This document shows, piece by piece, positions 1 to 64,000 of a stretch of 64,000 nucleotides of DNA (positions are counted from its first letter, which is position 1; every line of letters starts with the position of its first letter). A model generated the notes under the pieces. The model was not told the DNA's origin. It saw only the letters and a list, made by a program, of their open reading frames with translations, and searched no databases. The DNA is from Candidatus Loosdrechtia aerotolerans. GTDB lineage: Bacteria; Planctomycetota; Brocadiia; Brocadiales; Brocadiaceae. The stretch lies in NCBI GenBank assembly GCA_021646405.1, contig SOER01000001.1, forward strand, positions 124,001 to 188,000, in the 5' to 3' direction. The position numbers and the translations under genes were made by a program.

Positions 1-363
1 GTCCCCGCACAGGATTTCCTGTCAGACGTCCCCCGGTCAGGCGCCATCGAATACAGCAATAATGACTTTCCCAATACTACTCACAGAGGGCAGCAACACC
101 TGGTAATCTCTGGATACACCCTCAATGAAAATGGATTCCCTCTTAAAGGTGTAAGACTGCGTCTCAGGGGAAGAGGACACATCAGTACTGCAGAATCAAA
201 TGAAAACGGATTTTTTGAATTTAAAAATCTGCCGAAAGGAGCATATCGCATTATAGCAGAAAAAGACAGTTACACAACATACAGAGAGGGAATAAAATCT
301 TTCAGAAAAGAAGAGAAACTTATGACCATCAAACTTGTTGAGAAGAAGAGAAACACTTTGTGA
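1..363 (+). CDS. C-terminal part of a carboxypeptidase-regulatory-like (CNA-B/transthyretin-like fold) protein, cut by window edge
   Basis: Frame 1 is open from the first base to TGA at 361-363 (120 codons), so the 5' end lies outside the window. The visible part reads as one beta-sandwich repeat of the carboxypeptidase-regulatory-like family. It shows the sequence SGYTLNENGFPLKGVRLRLR, then a T-x-E-x-NENGFFEF-x-LPKGAYRI block, which is the usual signature of these surface or periplasmic modules. The last residues are basic (VEKKRNTL). Such modules usually sit in secreted or cell-surface proteins; nothing seen here tells what the missing N-terminal part does. Confidence 0.7.
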   Translation, partial: VPAQDFLSDVPRSGAIEYSNNDFPNTTHRGQQHLVISGYTLNENGFPLKGVRLRLRGRGHISTAESNENGFFEFKNLPKGAYRIIAEKDSYTTYREGIKSFRKEEKLMTIKLVEKKRNTL

Positions 364-387
364 TCGGAAGGTAATTACCATAGGGAT

Positions 388-443
388 GAAGCATTTGCTA
401 GTTATATGAGGATACATCGTATGTTACTCCCGGCAAATGCTTC
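388..443. repeat. 11-bp inverted repeat, possible terminator or transcript-end hairpin
   Basis: GAAGCATTTGC at 388-398 is mirrored exactly by GCAAATGCTTC at 433-443, with a 34-nt loop. It lies 25 bases after the stop of the first gene. There is no T-run after the stem, so a rho-independent terminator is not proven. The stretch from here to 579 carries no gene; an 11-mer TTTAATTGTCG occurs twice (near 530 and 553). Confidence 0.4.
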
Positions 444-579
444 GCCCCTGAAAAACCATGTATTCTATTTGTCATTGTCATATATCTTTCAGTATAAGAA
501 TAGTTTATAGATTTCCTGTAAAACGGGAAATTTAATTGTCGTTGAACAGAAAGTTTAATTGTCGCTTATCATCTTTATT

Positions 580-786
580 CTAATCACCTATTTCCTTCAA
601 TATTTCCATTTCTTTGTATAATATAGTATTGATTACTCTATCGAGTTCTATATTTTTATCTAATGCCTTTTTACTATAAAACTCCTTAACTTTTTTATCC
701 AAATAAATAGGTATTTCCAGCTCTTCTATAGGTCTGTAAAACTTACCCTGCTCTGCTTTTGAAAAGTCATATTCTTTTCGCATCAT
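580..786 (-). CDS. brnA: BrnA-type antitoxin
   Basis: A 68-residue protein with the BrnA-like N-terminal signature KEYDFSKAEQGKFYRP, followed by an amphipathic ribbon-helix-helix-like segment (IPIYLDKKVKEFYSKKALDKNIELDRVINTIL). In known pairs BrnA neutralises the ribonuclease BrnT and represses the operon. The start overlaps the stop of the upstream brnT frame by one base, which is the usual toxin-first BrnT/BrnA order. Because the toxin gene has lost its 5' end, this antitoxin may be an orphan. Confidence 0.8.
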   Translation of the reverse strand: MMRKEYDFSKAEQGKFYRPIEELEIPIYLDKKVKEFYSKKALDKNIELDRVINTILYKEMEILKEIGD

Positions 787-1055
787 TAACCACTCCTCTC
801 AAAATATTGTTTAATTTCATTTTTGGTAGCCTTTCTTGCTGATATAATCCTTACAAATTCTCTACCCTTAATCTTTCTAAATGTATGAACAACTACCAAA
901 ATCTGATTATTTAGAGCTTGTCCTATTGTTATCCATCTATCCTCTTTTTCCGAATGCTTATCATTATAAAGTGTTAACATATATTTATCTGCAAATACAT
1001 GACACGCTTCTAGAAATGTTATATTATGCTTTCTTTTATTTACCTTATCCTTTTT
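786..1055 (-). pseudogene. brnT: BrnT-type toxin with its 5' end removed
   Basis: From the ATG at 980 the frame gives 64 residues matching the C-terminal part of BrnT (HSEKEDRWITIGQALNNQIL, VVVHTF, RIISARKATKNEIKQY). The same frame continues upstream without a start codon and still reads as BrnT (NKRKHNITFLEACHVFADKY) to about 1055. There it runs into the repeat end of the RAYT element (GGGGTCA repeats) and meets a stop at 1089-1091. The opening residues expected in BrnT (the F-x-WD-x-x-K segment) are missing. Inference: the transposon landed in or deleted the start of brnT. The 64-residue product from 980 would lack the N-terminal catalytic part, so it is probably inactive. Confidence 0.75.
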
Positions 1056-1084
1056 AGGGGGTAGGACTGGGGTCAGGTAGGACT

Positions 1085-1109
1085 GGGGTCACACCTTGAT
1101 TAGTGATTT
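1085..1109 (+). repeat. Left inverted end of the RAYT element
   Basis: This 25-base end pairs with 2101-2125: the first 16 bases (GGGGTCACACCTTGAT) are identical after reversal, then one mismatch, then AGTGATT. The transposase stop codon lies inside it. Confidence 0.75.
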
Positions 1110-1715
1110 AATTTCTTCTAATCGTTTATGAATTTCATTTTCTTGAGAAATTCTCGATTCCATCATAGCTACCCGTCGACTTATGGAAGAATAACCAAGA
1201 CCAAACAGATTACCGATTTCCTGATTATTATACCAACCGGTACTCCATAAAAGATAAATCAATAAATCACGATTGAGTTTATTTGAATCGCTTATCCTGG
1301 AGGATTGTAAGAAATCATTTGTATCGCATTTTAACACCTTTGCCGCTTTCTCCAGGATGGTCTTAGGATTGGTATCTCTTAAAACTTGTCGTTTTTGGGG
1401 AATTTCAATATCAGGTTTTCCAGACAAATATTTGGACCTGATACGGTCGGTAAACTTCCGGGAACCCAAAAAGAGGCCATGCTGAAAATCTTCCCATATG
1501 CTTTTTTCTTCCCGGGAATATCCTTGAACCATTTCTCTATATGCTTTGTTCTTGTCTTTTGCATTAAAGTAAGAAAGAATAGGTGCTGTGTATAACCATT
1601 CTGGTGATTTTCTACCATAGGCATACACTGGATAGCTGCTCCATGGATAATCTACTAATCGCCTGACCATTCCGGCTCGTAACGGATTCCTATGGATATA
1701 ACAGGAGAGAAGCAT
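1089..1715 (-). pseudogene. RAYT transposase, C-terminal part in a separate frame
   Basis: The 208-residue frame starts MLLSCYIHRNPLRAGMVRRL, which is the middle of a normal RAYT/Y1 transposase (the segment after the catalytic region). It continues with WSSYPVYAYG and ends in a helix-turn-helix-like region (NQEIGNLFGLGYSSISRRV) of the DnaA-C-like type often found at the C-terminus of these proteins. It begins one base inside the stop of the upstream frame (TGATG overlap). Reading one base back across AAAATGATG restores a continuous protein (EN-DEYLMLLSCYIHRNP), so a single-base frameshift separates the two parts. Coupled translation could still make two pieces. Confidence 0.8.
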
Positions 1716-2059
1716 CAGGTATTCATCATTTTATTTTCAATAAGAAAATTTTTGAATCGGCCTTGGAAAAGGTGTCCATTTCGCTTATGTTTTATATTAT
1801 AATGGCGGGTATACGTAGTTCCAAACCACTGCATTCCTTTAGAAATATTAGGCTTATTGGTTTTCAGGAGCAAATGGTAATGGTTATTCATGAGAACATA
1901 GGCATACACTTCGACCTCAAACCTTTCTGACATTTTTCCTAAAGTATCAAGAAACGAAATACGGTCATCATTATCAGTGAAAATGTCTCTTCGCTCATTT
2001 CCCCGTGATAAGATGTGATAGTATGCCCCTTCAAATTCTATGCGCCATTGTCTTGTCAT
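1715..2059 (-). pseudogene. RAYT transposase, N-terminal catalytic part
   Basis: From the ATG at 2059 the frame reads MTRQWRIEFEGAYYHILSRG, a typical RAYT start. It includes the HUH metal-binding motif (MNNHYHLLLK) and the conserved region with the candidate catalytic tyrosine (GTTYTRHYN, then GHLFQGRFK). A GTG 48 bases upstream lies within the inverted end and is less likely. The frame ends early (FLIENKMMNT, stop at 1715-1717), where the family normally continues into the C-terminal part found in the next frame. Single-strand DNA transposases of this kind mobilise REP sequences. The frameshift suggests inactivity. Confidence 0.8.
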
Positions 2060-2100
2060 GGCAAACAAAATAGCAAAATTGCCTCCTATTGTCAACAAAT

Positions 2101-2125
2101 TAATCACTGATCAAGGTGTGACCCC
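2101..2125 (-). repeat. Right inverted end of the RAYT element
   Basis: It mirrors 1085-1109 with one mismatch in 24 positions. A second GACCCC copy follows at 2133-2138. Bases 2126-2249 contain no gene. Confidence 0.75.
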
Positions 2126-2249
2126 AAATTCTGACCCCAAATTCCCCCAGTCAACACAGAATCCATCTCAAGAACCATGATTTGACGCCCCCTCACCATA
2201 GTTGACTATTCTGATATGCTAGCACTTGATGGAAAGTCTTTCTCGTCAT

Positions 2250-2316
2250 GCCGAACGCTCCGGTTCAGCGGCGGGCCGCGCAGCGGACCGTCCGCTGCAA
2301 CCGGTGGTTGGGCGGC
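2250..2316 (-). other. attC site of cassette 3 (end of array)
   Basis: On the - strand the site opens with R'' GCCGCCCAAC (2316-2307), followed by CCGGTTGCAGCGG, a central region, CCGCTGAACCGG and the R' core GTTCGGC (2256-2250). The arms CCGGTTGCAGCGG and CCGCTGAACCGG form the imperfect palindrome with unpaired bases that is typical of attC. R' has C where the consensus GTTRRRY has R. No cassette gene follows; the RAYT element begins about 100 bp further on. Confidence 0.8.
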
Positions 2317-2368
2317 AGCCACGAGTAGCTGTATGCAGCATCGTCTGTCGTTCGCCCTGCACGCTTCG

Positions 2369-3883
2369 CTACACCACCGCGTTACGCCGTGCGGCCCCGC
2401 GGAACCACAAGGCGCTCAGCTTGGGCGTCCGCTTCTGGGTCTTGAAGTCGACGTGGACCAGGCCGAAGCGATCGCCGTAGCCGTTGATCCATTCGAAGTT
2501 GTCCATCGTGCTCCAATAGAAGTTGCCCTTGAGCGGAACACCTTCCGCTGTGGCACGCTGCTGCCACATCATGCCGTTGCGCAGGTACATGATGCGGTCG
2601 TAATCGTAGACGTTGCCGTCCTTCGCAAGCTCATCAGCAGCGGCGCAGCCGTTCTCGGTTACGTAGATCTCCTTTGGCTTCCAGATCTCGTGCAGCAACC
2701 GCGGCGACCAATACTGCGACTCGGGAACCAGCCGATGCCAGTCGGAATGCATCTTCGGATGAGAAAGGCTGAACGGCACCTCCTCGTAGCCAGGCGGCTG
2801 ATCCGACGCCTTGACCGCGAGCGCCGGGATATAGACGTTGATACCGACGAAGTCGACCGGCGAGGAAATGATCTTCATCTCGGCGTCGGTGAACTTCGGC
2901 GCGTTCTTGCCGGCGTTCTCCAGGTACGCGTCGTCGTAGTGGCCTTCCAGCATGGGACCGAGAAAGTACGCGTTCAACTCGCGGGTCGCAGCGGCGGCCG
3001 CCTTGACATGCTCCGGCGCGTCGATGACCGGGACGGCGTGCGGCATGTTCTCCGCCGGCCCGACTTTCGTGCCCGCGCGCGCCATCGCGCGAACTGCCTG
3101 CACGGCCAAGCCATGACCAAGGACCGCGTGGTGCCGCACCTGGTTCAGCGGCCCATCCTCGAGCAGGATGCCGGGGGCGCTCATGAGACGGACGGTCTTC
3201 CCCTGCACGTGCAGCTCCACGCCGCGGTACGCGGTCTCCGTCACCTGCTTGAACTCGTTGATGGTGAAGAAGTGCTTGACGCGGTCGCTCAGCGTCTTCG
3301 CCATCAGGCCGCTGTACTCGCCGAATGCTTTCGCGATTTCTGACGATTGCCAGCCGCCGTACTTGTCCTGGAGCGCTTGCGGAAGATCCCAGTGATAGAG
3401 CGTGGCGAACGGCTCGATGCCGGCGGCTTTCAGCTCATCCACCAGTCGGTTGTAGAAGTCGAGGCCTTTCTGGTTCGGCTTGCCCCTACCTTCCGGGAAG
3501 ATCCGCGGCCAGGAGATGGAGAAGCGGTAAGCGTTGGCGCCGAGGCTCTTCATCAGCGCGACGTCTTCCTTGTAGCGGTGGTAATGATCGACGGCGACGT
3601 CGCCGGTGTCGCCGTTCTTGATCTTCCCGGGCGTGTGCGCGTACGTGTCCCAGATCGACGGTCCCTTGCCGTCCTCGTTCCACGCGCCCTCGATCTGGTA
3701 CGCGGCCGTGGCGGTGCCCCAGTAGAAGCCCTTGGGGAATTGACGCGCGAACGAACTCTGCAAAGGTGTGGCGGTAGATGGCGAGACGTTCGCCACCGAT
3801 GCACAGCTTGCTAGCGGCGCCCCGGCCGTCAGCGCACCGGCGAGCTTCAGAACGTCACGTCTGGTGTAAGTGGTTCCTGTCAT
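2369..3883 (-). CDS. Glycoside hydrolase family 1 (beta-glucosidase type), TAT lipoprotein; integron cassette 3
   Basis: This 504-residue protein has a twin-arginine signal (TRRDVLKLAGALTAG, R8-R9) ending in a lipobox-like LASC (C27), so a TAT-exported lipoprotein is likely. From residue 49 it is a full GH1 barrel (FPKGFYWGTATAAYQIEG). It shows the HWDLP segment (164-168), the acid/base glutamate in TINEF (E210; usually TxNEP), the nucleophile in YVTENG (E410) and a late NFEW. GH1 enzymes hydrolyse beta-glucosides and related sugars. A strong AGGAGG lies 6 bases before the ATG. The gene is much more GC-rich than its surroundings and fills integron cassette 3, so it was acquired. Substrate cannot be read from the sequence. 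Confidence 0.93.
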   Translation of the reverse strand: MTGTTYTRRDVLKLAGALTAGAPLASCASVANVSPSTATPLQSSFARQFPKGFYWGTATAAYQIEGAWNEDGKGPSIWDTYAHTPGKIKNGDTGDVAVDHYHRYKEDVALMKSLGANAYRFSISWPRIFPEGRGKPNQKGLDFYNRLVDELKAAGIEPFATLYHWDLPQALQDKYGGWQSSEIAKAFGEYSGLMAKTLSDRVKHFFTINEFKQVTETAYRGVELHVQGKTVRLMSAPGILLEDGPLNQVRHHAVLGHGLAVQAVRAMARAGTKVGPAENMPHAVPVIDAPEHVKAAAAATRELNAYFLGPMLEGHYDDAYLENAGKNAPKFTDAEMKIISSPVDFVGINVYIPALAVKASDQPPGYEEVPFSLSHPKMHSDWHRLVPESQYWSPRLLHEIWKPKEIYVTENGCAAADELAKDGNVYDYDRIMYLRNGMMWQQRATAEGVPLKGNFYWSTMDNFEWINGYGDRFGLVHVDFKTQKRTPKLSALWFRGAARRNAVV

Positions 3884-3923
3884 GGCTACCTCCTAGGGAT
3901 CGTCACCAATCGGTACTCGTGCC

Positions 3924-3986
3924 GCCCAACATAGGCATCAGCGGCAACGCCGAAGGCGTTGTCCGCTGCATGCACTGGTTAGGGGC
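3924..3986 (-). other. attC site of cassette 2
   Basis: On the - strand: R'' GCCCCTAAC (3986-3978), then TGCAGCGG, an inner hairpin AACGCC-TTC-GGCGTT, CCGCTGATG and R' GTTGGGC (3930-3924), a perfect GTTRRRY. The arms pair with a few extrahelical bases, as attC folding requires. The stop codon of the cassette-2 gene lies inside R''. Confidence 0.92.
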
Positions 3987-4479
3987 TTGAAGACCATAGC
4001 GGCTTTAATGAGAGAATTGCACGAGTGATTGTTTCCTCAATTTCCGGGAAAAACATCATGGATGTCTTGTGTCCTTCATATACATACCTCATTTTCACAA
4101 ACACTGAACTCCACAGTTTGATCTGATCCTCAAGCCCACGGGCTATTACCACTCCATACTGGGACTCCAAGATGTTCACATCATTCATTTGGCGATTGCT
4201 CAGTAGCCCATCGAAAGTATCTGACATATTTGATCTGATATCAGCGGGCAATGATTGATATATCTCGAAGAAGTCGTGTGAATATCGCCCATCCACCTTG
4301 AAATCTGTTTCATTAAGAGCGTAGTACATGGATTTAAAAAGCAGCTCTAGGCATAACGCTGCGTTTACCATGCTTGGCATCAATAACGTGGGTGAAATAC
4401 CTGCATTGCCATTTAGACATCGCGCTGCAAGGGAGTACATTTTCCCTGATCGAAATATTTCCAGCCCTTTCTCTCTCAT
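3979..4479 (-). CDS. HEPN-like all-helical protein; integron cassette 2
   Basis: I do not recognise a named family for this 166-residue protein, but the layout resembles HEPN-type four-helix proteins. It has a helix with VNAALCLELLFKSMYYAL, then YSHDFFEIYQSLP, and near the C-terminus MRYVYEGH, which fits the R-x(4-6)-H motif used by HEPN ribonucleases. No signal peptide or membrane span is seen. Its stop codon lies within the attC R'' box. The start is preceded at 8 bases by AGGGG, which is part of the cassette's core site GTTAGGGGC and may serve as ribosome-binding site. A toxin or defence role is only an inference from HEPN similarity and cassette context. Confidence 0.75.
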   Translation of the reverse strand: MREKGLEIFRSGKMYSLAARCLNGNAGISPTLLMPSMVNAALCLELLFKSMYYALNETDFKVDGRYSHDFFEIYQSLPADIRSNMSDTFDGLLSNRQMNDVNILESQYGVVIARGLEDQIKLWSSVFVKMRYVYEGHKTSMMFFPEIEETITRAILSLKPLWSSSP

Positions 4480-4488
4480 TTAATTTGC

Positions 4489-4550
4489 CCCTAACCTCAT
4501 CCATCAGCCGCGCCGCTTTTTGGCGTCGGCTGAATGGATTTGTTATGTGC
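4489..4550 (-). other. attC site of cassette 1
   Basis: On the - strand: R'' GCACATAAC (4550-4542), AATCCATTCAGCC, centre GACGCC-AAAAA-GCGGCG, GGCTGATGGAT and R' GTTAGGGG (4495-4488). The arms CCATTCAGCC and GGCTGATGG pair with one extra base. The C-terminal codons and the stop of the cassette-1 gene are encoded by the site. Confidence 0.9.
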
Positions 4551-5246
4551 ATTTTCTCCAAACCGCTCCTTCATTACTTCAGCAGCAGACTGCTCTTTTC
4601 CCCATCTTCCTTTTTCGGAATTGAAGGTCTCCGCATCTTTTTCGTGCTGGACAAGCCAATCCGCAAAATCCTTTCCTCTTTCTGTGAGGTAAATTTTGTC
4701 GCTCCCGCCAGAGATAGAAACAAGGCCAGTACCGTTCAGCTTTGCCATGAAACTGTTAGGCACGAACACACCAAATGAAACACCCTTATTACGCGTTATA
4801 ATTTCATATCGATGAGTAAATCCCATTTCATTCCTATCCGACACATCCAAATGATTGCCGTATTTTCGCATCAAAATGAGATGTTGCTTTGCATCTTCCG
4901 CTAACAAATTATCCATTAGAGAAAATAGCGCGTCGTCATCTCTGGGATTGCTTTCGAATTTGGCTACCGCTTTGGCCGTTTCGGTAGGCAATCCTCTAAG
5001 GGCATTAGCAAATGACTCTGGAGTAATGTCTCCATACTCAGAAGGGCCATAGAAATTCTCTGGCTTAAACCATAAGAAGGCAAAGAATATAGCGGTAACG
5101 ACTGTGGAATAACTGATAACAAAGACTACGAGAGCTGCTTGAGGCCATCCCTCGATCTTTACGGCCGCAACACCTGCGGTTGCTTGAGCAAAAATAATAA
5201 ATAGACCTATCAACCAAAGTGGCGAACTTCGAAAATGCTTTAACAT
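4497..5246 (-). CDS. Two-span membrane protein of unknown function; integron cassette 1
   Basis: The protein (about 249 residues) has two hydrophobic segments near the N-terminus (PLWLIGLFIIFAQATAGVAA and AALVVFVISYSTVVTAIFFA). A cytoplasmic part of about 190 residues follows, including a stretch like a winged-helix arm (MAKLNGTGLVSI, then KIYLTERGKDFADWL). The tail SIQPTPKSGAADG is encoded by the attC site; such QPTP/KPTP tails are common in cassette ORFs that read into attC. I chose the ATG at 5246 because AAAGG lies 6 bases upstream; an ATG two codons earlier (5252) touches that AAAGG directly. It is the cassette nearest attI, so it should be expressed best if Pc works. Function not recognised. 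Confidence 0.8.
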   Translation of the reverse strand: MLKHFRSSPLWLIGLFIIFAQATAGVAAVKIEGWPQAALVVFVISYSTVVTAIFFAFLWFKPENFYGPSEYGDITPESFANALRGLPTETAKAVAKFESNPRDDDALFSLMDNLLAEDAKQHLILMRKYGNHLDVSDRNEMGFTHRYEIITRNKGVSFGVFVPNSFMAKLNGTGLVSISGGSDKIYLTERGKDFADWLVQHEKDAETFNSEKGRWGKEQSAAEVMKERFGENAHNKSIQPTPKSGAADG

Positions 5247-5257
5247 GTCCATCCTTT

Positions 5258-5327
5258 ACACATAACATAGAGTATACTGCCTAATTGCAGTAGTATAATA
5301 CAGTATTCTTAATATTTTATATTGTAA
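5258..5327 (-). other. attI region and attI/cassette-1 junction
   Basis: On the - strand the first cassette begins at GTTATGTGT (5266-5258), the expected core between attI and the array. The integrase-side flank contains TACTGC-ctaatt-GCAGTA (5275-5292), a 6-bp inverted repeat that could be part of the integrase binding region. attI sites share little beyond the core, so the outer border is a guess. Confidence 0.65.
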
Positions 5328-5356
5328 ATCTTATCATATTCAATATATTATATCAA
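5328..5356 (-). promoter_or_regulatory. Candidate cassette promoter Pc
   Basis: On the - strand TTGATA (5356-5351) and TAAGAT (5333-5328) are separated by 17 bases and point into the cassettes. An overlapping pair TTGAAT...TATAAA lies slightly downstream. Between the integrase start and the junction no other similarly good pair was seen on this strand. Known integrons place Pc here or inside intI. Not tested. Confidence 0.5.
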
Positions 5357-5402
5357 CACTATTATTATATTGAAAAACAAAAATACTGCACATGGAGTTT
5401 GT

Positions 5403-6356
5403 ATGAAATTGCTTGATCAGGTTCGTGACGTTATTCGAAAAAAACATTATTCAATACGTACCGAACAGGCATATGTAGACTGGATTAGACGATATATCTT
5501 GTTTCACAAAAAACGCCATCCGAAAGACATGGGAGAAAAGGAAATTTCTCAATATATTTCATTTCTGGCAACTGCAAAAAATGTTGCTGCGAGCACCCAG
5601 AATCAGGCGTTAAATGCCCTCGTCTTCCTCTATAAGCAAGTGCTCCATATCGAATTGGGAGAATTTGGGCAGACTGAACGAGCAAAGAAACCTGAACGGT
5701 TACCTACGGTAATGACGAAAAAAGAGGTCGGTCGGGTTTTGGCTTCAATGTCGGGTATGCACCAGTTAATGGCAAAGCTTTTGTATGGATGTGGATTGCG
5801 TCTTATGGAGTGTGTCCGTTTGCGGGTCAAGGATATGGAGTTTGAGCAGAATCAATTATTTGTCCGTGACGGTAAGGGGATGAAGGATCGCTCAACCATG
5901 CTGCCTGTTCAACTGAAACCCCCTCTCCTGGAACATCTTGGACGCGTAAAGATTATGCATGAACAGGACTTAAAAAAGGGTTTTGGGGAAGTATATCTGC
6001 CTTATGCATTGTCCCGGAAATATCCAAATGCAGCACGGGAGTGGGGTTGGCAGTATGTATTTCCTTCTCAACAATTATCCAGAGATCCAAGAAGCAATAA
6101 AATACGCCGGCATCACATTAATGAGAGCTCTTTGCAGCGTGCAGTCCAGAAAGCGGTTCGTGATGCTGGTTTATCAAAACCAGTAAGCCCCCATACGTTC
6201 CGTCACAGTTTTGCTACCCATCTTCTCGAAGCAGGATATGATATCAGGACGGTACAGGAATTACTCGGGCACAAGGACGTATCAACCACGATGATCTATA
6301 CACACGTCATCAATAAAGGCGGAATGGGCGTTCAAAGTCCATTGGACACATTATGA
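5403..6356 (+). CDS. intI: Integron integrase (tyrosine recombinase)
   Basis: This 317-residue protein starts [20 protein letters not shown], the usual IntI beginning, with GGAG 6 bases before the ATG; an ATG 33 bases upstream has no such site. It has the SAM-like N-terminal domain and the catalytic set R133 (CGLRLMEC), H264 and R267 (HTFRHSF), H290 (LLGHKD) and Y299 (MIYTH). The region [20 protein letters not shown] (about 201-220) with RRHH after it is the extra patch that separates IntI from XerC/XerD and phage integrases. It is needed to bind folded attC sites. All key residues are present, so it looks functional. It is divergent from the cassettes. Confidence 0.95.
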
Positions 6357-6874
6357 AGTGGGCAGGGTAGTGCAAACAAAAGGGTCACCTTGAGTTATAG
6401 GATATGCGAGGATAAAACAAGTGGATACCTCAATCCAGCGATAAGACGAAAAATTAAAGTTTAATACATAAAAATGACATATGATAGCAATTGATGCATC
6501 AGGAAAAGACAAACCATGTGGTTTAAAATGCTCTTTATTCGGGCTTTCCCGTCCTTTTAACCTCAAGAATAGAGAAAATAGACCTGAACAAAGAAACACT
6601 GTCTCTGTATGAAGAGCGTCTTCTGTCAATGCAACGTCTTGAAAATCAGAAAGAGAATAGTTTATCCGACATTCAGGAGGTTTCCTGTTACGTTGTGGAG
6701 GTTTATTGTAAAGGCTGATATATCATATCATCAACGGTAACAGAGGACCTGGTGCAGAGCTCTATCCTTTTCCCTCCCCCTTGATCCCATACGTGTTAAC
6801 CCGACCTTCGCAATTCGAGGGGTATGCAAGGCGCTGAGCCAGTAAATTTAAGGGGTCATGTAAAAAGGTCGGCA
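6357..6874. other. Non-coding stretch after intI with a possible gene remnant
   Basis: No intact gene is seen in these 518 bases. On the + strand one frame stays open from about 6526 to TGA at 6718-6720. It reads like real coding sequence at its end (NKETLSLYEERLLSMQRLEN, then SLSDIQEVSCYVVEVYCKG) but has no start codon, so it may be the 3' end of a lost gene. I do not recognise it. The last 40 bases before 6875 (GGCACTACAGGCCGACTTGT) probably belong to the IS end. Confidence 0.4.
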
Positions 6875-7722
6875 CTACAGGCCGACTTGTCCTGATGCAT
6901 AAACCTTGGGCGGCGGTTGTTCAGGAAGCATTAATCCCAGTTGTGCTAAAAGGAGAGAAACATCCTTATCTGGCTGGGTATAGCGGCTCATGACAATGTG
7001 ACGGCCATCCGTGGTTGGTAAATGAACATCAATCATTTGAATGGTTGACATTTTTTCCAATATCGCTTCAGATGTTAGCCCTGCGGCTCTTCCACGCGCA
7101 AGATTTCGCAACGTCGTATGGAGACAAAAAGCCAAAAAGGAGACAAAAATATGGGCTTCAATTCTCCTTTCCAATTGGTGCCATATGGGGCGGATAGAAA
7201 GCGATCCCTTCAAATCCTTAAATGCCTGTTCAATCCGGGTCAACAGCAGATAAGTTTCCCAGACGGTTTCAGGTGAGGCAGCCTGCATGTTGGAACGAAG
7301 CAGATAGCGTCCCTCGCGCCGCAACGTTCGCCGCAGGCGTTCACGATCCAGGCTGAAATGGAACGTGTTCTCATTTACCGGTTCCTGCGGCTTTGGGATA
7401 GAGATACGAACCAGTCCAAAGTCCCGCCCGGCTTCTTTCTTCAATGCCCCGATATGCATCAGCAGGTTATCACGCGTGATGCTCTTTCGATTGCGAAGTT
7501 CGTGCAGGCTTGCCCACAAACGCTTGAGTCTGCGGCGACGCATAGAACGTTCCTTGACTACCCGGTCATGGCTTTCCGCATAAACGTAGAACTCCGGTTC
7601 TTGCTGAAGAATTTTCACGCGGACGCTCTCTCGCGCTTGAATCCAGGTCTGTTCAAGCAGCGATTTTTCAATACGAGTCAAATGTCCCTTGGGAGTCCCA
7701 ACTAAATAATCAATCCCTCGTT
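6875..7722 (-). pseudogene. IS1634/IS4-like (DDE) transposase, C-terminal part only
   Basis: About 283 codons of a DDE transposase are left. The fragment begins in mid-protein at RGIDYLVGTPKGHLTRIEKS and includes the conserved late segment with the catalytic glutamate (YLLLTRIEQAFKDLKGSLSI) followed by RPIWHQLERRIEAHIFVSFL. The only possible start is a TTG at the junction, and upstream the frame hits a stop within the neighbouring repeat. The N-terminal half, with the first two catalytic aspartates, is therefore gone. The break at about 7718-7722 coincides exactly with the beginning of the 215-bp direct repeat. Confidence 0.85.
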
Positions 7723-7932
7723 CCAAATGGTTTCATAATTATAATGTTAAACCCAATTAATGATACCTGGCGTATTTGGATTTTTTGTCTGTAAATATTG
7801 AACAAGATGGTATTCTGTAAATGATTGAATCACGCCGAGATTTTCAGCAATAAAAGCGCACCGGGATTCAGTGGAAATGAGGTTCTATTGCCCCTTTTGA
7901 TAATATTTAATAGGCCGAGAAACCAAAAAAGC
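7718..7932. repeat. 215-bp direct repeat, copy 1
   Basis: It aligns without gaps to 9098-9312 (offset 1,380 bases), with 15 differences counted by eye, 14 of them transitions. On the - strand both copies keep an open frame ending LVQYLQ(T/A)KNPNTPGI(I/V)N, preceded by FTEYH; it reads like the end of a protein I do not recognise. Confidence 0.85.
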
Positions 7933-8016
7933 TTGTAAGAATTAGTAGTGTTATTGAATACCTGACCAGGAAAAAAGGTTTTCTCTGGGCAATGTAGTGA
8001 GATTTTATTTAATCCA

Positions 8017-8130
8017 TCAAGATTTGTCTGTGTCATTTAACCTTTGCCTCTTTCTTTTCTTATTCTGAGGCATATCGTCTACCATCAAGACTTCATCACC
8101 CAGGGTTTTGTATTTGGTTTGAGGTTTCAT
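8017..8130 (-). CDS. Small basic ORF of unknown function
   Basis: A 37-codon frame (MKPQTKYKTLGDEVLMVDDM, then a basic tail PQNKKRKRQRLNDTDKS). It has no clear ribosome-binding site, so it may be the start of a gene cut by rearrangement near the direct repeat. The bases from 8131 to 8344 hold no gene. Confidence 0.25.
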   Translation of the reverse strand: MKPQTKYKTLGDEVLMVDDMPQNKKRKRQRLNDTDKS

Positions 8131-8344
8131 TTTTTACTTTGAAAAACACCATTTATACATAAAAAAGATTATGGATTGTCGATAAAGACGATGATGTTAA
8201 CCATTTTATTCAGTTGGAAAGATAAGGATGATTAAACCCGAAGTTAGCCATCAGCAATTGGGCAGAAGCTGACCGCTGATAGTTAGCTGCTTATCTTATA
8301 AAATCTTTATAAAGATACATTACATATAAAGTATTTAATATTCG

Positions 8345-8551
8345 TCACAACTCATTTTCCTGAATTTCAGCAATTTTCATAATCGCTTTTAACAAGCCTA
8401 ATTTTAAATCCTTGTTACCATGAACAGGAACGCTTATTCTCTCTTTTCTTTCCGTTTTCATATAAACGTGATGACTTCCATGTACGGTTTTCAAATGCCA
8501 GCCCTTCTTTTCCAATATTTTGCACAAGCTCTTACCAGATATGCTTTTCAT
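8345..8551 (-). CDS. hicA: HicA-type mRNA interferase toxin
   Basis: A 68-residue protein of the double-stranded-RNA-binding-like HicA fold. It has KSLCKILEKKGWHLKTVHGS, then HHVYMKTERKERISVPVHG and a C-terminal helix. The catalytic histidine is in GSHH. HicA cleaves mRNA and is neutralised by HicB. The start overlaps the hicB stop by four bases (ATGA), so the two are translationally coupled, here with the antitoxin first. Confidence 0.92.
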   Translation of the reverse strand: MKSISGKSLCKILEKKGWHLKTVHGSHHVYMKTERKERISVPVHGNKDLKLGLLKAIMKIAEIQENEL

Positions 8552-8751
8552 ACAGCAATTTCCAGCACCTTATCTTCTGGCTTTATTTGTATGCTTTCAA
8601 TATCGACAGAGAGGCACGCCTCAATTGCTTCATAAATATTCTGCAATAACTCTTCCCAGGTATCACCCTGTGTAAAACAACCCTGGATAGCTGGAACTTC
8701 TGCCCAGTAACCACCTTCTTCTGCCTTACGAACTACTACTTTTAATTTCAT
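8548..8751 (-). CDS. hicB: HicB-family antitoxin
   Basis: A 67-residue partial-RNase-H-fold antitoxin. It reads MKLKVVVRKAEEGGYWAEVP, then GCFTQGDTWEELLQNIYEAIEACL, the standard HicB core. It lacks the C-terminal DNA-binding domain of longer HicB proteins, which is common in the short form. It precedes hicA and overlaps it by four bases. Together they look intact. Confidence 0.92.
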   Translation of the reverse strand: MKLKVVVRKAEEGGYWAEVPAIQGCFTQGDTWEELLQNIYEAIEACLSVDIESIQIKPEDKVLEIAV

Positions 8752-8795
8752 ATAATCACCTCTATTTCATGTTTTTAAAATTCATTCAAATATCG

Positions 8796-9035
8796 TTATT
8801 TATATCTCTGCTCTCTTAGATTATTCAGTAAAGAACTGGTAAGGTGGTATGATAGTAAAGAAAACCTATGGCAATCAAAGGGCTCAGCTTCGGAACACAT
8901 TAATACTATTGTATAGCCCATATCCAGTCCATTCCTTAATCTGTCGACCCCGGTTAAGAAATCTTTTGTCTTTCTTACTTTTTCAAAACTGTTTATACGG
9001 TATATTCTGACATGTGTATATTTTCCCTTATTCAT
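8796..9035 (-). pseudogene. DUF488-family protein remnant
   Basis: The last part of this 79-residue frame matches the C-terminal half of DUF488 proteins: DFLTGVDRLRNGLDMGYTIV, then LMCSEAEPFDCHRFSLLSYH, with the CSE-x-P-x-x-CHR motif. The family is normally about 120-180 residues and starts with a YTIGHS-type segment, which is missing here. The N-terminal 25 residues do not fit. I judge it a truncated gene next to the second copy of the direct repeat. Confidence 0.6.
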
Positions 9036-9097
9036 GCGTCATTTGCAATATTCTTTGTACAGAATTATACAGTCGACGATTATTTTATCTCTTTCTA

Positions 9098-9312
9098 TCG
9101 TTCCAAATGATTTCATAATTATGATGTTAAACTCAATTAACGATACCTGGCGTATTTGGATTTTTTGCCTGTAAATATTGAACAAGATGGTATTCTGTGA
9201 ATGGTTGAATCACGCCGAGATTTTCAGCAATAAAAGCACACCAGGATTCCGTGGAAATGAGGTTCTATTACCCCTTTTGATGATATTTAACAGGCCAAGA
9301 AACCAAAGAAGC
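9098..9312. repeat. 215-bp direct repeat, copy 2
   Basis: It is the partner of 7718-7932. Immediately outside it, on the - strand, a short frame MTEQKIITKNELAHLASLVS enters the repeat and stops, unlike the sequence outside copy 1. The two copies therefore share only the 215 bases. Confidence 0.85.
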
Positions 9313-9497
9313 CAAATGCGCTAGTTCATTTTTCGTAATTATTTTTTGCTCAGTCATGTCAATTTAAATTTGGACTGTCCTCTAATATTTTTACAGCTTT
9401 CGGCAACCAGATGTAGTGTAATGGAAATGTTTCGTGACATGAAATTTTGTATTTGGTCTGAAAAGTTCAGGATGGAACCAGGAAAAAGGTAACCCCA

Positions 9498-9610
9498 GAT
9501 GTAGTCGCATGTCTTCAGCCTGCGCACACTCACGCTTAAACTCCGGAAAAGAGTACAGCGTTGTTCCGCATGCTAATATGAGGCGCACCCTAAAGGGATG
9601 CGGCTACATC
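9498..9610. repeat. Short inverted-repeat (MITE-like) element
   Basis: GATGTAGTCGCAT (9498-9510) and ATGCGGCTACATC (9598-9610) are inverted copies with one mismatch, about 110 bases apart end to end. The right half (AAAAGAGTACAGCGTTGTTCC ... AAAGGGATGCGGCTA) recurs near 51358-51417. The rest of the intergenic stretch 9313-9677 contains no gene. Confidence 0.5.
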
Positions 9611-9677
9611 CTTTTGCTTAAACTTTTCAAACAGTCTCTTAGATTGTTTAGTTTTGGGATGGATTCTCAGTTATGTA

Positions 9678-11372
9678 TCAAATATCTTTATTTGATACGA
9701 AAAGCATATCTCTATGCCCGACTGAATCGCTCTCCAACACATAGAACGGTGCTTCAAGGGATTTTGAAACTTCTTTGAAGTGTTTTTCCCGGATAAAAAG
9801 GAAAACACGTTCGTTTGATTCCAGAAACTGTCTTAATTCGTCTAATTCATAAATCACTTCTAGAGAGCTCCTGTTAGTATAAAACAGGTAAGGGGACCGG
9901 AAGAAGCCGTACATGGCCAGTTTATCCCCGGATTTCATGATAGCATTTGCCTTATTGCAAATCTCTTTTGCTGATTTATGTTCATTCAGAACAGGTATGA
10001 GGTTTAAGGTGCCTATATTGAAAACAATTAAAATAATAAAAATGAAGGTAAAGAGAAAAGGAATTATCCTGTCGTGATTCAGGAATCGCAACATCAGAAA
10101 ACCACCAGGTAAAAGAATTACTACAAACGGAATTACGGAAGGCAGAGAGACGTATTGCGATGCATATTCAAAAAGATAAATCCCGATGGGTAACAGAATA
10201 CCCAAAAAGAGACAGAAACCGCATAACAGATAACATGGGTAATACCCGATTTTTTTGAACGGTCTTTCCCTGAACTGTTCAACAAATTCATTCAGAAACC
10301 ATGCGATAATCAAGGCTGCAGCCGGATAAAGAGGAAGGACATAGATATCTCTTTTACCAGATACAATAGAAAAGAAAATGAAAATAACGGCAAACCAGAC
10401 AAGAGGTATTACAATGTTCTGTATTTTTTCGCGCCCTTTTTGAGAAAACAGATATATGGCAATGCCCGGGATGAAGATGCTCCAGGGAAGAAAATTAGCA
10501 GGAAAATGGAAAAAGTAATAATAAAAAGGGCGTTTATGTGCAAATGAGCTGGCGAATCTGCCGACATTCTGCCGGAATAAGATTTGATTGGTATATTCCT
10601 CACCGCCGTAGATACCTGCCAGGGAGACCCAGGAGAATACCACAAAAATAAATATCGGCCCCCCTATCCAGGGACGGGTTTCCTTTAAAACCCTCATATC
10701 TTTTTTCACTATGAGATATACGAGTACGGTAAAAAAGGGAAGGATAAAACCAACGGGTCCTTTGGTAAGTACTCCCAGGGCCATGAAGACATAAAAGAGG
10801 ATGTAGTACCATCCTGAATGCTTTTTTACCTCCCTTTTATCTCCCCCTTCATAAGGAGAGGTAGTTAGGCTGGAGCCATGTCGTCCGGTATATCCCTTAT
10901 AAAAGCATAGTATTGCCATCATTACGAAAAACGTAAGGACCACGTCAAAGGCCACGCGGTGTGCCATCCATAAAAATTTTGTACTGGTAGCAAGGATGAG
11001 TGCAGAAAGCAGGCCTATGCGTGTACTGCCACATACGCTTTTCCCCAGGTAAAAAATAGCCAGACAACAGCCGATGCCTGCAAAGGCTGAGGGAAGACGG
11101 GAAGACAGGGCTGTTACCTTTCCAAAAGGCAGTGAAAATAGGTTGATAAGCCAGAATAAAAGCGGGGGTTTATCAGGATATGTTTCGCTGTTTAAATGAG
11201 GAACTATAAAGTTGCCGCTGTCCAGCATTTCTTTTGAAACCTGTGCGTACCGGGGTTCATCGGGTGCCCATAAATCCCTTTTCCCTAAATTGAAGAAAAA
11301 GAGGAATGCGGTAAACAGGAGAATAAAAACTGCTGCTGAACGAGTGGTATTATCTGTGGTTGTTGAATTCAT
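9678..11372 (-). CDS. Glycosyltransferase family 39 (ArnT/PMT-like) membrane protein
   Basis: About 564 residues with 10 or more membrane spans. Just after the first span comes LGKRDLWAPDEPRYAQVSKE, holding the acidic DE-x-RYA motif of GT39 enzymes, followed by PDKPPLLFWL. Such proteins move a sugar from a polyprenyl-phosphate carrier to lipid A or protein on the outer face of the inner membrane; the acceptor cannot be told here. I chose the ATG at 11372, which puts the first span at the usual distance. The frame extends to an ATG at 11480 that overlaps the decayed gene upstream, and neither start has a clear ribosome-binding site. Confidence 0.88.
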   Translation of the reverse strand: MNSTTTDNTTRSAAVFILLFTAFLFFFNLGKRDLWAPDEPRYAQVSKEMLDSGNFIVPHLNSETYPDKPPLLFWLINLFSLPFGKVTALSSRLPSAFAGIGCCLAIFYLGKSVCGSTRIGLLSALILATSTKFLWMAHRVAFDVVLTFFVMMAILCFYKGYTGRHGSSLTTSPYEGGDKREVKKHSGWYYILFYVFMALGVLTKGPVGFILPFFTVLVYLIVKKDMRVLKETRPWIGGPIFIFVVFSWVSLAGIYGGEEYTNQILFRQNVGRFASSFAHKRPFYYYFFHFPANFLPWSIFIPGIAIYLFSQKGREKIQNIVIPLVWFAVIFIFFSIVSGKRDIYVLPLYPAAALIIAWFLNEFVEQFRERPFKKIGYYPCYLLCGFCLFLGILLPIGIYLFEYASQYVSLPSVIPFVVILLPGGFLMLRFLNHDRIIPFLFTFIFIILIVFNIGTLNLIPVLNEHKSAKEICNKANAIMKSGDKLAMYGFFRSPYLFYTNRSSLEVIYELDELRQFLESNERVFLFIREKHFKEVSKSLEAPFYVLESDSVGHRDMLFVSNKDI

Positions 11373-11480
11373 GTATAAAAATGTAGTTTCTCCGTGTTTT
11401 TTATGCGTTCTGTATTTTCTTATGAAAACCTCTTGAACCTCAGTTGTAATATGCCCGTACTGAATTTTTTCCTCAAACAT

Positions 11481-11803
11481 TAAGCAATACGGAAATGTTT
11501 CCGGAGCGTTTCCTCATCCCGGAAAAATTTCTCAGATTTCCATATCTGGCTGTCCTCTCATGCACTTCCACCTGGCAATTTAACCCGGGTTGACAGTGCT
11601 TTATCAAGCTGAATTCCATCAACATTGCAGCGAGTTCTGAATCGGTTGTTTTATAATCAATTGTATAAACATCATTTAATACATTGGTTATTTTCCGGGA
11701 CCGCTCTTCCGTATTCCAGAAATCTGAATACTTGTTCAACAAGCTCTTTGCTAGAAACATCTCCCTTGTGGTGTTGCAGGTACACATAAATCTTTTCCCG
11801 CAT
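11481..11803 (-). pseudogene. Decayed exonuclease/GIY-YIG (UvrC-N-like) gene
   Basis: Three frames carry parts of one protein. From ATG at 11803: MREKIYVYLQHHKGDVSSKE, an N-terminal helix-turn-helix-like segment. In a second frame: NDVYTIDYKTTDSELAAMLM, then EFSLIKHCQPGLNCQVEVHE, the late part of a GIY-YIG domain. In a third frame: EKFFRDEETLRKHFRIA followed by TAA at 11481. The catalytic GIY...YIG strand and any exonuclease domain between the first two parts are missing. Such architecture is known for DNA polymerase III epsilon-like proteins with a UvrC-like tail. A deletion plus frameshifts make it non-functional. Confidence 0.65.
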
Positions 11804-11825
11804 AATCATATATGAAAGCAAAATA

Positions 11826-11852
11826 AAAAAGAGGGGCCAATCCCCCTCTTTT
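11826..11852 (-). terminator. Rho-independent terminator after the TPR gene
   Basis: On the - strand AAAAGAGGGG pairs with CCCCTCTTTT around a 6-base loop and is followed by TTTTTTATTTT. It lies about 50 bases after the stop of the TPR lipoprotein gene. Confidence 0.85.
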
Positions 11853-11900
11853 CGATAATCCTTTTATCTGTTTTTCCCCGTAAAAAACCGGGAATAGAAT

Positions 11901-13157
11901 TTATTCTGCGCAATCCCCTGCCAATTTCTTATAGGTTAAAAACTCCCGATGCGCTTCTTCCTTCATACCTTTTCGCTCATATATAATTCCTAAACCGTAG
12001 TGCGCTTTTGCAAAATCAGGATCGATTCTAACCGTCTCTTCAAGTGCTTTAGCTGCTTCATCTAAAATCTTGCTCTGTGAATATGCACTACCGAGATCAA
12101 AGTGTACTGCAGGGTTGTACGGATTCACTTCTATGGATTTTTGCAATGAAATAATTGCCTCATCAAGAGCCCTCTTGTCTGAATAGGGGTTTTGAATATT
12201 ATAGTGTGCCGCTGCGGCTTTTTGTACTGACGATATAGCTTTCACAAGGATTCGCTTATCAGCGTAAGCCTTCCCCAACCGATAGTGAGCTTCTGCATTA
12301 TCCGGATCGAGCTTTACAACAGTACTGAATTCCTCAATAGCATCATCAAATAACCTTTCATCGCTGTAAACAATCCCCAAACTATAGTGAACCCTGGGAT
12401 TTTTAGGATCAATCTCTATCGATCTCTTAAAGGCATTTGCTGCATGTACAGCATCTCCTTTAGCGTAATAGGTCAGGCCAAGGTGGTAATATGCTAAAGC
12501 ATGATGGGGGTTGACATCAGCAACCTTTTTAAACTCTGACAACGCATCATCCAATAGTTGTAAATCAAAATATACCTGGCCTAAGCTAAAATGAGCATCT
12601 GCATAACTGGGATTGATATCAAGAGCCCTCATAAATGCGCTAATCGCTTCTTCCTTTTCATGAGCTCCCATATAAGCTAACCCCAGATTATAGGGAATAG
12701 TAGCATCCTGAGGATTAATCTCTAATGCCTTACGATACGCTTGTATAGCATCAGGAAACATCCCTTTAGCCTTGTAAATATCACCGAGTTTACTGTGTGC
12801 CAATCCATTATGAGGATCTAACTGCACTGTAGACTGGAGCTCTGATATAGCTTCATCCAAAAGACCTTTTTCTATATAAAGGAGCGCCAATTGAAAATGG
12901 GCATCCTGGAAACCCGGATCAATCTCCACTGTTTTCTGTAGTTCTGTAATAGCCTCATTTATCATCGTCCGGTTATTGTATGCCATACCAAGATTAAAAT
13001 GTGCTTCTGCCAAACCAGGATTAATTTGAATGGCCTTTTTATATGCAATAATAACTTCATCAGGCATATCGATTTTAGAACATCCGTATGCACCACCAGA
13101 AACTAACACTGCCATTAACATCGGTACCCTGAATGGCGATACAAGATTCTTTATCAT
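11901..13157 (-). CDS. TPR-repeat lipoprotein
   Basis: A 418-residue protein with a signal peptide (RVPMLMAVLVSGGAYGC) ending in a lipobox-like AYGC, so it is probably anchored in the outer or inner membrane facing the periplasm. After it come about eleven 34-residue tetratricopeptide repeats, for example EAHFNLGMAYNNRTMINEAI and EINPQDATIPYNLGLAYMGA, with the regular A-x-x-x-LG-x-x-Y pattern and a DP/NP at each repeat end. TPR superhelices bind partner proteins; no enzymatic domain is seen. It stands alone with its own terminator. The promoter region is 13158-13304. Confidence 0.9.
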   Translation of the reverse strand: MIKNLVSPFRVPMLMAVLVSGGAYGCSKIDMPDEVIIAYKKAIQINPGLAEAHFNLGMAYNNRTMINEAITELQKTVEIDPGFQDAHFQLALLYIEKGLLDEAISELQSTVQLDPHNGLAHSKLGDIYKAKGMFPDAIQAYRKALEINPQDATIPYNLGLAYMGAHEKEEAISAFMRALDINPSYADAHFSLGQVYFDLQLLDDALSEFKKVADVNPHHALAYYHLGLTYYAKGDAVHAANAFKRSIEIDPKNPRVHYSLGIVYSDERLFDDAIEEFSTVVKLDPDNAEAHYRLGKAYADKRILVKAISSVQKAAAAHYNIQNPYSDKRALDEAIISLQKSIEVNPYNPAVHFDLGSAYSQSKILDEAAKALEETVRIDPDFAKAHYGLGIIYERKGMKEEAHREFLTYKKLAGDCAE

Positions 13158-13304
13158 TACAGATTCTCCTATAAAGCGTGTTTCTTTAAAGAGAAAACCT
13201 CGTTCTTATTTATGCTGTTTATGATGAGCTACATTGTTAGGGAAATATATCAAATAGGTTATCTATTGTCAAACGTTTATTTCATAGATAGTTAGATAAT
13301 AAAA

Positions 13305-14018
13305 TTAATCCCAGCCTAATTTTTGAATTTCTTTAATCGATCCCACAATTTCATCTGAAGCCCTTGAGACTACCTCTTCGTCTTTATACCGTACATTAAT
13401 AGTATAGGAAATCTCATTCTTTACCAAATCCCTTTGAAATTCATAACTTTGTACCTGTAAAGAGTTCTTTCTGAGTATCTCAAAAATGAACGTTAATAGT
13501 GGTTCAGAACTCATCAGCGATACCCTCAGTGTTTTATATGCGTCATGCTTGATTTTTCGTTCAAAAAGGGGCAATAATAATAATGCAAAGATAGATATAA
13601 TTGTTGTAATTACGGCAGGCATATAGTAGCTATTCCCTACTGCCAGACCAATACCTGCAACAACCCATAGGGATGCAGCGGTTGTCAAACCCCTTACAGA
13701 CCTTTTAAACCTCATAATCGTACCTGCACCAAGAAAACCAATACCGGTTACTACCTGGGCAGCAATTCTGGCAGGGTCGACCCTTATAATAGAGTCGGCA
13801 GCATGGGTTCTATATTGCTCAAAAATATGCTTGGAAACCAGCATCATCAATGTCACACCCACACATACAAGGATATGTGTCCTCAATCCGGCGGGCCGGC
13901 CGCGTCGTTCCCTTTCCCACCCAATAATACCACCTAAAAACGTTGCTATCAGAAGTTTTCCGGCAGGGTTTTCAAGAAATTCAGCAAAATAATCAAGATA
14001 ACCAAAGTAATCCAACAT
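13305..14018 (-). CDS. MgtC/SapB-family membrane protein
   Basis: This 237-residue protein has four or five N-terminal spans with family hallmarks: LLIATFLGGIIGWERERRGR (residues 22-41), RPAGLRTHILVCVG, ARIAAQVVTGIGFLGAGTIM and GLTTAASLWVVAGIGLAVG. The last 80 residues form a soluble ACT-like domain (LRVSLMSSEPLLTFIFEILR). MgtC proteins affect magnesium homeostasis or F-ATPase activity in pathogens; in free-living bacteria the role is less clear. The ATG at 14018 follows AAGGAG at about 7 bases. Monocistronic by position. The 270 bases upstream (14019-14288) hold no gene. Confidence 0.93.
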   Translation of the reverse strand: MLDYFGYLDYFAEFLENPAGKLLIATFLGGIIGWERERRGRPAGLRTHILVCVGVTLMMLVSKHIFEQYRTHAADSIIRVDPARIAAQVVTGIGFLGAGTIMRFKRSVRGLTTAASLWVVAGIGLAVGNSYYMPAVITTIISIFALLLLPLFERKIKHDAYKTLRVSLMSSEPLLTFIFEILRKNSLQVQSYEFQRDLVKNEISYTINVRYKDEEVVSRASDEIVGSIKEIQKLGWD

Positions 14019-14288
14019 ATCTACTCCTTATAAAATGTACCGATTATACCCTTCAACAACTTTGTAAATTAAATCATAAGGACACTACACTGCAAAAACA
14101 ATAACACTAAGGAACAAAGGCACCAAGATATATGGTATATTCCCATTCTGTATTCCTGACATTCTATCCTTCATCATTCTCTATTCTTTGTGTCTCCGTG
14201 TCTTTGTGTGAGGAAGGTGGCTTAGCTTGATGTATATGGGATACAGGGGGGATGTTAATCCGGAATAGAGAACTGAAAAACTCTCAAA

Positions 14289-15134
14289 TCAATAAATCTT
14301 TACCTCTTCAATCTCAAATTGTTCAGCTCCTTTTCTAAGGTAGCCCATGCGAATTCTCGGATCGTGTTGGAAAATCAGGAGCCAATGTTCTTCAAGCGCC
14401 TGTTCTAGTATAGCTTTCTTTTGCTGCAGGGTATCTAAAGGATAGAGATCAAATGCGGAAATATAAGGATACCGAAGATGAGCAACGGTAGGAATTAAAT
14501 CAGCCAAGAAAAATGCTACCTGTCCTTCTGATTCTATCTTTATACATTGGTGATGCCGGGTATGCCCTCCAGTTCTTATCAGAGAAATCCCTTTATCAAT
14601 TTCTGCAATCTCTTCATCTACTAAAGTAAGGTATTTAGAATCGCCTATAGGTAAAAAATCTTCCCGTATGTAACTCCCCTTCGTCCTCTCGTTGATATTT
14701 AACGCCGCTTCCAATTCCCCCTTCTGAATAACATACCTTGCCTTTGGAAATGTAGGAGTAATCTCTTTCTTTTCATTAAAGGTCGTATTCCCGCCACAAT
14801 GATCAAAATGAAGGTGGGTGTTAATAACCAGGTCAATATTTTTTGGTTGATATCCAAACCGATTTAAAGACTCCAGCAGATTATGCTTTTTATCAATACC
14901 ATAGATCTGATAAAATTTTTCATCATGCTTCGTTCCAACTCCTGTATCAATCAGAATATTATGTTTTTTTGTTACAATGAGGGGACAGAGAAGGGATAAT
15001 TGAATTCTGTTTTTCTCATCGGGGGAATATACCTTCTCCCATAATGTGCGGGGCACGATTCCAAATACTCCTCCGCCATCAAGAGAAAAGTAACCGTCGG
15101 AAACGGGATAGATCTCAAACTTACCAAACTTCAT
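14289..15134 (-). CDS. Metallo-beta-lactamase-fold hydrolase
   Basis: The 281-residue protein has the complete metal-binding set of the superfamily: NTHLHFDHCGGN (H-x-H-x-DH), RTGGHTRHHQCIKI with the third histidine, ADLIPT with the bridging aspartate, and the late FQHDP histidine. The N-terminus (FEIYPVSDGYFSLDGGGVFG) and the LSLLCPLIVTKKHNILIDTG strand place it with lactonase/N-acyl-homoserine-lactonase-like members, but this subgroup has many different substrates. No signal peptide. It is divergent from the U32 gene at 15345, with a 210-base promoter region between them. Confidence 0.88.
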   Translation of the reverse strand: MKFGKFEIYPVSDGYFSLDGGGVFGIVPRTLWEKVYSPDEKNRIQLSLLCPLIVTKKHNILIDTGVGTKHDEKFYQIYGIDKKHNLLESLNRFGYQPKNIDLVINTHLHFDHCGGNTTFNEKKEITPTFPKARYVIQKGELEAALNINERTKGSYIREDFLPIGDSKYLTLVDEEIAEIDKGISLIRTGGHTRHHQCIKIESEGQVAFFLADLIPTVAHLRYPYISAFDLYPLDTLQQKKAILEQALEEHWLLIFQHDPRIRMGYLRKGAEQFEIEEVKIY

Positions 15135-15344
15135 AAGGAGCAGACCTCAAACAAAGGTTTCTTATGTGGATTCTTAAAAATGTAAAAGTGAATTTTCGTG
15201 TGTATTATACACTATTCCACGTCTCATTCAATAACGAGATTTTTCATTTGATATTCTTTAAAAATCTTTTATGCTTAACTGAGAAAACAAATAAAGATAC
15301 GTTTCGCAGCAATCATTTATTTATAACCAATCTCTAATATACCC

Positions 15345-17981
15345 ATGTCCAAATCCCATCCCCGACTCAAAAAACCGGAACTATTATCTCCTGCCGGCAG
15401 TGTGGAATGTTTTTTTGCCGCTGTTGAAAACGGGGCCGATGCGGTCTACCTGGGACTGGATAATTTTAGCGCGCGTGCCGGCGCACAGAATTTCAGCCTG
15501 GACGATGCCAGCAAGGTTATCTCTTATGCACACGAAAGATCGGTTAAGGTTTACATTGCTTTCAATACCTTACTGAAGACAGGTGAACTTGAAAAGGTAG
15601 TTGATTATTTAATCGCTCTGGAAGAGATGAAACCCGATGCCCTCATTCTCCAGGACCTCGGACTTCTGTATTTAATACAATCTCAGTTCCCCGGTTTTAC
15701 CCTTCATGCAAGTACACAAATGGCTATACATAACCTCGCCGGTGTTCAGCAACTCGAAAAGCTGAACTTCAAACGTGTTGTCCTGGCCCGGGAATTATCA
15801 ATCGATGAGATCACGTATATTTCCCAAAATAGCTCTGTTGAAATTGAGGTTTTTGTCCATGGAGCACTCTGTTATTCCTATTCAGGATTGTGTTTTTTTA
15901 GCAGTATGATGGGTGGCAGGAGCGGGAATAGAGGAAGGTGCGCACAGCCGTGCAGGATGCATTACAAATCAGACTCAGGTACCGGTGGATATCTTTTTTC
16001 AATGAACGATCTCTTCACCCTGCCACACATATATAGTTTAATAAACGCAGGTGTCCATACCTGTAAAATCGAAGGACGTATGAAATCGCCGGAATACGTC
16101 GCCGTAGTAACGGATGCGTACCGACAGGCAATCGATGGCAAGCTTCAGGACTACGATGCAGTTACCCGTCGTATAAAAACCGTCTTTAGCCGGAAAACAA
16201 CTCATTCATACTTAATAAAGAAACATGAACATCGAAACGAAAAGGATATACACGATAATGCAATAAAACCAGCAGATATGGTTAATCCGGCATACCCTGC
16301 AAACATGGGATCCTATGCCGGTGAGGTAATAGGATCCGGTAAGGGACATATCACAATAAAAGCCGATACAGAAATTGGTATAAGAGATTTATTGCAGGTC
16401 TTTGAACACGATTTGGCAAAACCAACCCTGTTACATGTTAAAACCCTGAGAGTTAAAGGAAAAAAGGTATTTGGTATCAAGGCAGGAGATATTGCTACAA
16501 TCGATACTGAACGTCAGTATGTGCGGGACTCGAAATTATACGTACTTTCTTCTCAAAAGGTTCATGAAATATTTGGCACCAGAGTGCCGAAAAAACTTAC
16601 CCCTTCCAGGATACCGGTACATTTGGAGGTAAAAATAAGACCCGGCACCATGAGCATCAAAGGAGTTGCACAATACATTTCATGCCCCCCATCTTCCCGG
16701 GAGGGTTTACCCGATTTCCCCTTTTTAAAAAGTGAATGCAGGGGGATTATCTATAGTAAAGATTATCTTGTAAGCTTTGAAAAGGGAATACATAGGATTA
16801 CGCAGGAAAAAGATATAAAAGAATGCTTTTCCCGCCTGGGTAAAACACCGTTTACCTTAGCCAATATTTATACGAATATTCCCGGTGGTCTCTTTATCCC
16901 GCACAGTATCGTAAATGATATTCGAAGGGATTATTTCCTAAACCTATCAGAAATATGGAAAAAAAGCAGAGAACAGAGGGGTAAAAGTGTAAAGGAATGG
17001 ATAAAGAATACACTGAGGGGTAAATTTCTAACGAGTTACCATCATCTCTCAGATACGCACTATCCCCCTCCTTTCAAAAGGAATCAGGGGGAATTAAAGG
17101 ATCCCCCAGCCCTTACTACAGATGAAAAGGTACATCTCATAGATGCCCCTTCTCAAGAAGATGAAATTCAGCTTTCTGTTAAGGTAGACAAATTGGATTA
17201 TTTACATTCTATACCATTAAAAGAAATCTATAAGATATATATTTCATTAACCAATAACACCTTTACTCATTTCTCTCAATCTCTCTTGAAAAATGAGGAA
17301 TTAAAGGGGGCTCATGATAAAATCGTTTTTTCACTGCCTGCTGTTATAAGAGATAAAGGGGATGGATCCCTAACTTTTCATTCTTTCAAAAAGATTGTCA
17401 ACGAACTGGTTTCCCGGGGATTCAAACAGTTCCAGATTTCAAACATAGGAGCCGTGGGTTTGTTTGAAGGAAAAGACGTACTGTTGTATGCCGATTACCC
17501 CCTGTATTGCTTAAATCCACTCTCTGCTATACAATTCAAAAAATCAGGGTTCTGCCGGTATACTCTCTCCCCGGAGGATGATAACAATAACTTGAAAAAT
17601 TTATTCTCCCGGGACGCGGATATGATTCTCTACCAGGACACTCCGCTGTTCACTTCAGAGGCCTGTATCCGGGCTAACAGAAAAGGTATATGCCAGGGAA
17701 AGAATCAATGTGGTTTTCAAAAAATGATCGTTGAAAATGAGTATGGAGATAGATTTATCGCTATGAACGATGAGTGTAGAACCGTCGTTATTAATAAAAA
17801 CCCCTTTTCTGTGATCCATTATATTCCAAAACTTTGTAAGGCAGGACAGGTACATTTCAGGGTTGACTTATGTTATAAGGATTATACGCCGGAAATGATA
17901 CAGAATATATTCCTGAAGATCCGCAGCAGGAGTAAGATAAAAAATACCCTCATTGGAAACTTTGAAAGGGGTTTGTTGTGA
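15345..17981 (+). CDS. Peptidase U32-family protein (RlhA/YhbU-like), long form with DUF3656
   Basis: 878 residues. Residues 10-310 are the U32 core: KPELLSPAGSVECFFAAVEN, GADAVYLGL, VFVHGALCYSYSGLCFFSSM and GRSGNRGRCAQPCRMHY, then KIEGRMKSPEYVA. The cysteines are those that bind a cluster or metal in the family. The middle part corresponds to the DUF3656/C-terminal extension, and the end contains another cysteine pattern (CIRANRKGICQGKNQCGF). E. coli RlhA of this family hydroxylates 23S rRNA C2501 using prephenate-linked chemistry; the same role here is an inference. A genuine protease activity is doubtful for this branch. No partner gene adjoins. Confidence 0.9.
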   Translation: MSKSHPRLKKPELLSPAGSVECFFAAVENGADAVYLGLDNFSARAGAQNFSLDDASKVISYAHERSVKVYIAFNTLLKTGELEKVVDYLIALEEMKPDALILQDLGLLYLIQSQFPGFTLHASTQMAIHNLAGVQQLEKLNFKRVVLARELSIDEITYISQNSSVEIEVFVHGALCYSYSGLCFFSSMMGGRSGNRGRCAQPCRMHYKSDSGTGGYLFSMNDLFTLPHIYSLINAGVHTCKIEGRMKSPEYVAVVTDAYRQAIDGKLQDYDAVTRRIKTVFSRKTTHSYLIKKHEHRNEKDIHDNAIKPADMVNPAYPANMGSYAGEVIGSGKGHITIKADTEIGIRDLLQVFEHDLAKPTLLHVKTLRVKGKKVFGIKAGDIATIDTERQYVRDSKLYVLSSQKVHEIFGTRVPKKLTPSRIPVHLEVKIRPGTMSIKGVAQYISCPPSSREGLPDFPFLKSECRGIIYSKDYLVSFEKGIHRITQEKDIKECFSRLGKTPFTLANIYTNIPGGLFIPHSIVNDIRRDYFLNLSEIWKKSREQRGKSVKEWIKNTLRGKFLTSYHHLSDTHYPPPFKRNQGELKDPPALTTDEKVHLIDAPSQEDEIQLSVKVDKLDYLHSIPLKEIYKIYISLTNNTFTHFSQSLLKNEELKGAHDKIVFSLPAVIRDKGDGSLTFHSFKKIVNELVSRGFKQFQISNIGAVGLFEGKDVLLYADYPLYCLNPLSAIQFKKSGFCRYTLSPEDDNNNLKNLFSRDADMILYQDTPLFTSEACIRANRKGICQGKNQCGFQKMIVENEYGDRFIAMNDECRTVVINKNPFSVIHYIPKLCKAGQVHFRVDLCYKDYTPEMIQNIFLKIRSRSKIKNTLIGNFERGLL

Positions 17982-18313
17982 TCACATTTACGCATATCCT
18001 GATTTTCTCTTTCCTGCCGTTCCTGCCTTCCTCAGACCATCCCGGTTAATTATTCTTTTGCGAATGTGTGTTAATTATGTAAGGATACAAAACACCGGAG
18101 GCCCCCCTGCAAAACAATCAAAAATGGTATATTTTGATATTTGGTATGTTTTTTGATAGCTTAAAGAGAGAGGACGCTATTGTTTTAGCACCAAATATCT
18201 GCGATATATTGTAATGGAAAAATCATATATGAGTAGTATAATAATACCAGAGTGGTTTTTCGGAATGTTTATTGATATTTCTTAACAAGCATTACATAGA
18301 GCAATATCAGGGA
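17982..18313. other. Intergenic stretch, nothing recognised
   Basis: The 332 bases between the converging U32 and HNH genes are AT-rich and show no open frame with a ribosome-binding site, no RNA gene and no clear terminator hairpin with a T-run. Confidence 0.5.
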
Positions 18314-18607
18314 TTAGGACTGTTCCTGTTCTTTTAGTCTGTTTAAAACCATCTCTGCCGGGGTTAAGTAGTTCTTCATATTATTACAAGGCTTACAACT
18401 GGGGACAATATTACCCTTTATACTTCTTCCTCCTCGTGACAGAGGGATTACGTGGTCCATGGTAAGTTCATCAGGGATAAATTTTCCCTGACAATAATTG
18501 CAGATCCCATTGGTAATTTTATTCTTCCACCACTGGGTTTTCCTCAATCGTTTGGCTTTTGTTCTCTCTCTGAGTATATGTTTTGGATTCTTTTCATGAT
18601 GAATCAA
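18314..18607 (-). CDS. HNH endonuclease
   Basis: A 97-residue protein that is essentially one HNH domain. It has a CNYC zinc pair, DHVIPLSRGGRSIKGNIVPS (catalytic histidine in DHVIPLSRGG) and a second zinc pair CKPCN, followed by a short C-terminal helix. It belongs to the McrA/HNH_5-like group found in restriction, in mobile DNA and as free-standing genes. The N-terminus is basic (RERTKAKRLRKTQWWKNK). No methylase or phage gene lies nearby, so its role is open. Confidence 0.9.
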   Translation of the reverse strand: MIHHEKNPKHILRERTKAKRLRKTQWWKNKITNGICNYCQGKFIPDELTMDHVIPLSRGGRSIKGNIVPSCKPCNNMKNYLTPAEMVLNRLKEQEQS

Positions 18608-18783
18608 ATACGTATTTCTCCTTTACCATTCATTCTCCGTAGAGATATCTTCTATGTATTTAAACAATAAAAATGCCATATTTGTTTCGATAACATAGTC
18701 TCATTATTTCTTGAGTCTTCATGGAGATGGGAATAAAACTGTAATTTATCCATAAAATTCTAACTTTAAGAGAATATAAGAAT

Positions 18784-20172
18784 ATGTCTGACAACGCTTT
18801 TAGTAAAAATATACTTTGTATTGGTGCAGGGTACGTTGGTGGTCCTACTATGGCTATGATTGCGGCGAAGTGTCCGCATTATAAAGTAACGGTAGCTGAC
18901 ATAAATGCAGAAAAAATTCGGGCATGGCAAACAGAAAATCTCCCGATCTATGAACCAGGCCTCTTAGAAGTAGTCAAAAAAGCATACGGCAAAAATTTAT
19001 TTTTTACTACCGATATTGAAGAGGGTATCAAAAGGGCGGATATTATCTTTGTCTCCGTCAATACCCCGACAAAGATGTATGGCGGCGGCGCAGGGAAAAC
19101 CGCTGATTTGCAGCATTGGGAGAGGACAGCACGTGACATTTTTCGTATTGCCGAGTCAGACAAGATTATTGTGGAAAAGAGCACACTGCCGGTTCGGACT
19201 GCCGAAGCTATGGAACGGATCCTCAGTGCAAACGGTAAAGGACTCAATTTTGACGTAGTATCCAACCCGGAATTTCTGGCTGAAGGCACGGCTATTCCCG
19301 ACCTGGAAAATCCGGATCGGGTACTTGTCGGATCTAAAGAGACCGAAAGGGGACGAAAGGCAAGAGAAGCGATTGTTGAGATCTATGCCAATTGGATTTC
19401 GAAAGATCGCATTATTACATGCGACATCTGGAGTGCAGAACTTTCGAAGCTTGTGGCAAATGCATTTCTGGCCCAGAGAATCTCTTCTATTAATAGCATT
19501 TCTGCCCTGTGTGAAAAAACAGAGGCCGATATCAAAAAGGTAGCACATGCAATCGGAATGGATTCACGGATAGGTCCAAAATTCCTGAATGCAAGTGTCG
19601 GTTTTGGTGGATCCTGCTTTAAGAAAGACATCCTTAATCTGGTTTATATTTGTGAATATTATGGTCTCCATGAAGTTGCCCGGTACTGGGAAAGTGTTGT
19701 GAAGATCAATGAGTACCAGGAGGGGCGCTTCGTACAGAAGATGATTCATGCAATGTTCAATACCATTGCCCATAAGCGTATTGCCCTTTTTGGTTTTGCC
19801 TTTAAGGCAAATACCGGTGACACCCGTGAATCACCGGCCATTTATGTTACCAGGAAACTAGCCGAGGAACATGCCCGCGTTATCATAACCGATCCCAAGG
19901 CATTGCATAATGCAGAGTATGACTTAAAAGATATCCTTCAAAAATACGTTGAGTTTGAAGCCGATCCGTATAAAGCGGCAGAAGGCGCACATGCCATTGC
20001 AATTATGACTGAATGGGATTCATATAAGGCATTAGATTATAAAAAGATCTATGAAAGGATGGAAAAGCCTGCATTCCTGTTTGACGGCCGCAACATCCTT
20101 GATCATCAGAAGATCTATGAAATCGGTTTCAACGTTTATCCAATAGGGAAGCCAGCACTCACACACTTCTAA
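18784..20172 (+). CDS. ugd: UDP-glucose 6-dehydrogenase
   Basis: 462 residues. It converts UDP-glucose to UDP-glucuronate with two NAD+. The N-terminal Rossmann motif is ILCIGAGYVGGPTMAMIAAK (about residues 10-29). The catalytic cysteine is in GFGGSCFKKDI (about 279), the lysine in ELSKLVANAFLAQRISSINS, and the C-terminal Rossmann domain starts KRIALFGFAFKANTGDTRES. The length and the 'VADINAEKIRAWQTENLPIY' segment are of the longer, animal-like UGDH type rather than the 390-residue enterobacterial type. UDP-glucuronate feeds polysaccharide synthesis. It is transcribed alone and followed by a strong hairpin. Confidence 0.95.
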   Translation: MSDNAFSKNILCIGAGYVGGPTMAMIAAKCPHYKVTVADINAEKIRAWQTENLPIYEPGLLEVVKKAYGKNLFFTTDIEEGIKRADIIFVSVNTPTKMYGGGAGKTADLQHWERTARDIFRIAESDKIIVEKSTLPVRTAEAMERILSANGKGLNFDVVSNPEFLAEGTAIPDLENPDRVLVGSKETERGRKAREAIVEIYANWISKDRIITCDIWSAELSKLVANAFLAQRISSINSISALCEKTEADIKKVAHAIGMDSRIGPKFLNASVGFGGSCFKKDILNLVYICEYYGLHEVARYWESVVKINEYQEGRFVQKMIHAMFNTIAHKRIALFGFAFKANTGDTRESPAIYVTRKLAEEHARVIITDPKALHNAEYDLKDILQKYVEFEADPYKAAEGAHAIAIMTEWDSYKALDYKKIYERMEKPAFLFDGRNILDHQKIYEIGFNVYPIGKPALTHF

Positions 20173-20248
20173 ACCACAAACTCTTATAGAAGATATCAAA
20201 AAAGGAGAGGTAATCTCTCCTGCATATTTTTCATATACTTTGTGGTTT
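20171..20248 (+). terminator. Nested hairpins after ugd, probable terminator
   Basis: AAACCACAAA (20171-20180) is mirrored by TTTGTGGTTT (20239-20248). Inside lies AGGAGAG-gtaat-CTCTCCT followed by TGCATATTTTTC. The ugd stop overlaps the outer left arm. The remaining bases to 20411 hold no gene. Confidence 0.65.
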
Positions 20249-20411
20249 CAAAATGGGTAACATCGCCCCTCCCCTGCTGAGTACTGGCAGAAAAATCTTG
20301 ATTTTTGCCTGTTGATGTTTTATCGTTGTTTTTAACGTACGAATAATATTTTTTTATCGATATGTTTGACTTAATATTTCTTGTATTCTCAAATTTTATC
20401 CGTCTTTTCCA

Positions 20412-21446
20412 TTGTCTAGTCTGGGACCTATACAGAAAATATTTTTAACTTCCGGTATTGCAATAACCGCCTTCTTCGTTCTCGTAGGTATCTTATCATT
20501 GAAAATACTTGCACCGGAAATTAGAAATGAGGTCAAAAACCATTTAATTTCCGTTCGGGATATAAAAAAAACGCAGATACAAAATTTTTTCTCCGAACGA
20601 TACGGGGATGTTAATATCCTTTCAAAAAACCCTATCATTATAAAGAGTTTGCCCCGTTTTTCAGAAGCTTATAAAGCAGGTGGCTTTGATGACCCACAGT
20701 ACAAACAAGTAAAGAGCGACTATGACTATTTATTTATTCATTTTTTAACTCAGCATGGTTATAAAAACATATATCTCGTCGATGGAGAAGGAAACATTGT
20801 TTATGGGGTAAAAAGCGATGATTATCTTGGAAAGAACTTAAAACATGAGGAGTATAGTTCTACCGTATTTGGTGAGGTATTTAGAGAAGGACTCACGAAT
20901 CTTAAATTCTCTGATTTAACATGGAATGATAAAACGAAGGACTATATGTGTCTGGGAGCTTGTCCTGTTTATGATCCCTCAAATACCCTCTTAGGGGTTG
21001 TTATCGTTGAAATACCTTATTACAGATTAGATGCGATCCTATCCCAAACAGGCGGACTGGGCAAGACGGGTGAAATCTATATCGTTGGTAGCGATAAATT
21101 AATGCGGTCAAAATCTCGGTTCCTTAAACAAAATACTATTTTAAACTTAAAGATCGATACAGAGGCTACCGAAGATGCGTTGCGTGGTAACACTTATGTA
21201 CGGAGCGTAAAGGATTACCGCAAGATCCCGGTGCTTAGTGCCTATACACCTCTTAACGGACTAAGGGATGTCAACTGGGTACTTCTCGTAGAAAAAGATG
21301 AAACTGAGATTTTTTACCCTTTTATTATACTTAAATCAAGCCTTTTTGTTGCCGCAGTTGTAATCATCATTCTCTCGGTCGTATATCTGTATTTTACTCT
21401 AAGGGAAAGACCCGTAAAAAACGTGCCCCAAAGAATAATCTCATAA
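20412..21446 (+). CDS. Double-Cache membrane sensor without an output domain
   Basis: 344 residues. A first span (IFLTSGIAITAFFVLVGILS) is followed by a long extracytoplasmic dCache region (about 40-300) with NIYLVDGEGNIVYGVKSDDY, the PIYRLDAILSQT-type linker (IPYYRLDAIL) and GKTGEIYIVGSDKLMRSKSR. Then a second span (FVAAVVIIILSVVYLYFTL) and a basic tail of about 15 residues. Cache domains bind small ligands for chemoreceptors, kinases and cyclases, but here no HAMP, methyl-accepting, kinase or GGDEF part follows. The start is a TTG without a good ribosome-binding site. It could be a truncated receptor or a stand-alone ligand-binding subunit. Its sensor resembles that of the kinase at 53842. 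Confidence 0.82.
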   Translation: MSSLGPIQKIFLTSGIAITAFFVLVGILSLKILAPEIRNEVKNHLISVRDIKKTQIQNFFSERYGDVNILSKNPIIIKSLPRFSEAYKAGGFDDPQYKQVKSDYDYLFIHFLTQHGYKNIYLVDGEGNIVYGVKSDDYLGKNLKHEEYSSTVFGEVFREGLTNLKFSDLTWNDKTKDYMCLGACPVYDPSNTLLGVVIVEIPYYRLDAILSQTGGLGKTGEIYIVGSDKLMRSKSRFLKQNTILNLKIDTEATEDALRGNTYVRSVKDYRKIPVLSAYTPLNGLRDVNWVLLVEKDETEIFYPFIILKSSLFVAAVVIIILSVVYLYFTLRERPVKNVPQRIIS

Positions 21447-21565
21447 TAGAGTAATCAGGCAAGTATTGTGTAAAGCTGGTATTTAAGAGGTTTTCATCTT
21501 TTTATTTTGAAGAATGGCACCTTAGCTTGTGCATAAGAGGGTATCACCTGCCCGGTTCCAGGCTT

Positions 21566-21624
21566 AAGTACCTGAACGCAAATCTTCGCATATTTTTCAT
21601 CTCTCAGTCAGCATTCAGGTACTT
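21566..21624. terminator. 11-bp inverted repeat between convergent genes
   Basis: AAGTACCTGAA (21566-21576) and TTCAGGTACTT (21614-21624) are exact inverted copies with a 37-base loop, lying between the Cache gene (+) and the SulP gene (-). A bidirectional terminator is plausible, but the loop is long. Confidence 0.4.
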
Positions 21625-21674
21625 TTCGTATCCTGTTAATCTCATTTACCACAAAGTTATCTGATAGAGTAGGG

Positions 21675-23648
21675 TCAGTGTAATAAAGTATCCATCCCCT
21701 TAGCGTTGTTATTATTACTATAAGGCAAAACAACTTCCACATCTTCAACGAAGGCAGTTGCTGCGCTCTTTGGCAATATCTGCCCGCTAAGATAGTCTAA
21801 AAGCTTTTCTGCTTTGTCATTATAGAGCAAAACCTCTATACGAAATGACGAATTTGATGGCACAAATATTTCTGTCAATTGCCCTCCGGCTTCCGTAACT
21901 GTGAAATCAGTTATTCCGAGGTTACTAAAACCTTCACCGAGCTTGGTACGGAGAGCAGAATCCGCTATGATAGTAATACGCCTTCTTAAGGTTAATTCTT
22001 TTTTACGCTTACGAGCAGCGAGTACATGCTCAGACAACTTTTTATGACCTTCTAAACCCACTATTTCAAGCTTAAGATTATTTTGTTTAAATTCACGTTC
22101 TATTTCATGGAGCTTTTCCATAAAACTATGGTCAATGAGCTTTGTCTTAGCCATATTTACAATCACATTCTTACCCTGAACAAGACCCAGTTGCTCTATT
22201 TGCCTTTTGAACGGAATCCAGTTGCTGAAAACAGCCGAATCCTTTGCAATAATGACTAAGGTATCATCGCCTCGATTTTCAACGTCGAGGTATGGTTTAA
22301 ACAAAGAGCGTAACGGCACGCCGTTTATTATATGGATAAAAAACTTTGCTCCAATCCCGATAGCAATACCGATAACCAGGTCAGTTGCCAATACGGCAAC
22401 TACTGTAGTAACGAATATAATTAATTGTTCTACACCAATCCTGTATGTATGTACATACTCTCGCGGAGCGGTTAATTGAAAACCAACATATACAAGCATT
22501 GCTGCCAGGGCTGCCAATGGAATCCTGTGAAAGAGAAAAGGAACAAGAGCGACAAATAACAGCAGGAAAATTCCATGAAACATATTCGCATAACGCGTAC
22601 GTGCACCATTATCTATATTTGCTTTACTACGTACGATTTCGGATATCATGGGGAGTCCACCGATGAATGCACAGATTGTATTTCCAATTCCAACAGCAAG
22701 TAAATCACGATTCAGGTTTGTCTTCCGTTTCCAGGGGTCAATTATATCTATTGCTTTAGCGCTCAGCAGAGATTCAATACTTCCAATTAGTGCAAACATT
22801 ATTACCCACTTCCATCCGACTATCGATTTCAGCGAAGAAAAGTCAGGATAGGTAACCGCCTTTAACATATTACTTGGAACGTTAACCAGATACTCCTTTC
22901 CCAATTTGTATGCATGTCCTCCCAGGGTATAGGTATGTTCACGTGAAAGATCAAAATAGAGTCCAATCGGAACTGCAAAAAAGAGGACAAATATGGGCGC
23001 CGGTATTTTTTGGAGAATTTTATGTTTGTGTTTTATTAATGGAATACCAAACATAATTATCAAACTACCAAAACCTATAAGTGCAATTTCTGGATTCAAA
23101 TTCGCTATTGTGGAAGGAATATGGGCAATCAGCTCAAAGGGTTCACCTTCGGCATGGCCACCCACTGCGATAGGGAATTGCTTAAGGATAATAATTATAC
23201 CGATGGCAGCCAACATGCCGTGTACGGCTGATAAGGGAAAAAAGTCTCCAAATGAACCAACCCGAAGTATGCTGAACAAGATCTGGATGCAGCCGGCTGC
23301 AACACCTACACCCAGAGCAAGTCTGTACGCCTGAAAATCAGCTGCCGGATCCCGCCCGCCGGTATACCCAAAATCAGTTACGGCCCCAATGGCGATTACG
23401 ATCAGTCCGGCCGCCGGCCCTTTTATTGTTAGTTCAGAATTACTTACAAACGCTGCAAGTATCGAACCAACTATTGCCGCGAATATGCCTGCTATTGCAG
23501 GATAACCACAGGCTAACGAAATTCCCAAACACAAAGGAAGTGCTATTAAAAAAACGAGGAATCCTGCATTAACATCATACTGCAGATTCTGGACGAGCCC
23601 GGTAAAACCGGTTTTTGGTATTTTCTCTTCAGTATTCAAATCAGACAA
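21675..23648 (-). CDS. SulP-family anion transporter with STAS and a C-terminal PII-like domain
   Basis: 657 residues. Residues about 15-450 are the SulP membrane core: NVAGFLVFLIALPLCLGISL-type opening (VNAGFLVFLIALPLCLGISL), IKGPAAGLIVIAIGAV, GMLAAIGIIIILKQFPIAVG and FIGGLPMISEIVRSKANIDN. Next comes a STAS domain (about 465-560; FSNWIPFKRQIEQL, VIVNMAKTKLIDHSFMEKLH). The last 90 residues (RRITIIADSALRTKLGEGFS, TDFTVTEAGG, FRIEVLLYN, AFVEDVEVVLPY) fit a ferredoxin-like PII/SbtB-type fold. SulP members carry bicarbonate (BicA), sulfate or other anions; bicarbonate is an attractive guess. The fused PII-like domain suggests control by a small ligand such as a nucleotide. Confidence 0.88.
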   Translation of the reverse strand: MSDLNTEEKIPKTGFTGLVQNLQYDVNAGFLVFLIALPLCLGISLACGYPAIAGIFAAIVGSILAAFVSNSELTIKGPAAGLIVIAIGAVTDFGYTGGRDPAADFQAYRLALGVGVAAGCIQILFSILRVGSFGDFFPLSAVHGMLAAIGIIIILKQFPIAVGGHAEGEPFELIAHIPSTIANLNPEIALIGFGSLIIMFGIPLIKHKHKILQKIPAPIFVLFFAVPIGLYFDLSREHTYTLGGHAYKLGKEYLVNVPSNMLKAVTYPDFSSLKSIVGWKWVIMFALIGSIESLLSAKAIDIIDPWKRKTNLNRDLLAVGIGNTICAFIGGLPMISEIVRSKANIDNGARTRYANMFHGIFLLLFVALVPFLFHRIPLAALAAMLVYVGFQLTAPREYVHTYRIGVEQLIIFVTTVVAVLATDLVIGIAIGIGAKFFIHIINGVPLRSLFKPYLDVENRGDDTLVIIAKDSAVFSNWIPFKRQIEQLGLVQGKNVIVNMAKTKLIDHSFMEKLHEIEREFKQNNLKLEIVGLEGHKKLSEHVLAARKRKKELTLRRRITIIADSALRTKLGEGFSNLGITDFTVTEAGGQLTEIFVPSNSSFRIEVLLYNDKAEKLLDYLSGQILPKSAATAFVEDVEVVLPYSNNNNAKGMDTLLH

Positions 23649-24130
23649 TGAAGTATACCTCCAATTTTATTATTTCATAAAACAATTTACAATGCATTTT
23701 GTTATGATCGCTTCTCAATAACAAGTATTATTCAACTACTATTCCAAAATAAACACAGAAATTATTGATATTTAATTTCGCTCTATAAACATTCAACAGT
23801 ATTAACCTTATAACATTTAAAAATTTTAATGCCCCGAATAACCATAATGGAAACAATTATTCTGTATTTCAAACATGTTATGTTTATTTCATTTTGTATA
23901 CCTGTGATCAGCATATATTCCCGAAAGCCTGATATCTTCCCATAGAGAAGGTTGCCTGGTAACCTTTCGATTACTTTAAGCGATGTAACAAAAACGGCTT
24001 GAACAAAAATGCGGTTTCTTTCGTTCTGTTATGAAAAATTATTCTGGATTTGTTGGTTATTGGGATTGGAAAGTGGGGGAAATAACTCCCTATCGTCTAA
24101 GGCATGTGACAGTGCCGGACCTCTTATTCT
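23649..24130. other. Intergenic stretch between SulP gene and recQ
   Basis: 482 AT-rich bases with no frame having a start and ribosome-binding site. It must contain the promoter of the SulP gene and the end of the recQ transcript. I see no convincing hairpin or RNA gene. Confidence 0.5.
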
Positions 24131-26263
24131 TCAGATTTCATATATCACCTTTGCCCTGACCAATTTTATCTCCTCATAAGAATAATCGTCTCCAAGTTTT
24201 TCTTTCACAGGATTCAGAAATTTCAGACCTGATTCCGCCAGTGCTTGTTCAATCCGGTGCTGTTTTTCAGGATTAACAAACCTGTCTATAGAAATATCCT
24301 CGCCTTCTAAAATAAGCCTTTCCAGATGAGAAACAATGGTGGATATCGCAAGACCACGTCTTTGTGCAATTTCCTGGATGGTACAGTGTTGTTTGTAAAG
24401 TTCTAAGGTTGTTTGTGTGGTTAACGTTTTTGGTTGTTGTACAGGTAATTCCGGATTGTTATGAACTATCCGTCCTGGTTTGATATTACATCGTCTGCAA
24501 TAATCAATAATCTCTTTGAGAAAAACTTCCCCGTATCTCTGTAATTTCTGTTCACCAACACCACTTATTTTTCGGAAATCATGCAAACTTTGGGGATAGT
24601 GGGCAGACATTTCTTTTAAACTGATATCGTGAAAGATAATGTATGGGGGTATGAGTTCCTTATCGGCTATCGTCTTTCTCAGGCTTCGTAACTGCTCAAA
24701 TAAGGTATGATCATAACATTCTTCCTTCCTGTCTTTCTGAATCTGAAGTGGTTCTTCCGGTTTTGTTAAATATACCTTCTCGTTCTGAAGTAATACAGGA
24801 CGACTTTTCTCTTGTAACTTCAAAACGGGATATTTGTCTCCACTCAATTTTATATATCCCAATTGAATTAACTCACGGATAAATGTCTGCCATTGGGATT
24901 TTGAATATTCTTTTCCACTACCATGCGTTTTAACACTGTCGTGTCGATTCTGCACTATCTTCTGATTTCTCGAACCCTGCAAGACATCAATGATATAATT
25001 TATTCCGAACCGTTCACCGGTCCTATAAATACAGGAGAGTATCTTTTGTGCAGCGATGGTTCCATCAAACCGCTCTTTCGGCTCTAAACAAACATCACAA
25101 TTACCACAATGTATCTCATGATACGTTTCACCAAAATACGTTAACAATAACCTTCTCCGACATACGTTACCTTCACAATAGTGTATCAATTCCCTCAATT
25201 GTCTTAGTGCGGCCTGTTTTTCGTCTTCATCCTCTTTTTGATGAATAAAATGTTCTATCTTGAATTTATCGGCATAACTGAAAAACAATATACAGTCGCT
25301 CTTTATTCCATCCCTCCCTGCACGGCCTGTCTCCTGGTAATATCCTTCAATACTTTTTGGCAAATCGTAATGGATTACGTACCTGACGTCCGGCTTGTCG
25401 ATCCCCATACCAAACGCAATCGTTGCTACGATAATTTCAACATCGTCACGAATAAATCGTTCCTGGTTTTCAGTTCGGACTTCAGGAGTTAAACCTGCAT
25501 GGTACGGCAGGGCACGGTATCCTTGTGCCTGCAGGCTCCTGGCTATATTCTCCACCGTCTTACGGCTCTGGCAATAGATAATCCCTGAATCACTTTTTCG
25601 ATTTTCCAGATAGGTAAGTATTTGATGATACGGATTATCTTTAGGCTTAATGTGGTAATAGAGATTTTTTCTGTTAAAGCTTGCCCTGAAGACCTTACCA
25701 CCGGACAGCTTTAACTGTGAGATAATATCCTGTTGAACAGCTTGTGTAGCAGTGGCTGTTAAGGCTATAACAGGTACGATGGGAAATATCTCCTTCAATA
25801 TATTGAGCTGGCGATATTCGGGGCGGAAATCGTGCCCCCATTCTGATATACAGTGTGATTCGTCAATAGCGAAAAGTGATATCCTCAGGCTCTGGATAAA
25901 TTGCAGAAACTCCGGCAGAACTAATCTTTCAGGGGCAATATAAAGGATTTTTACTTCACCCTTTGTCAGATTTCGCTTTCTCGCTTCGATCTCACTATAG
26001 CTTAATGAACTGTTAATAAACGCCGCAGGAATACCGTTAGCAAGTAATCCATCCACCTGGTCCTTCATCAAAGCTATTAAGGGAGAGATGACAATGGTTA
26101 CACCTTCAAGAAGGAGGGCGGGCAGCTGATAGCACAGCGATTTCCCACCCCCTGTTGGCATAAGGACGAAGACATCTTTCTGTTTCAATACTTCTCTGAC
26201 AATATCCTCCTGGAGTGGATAAAAGCTTGTATAACCAAAGTATTTTTGTAGTGTTTGATACAT
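24131..26263 (-). CDS. recQ: ATP-dependent DNA helicase RecQ
   Basis: 710 residues. Superfamily-2 helicase motifs are in order: GYTSFYPLQEDIVREV (motif 0), MPTGGGKSLCYQLPA (Walker A, about 35-49), AIDESHCISEWGHDFRPEYR (DESH box), ALTATAT, HAGL, and QETGRAGRDG (motif VI). The RecQ zinc site follows (C-x4-C ... CGNCDVC), then a winged-helix region, an HRDC domain (LRKTIADKELIPPYIIFHD) and a C-terminal helix-turn-helix extension (TIQEIAQRRGLAISTIVSHL). It unwinds DNA 3'-5' in recombination repair. It lies 27 bases after the EF-G-like gene, so the two are probably co-transcribed. Confidence 0.96.
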   Translation of the reverse strand: MYQTLQKYFGYTSFYPLQEDIVREVLKQKDVFVLMPTGGGKSLCYQLPALLLEGVTIVISPLIALMKDQVDGLLANGIPAAFINSSLSYSEIEARKRNLTKGEVKILYIAPERLVLPEFLQFIQSLRISLFAIDESHCISEWGHDFRPEYRQLNILKEIFPIVPVIALTATATQAVQQDIISQLKLSGGKVFRASFNRKNLYYHIKPKDNPYHQILTYLENRKSDSGIIYCQSRKTVENIARSLQAQGYRALPYHAGLTPEVRTENQERFIRDDVEIIVATIAFGMGIDKPDVRYVIHYDLPKSIEGYYQETGRAGRDGIKSDCILFFSYADKFKIEHFIHQKEDEDEKQAALRQLRELIHYCEGNVCRRRLLLTYFGETYHEIHCGNCDVCLEPKERFDGTIAAQKILSCIYRTGERFGINYIIDVLQGSRNQKIVQNRHDSVKTHGSGKEYSKSQWQTFIRELIQLGYIKLSGDKYPVLKLQEKSRPVLLQNEKVYLTKPEEPLQIQKDRKEECYDHTLFEQLRSLRKTIADKELIPPYIIFHDISLKEMSAHYPQSLHDFRKISGVGEQKLQRYGEVFLKEIIDYCRRCNIKPGRIVHNNPELPVQQPKTLTTQTTLELYKQHCTIQEIAQRRGLAISTIVSHLERLILEGEDISIDRFVNPEKQHRIEQALAESGLKFLNPVKEKLGDDYSYEEIKLVRAKVIYEI

Positions 26264-26290
26264 AGAAATAAAAAAGTGTATGTTATTCCT

Positions 26291-28333
26291 TTATTTATCC
26301 CGGGTAACCTGTGCCTGAGTGATAATAGGCTGCATAAGATGAGCGGGAACAATATCATAGTGTGAATGTTCCATGGTAAATGAACCCTGCCCGGCAGTCA
26401 TGGATTTCAGTTCTGCTTCATAATTGGCTATCGATGCCAGGGGAATGGCAGCATGCACCATTTGTAAATCGCCCATTGCATCCATTCCTTTAATATGCCC
26501 GCGATGGCTGGAAAGGTTTCCGGTAATCTCACCCATAAATTTCATAGGAGCTGTAACCCCGATATTCACAATAGGCTCAAGGAGTACAGGTTTGGCATGC
26601 AGAAAGGCATCACGGAACGCATGTGATGCTGCTATCTTAAACGATGCCTCAGAAGAATCTACATCATGATATGATCCATAGTACAATCGTACCTGCACAT
26701 CTACAATGGGATGGCCGATCAGTATCCCCTTGTCCAGCATCTTTCGAATACCCTTTTCAACAGCAGGTATGTATTGACGTGGAATAACTCCGCCGACAAT
26801 CTCATCGACAAATTCAAAACCGCTTCCTCGTGGGAGTGGTTCAATCTTAATATACACTTCCCCGTACTGACCATGCCCTCCTGTTTGTTTCTTATGCTTA
26901 TACTGAGCCTGAGCACCAGTAGTAATAGTTTCCTTATAAGGAATCTTGGGAGTATGTACTTCCACATCAATTCCAAAACGTCGTTTTAATCTGCTTATTA
27001 TTACCTGTAAATGAAGATTACTCATACCGGTCATAACGAGTTCATTCGTCAGGGTATCATGAGAAACCTTAAAGGTCTTATCCTCTTCGGTAAGTTTATG
27101 AAGACATTCATTAATCTTTTTCTCTACTCCCTTGCTTTTTGGCACAACAGCCAACGAAAACATTGGGCTTGGAAATGTAATTTCCGGAAATTTTACCGGA
27201 CGTTTCGGATCACAAATAGTATCGGAAATATGCAAACTATCTAATTTTGATACAGCAACAATCTCTCCAGGAACAGCCTTTGAGATTGGTCGTTGTTCTT
27301 TCCCGAAGATTCTATACATATGTCCTACCTTTTCTGTCTTCTTACACGCCACATTATAAAATGATATTTCACCATTCAATGTACCGGAACAGACTTTAAA
27401 GTAACTCAACTTCCCTACAAAAGGATCGATCACTGACTTAAATACAAAGGCACTAAAAGGGGCATCTGTTGATGCCTCTACGGCAATTTCCCGGTCTGCT
27501 TGTATATCGGCTGCAGTCCTCACTACCCCTTCCAACGGAGAAGGCGAGAAATAGGCAATGGTATCTAATACTTCCTCTATTCCTCCGAGTTTTTTGTTTG
27601 AGCAGCAGAGGACCGGTACAACATGCCCGCTTGCAACAGCCCTGGCAAAGCAGGAATTCAGAACTGTCTTATCAATCATCTCCCCGTTGAGATATTTTTC
27701 CATCAGTATATCATCCGAAGAGACTATAGCTTCCAGGAATGCATTGTGCGCTGATTGTGGGTCACCCAGAACATCATCCGGTATCGTATCAGGTAATTCA
27801 AACACATGAACAACCCCCTTAAAATTATGCCCTGTCCCAACAGGGAGAACGAGTGGTACACACATATTCCCCAGGGTACTTTTTATGGATTCAAGCAGTG
27901 CTTGATAATCGATATTTTCACCATCAATTTTCGTGATAACGATTATCTTTCCAAGTTTTTTTTGGCAGGCAAGATCCCAGAATCTTCTGGTATTAAACTG
28001 AATCCCTTCTGTAGCTGATAGAGTAATGAGGGCCGTTTCTGCGGCAGTAAGAGAGGTAATTGCATCCCGGATAAAATCGGGATAGCCGGGTGTGTCAATG
28101 AGATTAATCTCAATCCCCTTCCAGTTACAAGAGAGGAGGGAAGAATCTATAGTATGTTTCTTTTCTTTTGTTTCAGCATCATAATCCGCAACCGAAGTAC
28201 CGTCTTCAACGCTCCCGAGGCGTGTTGTTGCGCCTGATGTGAAGAGCATGGATTCTATCAGTGAGGTTTTTCCCGAAGCACCGTGTCCTAGTAACGCAAT
28301 GGTCCGAATATCTTTTGTCTCATATGGATTCAT
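26291..28333 (-). CDS. Elongation factor G-like GTPase (EF-G-2 type)
   Basis: 680 residues with the EF-G domain order. G1 is ALLGHGASGKTSLIESML, G3 is LIDTPGYPDFI, and G4 is VITKIDGENIDY, where TKID replaces the NKxD of canonical EF-G. A beta-barrel domain II follows, then III-V with VEVHTPKIPYKETITTGAQA, QTGGHGQYGEV and the late LEPIVNIGVTAPMKFMGEIT. These differences and the length place it in the EF-G-like/EF-G2 group, which accompanies a standard fusA and has no clearly assigned step in translation. It sits between hisA and recQ on the same strand. Confidence 0.93.
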   Translation of the reverse strand: MNPYETKDIRTIALLGHGASGKTSLIESMLFTSGATTRLGSVEDGTSVADYDAETKEKKHTIDSSLLSCNWKGIEINLIDTPGYPDFIRDAITSLTAAETALITLSATEGIQFNTRRFWDLACQKKLGKIIVITKIDGENIDYQALLESIKSTLGNMCVPLVLPVGTGHNFKGVVHVFELPDTIPDDVLGDPQSAHNAFLEAIVSSDDILMEKYLNGEMIDKTVLNSCFARAVASGHVVPVLCCSNKKLGGIEEVLDTIAYFSPSPLEGVVRTAADIQADREIAVEASTDAPFSAFVFKSVIDPFVGKLSYFKVCSGTLNGEISFYNVACKKTEKVGHMYRIFGKEQRPISKAVPGEIVAVSKLDSLHISDTICDPKRPVKFPEITFPSPMFSLAVVPKSKGVEKKINECLHKLTEEDKTFKVSHDTLTNELVMTGMSNLHLQVIISRLKRRFGIDVEVHTPKIPYKETITTGAQAQYKHKKQTGGHGQYGEVYIKIEPLPRGSGFEFVDEIVGGVIPRQYIPAVEKGIRKMLDKGILIGHPIVDVQVRLYYGSYHDVDSSEASFKIAASHAFRDAFLHAKPVLLEPIVNIGVTAPMKFMGEITGNLSSHRGHIKGMDAMGDLQMVHAAIPLASIANYEAELKSMTAGQGSFTMEHSHYDIVPAHLMQPIITQAQVTRDK

Positions 28334-28481
28334 AGGTTAACCCTCCAACTTAATAAGAATGAAGTGTTGGAACGCCACCACAGAGACTTACGGAATCCCA
28401 TTCAATTAAGACTACGATCCAAAATCAGCAGACAAACTGTACTTTTAGCATCTTAATTCTCGATTGTTATTCTTTTCTGTA

Positions 28482-29225
28482 CTATTCCGTTTTTCCGTGG
28501 TTCATATTACGCGAATTACATAGTTTTTTTGCCTCCGAAAGTTTGATATGTCCTGTATAGAAAGCCTTTCCAATAATCATACCCGCAATGTTTATATGGC
28601 TCAGCGCCTCTACGTCTTTCAGTGAAGAAATTCCCCCGGAAGCGATAACCGGGGTTTTCACAATCTGCAATAATTCTTTCAAACCCGGGATATTTGGCCC
28701 CTGTAACATACCGTCTTTTGAAATGTCCGTATATATTATGACAGAGGGTGAAGCCTTTTCAATCTCTTTTGCAAAGTCTGTAGCTGTCCATTCGCATACA
28801 GTGGTCCAGCCTTTAACGGCAACCTTGCCATTTTTTGCATCAATCCCAACAGCGATACGACCCGGAAATGTTGTACAAAGTTCATTCATCCACGATGGTG
28901 AATCTATTGCCCTGGTTCCAATAATTACGCGGTCTACACCAAAGTCGAGTACCGTCTTAACAGCGCGGGTCGTTCTTAATCCACCACCAAACTCAACAGG
29001 AATTTTCACCTGTTTAATAATCTGTTCGACAAGGGAGAGATTTTTCGGTTCACCTTCAAATGCACCATCTAAATCAACTACATGGAGATACTCAGCACCC
29101 TGGTCTTGCCATGATTTAGCCATATCAACGGGATTATGAGAAAAAACCGTCTCGGCATCCTTTTGCCCTTGTGTCAATCGTACGCATTTACCGTTTTTCA
29201 AATCTATTGCCGGAATGATAAGCAT
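28482..29225 (-). CDS. hisA: Phosphoribosylformimino-AICAR ribotide isomerase HisA
   Basis: A (beta-alpha)8-barrel enzyme of about 247 residues in histidine synthesis that isomerises ProFAR to PRFAR. Features: IIPAIDLKNGKCVRLTQGQK with the catalytic aspartate near the N-terminus, HVVDLDGAFEG, PVEFGGGLRT, VIIGTRAI, the second catalytic aspartate in YTDISKDGMLQGPN, and VIASGGISSLKDV. I chose the ATG at 29225, preceded by AGGTAAGAAAG; a 14-residue longer frame begins at 29267. It follows hisH by about 130 bases, and its product is used by HisH-HisF (hisF is not in the window). Confidence 0.95.
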   Translation of the reverse strand: MLIIPAIDLKNGKCVRLTQGQKDAETVFSHNPVDMAKSWQDQGAEYLHVVDLDGAFEGEPKNLSLVEQIIKQVKIPVEFGGGLRTTRAVKTVLDFGVDRVIIGTRAIDSPSWMNELCTTFPGRIAVGIDAKNGKVAVKGWTTVCEWTATDFAKEIEKASPSVIIYTDISKDGMLQGPNIPGLKELLQIVKTPVIASGGISSLKDVEALSHINIAGMIIGKAFYTGHIKLSEAKKLCNSRNMNHGKTE

Positions 29226-29354
29226 ATCTTTCTTACCTGAATGAGATACAAAGTTTTCATTGAACAATAACCACTTTTAACCCTACGGTTCCAATTCATT
29301 ATCAAAGAAAATAAAGGGAAATACATTATTCTTTCGCTGCAATAAATGTACCCA

Positions 29355-29978
29355 TTATAAATCACCAAAATTTTTCAGGATAGCCAATCCATTCTGCTGA
29401 CTTTTCTCCGGGTGGAATTGTGTTGCAAAGATATTTTTATACCAGATCATGGAGGTAAAACGGATACCATACTCAGTCTGTGTTGCAATAACATTCTCAT
29501 TTTCTGGACAGACATAATAAGAATGCACGAAGTACATATAAGCATTATCAGGCACGTTCTTCAGAAGAGGTATATCCTTTTTCTGAAAGCTGATTTGATT
29601 CCAACCCATATGTGGAATCTTTAGTTCCGTATTCCTCTCAACACCGGAAAAATCAAACTGAATTACCTTACCGGGAATAATTCCTAATCCCTCATGCACG
29701 CCATCTTCGTAACTCCTCGAAAATAATAATTGTAATCCAAGACAAATCCCCAAAAATGGTTTACCTGACTGAATCCAATCCATGATTGGTCCTATGAGCC
29801 CCCTTTGCCGTAAGCCGTTCATAGCATCCTGAAATGCACCGACCCCCGGCAGGACCAGTTTATCCGCTTTTTTAATTTCAGCAGGACTGTCAGTAACCTT
29901 TACCGTGAAACCAAACCGCTGAAAACCCTTTTTCACACTGTGAAGGTTTCCCATCCCATAATCAACAATCACAATCAT
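29355..29978 (-). CDS. hisH: Imidazole glycerol phosphate synthase, glutaminase subunit HisH
   Basis: 207 residues. A class I glutamine amidotransferase that supplies ammonia to HisF. It starts [20 protein letters not shown], with [10 protein letters not shown] (oxyanion strand), the nucleophile elbow [10 protein letters not shown] and the His-Glu pair in [10 protein letters not shown]. The length fits the family. It lies nine bases after the OmpA-family lipoprotein gene, so it shares its transcript. Confidence 0.96.
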
Positions 29979-29987
29979 AACAAAATT

Positions 29988-30635
29988 CTATCCATCACCC
30001 TTTGGCACAATGACAAATTCCACACGCCTATTTTTTGCTTTACCAGCTTTTGAGCTATTATCTGCGAGAGGTTGATATTGCCCGAAACCAGCAATGTAAA
30101 CCTTTGCAGGAGAAATGCCGCATTCGTCTACCAAATAATGGAGTACGGCCGCAGCCCGCGCAGTAGAAAGCTCCCAGTTTGATTTATACTTGTCCTTTTG
30201 TTTCTTAATAGGATCATTATCCGTATGCCCCTCTATTCTGATAATCTCTTGCGGCGCTTCAGTTTTTATAATACCAGCAATTTTTTTAAGTGTTGCTTTG
30301 GATTTTGGGCGTAATATTGTTTGACCAGGATCAAATAATACCGCACCTGGCAGCAAGATAGAAACTGCTCCGTTCTTTACCCTTACCGTAGCTCCCGTAT
30401 CCTGTAACTTGGCCTCAAGTTCCCTTTTTGCATTTTCAAGCCGACTTAATTCCCTTTGGTATTGGTCAACGGTTGATGATAATCCTGCATTCTCCATCTG
30501 TAAGCTTGATACATTTTCATGTAACTGCTGGTTTTCCTGCCGTAACCTCTTCACCTCAGCACAGCCAGCACCCGCAACAAGTACTCCTATTATCCCGACA
30601 AAACAAAAACTACGCACTGTTTGCTTTTTTACCAT
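29988..30635 (-). CDS. OmpA/MotB-family peptidoglycan-binding lipoprotein
   Basis: 215 residues. A lipoprotein signal (FVGIIGVLVAGAGC, with AGAGC lipobox) is followed by a coiled coil (about 27-75; KRLRQENQQLHENVSSLQME). Then comes an OmpA C-terminal domain (about 95-212): IRIEGHTDNDPIKKQKDKYK, then SNWELSTARAAAVLHYL, and KNRRVEFVIVPKG. The domain binds diaminopimelate-containing peptidoglycan, so this protein should tie a membrane to the wall. It has no channel-forming span like MotB. It is the first gene of a - strand run leading into hisH-hisA. Confidence 0.93.
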   Translation of the reverse strand: MVKKQTVRSFCFVGIIGVLVAGAGCAEVKRLRQENQQLHENVSSLQMENAGLSSTVDQYQRELSRLENAKRELEAKLQDTGATVRVKNGAVSILLPGAVLFDPGQTILRPKSKATLKKIAGIIKTEAPQEIIRIEGHTDNDPIKKQKDKYKSNWELSTARAAAVLHYLVDECGISPAKVYIAGFGQYQPLADNSSKAGKAKNRRVEFVIVPKGDG

Positions 30636-30870
30636 ATACCATTCCCCCCTCTTCTCCGGTTAGGTAACCGGAACCCCCGCTTGAGCAAACGGCATAACCA
30701 TTCGTTTTGCTCATGGCAAGCTTTAAGATTGAAAGTACCGATTAAAATCCTTCGATGTTAGGATAAAAAAGTATTATCTTTCAACATAAATTACAAAAGC
30801 CACTACCCTATTTGCTCCATACAATAATCAGATCTGAATATTTTTTGCCGACGTAACCGGATGCTCTTCT

Positions 30871-31722
30871 CTATGAGTGGAAACCTGTAAATAGTATGGT
30901 AAATATTTGAGCATACATATTCATAAATTCTATAAAATAATCTTGCTTAAGAATACAAACAAGTGTAGCTAATGATAAAAAAGGTCCATAAGGGATCAGG
31001 TGTTTCTTTTTCAATACCAATACAGGAACAGCCATGAGGAGTCCAAAAAAAGGGGCAACAAAAAAAATCACGACAGAAAGCTTCCAGCCGACAATCCCTC
31101 CAACCATACCCATAAGTTTTACATCTCCAAAACCCATAACATCTTTCCTGAACGCCAATTTTCCCAGAATACTACAGAGAAATATCATTCCGCCGCCAGC
31201 AAGCACTCCGAATAGAGATGCTACAAAGGCATCTAATCGATTAACATTTATAAGTGAAAAGTTCCTTAAGGTATGAGGGGCATTATGTAATCCCGGAAAC
31301 ACCAGACTCAGAACAAGGGCAAGGGGAATACCTATAAATGTAATCTCATTCGGTATGATTAATAATTCCAAATCTACAAAAGTTGATATGATAAGAGCAC
31401 AACAAAGAACACTATAGATAAGAAAAATAGAAAAAGATTCATGTCGAGATTGTATAAAAACATAATACAGGTGTACAAATACATATCCTGTTAATAATTC
31501 GATAAGCGGATAACGTATGGATATTCTCGACTTACATGTCTGGCAACGTCCTCGAAGCAGGATATAACTCAATACAGGAATATTATTATACCACCGAATG
31601 GGTGTACTGCAGCCTGGACAAAACGAACCGGGCGATACTACAGATTTTTTTCTAGGAATTCGATAAATACAAACATTTAAAAAACTTCCAACTATAAGCC
31701 CCAAGATAAAAAATATGAACAA
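30871..31722 (-). CDS. pilD: Prepilin peptidase / N-methyltransferase (type IV pilus, type II secretion)
   Basis: 283 residues with eight spans. The N-terminal part holds GSFLNVCIYRIPRKKSVVSP and the two zinc cysteine pairs CPGC and CQTC that mark the bifunctional form with N-methyltransferase activity. The active-site aspartates are in the first one (VDLELLIIPNE) and GFGDVKLMGMVGG (GxGD). It cleaves prepilin-like leaders on the cytoplasmic face of the membrane. No pilus genes adjoin, so it must serve distant clusters. It is divergent from glgC. Confidence 0.95.
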   Translation of the reverse strand: MFIFFILGLIVGSFLNVCIYRIPRKKSVVSPGSFCPGCSTPIRWYNNIPVLSYILLRGRCQTCKSRISIRYPLIELLTGYVFVHLYYVFIQSRHESFSIFLIYSVLCCALIISTFVDLELLIIPNEITFIGIPLALVLSLVFPGLHNAPHTLRNFSLINVNRLDAFVASLFGVLAGGGMIFLCSILGKLAFRKDVMGFGDVKLMGMVGGIVGWKLSVVIFFVAPFFGLLMAVPVLVLKKKHLIPYGPFLSLATLVCILKQDYFIEFMNMYAQIFTILFTGFHS

Positions 31723-32000
31723 TATACTGGTTCCATCCGAAAAATTCTTATAAATATCAATACCCCTTACGTAACAGCAGTTATTTCAAGTATATTAACC
31801 AAAATAATTTAAGGAATACTATCAAAACAAATTACCAATTGCAAGGTCAAAAGTAACACATGATCATTCCGTAAGTTAAGTATTGTTAAATTAATTAATA
31901 ACCCTTCTTTTATATTTCGTAATTATCTTGAATATATAAGATTTTATGTTAGACTATTTTTTATTCTTAATTGTCATACAGGAGGATAAATTTAGTAAAA

Positions 32001-32045
32001 TTACCCCATCTATTCCTTCCCTATAAACAGGAATACATGGGGTAA
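32001..32045 (+). promoter_or_regulatory. Strong stem-loop in the glgC upstream region
   Basis: TTACCCCAT-ct-ATTCCT (32001-32017) pairs with AGGAAT-ac-ATGGGGTAA (32029-32045), a 15-pair stem with one internal mismatch and an 11-base loop. It is followed by AACTTTTTAC. It lies 74 bases before glgC. The stem could be an attenuator, a terminator for upstream transcription or a protein site. No other gene is seen in 31723-32118, which must also hold the divergent promoters. Confidence 0.55.
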
Positions 32046-32118
32046 AACTTTTTACAAATCTCTTAGCTACAAATTTAAATTATAAGAAATACAGTAGATT
32101 TTTCTATTAAGGAAAGAC

Positions 32119-33399
32119 ATGGATAATGTAATTTCTGTAATTCTTGGAGGGGGACGCGGAACGAGGTTATATCCTTTGACAAAGGAAAGGTCGAAACCTG
32201 CCGTTCCCATTGCCGGCAAATACAGGATCATCGATATTCCGGTGAGTAATTGTTTAAATTCCGGTTTGAATAAAGTTTATGTACTCACACAATTTAACTC
32301 GGCATCCCTTCACCGCCATATCACAAGGGCGTACAAATTTGATAATTTCTCTAAGGGGTTTATTGAAATCTTAGCTGCGAGCCAGACTATAGAAAGTATG
32401 GATTGGTATCAGGGTACTGCCGATGCTGTCCGGCAAAATCTTCGATTTTTTAACCAACCAAACATTGATTTTGTTCTTATACTCTCTGGTGATCAACTCT
32501 ATCGGATGAACTATCAGGAGTTTATCAAAGAACATATCAGAATGAATGCAGAAATAACGGTTTCAGCACTTCCTGCAGAAAGAAAAGATGCCCAGCAGCT
32601 CGGTATTTTAAAGATAGATGAACAGGGACGCATCATTGATTTTACAGAAAAGCCAAAAGATGAAAAGATCATTGATTCTTTTTCATTACCTGCATCTACC
32701 TTTGAAAGACATGGTATCAAGGCACAAAACCGTACCCTTTTAGCCTCTATGGGTATCTATGTATTCAATATTGATATTCTTAATGAAATATTACAAGAAA
32801 CAAAGAAATCGGATTTTGGTAAAGAAATTATTCCGGATATTATTAAGACAAGAAGGATATTTACTTATTTTTTCGACGGATACTGGGAAGATATTGGAAC
32901 AATAAAATCATTTTATGAGGCTGGTTTGAAGCTGGTTTCGCCTACCCCTAGTTTTAATCTCTTTAATGAAAAAGCACCTATTTATACGAACCCGTTATTC
33001 CTGCCGGGATCCAAGATCCATGAGTGCAAAATTAGCCATTCCATTATCGCAGATGGATGTATTATTCATGGCGCTGATATACAGAGTTCTATAATAGGAA
33101 TCAGGAGTATCATCGGACAAAACACCCTTATCAAAGACGCTATCGTCATGGGAGCGGATTACTATGAGTCAGAATCTAATTTCAGGGCAAATCGGTTTAA
33201 AAGAATACCTAATGTAGGAATAGGAAATAACTCCCATATAGAGAAAGCCATTATTGACAAGAATGTACATATAGGAGAACATGTTACAATAAAAAATGTA
33301 AAGAATCTTGAACAGTTTGATGCAGAGAATTATATGATTCGTGACCATATTGTTATCGTGCCAAAAGGAAGTGTTATACCATCAGATACTCTTATATAA
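32119..33399 (+). CDS. glgC: Glucose-1-phosphate adenylyltransferase (ADP-glucose pyrophosphorylase)
   Basis: 426 residues. The nucleotidyltransferase signature VISVILGGGRGTRLYPLTKE (about 5-24) is followed by KPAVPIAGKYRIIDIPVSNC. It continues with GTADAVRQNL, FVLILSGDQLYRMNY, DFTEKPKDEK with the glucose-phosphate-binding lysine, FDGYWEDIGTI, and a left-handed beta-helix C-terminal domain (KISHSIIADGCIIHGADIQS). It makes ADP-glucose, the committed step of glycogen synthesis, and is usually controlled by glycolytic intermediates. Other glg genes are not in the window. A large stem-loop precedes it. Confidence 0.96.
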   Translation: MDNVISVILGGGRGTRLYPLTKERSKPAVPIAGKYRIIDIPVSNCLNSGLNKVYVLTQFNSASLHRHITRAYKFDNFSKGFIEILAASQTIESMDWYQGTADAVRQNLRFFNQPNIDFVLILSGDQLYRMNYQEFIKEHIRMNAEITVSALPAERKDAQQLGILKIDEQGRIIDFTEKPKDEKIIDSFSLPASTFERHGIKAQNRTLLASMGIYVFNIDILNEILQETKKSDFGKEIIPDIIKTRRIFTYFFDGYWEDIGTIKSFYEAGLKLVSPTPSFNLFNEKAPIYTNPLFLPGSKIHECKISHSIIADGCIIHGADIQSSIIGIRSIIGQNTLIKDAIVMGADYYESESNFRANRFKRIPNVGIGNNSHIEKAIIDKNVHIGEHVTIKNVKNLEQFDAENYMIRDHIVIVPKGSVIPSDTLI

Positions 33400-33588
33400 A
33401 TGCAGAAATACACTATTCTGAAATGAATGTATATAGTATAAAAACCACTGCAAACTGTTAATGAAAGCCACTATTGGGAAATACATTGTTTCTTTTCCAT
33501 CGCCTTAAACACCTTTTTTTCCATCAAATTTACCGAAACACCCCATTTCTGATGTTGATTATTACCTGAAAAAATATCAAAAGATACT

Positions 33589-35220
33589 ATGAAAACCATA
33601 TCACGTTCATATAGTCTATTCCGCTCTGTAAGGATCATTAGCATCTGTACATTCACCAGCCGCATCCTTGGACTTGTAAGAGACATAATTTGTGCCAGTA
33701 TCTTCGGAACAAGTATGGTATGGGATGCCTTCATTGTTGCTTTTAAGATTCCCAACCTATTTCGGCGGCTCTTTGGAGAGGGTGCCCTGAGTGCAGCCTT
33801 TATTCCCGTCTTCACAGAACAAATTGAAAAACATGGGAGTGCAGAAGCCTGGAAATTTGCAAATGCTATTGCTACATTGCTTATTATCATCCTGGGAGGT
33901 GTTGTCCTGCTCGGTGAGGGCTCCTTCCTGGTAATTCCAAAGATATTCCATATCCAGGAAAAATGGCAGCTTATCTATAAACTCCTCATTATTATGTTTC
34001 CATACGTTTTATGTATTTGTTTGGTAGCTTTTATAGGGGCTGTACTCAATACTATCCACCATTTTTTTATGCCCGCATTCACCCCCATTGTTATGAATAC
34101 CTGCTGGATCTTGGGGGCTATCCTTTCCCCTTACACAGGAGATACCCTGGAAAAGATGATTTACGCAGTTGCTATAGCAACATTTTTATCAGGACTCATC
34201 CAGATAGGTATTCATATTCCCATACTCCGAAAGAAAGAGATATCCTACCGGCCCGCACTCCCGTTCTCGCATCCGGGACTAAAACCGGTTTTATCCCGTA
34301 TAACACCAATTGTCTTTGGACTAGCCATTGTCCAGATTAACGTTTTACTTGACAGCGTCATTGCCATTGGTTTTTCTGCTCCTCAAAGCGGACCGGATTA
34401 TTTTCATTTTGCAGGTATGACTATACAGTACCCTCTCAGAATTGGCGCTGCCTCCGTACTCTATTATAGCGACCGGCTTATCCAGTTTCCTTTGGGCGTT
34501 TTTGGTATCGCCATGGCAACAGCCATATTTCCACTCTTCTCCGCCCATGCAGTTCGGGGTGATTGGGGTAATTTTTCAGCAACCTTTAATAAGGCATTAA
34601 AATTTATTCTTTTCATCGGCATTCCTGCATCTCTGGGTATCATTATGCTCCGGGAACCCATTGTAGACCTTCTATACCGAAGAAATCAATTTAATGCAGA
34701 ATCCGCTTACAGAACATCACGGGTTGTCCTCTTCTATGGCATAGGAATATGGGCATACTGCGGGCTTCATGTACTAATTCGTGCGTTTTATTCTGTAAAA
34801 GATACCGTTACACCAGTAAAAGTTGGGGCGATATGCGTCGGTTTAAACCTTATCTTAAACATTTCACTTATCTGGATAGTGCAGGAAGGTGGTTTAGCCC
34901 TCTCCACCGCTATCAGTGCCATTACTCAGATTATTATCCTCACGATCATATTACAGAAAAGACTTCATATTAAAATAGAAAAGGAAGTGGTCATCTCACT
35001 ACAAAAAACGATGGTTGCTTCAATAGCAATGGCATTTACCTGTTGGTATGTCCTCAGGATATTTCCTGATTTCAATGGAGACGGTAGTCTCTTTTATAAA
35101 GGACTCCGGTTATTTGTTCCCATGCTATCCGCACTTACCGTATTTTCTATAGCATCTATCGTGCTCAAGTCAGAAGAGTTTGGGCATATGGTTAGACTAT
35201 CTTTCAGAAGGATATCGTAG
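33589..35220 (+). CDS. murJ: Lipid II flippase MurJ (MviN)
   Basis: 543 residues with about 14 spans of the MOP fold. The N-terminus (SRILGLVRDIICASIFGTSM, DAFIVAFKIPNLFRRLFGEG, ALSAAFIPVFTEQ) is the highly conserved MurJ block, including the arginines in SRxxGxxRD and FRRLFGEG. These line the central cavity that binds lipid II. Later GxxPxLG-type loops (FIGIPASLGIIMLREPIVDL) match as well. It moves peptidoglycan precursor across the inner membrane. This shows that the organism makes peptidoglycan. Confidence 0.95.
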   Translation: MKTISRSYSLFRSVRIISICTFTSRILGLVRDIICASIFGTSMVWDAFIVAFKIPNLFRRLFGEGALSAAFIPVFTEQIEKHGSAEAWKFANAIATLLIIILGGVVLLGEGSFLVIPKIFHIQEKWQLIYKLLIIMFPYVLCICLVAFIGAVLNTIHHFFMPAFTPIVMNTCWILGAILSPYTGDTLEKMIYAVAIATFLSGLIQIGIHIPILRKKEISYRPALPFSHPGLKPVLSRITPIVFGLAIVQINVLLDSVIAIGFSAPQSGPDYFHFAGMTIQYPLRIGAASVLYYSDRLIQFPLGVFGIAMATAIFPLFSAHAVRGDWGNFSATFNKALKFILFIGIPASLGIIMLREPIVDLLYRRNQFNAESAYRTSRVVLFYGIGIWAYCGLHVLIRAFYSVKDTVTPVKVGAICVGLNLILNISLIWIVQEGGLALSTAISAITQIIILTIILQKRLHIKIEKEVVISLQKTMVASIAMAFTCWYVLRIFPDFNGDGSLFYKGLRLFVPMLSALTVFSIASIVLKSEEFGHMVRLSFRRIS

Positions 35221-35457
35221 TCTCATTTTACACCAGGACTTTTACAGCAATTTTCTTTACCTTTCTGAATACCCTCCCAAGACCATTCTCTACCGCGACG
35301 TGAAGGAATATACCTCCTCGAATAAATTAACATGTTATTTCAATTGCTGATTTGATAAAATTTAAGTAATTTACGGAAAGGCTAAAGGGATATTAAAGAT
35401 ATGAATTATGTAAAATGTAAAGTATTTATAAAAATTTCACTATAATTGAAGGTATTT

Positions 35458-36534
35458 GTGTACAGAACTGAAATTTTATCCATTACCAATATGCTGATCA
35501 CCGAACTCGAGGAATTTTGCATCTCAATAGGTGAACCCGCTTACAGGGCAGAACAGATCCTCTCCTGGATTTATGATAAAGGGGTAGCAGCGTTTGATCA
35601 GATGTCGAACCTGCCCGGAGATCTGAAAAGAAAACTTGAAGAAAAATGCCAAATCTTTCAGACAAAGATCGGCACCCTTATCAAAACAGGAGACGGAACT
35701 GAGAAATTCCTGATTTGCCTATCTGACGGAAATGAAATTGAATGTGTTCTTTTGAGAGAAGATAAAAGGGTTACCGCATGCGTCTCTACACAGGTAGGCT
35801 GCGCAATGGCCTGTCGATTTTGTGCAAGCGGTAAACGAGGTTTAGAAAGAAATCTTACAACAGGTGAAATCATAGAACAGGTACTCCATTGCAAAAAACA
35901 CCTCCTCCCCAATGAACGTCTCACAAATATTGTATTTATGGGTATTGGTGAACCACTTACAAACTATGATAATGTCATCAGAGCTGTTAAAATTATGAAC
36001 GCCGAATGGGGGCTGGGTATCGGTGCAAGGCATATTACTATCTCAACAGTTGGTACTCTGAATGGTATACAGCGGCTGGCCCGGGAAGGGCTTCAATTAA
36101 ACCTTGCAATATCACTCCATGCAGCAGATGATATTACCCGGTCAAGGATAATCCCATCAAACAAGCAAACGGGCATTCAACATATCCTCCGGGAAGCACA
36201 AAAATATTTCTCTATCACAAAGAGGGATATTAGCTTTGAATATACATTAATTGACGGAGTTAATGCATCAAAACAAGATGCCGAATCCCTGGCACGTTTA
36301 TTAAGGAATATCCAGTGCAATATCAACCTTCTTCCCTTAAACCCAATCGAAGAGTTTAACTTCAAGCCACCATATCGAGAAACGGTCAATACATTCTGCA
36401 GGATACTAAAAAAACATGGTCTTACCGTTACGGTACGAAAGAAAAAAGGTGATACCATAAACGCCGCGTGCGGTCAACTTCGCTTACGGAATATAAATTT
36501 TTATGGAAAAAACGAGAAGTTTTTTGTTAAATAG
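35458..36534 (+). CDS. rlmN: Dual-specificity rRNA/tRNA adenine-C2 methyltransferase RlmN
   Basis: About 358 residues, radical SAM. It methylates A2503 of 23S rRNA and A37 of some tRNAs. The N-terminal helical domain has PAYRAEQILSWIYDKGVAAF. The radical-SAM cysteines are CAMACRFCASG, preceded by ACVSTQVG with the conserved Cys region. Later come VFMGIGEPLTNYDNV, STVGTLNGIQRLA, NLAISLHAADD and NAACGQLR with the C-terminal catalytic cysteine. I chose GTG 35458 because GAAGG lies 6 bases upstream; a TTG at 35446 and an ATG at 35491 are alternatives, the latter cutting the conserved N-terminus. Confidence 0.95.
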   Translation: MYRTEILSITNMLITELEEFCISIGEPAYRAEQILSWIYDKGVAAFDQMSNLPGDLKRKLEEKCQIFQTKIGTLIKTGDGTEKFLICLSDGNEIECVLLREDKRVTACVSTQVGCAMACRFCASGKRGLERNLTTGEIIEQVLHCKKHLLPNERLTNIVFMGIGEPLTNYDNVIRAVKIMNAEWGLGIGARHITISTVGTLNGIQRLAREGLQLNLAISLHAADDITRSRIIPSNKQTGIQHILREAQKYFSITKRDISFEYTLIDGVNASKQDAESLARLLRNIQCNINLLPLNPIEEFNFKPPYRETVNTFCRILKKHGLTVTVRKKKGDTINAACGQLRLRNINFYGKNEKFFVK

Positions 36535-36642
36535 ACTTCGTTTTGTTCTAAAATCCTGGGTTTGGTATTCGTTTTGTTCTGCTTGTTCATTTGTGCAAAA
36601 TTGTGATTGATCCTATAATTTTTGCTGCCAAGGAGGAGCCCC

Positions 36643-38190
36643 ATCGCAAGCCGTATAAAGATTATATTTGTTGATACTATAAAAGATGCGGTTACAAAAG
36701 TCATTCAACAGGCGAAATCATTAAAAGATTGTAAGTATGCCGACATCAGGATTGGTATCGATGAAAGAAAATATGCCTGTGCTGAAGATGGCAAAACCAG
36801 GAGTGCCGGTGAAAATACCCCTATTTCTTTTGGAATCAGGGTTTTAGCTGGCGAAGTAAGTGCATGGGGATACTACGGCCAGGAATTAGGAACGACCGAA
36901 TCTACCCCCAAAAGTATTTACAGGAAACTTACCTCAGGCATAAATAGTGCCTACGCAAGGGCTATCGCCAATGCAAGGAAAAAGGCTGAGTTTAGAGTGA
37001 TAGCTCCATCGCTCACAGAGGTAAGGCTGGCCAGGATTGATATCCATAATGACACAATTCATGCCGTTTTTGATGAAGACCCGAGGAATATACCATCGAA
37101 AGACATCACTGCCCTCTCTACAAAAATATCACACGATATGCGTTCCGTTTCCCCGAACATACAATACACCTACGTAGATATCCATACAGGCATACATAGG
37201 GAGCTCTTTTGCAGTACGGAAGGTGCTTGCATTGACCAGGCATATACACTCACACAGGGAACAATCGCGGTGGTAGCCCAGAAAACAGGCGGTATTCCGG
37301 AAACATATTACGATACCCTGGGAGACCTTCGCGGATGGGAAGTTGTCAAAGGTAAAAACGTGTACCAGCAGTCACTAACGGAGTTTGCCCTGTTAAGGAC
37401 ACGCGAAACACTCGAACTTATCGATGCAGAATTCCTACCTGCCACAAGTGAACCGGTTGTCGTGGTGACAAACCCTCATTTTAATGCACTTTTAGTTCAT
37501 GAGATTATAGGCCACCCGACAGAAATAGACAGGGCATTAAAGCTGGAAACCGCATATGCAGGCCGGTCCTGGCTGCTTCGAGACCTTCATGATAATGAAC
37601 TGGGAAAACAGATTGCATCGCCCCTTATAACAGCATATTCAGATCCTACGATAAATGGGTACGGTCATTATAAATATGATGCCGAAGGGACACCTGCTCA
37701 ACGCGTAAACCTGATTGAAGATGGGATATTAAAAGGTTTTATGAACAGCCGTGAACATGCTGCGATTCTTGACCAGCCCCCAAACGGTTCAATGAGGGCA
37801 ACAGAACCCTATTCCGTTCCTCTTGTCCGGATGACAAACACGGTTTTTGCAAATGGAAATATATCCCCTTCAGAAATAATCGCTGAGGTGAAAGACGGGT
37901 ATTATATTGTTAACCACCGGATCCCATCTATCAGTGAGTCGAGAGAGAATTTTCGCATTTCGGCACAAAAGGTGTACAGAATAGAAGATGGACATATTAC
38001 AACACTTTACAGACAAGGTGGTATCACCTCCGATTCAAAAGATTTTTTAATGAATATCGATGCAGTAGGAAACGATTTTCAGATATTTCCTATACCTAAC
38101 TGTGGAAAAGGTCAGCCTATGCAGACCATGCGAGTTGGAAACGGTGGTCCAACTTTGCGATCCAAAGCACGATTAGCGGGACATCAATAA
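36643..38190 (+). CDS. tldD: TldD-family metalloprotease
   Basis: About 515 residues. The zinc motif is HEIIGHPTEID, with the third ligand region in NCGKGQPMQTMRVGNGGPTL. TldD with PmbA/TldE forms a protease that trims unfolded or modified peptides; the metal site is in TldD. The start is unusual: a perfect AAGGAGG (36630-36636) stands 6 bases before ATC (36643). The frame then reads IASRIKIIFVDTIKDAVTKV without any ATG, GTG or TTG nearby. A TTG lies at 36622, but the ribosome-binding site would then be inside the gene. ATC may be a rare start, or the base may be wrong. pmbA follows after 3 bases. Confidence 0.9.
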   Translation: MASRIKIIFVDTIKDAVTKVIQQAKSLKDCKYADIRIGIDERKYACAEDGKTRSAGENTPISFGIRVLAGEVSAWGYYGQELGTTESTPKSIYRKLTSGINSAYARAIANARKKAEFRVIAPSLTEVRLARIDIHNDTIHAVFDEDPRNIPSKDITALSTKISHDMRSVSPNIQYTYVDIHTGIHRELFCSTEGACIDQAYTLTQGTIAVVAQKTGGIPETYYDTLGDLRGWEVVKGKNVYQQSLTEFALLRTRETLELIDAEFLPATSEPVVVVTNPHFNALLVHEIIGHPTEIDRALKLETAYAGRSWLLRDLHDNELGKQIASPLITAYSDPTINGYGHYKYDAEGTPAQRVNLIEDGILKGFMNSREHAAILDQPPNGSMRATEPYSVPLVRMTNTVFANGNISPSEIIAEVKDGYYIVNHRIPSISESRENFRISAQKVYRIEDGHITTLYRQGGITSDSKDFLMNIDAVGNDFQIFPIPNCGKGQPMQTMRVGNGGPTLRSKARLAGHQ

Positions 38191-38193
38191 GTT

Positions 38194-39660
38194 ATGATAA
38201 CAATCGAAGAATTGAGAAATTGTATTCATAATGGATTAGACTACATCAAACAGCAAAAAGATGTTGCTGATGCGGAAATCTTTGCCTCATGGAATGAGCA
38301 TATAACAGTGCGCATGAACTACACGTCTGATATCCCTTGCAATGGTATCCATGAACCTAAATCAACCCAGACGAGTGGCATCGGCCTGTTTGTTGTTTTT
38401 CATACAGGAAAACAGACAAAGGTAGCGTATGGAAGTGTATCTCAGAACTTAACGCCAAAAGGCATCTCAGAGGCATTCCAGAAGGCAAAAAAAAATATCA
38501 TACATGATCCCGATTTTATATCGTTACCAGTACCTGCAGGAAAACCGTTGCTTGAAAAGTATCATGACCCGGCAGTAATGGAAATAAGTGATGAAGCGAT
38601 TGTTGACCTGGGTTGGCAAGGATTACAGGGGGCGTTAACAGAATACAGTCAGCAGCAATTTACCGAATCAATTATCATTGGTGGTGATATCACTATCATG
38701 AAAGAACGAATGGCTATCGTTAATACAAAGGGCATCGATGACTTCGATGAATCCACCATTCTCACAACGAATATAACCTCCATGATCGAAAAGGACAAGG
38801 TTAAAGGTACAGGCTGGAATACGAGTACTCATATATCCGATTTTAATCCTGAAGAAGCGGGGCGTGAATCAGCCAGGAGTGCAGTAAAAACCATCGGTGG
38901 GGAAAGAATTTCATCAGGAACATACACAGTTATTCTTGGAAGACAACCAGTAACCGACCTGTTTTCAAATATTATAATTCCAGCCGTAAGCCTCTCATCA
39001 ATAAATGCATCAGATACCCCTTTTCTCAAAAAATTAGGTAAAAAGATTGCGTCTGAGTTATTAAATGTTTACGATGATGGTACAATACGAGGTGCAGTTG
39101 GCAGTAAGAAAATCACCTGTGAGGGAATTCCTACCGGAAAAACAGGCCTCATTTATAACGGGCTTCTCGTAGGATTTCTTGCCAATAATTATCTTGCCAG
39201 AAAACTGGAGAATAATCTTGCTTCATTTATACCACGCAATGGATTTCGATATCATACAGGAGGCAGAAGCTATGCTATACAACCAAGAATATGTCCTACC
39301 AACATCGTGATAGAAGGGAAAGAAGAGGTAGATTATCAGGCGCTCTTATCAAAAGTACACAATGGTATTTATATCGGCAGAATCTGGTATACCTATCCTA
39401 TCAACGGCCTTGCTGCAGGAGATTTTACGAGTACCATTGTTGCTGATTCATATCTTATAAAAGATGGTAAAATTGATAAACCTCTAAAACCCAATACCGT
39501 GAGGATTAATAATAATATAGCAGATATATTACAGAATATTATTGCTGTATCAAAAGATAAAAAACAAACAACTGTCTGGGGTAGCGAAGAAGTTGTACTA
39601 GCGCCAGAAATAGCCGTGGAAGGAGTGAAATTAGATAATATCTCTGGCTTTATAATCTAA
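38194..39660 (+). CDS. pmbA: PmbA/TldE-family protein, partner of TldD
   Basis: 488 residues of the TldD/PmbA family without the HExxxH motif, as usual for the TldE/PmbA subunit. Matching segments: MNYTSDIPCNGIHEPKSTQT, GIGLFVVFHTGKQTKVAYGS, SARSAVKTIGGERISSGTYT (gerivPg-like block), VILGRQPVTDLFSNIIIPAV, and a late GLAAGDFTSTIVADSYLI. It lies three bases after tldD in the same operon. Together they would process peptides such as microcin or modified-peptide precursors, or degrade unfolded chains. The substrate is unknown here. Confidence 0.92.
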   Translation: MITIEELRNCIHNGLDYIKQQKDVADAEIFASWNEHITVRMNYTSDIPCNGIHEPKSTQTSGIGLFVVFHTGKQTKVAYGSVSQNLTPKGISEAFQKAKKNIIHDPDFISLPVPAGKPLLEKYHDPAVMEISDEAIVDLGWQGLQGALTEYSQQQFTESIIIGGDITIMKERMAIVNTKGIDDFDESTILTTNITSMIEKDKVKGTGWNTSTHISDFNPEEAGRESARSAVKTIGGERISSGTYTVILGRQPVTDLFSNIIIPAVSLSSINASDTPFLKKLGKKIASELLNVYDDGTIRGAVGSKKITCEGIPTGKTGLIYNGLLVGFLANNYLARKLENNLASFIPRNGFRYHTGGRSYAIQPRICPTNIVIEGKEEVDYQALLSKVHNGIYIGRIWYTYPINGLAAGDFTSTIVADSYLIKDGKIDKPLKPNTVRINNNIADILQNIIAVSKDKKQTTVWGSEEVVLAPEIAVEGVKLDNISGFII

Positions 39661-39735
39661 GAAGGGAGGTGTAAAAGGAGTAACAGATCTTCTCATTCAT
39701 AATAATTCATTCATATATTTTAAAAGGAGAAAAGT

Positions 39736-39924
39736 ATGCGAGCAAAAGTAGATCCAGATGTTTGTACTGGTTGTGAACTCTGTACACAGACGTGTCCGGA
39801 AGTTTTTTATATGAAGGGTGATATTGCCGAAGCGAAAGATACGGATGTTCCACCTGATGTCCAGGATTCCTGTAGACAAGCGGCGGAAGAATGTCCAGTG
39901 GAAGCAATAGTAATTACAGAGTAA
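39736..39924 (+). CDS. Single [4Fe-4S] ferredoxin
   Basis: 62 residues. The cluster ligands are C10, C13 and C16 (CTGCELC), plus the late cysteine in ECPVEAI. The extra pair (C20 in TCPEVF and C46 in SCRQAAEEC) may form the disulfide found in single-cluster ferredoxins of the Desulfovibrio/Thermotoga type. It is acidic, as expected for an electron carrier. AAAAGGAG lies just before the ATG. It follows pmbA by 75 bases and has its own terminator. Redox partner not shown by the context. Confidence 0.92.
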   Translation: MRAKVDPDVCTGCELCTQTCPEVFYMKGDIAEAKDTDVPPDVQDSCRQAAEECPVEAIVITE

Positions 39925-39944
39925 TCACAAGCCTGTAAAAACGG

Positions 39945-39984
39945 AAAAGACCTTAAATATCTCATTTTGATATTTAAGGTCTTT
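39945..39984. terminator. Bidirectional terminator between ferredoxin and rpmH
   Basis: AAAAGACCTTAAATAT (39945-39960) and ATATTTAAGGTCTTT (39970-39984) form a near-perfect 15-pair stem with a 9-base loop. A/T tracts on both sides serve the + strand ferredoxin transcript and the - strand rpmH transcript. Confidence 0.85.
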
Positions 39985-40001
39985 ATTATTTCATATACAT
40001 C

Positions 40002-40139
40002 TTATACATCGAGTAGTGGTCTCCTGCCAATCCTCCTTCTTCTCTTCAATATTGCACGTCCGCCTTTTGTTCGCATCCTCTTCCTGAAACCGCACATCTT
40101 TTTATGTTTTAGGGAACTATTTCTGATCTTAACCTTCAT
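40002..40139 (-). CDS. rpmH: 50S ribosomal protein L34
   Basis: A 45-residue, very basic protein: MKVKIRNSSLKHKKMCGFRK, then RMRTKGGRAILKRRRRIGRR and PLLDV. This fits L34: the HGFRxRMxTxxGRxVLxRRRxKGR pattern is kept with C in place of H. AGGAGG lies 9 bases before the ATG. L34 sits near the peptide exit-tunnel wall of the large subunit. In most bacteria rpmH adjoins dnaA or rnpA; here it is alone, with a terminator right after its stop and no rnpA. The antisense 63-codon frame on the + strand is not a gene. Confidence 0.9.
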   Translation of the reverse strand: MKVKIRNSSLKHKKMCGFRKRMRTKGGRAILKRRRRIGRRPLLDV

Positions 40140-40386
40140 AATTACCTACCTCCTTTAGGTCTGAACATATCATAGTATAGTGATACATTTTCACAAAATA
40201 TACTTCTATTCATTAGAGAATTAATACGCATAGAAGAATTAATATATCTTTTCTATAATTTCTTGATTGAATTTTCTACCATAGCACATTTATTCCCAAC
40301 CTGTCAAGATATTTTCCAATTTAAACGAATTCTTAATCTCATGGGATATATCTTAAATTTAGACTTTTAAAAGTGTTAAATTCGTG

Positions 40387-40415
40387 TTGACATTATTCTT
40401 TTGAATTGATAATAT
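40387..40415 (+). promoter_or_regulatory. Sigma-70-type promoter for the HU-like gene
   Basis: TTGACA (40387-40392), 17 bases, TAATAT (40410-40415): an almost perfect consensus. Just downstream lies an inverted repeat GAATTAA-tcataacta-TTAATTC (40422-40444). The gene start is about 190 bases further, leaving room for the leader ORF. Confidence 0.75.
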
Positions 40416-40508
40416 GTTCGGGAATTAATCATAACTATTAATTCTAGAAGTTAGTTAAGACCAAAAACTGTCCTTTCTAATTTCCCTCGCTGTACCAGAG
40501 GAGGTGGT

Positions 40509-40589
40509 ATGAATTTAGTGGTATTACTTTTAAAGAGTTTTATAATTGGATTCTCCCATAAATTACCACTTACTTACTCATTGTTATAA
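40509..40589 (+). CDS. Possible 26-residue leader peptide upstream of the HU-like gene
   Basis: ATG at 40509 is preceded by GAGGAGG at 5 bases. The frame reads MNLVVLLLKSFIIGFSHKLP and ends LTYSLL with TAA at 40587-40589, 14 bases before the HU-like ATG, whose own AAAGGAG lies between. The very strong ribosome-binding site argues for translation. A hydrophobic leader of this kind could couple or regulate translation; nothing proves it. Confidence 0.45.
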   Translation: MNLVVLLLKSFIIGFSHKLPLTYSLL

Positions 40590-40603
40590 AAGGAGAAATT
40601 GTA

Positions 40604-40924
40604 ATGCAAACAACAACAAAAAGGGACCTTTGTGAAAAGATTGCGAGAAGGACTGATAATACACATATGATCGTGAAGAAAACAATACAGATGTTCTTGG
40701 ACGAGATCATATCAGAGCTTGCACAGGGTAACCGTATTGAGTTGCGTGATTTCGGGGTCTTTGAAATACGCCAGCGCGCTGCCCGAAAGGCACGAAATCC
40801 ACGGACAGGAGAAGTAGCCTTTGTACCCTCTAAAAATGTTGTAGTATTTAAAGTTGGCAAGTTAATGCGGGAAAAGGTCGGAAATGCAGCAAAAACACAC
40901 ATACAGCCTTCCCAGGAAAGTTAA
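40604..40924 (+). CDS. HU/IHF-family DNA-binding protein
   Basis: 106 residues. The fold shows KRDLCEKIARRTDNTHMIVK, IELRDFGVFEIRQRAARKAR, NPRTGEV and the C-terminal helix VVVFKVGKLMREKV. The RNPRTGE arm tip with its proline intercalates into DNA. The C-terminal tail of about 15 residues is longer than in HU. It bends DNA and compacts the nucleoid. It has a consensus promoter and a leader ORF. It overlaps nothing; the RseC-like gene follows after 15 bases. Confidence 0.94.
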   Translation: MQTTTKRDLCEKIARRTDNTHMIVKKTIQMFLDEIISELAQGNRIELRDFGVFEIRQRAARKARNPRTGEVAFVPSKNVVVFKVGKLMREKVGNAAKTHIQPSQES

Positions 40925-40939
40925 TTACGATAAGTTTAT

Positions 40940-41398
40940 ATGTTTAACCAAAGGGATATTGTCGAAAAAGGAATAATAAAACACATAAACGGCAACCATA
41001 CAACGGTAGAGATAGTAAGGCCTAATGTAAATAAGTGTAAAAATTGTAGTGCTTGTGCAGGGATAGGAAACAAACAAAACCTTTTAGATGTAGACACAAT
41101 TCCTGGTGTAAGTATAGGGCAGCAAGTAACATTGTATATACATCAGAATTCTCCGTACAAAAGCATACTGCTCCTCTTTGTTGTACCTCTTGTCAGCCTG
41201 TTGATTGGCAGTCTGTTAGGTCAGAAAACTCACGCTATTTATCCGGGTTCTGAAAATCTTCGTGTAGTATGCGGCGGGTTTATCTTTTTTCTCCTCTCCA
41301 TCATGTTTATAAGCCTCTATGACAAGAAAATAAGAAGTAAAAAACCGGTACGGCGCAGGATTATATCAGTAGATGATGGAAATAGTGCAGTACAATAA
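40940..41398 (+). CDS. RseC/MucC-family (SoxR-reducing system) membrane protein
   Basis: 152 residues. An N-terminal soluble part carries the cysteine cluster CKNCSACAG, typical of RseC (C-x2-C-x2-C). Two membrane spans follow (YKSILLLFVVPLVSLLIGSL and VVCGGFIFFLLSIMFISLY) and a basic tail. Family members take part in SoxR reduction together with Rnf, or in sigma-E control; neither context is present here. It starts 15 bases after the HU-like gene, so it is probably co-transcribed. Confidence 0.85.
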   Translation: MFNQRDIVEKGIIKHINGNHTTVEIVRPNVNKCKNCSACAGIGNKQNLLDVDTIPGVSIGQQVTLYIHQNSPYKSILLLFVVPLVSLLIGSLLGQKTHAIYPGSENLRVVCGGFIFFLLSIMFISLYDKKIRSKKPVRRRIISVDDGNSAVQ

Positions 41399-41428
41399 CG
41401 CCAACCTGCACTTTCAGCCGGGGAAATG

Positions 41429-42919
41429 CTATTTTTTACTCCATTTTACGTTTGGTTCACGGGCCGCTTTTGTCTCATCAGGGCGGCCTATAGGTGTAGT
41501 TTTTGGTGATCCTTTTACTACCTCAGGCCGCTGTTCTATAGAAGCAGCTATCTGAATCATAGCATCAACGAAGGCATCTAATGTCTCACGTGATTCAGTT
41601 TCTGTAGGTTCTATCATGATAGCCTCCTCTACAATTAGCGGGAAATAAATCGTCGGAGCATGAAAACCATAATCAAGCAGTCCCTTTGCAATATCTAAGG
41701 CAGAAGCACCTTTCTTCTTCTGTTTAGTAGCTGACAAAACAAATTCATGCATGCAAGTCTTATCATAAGGTATATGATAATATTTCTTAAGCTTGTGCTG
41801 TAAATAGTTAGCATTTAAGATAGCATATTTACCAACCTTACAAACACCTTCCCTGCCCAAAGACAGCAAATAGGTATATGTCCTGATCATCATACCTATA
41901 TGCCCATAAAATGCCCTGACCTTTCCTATTGAATCAGGATAATTGTCATTGAAGATGTATTTCTTCTGTATTTCCTTTTCGGTATCTCCGCCCGATGTAC
42001 TATCTATCATTTCAACCCTTGGTACAGGTAAAAAACATTGTAGTTCTTCAGTAACGCCAACAGGACCCGCACCAGGACCTCCTCCCCCATGAGGCGTAGA
42101 AAAGGTTTTATGAAGATTCAGATGCAGGATATCTATCCCCATATCCCCTGGCCGGGCAATACCAAGCAATGCATTCATATTGGCTCCGTCACAGTAGACA
42201 AGTCCTCCACAATCATGAACAATCCTGCAGATCTCCAGGATATCTTTTTCAAACAAACCAAGGGTATTCGGATTCGTAATCATTATTGCCGCAGTATCAT
42301 GGGTAAAAACCTCCCTGAGTCTTTTTACATCAATAAGACCATTTCTACCCGACCGGATCGATTCAACCTCATAACCGCAAAGTGCAGCAGAGGCAGGATT
42401 TGTACCATGAGCCGAATCAGGTATAAGAATCTTATGCCTCTTCTCGCCTTTTTTTTCCATGTAAGCACGAATGATCAGCATGCCTGTTAATTCAGCGTGA
42501 GCGCCTGCTGCAGGCTGTAATGTAAAGGCAGACATCCCGCAGATATTTTTAAGCATCTGCTCAAGGTCATATAATACCTTGAGAGTACCCTGGCATTGTT
42601 CTGTGAGCTGATAGGGATGCACCTTTGTAAAACCCTCTAATCGCGCCGTTTCTTCATTCGTCCTGGGATTGTACTTCATGGTACATGAACCTAACGGATA
42701 AAAATTTGTATCTACACAATAGTTCTTCTGGGAAAGCCTGGTAAAATGCCGTACAACATCAATTTCTGAGACTTCGGGCAATTCGGCATCGTCCTTTCTC
42801 AGTACGTTTTGAGGTAAAAGATCTGTTATTGGTTTAACCGGTACATCGCAGGCGGGAAAAACAAAACACCGTCTGCCGGGGGACGATTTCTCAAATATCA
42901 ATGACTCGGTTTGTTTCAT
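41429..42919 (-). CDS. gcvPB: Glycine decarboxylase P-protein subunit 2
   Basis: 496 residues. The PLP-binding C-terminal half of the P-protein: LGSCTMKYNPRTNEETARLE, SAHGTNPASAALCGYEVESI, DGANMNALLGIARPGDMGID, and the lysine that holds PLP in LNLHKTFSTPHGGGGPGAGP. With subunit 1 it decarboxylates glycine and loads the methylamine on lipoyl GcvH. gcvT, gcvH and lpd are not in the window. It is 12 bases after gcvPA on the same strand. Confidence 0.96.
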   Translation of the reverse strand: MKQTESLIFEKSSPGRRCFVFPACDVPVKPITDLLPQNVLRKDDAELPEVSEIDVVRHFTRLSQKNYCVDTNFYPLGSCTMKYNPRTNEETARLEGFTKVHPYQLTEQCQGTLKVLYDLEQMLKNICGMSAFTLQPAAGAHAELTGMLIIRAYMEKKGEKRHKILIPDSAHGTNPASAALCGYEVESIRSGRNGLIDVKRLREVFTHDTAAIMITNPNTLGLFEKDILEICRIVHDCGGLVYCDGANMNALLGIARPGDMGIDILHLNLHKTFSTPHGGGGPGAGPVGVTEELQCFLPVPRVEMIDSTSGGDTEKEIQKKYIFNDNYPDSIGKVRAFYGHIGMMIRTYTYLLSLGREGVCKVGKYAILNANYLQHKLKKYYHIPYDKTCMHEFVLSATKQKKKGASALDIAKGLLDYGFHAPTIYFPLIVEEAIMIEPTETESRETLDAFVDAMIQIAASIEQRPEVVKGSPKTTPIGRPDETKAAREPNVKWSKK

Positions 42920-42931
42920 AATCTCATCCTT

Positions 42932-44311
42932 TTATATCTGAGATAGCTCTTTTGTTAAACGGTCAATCGACTCCTTCGTTTTTGTCTCTGTTACACAGAA
43001 AAGCACACTATTATCAAACTCCGGATAATACCGGGAAATCTCTAATCCGCCTATAATCCCTTTTTTTAATAAATGTTCATTCATCGTATTTATACGATAG
43101 TTACCCTGAATCTTTACAGCAAACTCATGAAAGAAAGGCTTTTTAAATAGCGGTTTCACAGCAGGTAAAGCACTCAATTTCTCACAGGCGTAGTGACTCT
43201 TCTGTATATTAAGATGTGCCAGTTCTTTTATACCCGGTTTTCCTAATGCACAGAGATAGATACATGCCCTCAGTGCAAGAAGCGCCTGGTTGGTACAAAT
43301 ATTAGAAGTAGCTTTCTGACGTCGGATATGTTGTTCCCTGGCTTGAAGCGTAAGGACAAAACATCGTCTCCCATTGCTATCAACCGTTTCACCAGCAATC
43401 CTTCCTGGTATTTTGCGCAAGAACTCTTTTTTTACGGTAAAGAATCCCAAATAAGGCCCCCCGTAATTCAAATAATTACCCAGTACCTGGGCATCTCCGA
43501 CAGCAATATCGGCGTTATATTCTCCTGGTGATTTTAATATACCCAGGGAAACAGGATTTACACAGGCGACAAAGAGTGCACCGTGTTTGTGGGCAATAGA
43601 AGAAAGGGTCTCCATATCCTCAACACATCCAAAAAAATTCGGATTTTGTATCAGCACAGCCGCCGTCCTGTCATCGATAATCCTGTCCAACTGATCAACA
43701 TCTGTTATCCCTTCAGGTGAGCCTACCTCAACAATCTCAGTACGTAACCCTTTCAGGTACGTTGCGATTACTTGCCGGTACTCCGGATGGACCGATCGGG
43801 AGAGAACAATCTTGTTTTTCTCATTGAATCGTATAGAGAGAAGCGCTGCCTCCGCTAAAGCAGTAGAACCATCGTACAGAGAAGCATTCGACACATCCAT
43901 ACCTGTCAATTCGCATATTAATGTTTGAAATTCATAGATTACCTGAAGTGTACCCTGGCTTACCTCAGGCTGATACGGTGTGTAACAGGTATAAAACTCG
44001 CCTCTCGATGCCAAATGATCTACTAATGACGGAATGTAATGTTCGTAAGCCCCTGCACCCAGAAAAGAAATATACTTACCGGTACTAAAATTTTTCTCAC
44101 TGAGTTCTTTTAAAATTTCCAGTACGTGTGGTTCCGCTAGACCTTCCTGAAGAGACAGGGAGAACTCCCTTAATGGTTGAGGAATACCTTCGAGAAGCGT
44201 TTCAAATGAAGATACACCCATTTCCTTCAGCATTATTTCTTTATCACGTTCAGTATTTGGAATGTAATCCATCGCAGATTCGTTCCTCAATATTGAGGGT
44301 ATTTCATACAA
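42932..44311 (-). CDS. gcvPA: Glycine decarboxylase P-protein subunit 1
   Basis: 459 residues. The N-terminal half of the split P-protein: YIPNTERDKEIMLKEMGVSS, FLGAGAYEHYIPSLVDHLAS, TPYQPEVSQGTLQVIYEFQT, GMDVSNASLYDGSTALAEAA and YGGPYLGFF. The split into two genes is usual for many anaerobes and planctomycetes. The start at 44311 lies 6 bases after the carB stop; the ATG at 44272 (MDYIPNTERDKE) agrees better with the family and has GAGG upstream. It follows carB, linking glycine breakdown to carbamoyl phosphate synthesis in one transcript. Confidence 0.96.
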   Translation of the reverse strand: MYEIPSILRNESAMDYIPNTERDKEIMLKEMGVSSFETLLEGIPQPLREFSLSLQEGLAEPHVLEILKELSEKNFSTGKYISFLGAGAYEHYIPSLVDHLASRGEFYTCYTPYQPEVSQGTLQVIYEFQTLICELTGMDVSNASLYDGSTALAEAALLSIRFNEKNKIVLSRSVHPEYRQVIATYLKGLRTEIVEVGSPEGITDVDQLDRIIDDRTAAVLIQNPNFFGCVEDMETLSSIAHKHGALFVACVNPVSLGILKSPGEYNADIAVGDAQVLGNYLNYGGPYLGFFTVKKEFLRKIPGRIAGETVDSNGRRCFVLTLQAREQHIRRQKATSNICTNQALLALRACIYLCALGKPGIKELAHLNIQKSHYACEKLSALPAVKPLFKKPFFHEFAVKIQGNYRINTMNEHLLKKGIIGGLEISRYYPEFDNSVLFCVTETKTKESIDRLTKELSQI

Positions 44312-44317
44312 TACCGG

Positions 44318-47300
44318 TTATGTTCCATAATAATACTCCTGAATGGGTTTAACATCAAGATTTCCATTTTTGAGTGCCTCAATGGCCTTTACAGCAGCCA
44401 CGGCCCCGGCAATCGTTGTAAAATAAGGAACCCGGTGAACAAGGGCTGTGCGCCGCATAGAATAGGAGGCATTTTGAGCTGTTTTACCTTCTATCGTATT
44501 AATAACAAGTTGAATTTTATTATTTTTGATATGATCAACAATATTAGGTCGTCCTTCAATTACCTTGAGAACTGGTGTAACCGAAATATTATGTTCAGAA
44601 AGTACCCGTGCGGTACCCTGTGTGGCAACGATTTTAAAACCCATCTGCAAGAGTTTTTGTGATACGGATATCATGGATTTTTTATCCCTGTCCCTGACAC
44701 TGATAAAAACAGTACCCATGAGCGGAAGTTTACAATCTGCAGCCATTTGTGATTTGGCATAGGCACGACCAAAATCTACATCAAGTCCCATAACTTCACC
44801 TGTTGATTTCATTTCAGGACCTAATATCGTATCAACTTCTTTAAATTTTAAAAACGGGAAAACCGCCTCTTTTACCGCGATATGCTTCAACCCTGCCATC
44901 ATGGAAATATTAAGTTCGCTCAGCCTCTTCCCTGCAATAACCTTGGCGGCAACCTTCGCCATAGGGATACCAGTTGCCTTACTGACAAACGGTATTGTCC
45001 TTGAGGCACGGGGGTTAACTTCCAGTACATATACCGTCTTGTCCTTAACCGCAAACTGTATATTAAGAAGCCCCACGACATTCAATGCCAGAGCAATCGT
45101 CCGGGTCTGTTCTTTTAATTCGTGGATAATGTCATCATTTATAGAGTACGGTGGTATCGAGCAGGCACTGTCACCCGAGTGGATACCAGCTTCTTCAATG
45201 TGTTCCATTATACCACCAATAAATACCTCTTTACCATCACAAACAGCATCGACATCAATCTCTACCGCATCCTCCAGGAACCGGTCGATCAGGACAGGGT
45301 GCTCCAGTGAAACCTGTACGGCATGAGCAATATAATCCTCTAACCCCATTTCATCATAAACAATTCTCATAGCCCTTCCGCCGAGGACATAGGAAGGACG
45401 TAAGAGTACCGGATAGCCTATCTTACCGGCAACCATCTTTGCCTCCTCGCCTGAACGGGCATAACCATTTTCTGGCTGCCGTAATTCTAGCTGGTTCATT
45501 AAGGTTGCAAACCGTTCACGGTCTTCTGCGATATCGATACTATTCGGAGATGTCCCTAATATCCTAATACCCTCCTTCTCCAGGGGTACGGCCAATTTTA
45601 ACGGTGTTTGCCCCCCGAACTGGACAATAACACCCTCAGGCTTTTCTTTATCGATAATCTCAAGAACATCCTCCAGGGTAAGTGGCTCAAAATAGAGCCG
45701 GTCTGAGGTATCATAATCGGTACTTACCGTCTCCGGGTTGCAATTAACCATAATTGTCTCATACCCTAATTCTCTTAATGCAAAAACCCCATGAACACAA
45801 CAGTAGTCAAATTCAATTCCCTGTCCGATACGGTTAGGCCCGCTTCCCAGGATGATAATCTTCTTTTTCTGAGTAGGCTCTGCCTCACAGGAGGTTTCAT
45901 ACGTAGAATACAAATAAGGAGTAAATGCCTTAAACTCCGCAGCACAGGTGTCTACATGTTTATATACAGGTCTAATCCCAACGTTCCTGCGGTACTCCCG
46001 TATAGTCCTTTCGTCAACATTACAGATATGCGCCAAATATTCGTCTGAAAATCCGCATTGTTTGGCCGCAATTACCATTTCCCTGTCCATCTCAAGTGTG
46101 CTATCTTCCCGTACACTTTTCGAATATCTTTGTCGTATTTCATTCTCTAAATCTAATACTTGCTTTATATTATAAAGAAACCACCGATCGACATGCGTCC
46201 ATTTATATATCTCATCCAGGCTCATACCAGAGCGTACTGCATCAGCAATGTACCACAACCTGTCAGGATGAGGAACCAGTAATTTCTCACTCAAAAATTC
46301 CCGCCGTTGTTCTTGTGACCATTTATCACTTCCCGAAGGCAAAAAGCTCTCAAACCCATACCTTCCTGCTTCCAAAGAACGAATAGCCTTGCCAATGGAC
46401 TCTTTAAAGGTACGTCCGATTGCCATAACTTCGCCTACAGATTTCATGTGGATAGTAAGCTCTGGCGTAGTATCCGGAAATTTTTCAAAATTAAACCGGG
46501 GTATTTTGACCACGCAATAATCAATCGTAGGCTCGAAACAGGCGGGGGTATAACGGGTAATATCATTAGGAATCTCATCAAGGGTATAACCTATTGCAAG
46601 CTTCGCTGCAATTTTAGCGATAGGGAACCCCGTAGCCTTTGAAGCCAGGGCAGAACTCCTTGAGACCCTGGGATTCATCTCAATTGCCAGCATTTCCCCA
46701 TTTTCCGGATTAACGGCAAATTGGATATTAGAGCCACCTGTCTCTACCCCTATTTCTCTAATAATCTTAATTGCTGCATCCCGCATGTATTGATATTCAA
46801 TGTCGGTAAGGGTTTGGGCAGGAGCTACAGTAATGCTGTCGCCTGTATGAACACCCATGGGATCAAAATTCTCAATAGAGCAGATGATTACAACATTGTC
46901 CTTCACATCGCGCATTACTTCCAGTTCATACTCCTTCCATCCCAGAACCGAACGTTCCACAAGTACTTCATGGACAGGACTAGCGTCTAAGGCTGTCTTA
47001 ATATATTCATCATATTCTTCAATATTATAGGCAGCGTTTCCACCAGCACCTCCAAGAGTAAATGAAGGACGGATAATCACGGGGAAACCGATCTTTTCAA
47101 TAATCTCCATCGCCTCATCATATGAGTGGGCATAATCACTTTCAGGTACAGCAATGCCAATCTGTTTCATGGCAGACTTAAATAATGACCGGTCTTCAGC
47201 CTTTTTGATTGCATCCAGTTTGGCACCAATCAGTTCTACACCGTATTCATCCAGCACCCCCTTCTCTGCAAGGTTAACGGCTGTATTTAAACCCGTCTGC

Positions 47301-47575
47301 CCGCCCAAAGTCGGAAGCAATGCCTGTGGACGCTCCTGAGCTATGATCTTTGCTACCATTTCAGGGGTAATTGGTTCGATATAGGTCTTATCAGCAACCT
47401 CAGGGTCTGTCATAATCGTTGCAGGATTGCTGTTTACCAGGACGACCCTATATCCCTCTTCCCGGAGTGCCTTGCAGGCCTGAGTACCAGAATAATCAAA
47501 CTCACAAGCCTGACCAATAACAATTGGTCCAGAGCCAATAATAAGGATTTTTTCTATATCAGTTCTTTTCGGCAT
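44318..47575 (-). CDS. carB: Carbamoyl phosphate synthase, large subunit
   Basis: 1,085 residues. Two homologous ATP-grasp halves, each opening with an [20 protein letters not shown]-type block (about residues 10-29) and [20 protein letters not shown] (about 560). ATP-binding stretches [20 protein letters not shown] and [20 protein letters not shown] follow, and the last part is an MGS-like regulatory domain ([20 protein letters not shown]). It makes carbamoyl phosphate from bicarbonate, ammonia and two ATP for pyrimidine and arginine synthesis. It follows carA by 8 bases. Confidence 0.97.
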
Positions 47576-47583
47576 TCTCTGTT

Positions 47584-48714
47584 TTACTGTCTCATTATAT
47601 CGATAAACTGTTGAAATAAATAACGTGCATCATGTGGGCCAGGTGATGCTTCCGGGTGATACTGTACAGAAAAGGCTGGTACCGAATGGCATCTCAGCCC
47701 TTCTACCGACTTATCGTTTAGATTGATATGGGTAATCGCTACATCACCATAAAGACTTTTATGCAAAGTAGCCTCCGGAGATGGATTTTCTACTGCAAAA
47801 CTATGATTCTGGGCAGTAATCTTCACTTCTTTGGTAGCAAGATCTATTACTGGCTGATTACCACCATGATGTCCAAACTTCAGTTTATATGATTTCAACC
47901 CCAGGGTAACTGCTAATAGCTGGTGACCGAGGCAAATTCCGAATATGGGTTTTTTACCAAGCAAACCTTTTATATTCTCAATCATGTAGGGAACAGCCTC
48001 CGGGTCTCCCGGACCATTCGAAAGTACAATGCCATCGGGATCCATATCTAAAATAGCCTGGGATGGCGTGCCGGCAGGAACCACACGTACTGAACAACCA
48101 GCATTATACAAACTCCTCAAAATGTTGTATTTCACACCACAATCATAAACGATAATTCTGTATCTCTTAGTCTCCTCCTGATCCTCGCCTCTTCCTTTCC
48201 ATTCGTAGAACCCATTACATGTCACCGCACTTACCAGATCTATTCCGACTAATCCCGGAGATGAGTGTACTTTTTTCAAAAGGCTCGGGACATCAAAATC
48301 CGTAGTTGAAATAATGCCCTGTTGAGCACCAAAATCCCGTATGTGAGCCGTTAATGCCCTTGTATCTATACCCTGAATGCCTACAGTTCCGTTCTTCCTG
48401 AGAAACTCATCCAGGCTCATTTGCGAACGCCAGTTACTTGGAAAAGGACTGCATTCTTTTGTAATAAAACCTTCCAAAAACAGCTTCTGTGACTCGTAAT
48501 CCTCCTCATTAATCCCATAATTACCAATAAGAGGATATGTCATAGCCACAATTTGTCCTTTATACGATGGATCAGTGAGGATCTCCTGATATCCCATTAA
48601 GCTGGTATTAAAGATTACCTCGCCGATGGTTTCGCCAGAAGCACCGAGAGAATACCCTTTAAAAATCGTCCCGTCCGCCAAAACCAGTATTGCCTTTTTT
48701 CTATCGATAAACAT
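47584..48714 (-). CDS. carA: Carbamoyl phosphate synthase, small (glutaminase) subunit
   Basis: 376 residues. The N-terminal domain has [20 protein letters not shown] and [20 protein letters not shown]. The class I amidotransferase half holds [11 protein letters not shown], the nucleophile cysteine in [30 protein letters not shown] and the His-Glu pair in [13 protein letters not shown]. It gives ammonia to CarB through a tunnel. It is the first gene of carA-carB-gcvPA-gcvPB. Confidence 0.97.
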
Positions 48715-49245
48715 ATATCTTTACTATATCTCTATAAATATTAAATGAGGCATGCGTGAATGCCTCTCACCTGAATTTCTCACTTCTGATTATAACAAGT
48801 TTTTCAACTTTACCATAATATGATTCTGTTCGTTCAACATTATTTTTTCGTAATTACCCCAACCGGATAATCAGCTAAAGATACCGATAAGCGCTCAATC
48901 CTACAAACAAAACAGAATGATGTCAAGCCAAAGTTTTTCCTTGACTAACACGACGCCTCTGCTATATTACTTTTAGTATTATTTATAGCACTATCAGGAT
49001 TCACAAACCCTGTTAGGCTCGATTTTGCCACTTATTTTACCCGATCTGTGTTGGCCTCGCAGAAGAATCAAATAAAATAACGGAGAGATTGGAGCAAATT
49101 TTTCATAAATATCCTTACAATACCTTTAGCAGGCTGCTACACTTTACTATCATAAAGAGTTTATCACGAGTATCTTCTATCTTAAAACACCTTTATACAA
49201 AGGAATTTTTTCAAGGAAAGAGGTTTCTCAGTATGAGGCTTTCTC
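48715..49245. promoter_or_regulatory. Divergent promoter region between carA and pgsA
   Basis: 531 bases with no gene. On the + strand TTGACT (48941-48946), 16 bases and TATATT (48963-48968) form a fair promoter for pgsA, leaving a leader of about 270 bases. No riboswitch or pyrimidine-attenuator structure was recognised upstream of carA. Confidence 0.4.
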
Positions 49246-49809
49246 ATGTTAACCCTCTCTAACAAGATCAGTCTTAGCAGAATCTTCTTTATCCCTCCAC
49301 TTGTATTTTGTATAACACAAGTGCAGCATAATAACCATTACCGATATGCTTGTCTTTTTATAATGCTTCTTGTCTGGTTCAGCGATATGCTGGATGGTTA
49401 TGTAGCACGAAGGAGAAATGAGACGACGAATCTGGGAAAATATCTTGATCCTTTTGCAGACAAGCTTGTACTTATGATCTCCTGCGTCATACTCTCCTCA
49501 GACCGTATTTGGCCGGAGCCAAGATTTCCTAATTGGATTCCAACCGTTATTGTCTGCAGGGATCTTTTCCTGATACTTGGTACTGCAGCATTGATTATTA
49601 TCACAGGAAGGATGAATTGCCAGCCAACGATACTCGGTAAGGCATCAACAGGTCTTCAAATTATTGCCGTTCTATCTGTGTTTGTCGGAAATCATATTCC
49701 CCTCCCGGCCCTCGTAGCTATTTGGTGGACAGCAATTGTCTTTACTTTTGCTTCCGGCCTCCTCTATATGTATAAAGGTGTAAAACAGTTAAAGTTCACT
49801 ATTCCCTGA
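49246..49809 (+). CDS. pgsA: CDP-diacylglycerol-glycerol-3-phosphate 3-phosphatidyltransferase
   Basis: 187 residues with four or five spans. The CDP-alcohol phosphotransferase signature is complete: DMLDGYVARRRNETTNLGKY, then LDPFADK (D-G-x2-A-R-x8-G-x3-D-x3-D). The N-terminus (NKISLSRIFFIPPLVFCITQ) is typical of PgsA. It makes phosphatidylglycerol phosphate in the inner membrane. GAGG lies 7 bases before the ATG. The paralogous families (PssA, choline transferases) are less likely given the N-terminus. Confidence 0.88.
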   Translation: MLTLSNKISLSRIFFIPPLVFCITQVQHNNHYRYACLFIMLLVWFSDMLDGYVARRRNETTNLGKYLDPFADKLVLMISCVILSSDRIWPEPRFPNWIPTVIVCRDLFLILGTAALIIITGRMNCQPTILGKASTGLQIIAVLSVFVGNHIPLPALVAIWWTAIVFTFASGLLYMYKGVKQLKFTIP

Positions 49810-49934
49810 AAAGATACACCGTAGCAATTCTTTTCCGAATATAAGACACAAAAAACTTTACATTTCCCGCCTTTTTTACTACTATTATTATGGAAAAGTC
49901 ATACTATTTCTCTAGCATATACAAGGGGCTTTTA

Positions 49935-51170
49935 ATGCGATTTAATACAATACAAGAGGTTGTAGATGACCTCAAACAGGGCAAAATGATCATCCTTATA
50001 GATGATGAGAACCGTGAAAACGAAGGGGACTTAGTCATCGCAGCTGAAAAAGTTACACCGGATGCCATTAATTTTATCCTTACCCATGCACGCGGCATTC
50101 TTTGTCTTGCAATCAGTGCCAAACGGGCAGAAGAACTTAATCTGTACCCAATGGTCGCAAACAATACCTCAAGTTTTCAAACGCCTTTTACTGTTTCTAT
50201 TGATGCGAAAAGGGATATTACCACAGGGGTTTCCTCCAAAGACCGGGCAACAACAATATTAACCGTTATTGATGATAACACAACAACAGAAGACCTTGTC
50301 AGACCCGGTCATATATTTCCGCTGAAAGCGCAAAAAGGCGGAGTACTGGTAAGAACGGGGCATACCGAGGGCGCAGTAGATTTAACCCGTATTGCAGGTC
50401 TCAAATCTGCTGCTGTTATTTGTGAAATCATGACAGAAGACGGAAACATGGCGAAACTTCCTGAACTCAAAAAGTTCGCAGAAAAACATAAGCTAAAAAT
50501 CTGCACTATTGCTGACATCATCAAATATCGGCATGAGCAGGAACGGCTCATCGAAAAGCGGGTTGCGGTAAATCTCCCTACCCTCTATGGAAATTTTACC
50601 CTTCACCTCTATCGCTCTTTCGTTGATGAATATCTTCATCTGGCCCTTTGCCTCGGCATCGGCAATGGAAGTGGAAATGGGGACAGCCCGGCTCCATTAC
50701 ATACAGAACCTGTACTGGTAAGGGTCCATGACGAATGCTTAACTGGTGATATTTTTGGCTCCCTTCGATGTGACTGCGGGGAACAGCTCCACAATACCCT
50801 TAAAACAATTCAAAAAGAGGGAAAAGGCATTCTGCTTTACATGCGGCAGGAGGGCCGTGGAATCGGCCTTGAAAATAAACTCCACGCATACCTCCTCCAG
50901 GAGAAGGGACTCGATACTGTAGAGGCAAACGAAAAACTCGGTTTCCCTGCTGATAAACGTGATTACGGCATCGGTGCACAAATTTTGAGAGATCTGGGTA
51001 TTACAAAAATGCGGTTACTTACAAACAACCCGAAGAAATTTGCTGCTCTTACAGGGTACGGACTTGAAATCGTGGAAAGACTACCTATTGTTACAGAGCC
51101 TAAAGAGGAAAATAAGCATTATCTCCGGGCGAAGAAGGAAAAACTCGGACATATCATAGAAACAATATGA
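49935..51170 (+). CDS. ribBA: Bifunctional riboflavin protein RibBA (DHBP synthase / GTP cyclohydrolase II)
   Basis: About 411 residues. The N-terminal RibB domain has IILIDDENRENEGDLVIAAE, THARGILCLAIS and RPGHIFPLKAQKGGVLVRTG, HTEGAVDL. The C-terminal RibA domain has VRVHDECLTGDIFGSLRCDC (zinc cysteines), YMRQEGRGIGLENKLHAY and RLLTNNPKKF. It supplies both riboflavin precursors. I chose ATG 49935, with AAGGGG about 8 bases upstream; the frame begins 45 bases earlier at an ATG without such a site. No FMN riboswitch is seen in the 125 bases before it. Confidence 0.96.
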   Translation: MRFNTIQEVVDDLKQGKMIILIDDENRENEGDLVIAAEKVTPDAINFILTHARGILCLAISAKRAEELNLYPMVANNTSSFQTPFTVSIDAKRDITTGVSSKDRATTILTVIDDNTTTEDLVRPGHIFPLKAQKGGVLVRTGHTEGAVDLTRIAGLKSAAVICEIMTEDGNMAKLPELKKFAEKHKLKICTIADIIKYRHEQERLIEKRVAVNLPTLYGNFTLHLYRSFVDEYLHLALCLGIGNGSGNGDSPAPLHTEPVLVRVHDECLTGDIFGSLRCDCGEQLHNTLKTIQKEGKGILLYMRQEGRGIGLENKLHAYLLQEKGLDTVEANEKLGFPADKRDYGIGAQILRDLGITKMRLLTNNPKKFAALTGYGLEIVERLPIVTEPKEENKHYLRAKKEKLGHIIETI

Positions 51171-51431
51171 TCATTCACCGCATTCGTACAGGAGAAGCGG
51201 TGTAATCACACCAGGACGCCGAGTTGCAAAGGGAGCAGAAGGTGTGAAGTTAGGAGGTTGAGAAGTTGAGAAATTATGATATTCACAACTTCCCGTCTTC
51301 TCAACTTCCCAATTTCTTTCTCTTGTGATGTCCTGGCAGCTTTGTGTGAGGATCAGAAAAGAGTACAGCATTGTTCCTCACTCTACCAGGAAACGCGCCC
51401 GAAAGGGATGCGGCTATAAAAGGAGGTATAA
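51171..51431. repeat. Repeat-rich intergenic stretch between ribBA and hutU
   Basis: CACCGC...GCGGTG (51178-51203) follows the ribBA stop. Next lies an imperfect inverted repeat built of GTTGAGAAGTTGAGAA and TTCTCAACTT units (about 51257-51308). The last part (AAAAGAGTACAGCATTGTTCC ... AAAGGGATGCGGCTA, about 51357-51416) repeats the right half of the element at 9498-9610. Confidence 0.55.
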
Positions 51432-53120
51432 TTATATCGCTTCAGGTATCACTATCCCGCTTCTTTTCGCCACATCTCCAGCAGCCTCATATCCTGCATC
51501 TACATATCGCGCAATTCCAATCCCAGCGTCTGCCATAAAAATCCTCTCAATTTTTTCATCTCTCGTACCTGCAGCCACAACAGCCATACCAACATGAAGA
51601 GAGTTGGCAATCCCTACGCCACCCCCCTGGTGAAAACTTACCCATGTAGCACCATTTGCACTATTGAGGATACCGTGCAGTATTGGCCAATCAGTTATAG
51701 CATCACTACCATCTTTCATATTCTCAGTTTCCTGATAGGGAGAGGCACCTGACCCGCCATCAAGACCATCTCTGCAAATAACAACCGGTGCCTTTACACT
51801 ACCCTTCCTCACCATATCATTAATAATCAGGCCCACCCTGATACGATCATCATGTCCCATCCAGCAAACCCGGGCAGGAAGCCCCAGGTGTGGTATCTTT
51901 TCTTTCGCCACCTTTATCCATTTCACAAGGGGCGTATTTTCAGGAAAATTTTTGATAATTGCCTCGTCAATCTTTTCAATGTCTCCATCATCACCTGATA
52001 ATGCCACCCATTGAAGCGAGCCTTTTCCCTGGTAATATAAAGGTCGCAGAAATGCAGATATGAAACCCGGATACCAATAACGACCATCAGAATCCCTCAT
52101 AGAAACGCCTGCCGCCTCTGCCTGTGACCTGAGATTATTCCCGAAATCAAAGCATACAGCGCCATTTCTCTGCATCTTTAAGATCGCTTTCGCCTGCTCA
52201 ATAACGGCATCGAGTACCTTTTCCCGGTAAGTCCGCCTGTTCTTCTTCAGCTTGTCAAGCTCATGTATATTGCTTACCGGTACATAAGACATGAGATCAT
52301 GGGCCGGTGTCTGATCCGTTACAACATCAGGGGTAATATTTCGCTCTACCAGTTCAGGATAAACAACAGCAGCATTCCCAACCAGACCTACCGATAAAGG
52401 ATACTGCTGAGATCTTGCATCAAAGACCCATTGAAGCGCCTCATCAAGATTATCCGTCATCTTATCACAACAACCCTGCTTCATTCTTCTCTCTATTCGT
52501 TCCCTTCGTACTTCCACACACAGAACAATACCCTCATTCATCGTTACTGCCAACGGTTGGGCACTGCTCATTTCTCCCATACCTGAGGTAAGTACAAACC
52601 GCCCTTTCAGTGTTTCTGAATGAAAGGCCACTCTTGCAATAGCCGCAAAGGTCTCATAAGTACCCTGCAGGGCATTTTGAATGCCGGTATACATCCACCC
52701 TCCTGCCGACATCTGACCGTACATGGTAAGGCCATTTTCATCATAGGTGTCAAATACTTCCTGTTTAGACCATGCAGGGACAAGGTTCGAGTTGGCTATA
52801 AGGATACGGGGTGACAGCTCATGGGTCTTTGCAACATATACCGGTTTACCCGATTGAATACAGAGCGTCTCATCCTCCTTGAGTATTTTCAAGGTATTGA
52901 TAATCCTCTGGTATTCTTTCCAATTCCTCGCAATACGGCCACTCCCTCCATAAATAACAAGCTCTTCCGGTTGAATGGCAACATCAGGATCAAGACTATT
53001 CATGAACATCCGTAATGCCGCCTCACTATCCCAGCTCTTACAGGTAAGGGTTACACCCGTCGATGCTTTAACAGGCATTTGCGGCCGGAACTCATAAAAC
53101 ATTGGTCGCGTCATAAGCAT
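51432..53120 (-). CDS. hutU: Urocanate hydratase (urocanase)
   Basis: 562 residues. It hydrates urocanate to imidazolone propionate using tightly bound NAD+. Recognisable segments: ELVIYGGSGRIARNWKEYQR, LTMYGQMSAGGWMYTGIQNA, VGLVGNAAVVYPELVER, LPARVCWMGHDDR with the conserved cysteine, CRDGLDGGSGASPYQETENM, and NGATWVSFHQGGGVGIANSL. No histidine ammonia-lyase, imidazolonepropionase or formiminoglutamase gene is nearby. The length fits the family. A 55-residue ORF lies 15 bases upstream in the same direction. Confidence 0.93.
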   Translation of the reverse strand: MLMTRPMFYEFRPQMPVKASTGVTLTCKSWDSEAALRMFMNSLDPDVAIQPEELVIYGGSGRIARNWKEYQRIINTLKILKEDETLCIQSGKPVYVAKTHELSPRILIANSNLVPAWSKQEVFDTYDENGLTMYGQMSAGGWMYTGIQNALQGTYETFAAIARVAFHSETLKGRFVLTSGMGEMSSAQPLAVTMNEGIVLCVEVRRERIERRMKQGCCDKMTDNLDEALQWVFDARSQQYPLSVGLVGNAAVVYPELVERNITPDVVTDQTPAHDLMSYVPVSNIHELDKLKKNRRTYREKVLDAVIEQAKAILKMQRNGAVCFDFGNNLRSQAEAAGVSMRDSDGRYWYPGFISAFLRPLYYQGKGSLQWVALSGDDGDIEKIDEAIIKNFPENTPLVKWIKVAKEKIPHLGLPARVCWMGHDDRIRVGLIINDMVRKGSVKAPVVICRDGLDGGSGASPYQETENMKDGSDAITDWPILHGILNSANGATWVSFHQGGGVGIANSLHVGMAVVAAGTRDEKIERIFMADAGIGIARYVDAGYEAAGDVAKRSGIVIPEAI

Positions 53121-53135
53121 TTATTCCTTTTTCAA

Positions 53136-53303
53136 TTATACCTCGGGTAAAAATTTACCTAATTCTTGCATCCACTTCCATGTCTCATTTTTCATATTCT
53201 CAGCTTCAGCACCATTCTCGAATGCATCTTCGTTCTCCTCGATAAAACAATACACCTTCCCTAAGAATTCTTTCAATTCCGCTACTTGTTTTAAGATATC
53301 CAT
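53136..53303 (-). CDS. Small acidic protein upstream of hutU, unknown
   Basis: A 55-residue frame: MDILKQVAELKEFLGKVYCF, then IEENEDAFENGAEAENMKNE and a tail TWKWMQELGKFLPEV. GAGGAAGG lies 6-12 bases before the ATG. It is rich in glutamate and looks helical. It ends 15 bases before hutU, so both are probably on one transcript. I do not recognise a family. Confidence 0.65.
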   Translation of the reverse strand: MDILKQVAELKEFLGKVYCFIEENEDAFENGAEAENMKNETWKWMQELGKFLPEV

Positions 53304-53841
53304 AACTATTCCTTCCTCAATCAGAATTCAGGTAAAATATTCTAGGAAAATATACCATACATTCCTCATACAATGCAAACAGTTCTTGCTATAAGCAATC
53401 TCATTCATACATTATTTTGATACATTCTTAGTTATAGAAAATATCAGAAGAGCGTTATCATAAAAGAAGAATATGAGTCCTAAGTGATTCCCATTCTTCA
53501 TGTAAAATAGTAAAAAAAACTTGTCAAAAGATGCTGTTCACAGTAAGATTAATATATTAACTTATGGATTTTGCAGTAGAATTTTTTGGTATAAGATACC
53601 CTCATAAGGTATGATACGTTTAGAGAAAACCAACAATAGAATTTAGCAATATATTATTTTTTATCTTGAAGAGGAGAAAAGCCCAGGTTCAATTCCCAAT
53701 TTTAACCGGAATAAATAAAACCTAAATTATTGCTGCCACTACTTGCATTCAGGTTTTTATTTATAACCATCTTCATTTCATTAAATAATACAAATCTCCT
53801 GTTAAATCTTGATTATAAATATTCTATAATATCATAAAGCA
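53304..53841. other. AT-rich intergenic stretch before the sensor kinase operon
   Basis: 538 bases between divergent genes. No frame with start and ribosome-binding site was found. It must contain promoters for the small ORF/hutU on one side and the kinase on the other. Confidence 0.45.
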
Positions 53842-55749
53842 TTGAAAATACATTCAACTCTATCATTTAAAAGCAAATTACTCCTTTTTGCACTCTGCAT
53901 TTCCCTCATCCCTATTGCCATAATTACCATAGTATATTACATCAATGCCAGGAGTGCCTTACAACATCAGATTTTGAATCAATTAAAGGCTGTTACTGAA
54001 TCGAAAAAGATCAATCTCTTATTCTTTATGGAGATAAAAGAAGCACGGACAATAGCTTTCAGTTCCGATGGGCTTATCAAGAATGCCTTTCAGAAGATTA
54101 TTCGTGGTAAAACCCTTCAACAAGGTACGATAACCCGATTAAATGAGTATCTCCTAAAGAATAACCTTCCTCAGCATCGTCACCTTGTAGGAATTGTCAT
54201 TGCAGATGAATACGGGAAGATTATCTCATCTACCCATGAGGGATTCATTGGTATCGATATATCCGATCAGGATATCTTTATACAAGGAATACACAAGAAA
54301 TTTGGAGAAGTATACGTTAGTCAACCACGTTATTCACCAATCCTTGGCCTCAACTCTATAGCTATATCTGCACCAATTACATTCAGCAATAATACTGATG
54401 CACGCGGGGTTATTGTCAATATTTACCGCCTTGCAGCTCTGAATGAAATTACAACCAACCGTATTGGGATGGGGGAAACAGGCGAGGTATACCTGGTTGA
54501 TAAAAATAAGATTATGCTTACAGAATCGAGATTCACCGAAAAAACATCTCTTACACAGATAGTAGATACAGAAGCGGTACGTAGGTTTATCCAGGATGGA
54601 AAAGAAACCGTTGGTATCTATAAGGATTACCGGGGAATACCTATCGTCGGTACTTCAGTATATATACCGGAATATCAATGGATCCTTTTAGCAGAGATAG
54701 ACAAGGGAGAGGCATTTGCACCGTTAAAAATGCTGGGCATCACCGCGTTGATTTTAGGCGTAGCAAGTATGGCAGCTGCAACGGGCATAGGTATTATCTT
54801 TGCCGTCTCAGCATCAAGACCAATCAAGGATCTCACCTGTGCAACGGAAAAATTTGCACATGGAGAGTTACATTACCGGGTAAAGGTCAACCGCAATGAT
54901 GAAATCGGTATTTTAGCGAGAAGTTTTAACGCTATGGCAGGCAGACTTGCCACAGTTGATGCACTTTCGAAAGAGATTGCAGAACGCAAACGTGTGGAGA
55001 AACAGTTAAAACGTTACACTGCTGAATTGAACAGAAGCAATGAAGAACTACAGAATTTTGCTTATGTTGCATCACACGACCTGCAGGAGCCACTCCGCAT
55101 GATATCCAGTTACCTTCAGTTACTGGAACGAAGATATAAGGACAAACTCGATAAAGACGCGTGTGAGTTTATTGCGTATGCTGTAGACGGAGCCAGCCGG
55201 CTCCAGAATTTAATTAACGGCCTCCTGGAATACTCCCGCGTGGATACCCGTGGTAAGCACTTTGGACCGGCAGATTGTGAGATTATCCTGAAAAGGGTTC
55301 TTTCTCATCTGAAAATAACTATTGAGGAGAGTAATGCAACAGTCACCCATGATCCACTGCCGGTTGTACTTGCAGATGATACACAGATTCCCCAGGTATT
55401 CCAAAACCTTATCAGCAATGCTATTAAGTTTCGCGGAGAAGAGCCTCCCCGTATTCACATCTCAGCCAGGCCCGAGGGAAATGAATGGATATTCTCTGTA
55501 CGGGATAATGGTATCGGTATTGAACCGGAATATAAAGAACGCATCTTTACTATTTTCAAACGTCTGCATGGACGGGAATACCCTGGTGTTGGTCTTGGGT
55601 TATCGATATGCAGGAAGATTATACTCCGCCATGGCGGACGAATGTGGGTAGAATCAGAGTATGGGAAAGGTACAACATTTTATTTTACCTTACCAATAAA
55701 AGGAGAAACACATACCTATGAACAGAGAAAAGAGTATGAAACTTATTGA
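53842..55749 (+). CDS. Sensor histidine kinase: dCache, HAMP, HisKA, HATPase
   Basis: 635 residues. A first span (LLLFALCISLIPIAIITIVY, about 13-32) is followed by an extracytoplasmic double Cache region (about 40-285; ISSTHEGFIGIDISDQDIFI, GMGETGEVYLVDKNKIMLTE). Then come a second span (ITALILGVASMAAATGIGII), a HAMP linker (SRPIKDLTCATEKFAHGELH), a coiled coil and HisKA with YVASHDLQEPLRMISSYLQL. HATPase follows with NLISNAIKFRGEEPP, RDNGIGIEPEYKERIF and GVGLGLSICRKI. The kinase part is of the phytochrome-like group that pairs with small CheY-like regulators, and such a gene follows with a 32-base overlap. The start is TTG. Confidence 0.93.
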   Translation: MKIHSTLSFKSKLLLFALCISLIPIAIITIVYYINARSALQHQILNQLKAVTESKKINLLFFMEIKEARTIAFSSDGLIKNAFQKIIRGKTLQQGTITRLNEYLLKNNLPQHRHLVGIVIADEYGKIISSTHEGFIGIDISDQDIFIQGIHKKFGEVYVSQPRYSPILGLNSIAISAPITFSNNTDARGVIVNIYRLAALNEITTNRIGMGETGEVYLVDKNKIMLTESRFTEKTSLTQIVDTEAVRRFIQDGKETVGIYKDYRGIPIVGTSVYIPEYQWILLAEIDKGEAFAPLKMLGITALILGVASMAAATGIGIIFAVSASRPIKDLTCATEKFAHGELHYRVKVNRNDEIGILARSFNAMAGRLATVDALSKEIAERKRVEKQLKRYTAELNRSNEELQNFAYVASHDLQEPLRMISSYLQLLERRYKDKLDKDACEFIAYAVDGASRLQNLINGLLEYSRVDTRGKHFGPADCEIILKRVLSHLKITIEESNATVTHDPLPVVLADDTQIPQVFQNLISNAIKFRGEEPPRIHISARPEGNEWIFSVRDNGIGIEPEYKERIFTIFKRLHGREYPGVGLGLSICRKIILRHGGRMWVESEYGKGTTFYFTLPIKGETHTYEQRKEYETY

Positions 55750-56164
55750 AATTTTGTTAGTAGAGGACAGTCCCGGCGATGTCCGTTTAACGCAAGAGGC
55801 ACTTAAAGAATCTAAAGTTCGAAACAATCTGCATGTTGCCACCGATGGCGTAGAGGCGATGGATTTCCTGTATAGAAAGGGTACACATACCAATGCCCCC
55901 CGTCCAGACTTAATCTTACTCGACCTGAACCTGCCGAAAAAGGATGGAAGAGAGGTACTTGCAGAAATAAAATTAGATGAAACTCTGAAAAATATCCCTG
56001 TGGTAATTCTGACTATATCGAAGGCGGAAGAAGACATCCTCAGGTCTTATGGTCTCCATGCAAATTGTTACATTACAAAACCAATTGATTTTCATCAATT
56101 TATCATGGTAGTAAAGGCTATTGAGAATTTTTGGTTTACCATCGTAACACTGCCAGGAGGATAG
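55718..56164 (+). CDS. Single-domain response regulator (Rcp1-like)
   Basis: 148 residues, a lone receiver domain: EILLVEDSPGDVRLTQEALK, phosphoacceptor in LILLDLNLPKKDGREVLAEI, VVILTISKAEED and the lysine in YITKPIDFHQF. The long loop between beta-2 and beta-3 (MDFLYRKGTHTNAPRP) is typical of the Rcp1 group. No output domain, so it acts by protein contact or phosphotransfer. It overlaps the kinase gene by 32 bases; the next gene starts 3 bases after its stop. Confidence 0.94.
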   Translation: MNREKSMKLIEILLVEDSPGDVRLTQEALKESKVRNNLHVATDGVEAMDFLYRKGTHTNAPRPDLILLDLNLPKKDGREVLAEIKLDETLKNIPVVILTISKAEEDILRSYGLHANCYITKPIDFHQFIMVVKAIENFWFTIVTLPGG

Positions 56165-56167
56165 AAA

Positions 56168-59086
56168 ATGAGCGAAAAACCAATCAGCGTTTTGCTTATT
56201 GAAGATAACCCGGGCGATGCTCGATTGATAAAAGAAATGATGAAAGAGTCGGGTACTACCTATTTTGAGTTTGAACATGCAGACCGGCTTTCTTCTGGAC
56301 TGGAAATGCTTGCAAACCATGAATTCGATATCATACTGCTTGACCTTAACCTTCCCGACAGCGAAGGACTTGACACACTGAAAAAGGTCCTCCCTCACGC
56401 AGTAAAAGTACCAATTATTATCCTGACAGGAAGTCTTGCCGATGAGATGGCAGGCATTCAGGCGATTCAGGAAGGGGCACAGGACTATCTCACAAAGAAC
56501 CAGTTACAAATTAGCTCATTAATCCGTTCCATCCGGTACGCTATCGAACGCAAGCAAATGGAAAAGGAGTTAAGGGCACTCAACGAATCCCTTGAGCAAC
56601 GCATAGCAGAAAGAACAGCAGCATTAGTAAAAGCAAATGAGGAACTGCAGATAAAAATAAAAGAACAACGACAGACTGAAGAGAAGCTCAAGCACCTTAC
56701 CGATACCCTCGAACAACAGGTAAGAGAACGGACCGCAGCACTTACAAAAGCTAACAAGGAGCTTCGGGAAGAAATTGCAGAGCGCAGACGAATAGAGGAA
56801 ACACTGCGCCAGACAGAGATCAAGCTCCGTCAGGTAACTAATTCAATTTCTGATTATCTCTGGAGTGCCGAAATTGACGAGACAGGTAAAATCAGTCACC
56901 ACTACTACTCCCCGGTAGTTGAAAAAATTACCGGCCGCCCGCCCGAATTTTATATGCAGGGACCAGAATGCTGGTTCAGTACCATTCATCCTGACGATCG
57001 TACCAAACTGGAAAAAACCACCGTTCGAATCAGGACCGGCCAGTCACACCATGAAGAAGATGAATACCGGATTATCAGACCAGACGGCACGGTTCGCTGG
57101 GTACGTGACAGTGTTATCGTGAAAAGAAATGAAAATGGTACCTTACATCTCCATGGTGTAGTATCCGATATCACTGAACGCAAACATTCGGAAGAGAGAT
57201 TGAAAAAATATGAAATCCTCTTTTCAGAAATAAAAGATCTTGCATATATTTGTGATACACAGGGAAATATTTTATTCGTAAACTGTATTTTTGAGAAATT
57301 AACAGGCCATAAACCTGAGGAGTTCATAGGAAAACCGTTTGCACCACTCTTTGATGAAGAGAACCAGAAAAAAGGAATGGATGTCTACCAAAGAACACTA
57401 AAAGGAGAGAGCCCGCAATATAAACTGCGTTTTAAAGATACCGGGATACTTTGTGAGTATAAAAATCTTCCCCTGAGGGATGAAAAGGGGAAGATTACAG
57501 GAGTTATAGGAACTGCCAGGGATATAACAAAACAAAATCGTGTTGAAGAAGCACTGCGCAAAAGCGAAGAACGTCTCCGCACTGTGGTAACCGGTGCACC
57601 TGTTATCTTATGGGCACTGGATAAAAAGGGCATATTTACGCTTTCTGAAGGCAGAGGCTTAGATGCCCTAGGGATCAAACCCGGAGAATTTGTAGGGAAA
57701 TCGGTTTTTGATGTATTCGACACACAGGTTTCAGAGATAAGAGAAAAGTTCGAACATGCCCTCAAAAGTAAGGAATCTACCATGATTATCGAATTAACAG
57801 GGGTGATATTTGAAGTAAGATCTTCTCTGCACTACAACCCCGATAATGAAGTCATCGGTCTTATCGGTGTGGCAACAGATATTACCGAACGTAAACGAAT
57901 AGAAAAAGATTTGAGAGCCCTCAATGAAACCCTGGAAAAGCGTGTGATGGAAAGAACATCAGCGTTGGTAAAGGCAAGCGAGGAACTCTCCAGGACTGAG
58001 TGTAAACATAAAATGCTTCTTGAGAATCTTCCACAAAAAATATGTTATAAAGATAAAAATTCAACCTATGTGTCATGCAATGAGAATTACGCGAAGGATT
58101 TACATATTACGTCAGATGGAATTTTTGGAAAGACAGATTACGATTTTTATCCAAAGGAACTCGCTGATCAATACAGAAAAGATGATGCAAGAATTATGAA
58201 GTCAGGACAAACAGAGGAATTACAGGAAAAATATATCAGGGATGGAAAAGAACACATTATCAATACCATTAAGACTTCTGTGAGAGACAAACATGGCACC
58301 GTTATCGGTATATTAAGTATCTTTTGGGATATTACTGAGAAAATCGCACTGGAAAAAGAAGCTATACACAACCGACAATTGGCAGCACTGGGAGAGCTTG
58401 CTACGGGTGTAGGCCATGAAATCAATAATCCTGTAACCGGCATCATCAACTGTGCCCAGATATTATTTAACAAGAGCATGGATGGAAGCAAGGAAAAAGA
58501 TCTTGCCAGAAGGATTATCAAAGAGGGGGATCGTATAGCGAACATAGTGAGCAGACTTTTGTCTTTTGCCAGGCCCGGTAATAAAAACGAAAGAAAGGAC
58601 ACTGTCAGTATCAATGAGATTCTGGTGGATACCCTTATTCTGTCAGAGGCACAGTTACGAAAAGAGGGCATCAGGTTAAAAGTGAATATTCCTTCAGAAT
58701 TGCCAGGGGTTATTGTGCATCCACAACAGATTCAACAGGTCTTTTTGAATATTATGAGTAATGCACGATATGCACTCAACCAAAAATATCCTAAGGTACA
58801 TAATGATAAAATCCTTGAGATTTCAGGAGTAGAAATAACAACAGATAATCGTTTATATGTAAAGGTTATCTTTTATGATCACGGCACCGGTATACCCTCC
58901 GACACAAGAGATAAGGTGATGGATCCATTTTTTACAACCAAACCCAGGGGTTCAGGAACAGGATTGGGCTTAAGCATTAGCCATAGTATAATCAGGGATC
59001 ACGACGGTAAACTTATTATTGATAGTGTTGAAGGAAAATTTACCCAGGTCGCTGTTATCCTTCCCGGGGCTACAAAAACGCCATAG
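56168..59086 (+). CDS. Hybrid sensor: REC, coiled coil, four PAS domains, HisKA, HATPase
   Basis: 972 residues, no membrane span. An N-terminal receiver (1-125; VLLIEDNPGDARLIKEMMKE, phosphoacceptor in DIILLDLNLPDSEG) is followed by a coiled coil (about 128-215) with repeated 'RIAERTAALVKANEELQ' units. PAS1 (about 225-340), PAS2 (345-460), PAS3 (465-580), another coiled-coil unit and PAS4 (615-730) come next. HisKA has ATGVGHEINNPVTGIINCAQ; HATPase has NIMSNARYALNQKYP, YDHGTGIPSDTRDKV and GTGLGLSISHSII. It probably receives phosphate from the upstream kinase through its receiver, or integrates a cytoplasmic signal. It is the last gene of the three-gene relay. Confidence 0.93.
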   Translation: MSEKPISVLLIEDNPGDARLIKEMMKESGTTYFEFEHADRLSSGLEMLANHEFDIILLDLNLPDSEGLDTLKKVLPHAVKVPIIILTGSLADEMAGIQAIQEGAQDYLTKNQLQISSLIRSIRYAIERKQMEKELRALNESLEQRIAERTAALVKANEELQIKIKEQRQTEEKLKHLTDTLEQQVRERTAALTKANKELREEIAERRRIEETLRQTEIKLRQVTNSISDYLWSAEIDETGKISHHYYSPVVEKITGRPPEFYMQGPECWFSTIHPDDRTKLEKTTVRIRTGQSHHEEDEYRIIRPDGTVRWVRDSVIVKRNENGTLHLHGVVSDITERKHSEERLKKYEILFSEIKDLAYICDTQGNILFVNCIFEKLTGHKPEEFIGKPFAPLFDEENQKKGMDVYQRTLKGESPQYKLRFKDTGILCEYKNLPLRDEKGKITGVIGTARDITKQNRVEEALRKSEERLRTVVTGAPVILWALDKKGIFTLSEGRGLDALGIKPGEFVGKSVFDVFDTQVSEIREKFEHALKSKESTMIIELTGVIFEVRSSLHYNPDNEVIGLIGVATDITERKRIEKDLRALNETLEKRVMERTSALVKASEELSRTECKHKMLLENLPQKICYKDKNSTYVSCNENYAKDLHITSDGIFGKTDYDFYPKELADQYRKDDARIMKSGQTEELQEKYIRDGKEHIINTIKTSVRDKHGTVIGILSIFWDITEKIALEKEAIHNRQLAALGELATGVGHEINNPVTGIINCAQILFNKSMDGSKEKDLARRIIKEGDRIANIVSRLLSFARPGNKNERKDTVSINEILVDTLILSEAQLRKEGIRLKVNIPSELPGVIVHPQQIQQVFLNIMSNARYALNQKYPKVHNDKILEISGVEITTDNRLYVKVIFYDHGTGIPSDTRDKVMDPFFTTKPRGSGTGLGLSISHSIIRDHDGKLIIDSVEGKFTQVAVILPGATKTP

Positions 59087-59560
59087 AATTCATGGAGGAT
59101 CGTAACATTATCGTATCTGCTTACAGCTTGTGTCATTCTGCTTTTTCTTCCCTTGTTGTGTCATGTCCCAACTCTGCAATGTCACGTTCTTGTGCCATGT
59201 CTCACTTTTCAGATTTTTTCAAAACTGATATTTACCATAATAGTTATTCACCTCTTTTTCATATTTCTTTAGTAAAAATACCGTAACCCTTTATAAAGAC
59301 AAAATATAATTATATTCTTTTGTCTATTGGCATAGATTTTTCAGGATAAACGGGTTATAATCTTAAATACTTTTCAAATTTTTTGATGGGGAGTGAAGAG
59401 CATCTTCGTTCTGTACTCACAAGCCTGAAATTCCTGCACATCAAGAGTAAGAACAGAGCTTTGTATACAGGTAACAACGTAAGAATTCTCCAGGCAAGTG
59501 GTTAAAAAATCTCCAGGAAAATACAATACGTTTATTCACTACCGAGGTAACAATGCTGTG
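59087..59560. other. Intergenic stretch after the kinase operon
   Basis: 474 bases without an intact gene. TGTCATGTCCCAACTCTGCA and TGTCACGTTCTTGTGCCATG form loosely repeated units near 59159-59210. The sequence before the kor remnant may be the relic of further deleted genes. Confidence 0.4.
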
Positions 59561-60223
59561 ATGGATAATGAACTTACCATAAAAATAGCCGGAGAAGCAG
59601 GTCAGGGAATGCAGACCGTAGGAGCAACCTTATGTAAGGTGTCCAGGAGCGCCGGATTTTATCTCTTCGCCAGCCAGGATTACATGTCAAGGATACGGGG
59701 TGGTAATAATTTTTATCAGATAAGGGTCTCTGATAAACCTTTATATACCTTGCGCCAGAGTTCAGACATTATGGCAGCCCTGGATAACAATAGTGTTGGC
59801 ATCCACAGAGAAACATTGTCAAAAGGCGGTGTGATTATCCTCGATAAAAAGAGATTTAACATTACGGAAGAAAATGATATATTCTTTGATATACCCATGT
59901 ACAACATAGCAAAAGAAACGGGGGGGCGGTGAGATATTTGTCAATTCAGTTAAAAGGTCTGTCGCCAAACTTGGCAGAGATCCCAGAAATATCTTATTTG
60001 TTTCTGGCATAGATCAGGCTGCAAAATTACCCCATTATATCAGGTGCAATTGTTTTAGGGATACAGTATAAAGGTTTTGCCCTTACAGATGTGCTTCAGC
60101 CCTGCGTATCATTCAACACAAAGGACACCTTTGAAGAAAAATCAGGACTGAATAAAAGAACTCCTTTGGTCGGGGAGCCAATAGAGAATATTGATATCAG
60201 GGAAATACTACAGGATTTTGCGT
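59561..60223 (+). pseudogene. Remnant of a 2-oxoacid:ferredoxin oxidoreductase (korA/korB)
   Basis: From ATG 59561 the frame reads MDNELTIKIAGEAGQGMQTV, then GGNNFYQIRVSD, the gamma-type domain at the start of KorA. At a run of seven Gs (59922-59928) it frameshifts to TGA (59930-59932). In the next frame the sequence continues as KETGGGEIFVNSVKRS and then jumps to ILFVSGIDQAAKLPHYIRCN, a piece of the beta subunit KorB that normally lies far away. A further frame holds QYKGFALTDVLQPCVSFNTK and ends GEPIENIDIREILQDFA, the KorB C-terminus. The alpha domain and the cluster/TPP-binding parts of KorB are missing. A fused, multiply deleted relic. Confidence 0.8.
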
Positions 60224-60256
60224 AAGTTCCGGGGAAAAAATAAAGAAGGAGTATGT

Positions 60257-61111
60257 ATGCAGAAGACAGTAAACTTTAAAGGAAAACCCCTAACCTTGGT
60301 GGGAAGGATGCTAAAACAAGAAGCAAAAGCACCAAACTTTACCACGGTATCCGATGAACTCAGGGAAATAACCCTAGATGATTTTAAAGGAAAAATCAAA
60401 ATTATCACATCATTTCTCTCCTTAGATACACCTGTTTGTGATTCACAAGTAAAAGAGTTTAATACAAGGGCTGCCCGGGCTTCTGAGGATATCGTAATTC
60501 TGGGTATTAGTAAAGACTTACCTTTTGCCCAGAAAAGGTTTTGTGAGATGAACAATATTAAAAATGCCACAATTCTGTCTGACTACAAGCATTCTTCCTT
60601 TGGTATTAATTACGGCCTCCTGATAAAAGAGCTCAATCTTTTAGCACGTTCTGTTATCATCTTAGATAAAAATAATATACTACGATACCTTCAAATCGTT
60701 GATGAGGCAACGAATCCACCAAATTATGATGATGTTTTTACTTATGTAAACGAGATAATAAAAAACCCGGAATTTACAGTAGAAGAAGCATTCCCCTCAA
60801 GCTGTAAACCCTGTGAGGGGGGTATACCGCCACTTCCAAAAGAAAGGATTGATACCTTCATAACACAGGTCGAAGATTGGGAGCTCGTTGATGGGAAAAA
60901 ACTAACAAAAGAATTTAAATACAAGGACTTTACAGAAGCAAAGTATTTTCTCGATCTCATTTCCGTTATCGCCGAGGAACAGGGACATCATCCTACAATG
61001 ACACTGATCTACAACAAATTAAAAGTGAGCCTTACTACCCATGCAGCAGGGGGATTGACAGAGAATGATTTTATCATGGCAAGGATTATTGATGAATTAG
61101 GGAAGGAGTGA
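60257..61111 (+). CDS. Thiol peroxidase fused to pterin-4a-carbinolamine dehydratase
   Basis: 284 residues. Residues 1-175 are an atypical 2-Cys peroxiredoxin of the Tpx type: GKPLTLVGRMLKQEAKAPNF, peroxidatic C61 in SLDTPVCDSQVKEF, resolving C96 in KRFCEMNNI, and a LLARSVIILDKNNILRY strand. Residues 183-284 are a complete PCD/DCoH domain: CKPCEGGIPPL, VEDWELVDGKKLTKEFKYKD, the active-site EQGHHPTMTLIYNKLKVSLT and THAAGGLTENDFIMARIIDE. There is no stop between them. Tpx reduces lipid and other hydroperoxides via thioredoxin; PCD dehydrates 4a-hydroxy-pterins. ATG 60257 has AAGGAG 7 bases upstream. A DJ-1-like gene follows after 3 bases. Confidence 0.93.
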   Translation: MQKTVNFKGKPLTLVGRMLKQEAKAPNFTTVSDELREITLDDFKGKIKIITSFLSLDTPVCDSQVKEFNTRAARASEDIVILGISKDLPFAQKRFCEMNNIKNATILSDYKHSSFGINYGLLIKELNLLARSVIILDKNNILRYLQIVDEATNPPNYDDVFTYVNEIIKNPEFTVEEAFPSSCKPCEGGIPPLPKERIDTFITQVEDWELVDGKKLTKEFKYKDFTEAKYFLDLISVIAEEQGHHPTMTLIYNKLKVSLTTHAAGGLTENDFIMARIIDELGKE

Positions 61112-61114
61112 TAA

Positions 61115-61627
61115 ATGAAAGTAGCTGTACTTATTGAGGATCATTACCAAGTTTTAGAAGTCTGGTATCCATACCTGCGGTTACGTGAAGAAGGTATTGA
61201 AACCATATTTGTTGGTACGGGCACAAAAGACTCATATCAGAGTAAAGAAGGATATCCCGCAAAAGAAGAACTTTCAATTAAAGAAGCTGATGTAAATACA
61301 TTTGACGGAGTTGTTGTCCCCGGCGGGTATGCACCGGATGTTTTACGGAGATATGAAGAAATAAATATGTTTGTGAAAAACATGTATCAAAAGAAAAAGC
61401 TCGTCGCTGCAATTTGTCACGCTGGCTGGGTCCTGGTTTCGGCAGGAATATTAAAAGGCAAAAAGGCCACGTGTTTTAGTGCCATAAAAGACGATGTCAT
61501 AAACGCGGGTGCCGAATTTATCGATAAAGAGGTTGTTGTCGATGGGAACCTGATCACCTCGCGCAATCCTTATGATTTACCTGCGTTTTGCACTCAAATT
61601 ATAAAATTTTTAAAAGAACGTACATAA
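61115..61627 (+). CDS. DJ-1/PfpI-family protein
   Basis: 170 residues. The nucleophile cysteine is in VAAICHAGWVLVSAGILKGK, with an upstream glutamate region DHYQVLEVWYPYLRLREEGI and the family's GVVVPGGYAPDVLR loop. The C-terminus TSRNPYDLPAFCTQIIKFLK resembles YhbO/PfpI members (deglycase or protease-like stress proteins). It follows the Tpx-PCD gene by 3 bases, so it is co-transcribed, suggesting a role in oxidative or carbonyl stress. Confidence 0.92.
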   Translation: MKVAVLIEDHYQVLEVWYPYLRLREEGIETIFVGTGTKDSYQSKEGYPAKEELSIKEADVNTFDGVVVPGGYAPDVLRRYEEINMFVKNMYQKKKLVAAICHAGWVLVSAGILKGKKATCFSAIKDDVINAGAEFIDKEVVVDGNLITSRNPYDLPAFCTQIIKFLKERT

Positions 61628-61781
61628 TGAACGTCATTTTTCATACTGGGAAAAACATTTTCTCCATACCAGAAAATAATAGAATGTATCATCATAATGT
61701 ATGTTAATGCATAAACAGAACGGTACGAGTTATCTCCTGCTCTGGATACTCATACATCTTTAGCAATGAAGGAGAAATTAC

Positions 61782-61991
61782 ATGGCAGGTTTGCTAATTG
61801 ATCTGTTGATAATTGGTTTTGTGTTCTATTTCTTCATGGAGTACAAAAAGTTTAAAAACTCCGAGCGCCTTTACCATCAAGGGATAAATACCCATAAGGA
61901 ATCAGCTATAGATACCCTAAAAAAGCGCTTTGCAAGTGGAGAGATTACCGAGCACGAATTTGACAGGGTCAAACAGAAATTACAGAGTTAG
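61782..61991 (+). CDS. SHOCT-domain small membrane protein 1
   Basis: 69 residues. One N-terminal span (LLIDLLIIGFVFYFFMEYKK) and a C-terminal SHOCT helix pair (ESAIDTLKKRFASGEITEHE, FDRVKQKL). GGAG lies 10 bases before the ATG. First of three tandem paralogs; SHOCT segments mediate oligomerisation in many small proteins. Confidence 0.8.
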   Translation: MAGLLIDLLIIGFVFYFFMEYKKFKNSERLYHQGINTHKESAIDTLKKRFASGEITEHEFDRVKQKLQS

Positions 61992-62063
61992 CTTTTCTAA
62001 AAATACCATATTTCGCATTTCAGAATATTCCTGCAATACCCCTTAGTTAAAGGAGAGATGAGC

Positions 62064-62294
62064 ATGTTTTGGTGGTACGGACCTTTTACCTGGTTGATTT
62101 TTTTTCTCGTAGTTGGTGTAGTCGTTTACTTAGTTATAAAGTATAAATTAAAGTTAACCACCAGGAATGGAAGAAGAGACTTTATAAGGGATACCGGGGA
62201 ATCAGCTTTGGAAACCCTGGAAAAACGCCTTGCGAGAGGAGAAATTACCGAGGAAGAATTTGATAGGATTAGAAAAAAATTAGATGAAACCTAA
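62064..62294 (+). CDS. SHOCT-domain small membrane protein 2
   Basis: 76 residues from the ATG at 62064; an ATG two codons earlier is too close to AAAGGAG. It begins MFWWYGPFTWLIFFLVVGVV and ends with the SHOCT motif ESALETLEKRLARGEITEEE-FDRIRKKL. The MFWW start is shared with paralog 3. Confidence 0.82.
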   Translation: MFWWYGPFTWLIFFLVVGVVVYLVIKYKLKLTTRNGRRDFIRDTGESALETLEKRLARGEITEEEFDRIRKKLDET

Positions 62295-62412
62295 TGTATG
62301 TACCAGGTTAAGTTTAAAATTTTCAAGAATGGCATGGATGATGATTTTCAAGATAAGATACCTACATATCTGTTGTTTACCAATATCCTTTAGATAATGG
62401 AAGGGGGATAGT

Positions 62413-62646
62413 ATGTTCTGGTGGTTTGACCCGTTTACCTGGTTACTGTTCTTTTTTGTACTTGGAATAGGGGTTTACCTGGTTATAAAATATGAGCTCG
62501 TTGTCACTACGAAAAGAGGTACTCAAAATAAATATATTCCGGAGACGAAAGAATCACCTCTGGAAATTCTAGAAAAACGTTTTGCACGGGGAGAAATAAC
62601 CCAGGTAGAATTCGACAGAGTCAAAAAAAAGTTAGAGGAGACATAA
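62413..62646 (+). CDS. SHOCT-domain small membrane protein 3
   Basis: 77 residues, [20 protein letters not shown] ... [28 protein letters not shown]. It is closest to paralog 2. It lies 25 bases before the aldolase gene, so a common transcript is possible. Confidence 0.82.
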
Positions 62647-62671
62647 GAATACGTGCAAACAGGAGTATAAA

Positions 62672-63733
62672 ATGGTTGATATGATTGACAAGATTACAAA
62701 AATTTTAGATGAAGATGCACAGTATCTCCTGGAACACAAATGTACCACTATTCCTAAAGATAGCCTGCATCTGCCTGGTGCTGATTTTGTTGATCGAACC
62801 TTTATTATTTCCAACAGACCAAATACTGTTTTAAGAAATTTACAAATGGTTTTTGACCATGGAAGATTAGCCGGTACAGGATACCTTTCAATACTTCCCG
62901 TAGACCAGGGTGTGGAGCATTCAGCAGGTTCTGCTTTTGCACCGAATCCTGCCTATTTTGATCCAGAAAACATTGTAAAACTTGCCATTGAAGGAGGCTG
63001 TAATGCAGTAGCCTCAACGTTGGGGGTTTTAGGTGCCGTTTCACGGAAATACTGCCACAAAATCCCCTTTATTATGAAAATCAATCATAATGAACTCCTC
63101 TCGTATCCGAATTCTCATGATCAGCGGTTATTTGCCGGCATTACACAGGCATTTGATATGGGGGCTACCGGGGTTGGTGCAACGGTATATTTTGGATCAG
63201 AGGGGTCACGAAGACAGATAGAAGAGGTTACGAGGGCATTTCAGCATGCACATGAACTGGGTATGTTTACCGTACTCTGGTGCTATGTGCGCAATGAACA
63301 TTTTACAACAGATGGGGTTAATTATGAAGAATCTGCAGATTTAACCGGCCAGGCAAATCATTTAGGGGTTACACTGGAAGCAGATATTATAAAGCAGAAG
63401 CAACCGGTAACCAATGGAGGATACAAGGTACTCAACTTTGGTAAAACGCATCCTTTTGTCTACGAAAAACTAACAACAGGTCATCCGATAGATCTGACAC
63501 GGTACCAGGTGATAAATTGCTATATGGGGAGGATTGGATTGATCAACTCCGGTGGCCCCTCTGGCAATAATGATTTACAACAGGCGGTAAAGACCGCGGT
63601 AATAAATAAAAGGGCAGGGGGAATGGGGCTGATTACCGGGAGAAAAGCATTCCAAAAATCCATGGATGAAGGAGTTGAAATATTACATGCCGTACAAGAC
63701 GTCTATCTTACACGGGAAATAGATATAGCATAA
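62672..63733 (+). CDS. fbaB: Class I fructose-bisphosphate aldolase (FbaB/DhnA type)
   Basis: 353 residues, very similar throughout to E. coli FbaB (350 residues): [80 protein letters not shown] and [20 protein letters not shown]. It cleaves or forms fructose 1,6-bisphosphate through a Schiff-base lysine in the TIM barrel. It works in glycolysis or gluconeogenesis, the latter in autotrophs. Confidence 0.95.
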
Positions 63734-63752
63734 CATATTTGAATAGTATCGC

Positions 63753-64000
63753 TTATGAGAGGAAAGAGAATTCTATAGCTGAGCGTATTTCGGAGATACT
63801 AAATGGCTTGCCGACAAAACTATCGAAGAGACCTCTGGCGAAACCCTGCCAGATGGCTTCACTATCGCGGTAGTAGTATCCGGAGATAATAGCAATTTTT
63901 ACTTTTGAACAACACTCTTTAATAAGATTTGCCAGCTCAATACCATCCATATCGGGCAGTTTAACGTCGAGGAATATCAACCTAACATTTTGATATAACT
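63753..64000 (-). CDS. Response regulator receiver domain, cut by window edge
   Basis: The frame is open to the right edge, so the 5' end lies beyond the window. It reads LIFLDVKLPDMDGIELANLI (phosphoacceptor aspartate), IAIISGYYYRD and FVGKPFSISEI with the conserved lysine. It stops at TAA 63753-63755, about 10 residues after the receiver domain, so no C-terminal output domain follows. Confidence 0.85.
   Translation of the reverse strand, partial: LYQNVRLIFLDVKLPDMDGIELANLIKECCSKVKIAIISGYYYRDSEAIWQGFARGLFDSFVGKPFSISEIRSAIEFSFLS

Follow-up and report, generated by a model that had tools for sequence, protein, structure and literature searches.

A thiol peroxidase fused to pterin-4a-carbinolamine dehydratase in anammox bacteria and Omnitrophota, with a genomic link to oxygen defence

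Pterin-4a-carbinolamine dehydratase (PCD) is classically the partner of an aromatic amino acid hydroxylase, as in phenylalanine hydroxylase systems of the PhhA-PhhB type, and members of the family are also known as dimerisation cofactors (DCoH for HNF1). To our knowledge, the oxygen-defence operons of anaerobes are not recognised as including PCD. A role in molybdenum cofactor (Moco) metabolism has been proposed earlier (table in PMC3223725). With regard to pterin chemistry, tetrahydropterins autoxidise, releasing superoxide and H2O2, and are attacked by electrophiles at C4a-N5, and PCD converts the 4a-carbinolamine into the quinonoid dihydropterin; the enzyme can be inhibited by H2O2, and for the pterin peroxide the equilibrium in free solution is unfavourable (reviewed in PMC9737128). 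In this work, a protein is described in which PCD is joined to the thiol peroxidase Tpx. No paper on such a fusion was found in the mostly open-access literature searched, where the Tpx-PCD fusion is, thus, apparently undescribed.

The fusion gene lies in a 64,000-nucleotide stretch of DNA (the window) on contig 11 of the 3.26 Mb genome of Candidatus Loosdrechtia aerotolerans, a member of the Brocadiaceae (Table 1). It starts with ATG behind an AAGGAG sequence, and both halves are full length. The first-pass annotation had read Tpx and PCD as one open frame, with C61, C96, HHP and THAAGGLTEND kept as active residues and a DJ-1/PfpI gene 3 bases downstream; all of this was borne out, the residues being found at the positions claimed and the DJ-1/PfpI start codon following closely upon the stop codon of the fusion. 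The DJ-1/PfpI gene is probably co-transcribed with the fusion.

Table 1. Features of the fusion locus, given in window positions
Feature	Positions	Strand	Basis
KorA/KorB remnant (2-oxoacid:acceptor oxidoreductase)	59561..60219	+	tblastn with intact Jettenia ecosi KorA/KorB
Tpx-PCD fusion gene, 284 aa	60257..61111	+	single open frame; both domains above curated cut-offs; 37-row alignment
Tpx half, residues 1-168; C61 peroxidatic, C96 resolving	60257..60760	+	NF001808; nearest structures
PCD half, residues 181-284, including its own CxxC N-terminal tail	60797..61108	+	PF01329
DJ-1/PfpI family gene	61115..61627	+	TIGR01382, 170.4 bits (cut-off 139.05); AAGGAG before ATG

Both family assignments are supported by profile matches. 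Pfam places Redoxin at residues 21-160 (77 bits, cut-off 26.6) and Pterin_4a (PF01329) at residues 192-281 (93.3 bits, cut-off 26), while the NCBIfam models for thiol peroxidase (NF001808) and 4a-hydroxytetrahydrobiopterin dehydratase (NF002017) score 177.9 bits (cut-off 123) and 81.1 bits (cut-off 80), respectively; four other NCBIfam PCD models were not reached by the window protein. The AlphaFold2 monomer has a pLDDT of 87 and a pTM of 0.85. Its best PDB matches are all Tpx structures, including S. aureus Tpx 3p7x with 42% identity and a TM-score of 0.96 over the target.

HNF1/DCoH entries are also among the PDB matches, which favours an explanation in which the PCD half serves mainly as an oligomerisation or binding module that organises Tpx, with catalysis being incidental. 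However, the catalytic residues are clearly constrained: among 63 fused proteins from several phyla, in which both active sites are conserved, the HHP motif (H244, H245 and P246 in the window protein) is present in all 63, H262 in 61, and the aspartate of N270-D271 in all 63. The active-site motif reportedly given by Naponelli in 2008, [EDKH]-x3-H-[HN]-[PCS]-x5,6-[YWF]-x9-[HW]-x8,15-D, is matched in full by the window protein and by most, not all, of its fused homologues. Considering, in addition, that the fused copy has taken over as the only PCD of its genome (see below), a mainly structural role of this half is highly improbable.

On the Tpx side, C61 and C96 are present in 62 of the 63 fused proteins and invariant in the 37-row alignment. 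The exception is a homologue (locus L152, genome G562) that has lost both catalytic cysteines and retains an intact PCD half; two further homologues (L038 and L155) are broken by frameshifts. Judged by its residues, the fused protein is predicted to have both thioredoxin-dependent peroxidase and PCD dehydratase activity. Conservation of both active sites would also agree with a bodyguard function, where Tpx lowers the local peroxide concentration and keeps a peroxide-sensitive PCD active, without handling any pterin peroxide itself, and H2O2 is indeed reported to inhibit PCD (PMC9737128). This inhibition is, however, reported for the human pathway only, stand-alone PCDs are common, and the L152 protein retains its PCD beside a dead Tpx half, so that we regard mere protection as quite improbable. 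The CxxC of the linker had been considered as a new redox relay created by the fusion; this idea is weakened by the finding that most stand-alone PCDs share the CxxC N-terminal tail.

The same fusion is present in about 60 homologues, with Omnitrophota contributing nearly all of them. Homologues are, thus, not always encoded as two separate genes, as a missed stop in the window would have implied; because both domains lie in one frame in homologues from independent assemblies, chance, a missed stop and an assembly artefact are ruled out. Scanning GTDB with each species represented by a single genome added about 35 fusions, mostly from Omnitrophota, together with one from Parachlamydiales, one from FCPU426 and that of Candidatus Jettenia ecosi, which is the closest named relative (76% identity). 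The closest fusion copies are found in genomes of the same family as the window genome. In separate samples, the fusion was present in 39 of 285 Omnitrophota genomes (counting two frameshifted copies and one whose Tpx half is degenerate) and in 5 of 30 genomes of the anammox family Brocadiaceae, where it is distributed over two genera.

Genomes with the fusion have a single PCD. In each of the 35 fusion genomes reached through their loci, PF01329 gave a single match, to the fusion itself, and the fused PCD is likewise the sole PCD in the five fusion genomes from Brocadiaceae (J. ecosi being counted in both sets); in the 23 other PCD-bearing Brocadiaceae genomes, PCD stands alone. In the PCD tree, the fused PCDs form one clade (98) and the stand-alone Brocadiaceae PCDs a separate one (99). 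On the basis of these separate clades and the sole PCD, the fused protein replaces the native PCD in fusion-bearing anammox bacteria. In a tree of both halves joined, the Brocadiaceae fusions are one clade (99) adjoining Omnitrophota sequences. Probably, the fusion arose in Omnitrophota within an oxygen-defence operon and was passed, together with the neighbouring KorAB genes, to an ancestor of some Brocadiaceae, where it displaced the native PCD. The grounds for this direction are the distribution, the displacement and the shared KorAB neighbour (L020, L033), since an AU test on the Tpx half, from which the degenerate L152 sequence was left out because it distorted the topology, does not reject a placement of Brocadiaceae outside the Omnitrophota group (p 0.43).

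The Brocadiaceae copies share a module of KorA, KorB, fusion and DJ-1, followed by a class I aldolase, with SHOCT proteins in between in most cases. All five Brocadiaceae copies have DJ-1/PfpI after the fusion, and the same order is seen at 13 of the 33 other fusion loci examined. Intact KorAB is found in J. ecosi (L004) and in genomes G153 (L215), G248 (L216) and G239 (L214), preceding the fusion in the latter three loci. The window copy is composed of the KorA N-terminus and subsequent KorB pieces with frameshifts, stops and deletions; being a remnant, it was rejected as a partner with which the fusion could work in this organism. Between DJ-1 and the aldolase, at 61782-62646, the window encodes a tandem of three small membrane proteins of SHOCT-like type, two of which occur at the same place in Jettenia genomes (L215, L216). 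Neither superoxide reductase nor rubrerythrin adjoins the Brocadiaceae fusions, the neighbours there being only KorAB, DJ-1, SHOCT and aldolase genes.

The Omnitrophota fusions lie among genes of oxygen defence, often in one same-strand run with them. These runs comprise superoxide reductase, ferritin, a VIT1-like transporter, hybrid cluster protein, an Rrf2 regulator, DJ-1, flavin reductase, flavodiiron protein, a PNPOx-like protein, rubrerythrin and, near some fusion loci, thioredoxin reductase. One or more of superoxide reductase, flavodiiron protein, rubrerythrin-like protein and flavin reductase occurred at 23 of the 33 fusion loci versus 4 of the 26 Omnitrophota loci with a stand-alone PCD (Fisher p 5e-5); for Tpx relatives lacking PCD, the count was 8 of 14 loci. 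Most Omnitrophota stand-alone PCDs lie outside defence operons, and in other phyla stand-alone PCD loci have practically no such neighbours. The four stand-alone Omnitrophota PCDs that do lie beside flavin reductase, flavodiiron protein, superoxide reductase or rubrerythrin-like genes (L174, L175, L176 and L177) have no Tpx and cluster together in the PCD tree, while close Tpx relatives occupy that operon with no PCD beside them (L180, L181, L184-L187). Given these PCD-only and Tpx-only loci, each half is tied to the defence operon independently. At one Omnitrophota locus (L036, 4452-5843), a rubrerythrin-like domain precedes Tpx and PCD in a single 463-residue frame, giving a triple fusion.

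The same association is seen at the level of whole genomes. Among the 285 Omnitrophota genomes, superoxide reductase is encoded in 37 of 39 fusion genomes versus 7 of the 65 genomes with stand-alone PCD (p 1e-18; as the genomes are mutually related, the genome-level p values of 2e-4 and 1e-18 serve for description only, and they overstate independence because the fused clade has one origin). For MoaC the order is reversed, with 7 of 39 versus 36 of 65 genomes, and 36 of the 181 genomes without PCD. Stand-alone PCD, therefore, goes with Moco synthesis and fused PCD with oxygen defence. In the window genome, no match to MoaC (PF01967) was obtained; this may reflect a gap or a divergent gene, and anammox bacteria are expected to need Moco. 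The aromatic amino acid hydroxylase (PF00351) was found neither in the window genome nor in the 285 Omnitrophota genomes, a control genome being positive, and a link to this classical partner was rejected.

These counts bear on the explanation that two unrelated housekeeping activities were fused for co-expression only, with PCD having an ordinary role (e.g., in Moco or folate metabolism) and no chemical coupling between the halves. As the fused PCD is the only one in its genome, it must cover whatever PCD does there, and any general function would fall to it; the assignment of PCD to Moco metabolism (PMC3223725) and the enrichment of MoaC in stand-alone-PCD genomes would agree with such a function. 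However, the scarcity of MoaC in fusion genomes and the lacking match in the window genome make Moco a poor reason for the fusion, and PCDs without Tpx are also found within the defence operon (L174-L177). We, therefore, consider co-expression alone unlikely.

An even chance is given to the explanation that the fusion is a bifunctional enzyme against oxygen damage, in which Tpx clears peroxides and PCD restores 4a-hydroxypterins to a reducible form. The fusion itself, the catalytic residues, the replacement pattern and the genome context are read from the sequence, and the context makes a role in oxygen defence well supported; that pterin repair is its purpose, with the halves coupled through pterins, is what we infer. 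The Tpx half would reduce H2O2 and organic hydroperoxides via C61 and C96 and be recharged by thioredoxin. 4a-Hydroxy-tetrahydropterins would arise from C4a oxidation of reduced pterin or folate cofactors, and the PCD half would dehydrate them to quinonoid dihydropterins, which could be re-reduced, so that one chain would combine peroxide removal with repair of the peroxide-damaged cofactor. Tpx may reduce a 4a-hydroperoxypterin directly to the PCD substrate or merely shield PCD from peroxide.

The chemical link to oxidised pterins had been raised in the first-pass annotation. Oxidation at C4a under oxygen fits the defence-gene context in Omnitrophota and the co-occurrence with superoxide reductase; the hand-over of a 4a-hydroperoxypterin, although possible, is the weakest step of the mechanism, because of the unfavourable equilibrium given in the same review (PMC9737128). 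Accordingly, the further-reaching proposal that PCD serves the oxygen defence of anaerobes as a dedicated module for cofactor repair, with a 4a-hydroperoxy or 4a-hydroxy pterin passed between the halves, is tentative and somewhat doubtful. Counting against the bifunctional enzyme are this equilibrium, the position of the Brocadiaceae fusion away from superoxide reductase and rubrerythrin, the L152 protein and the majority of Omnitrophota stand-alone PCDs outside defence operons. On balance, the evidence suggests pterin repair as a part of oxygen survival in anaerobes.

A peroxidase fusion that occurs in several phyla and within oxygen-defence operons provides a concrete, testable proposal for PCD in hydroxylase-less bacteria, namely that repair of oxidised reduced-pterin cofactors contributes to oxygen tolerance. 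If true, cofactor repair would join peroxide and superoxide scavenging in anaerobes, including the anammox bacteria of wastewater treatment, and PCD would gain a physiological role that depends neither on aromatic hydroxylases nor on Moco.

In comparison with known systems, the fusion shares the whole domain of thiol peroxidase Tpx, an atypical 2-Cys peroxiredoxin (NF001808), with both cysteines, to which it adds the C-terminal PCD, and in Omnitrophota it is placed near superoxide reductase and flavodiiron genes. With the PCD/PhhB/DCoH family (COG2154, PF01329), it has the full domain, the catalytic motif and the CxxC tail of stand-alone bacterial PCDs in common; in contrast to these, its PCD is fused behind a peroxidase, no aromatic amino acid hydroxylase partner was found in the genomes searched, and its genomic link is to oxygen defence rather than to Moco. 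Finally, the gene kinds that constitute anaerobe oxygen-defence operons, i.e., superoxide reductase, rubrerythrin and flavodiiron protein, are the same as those flanking the Omnitrophota fusion.
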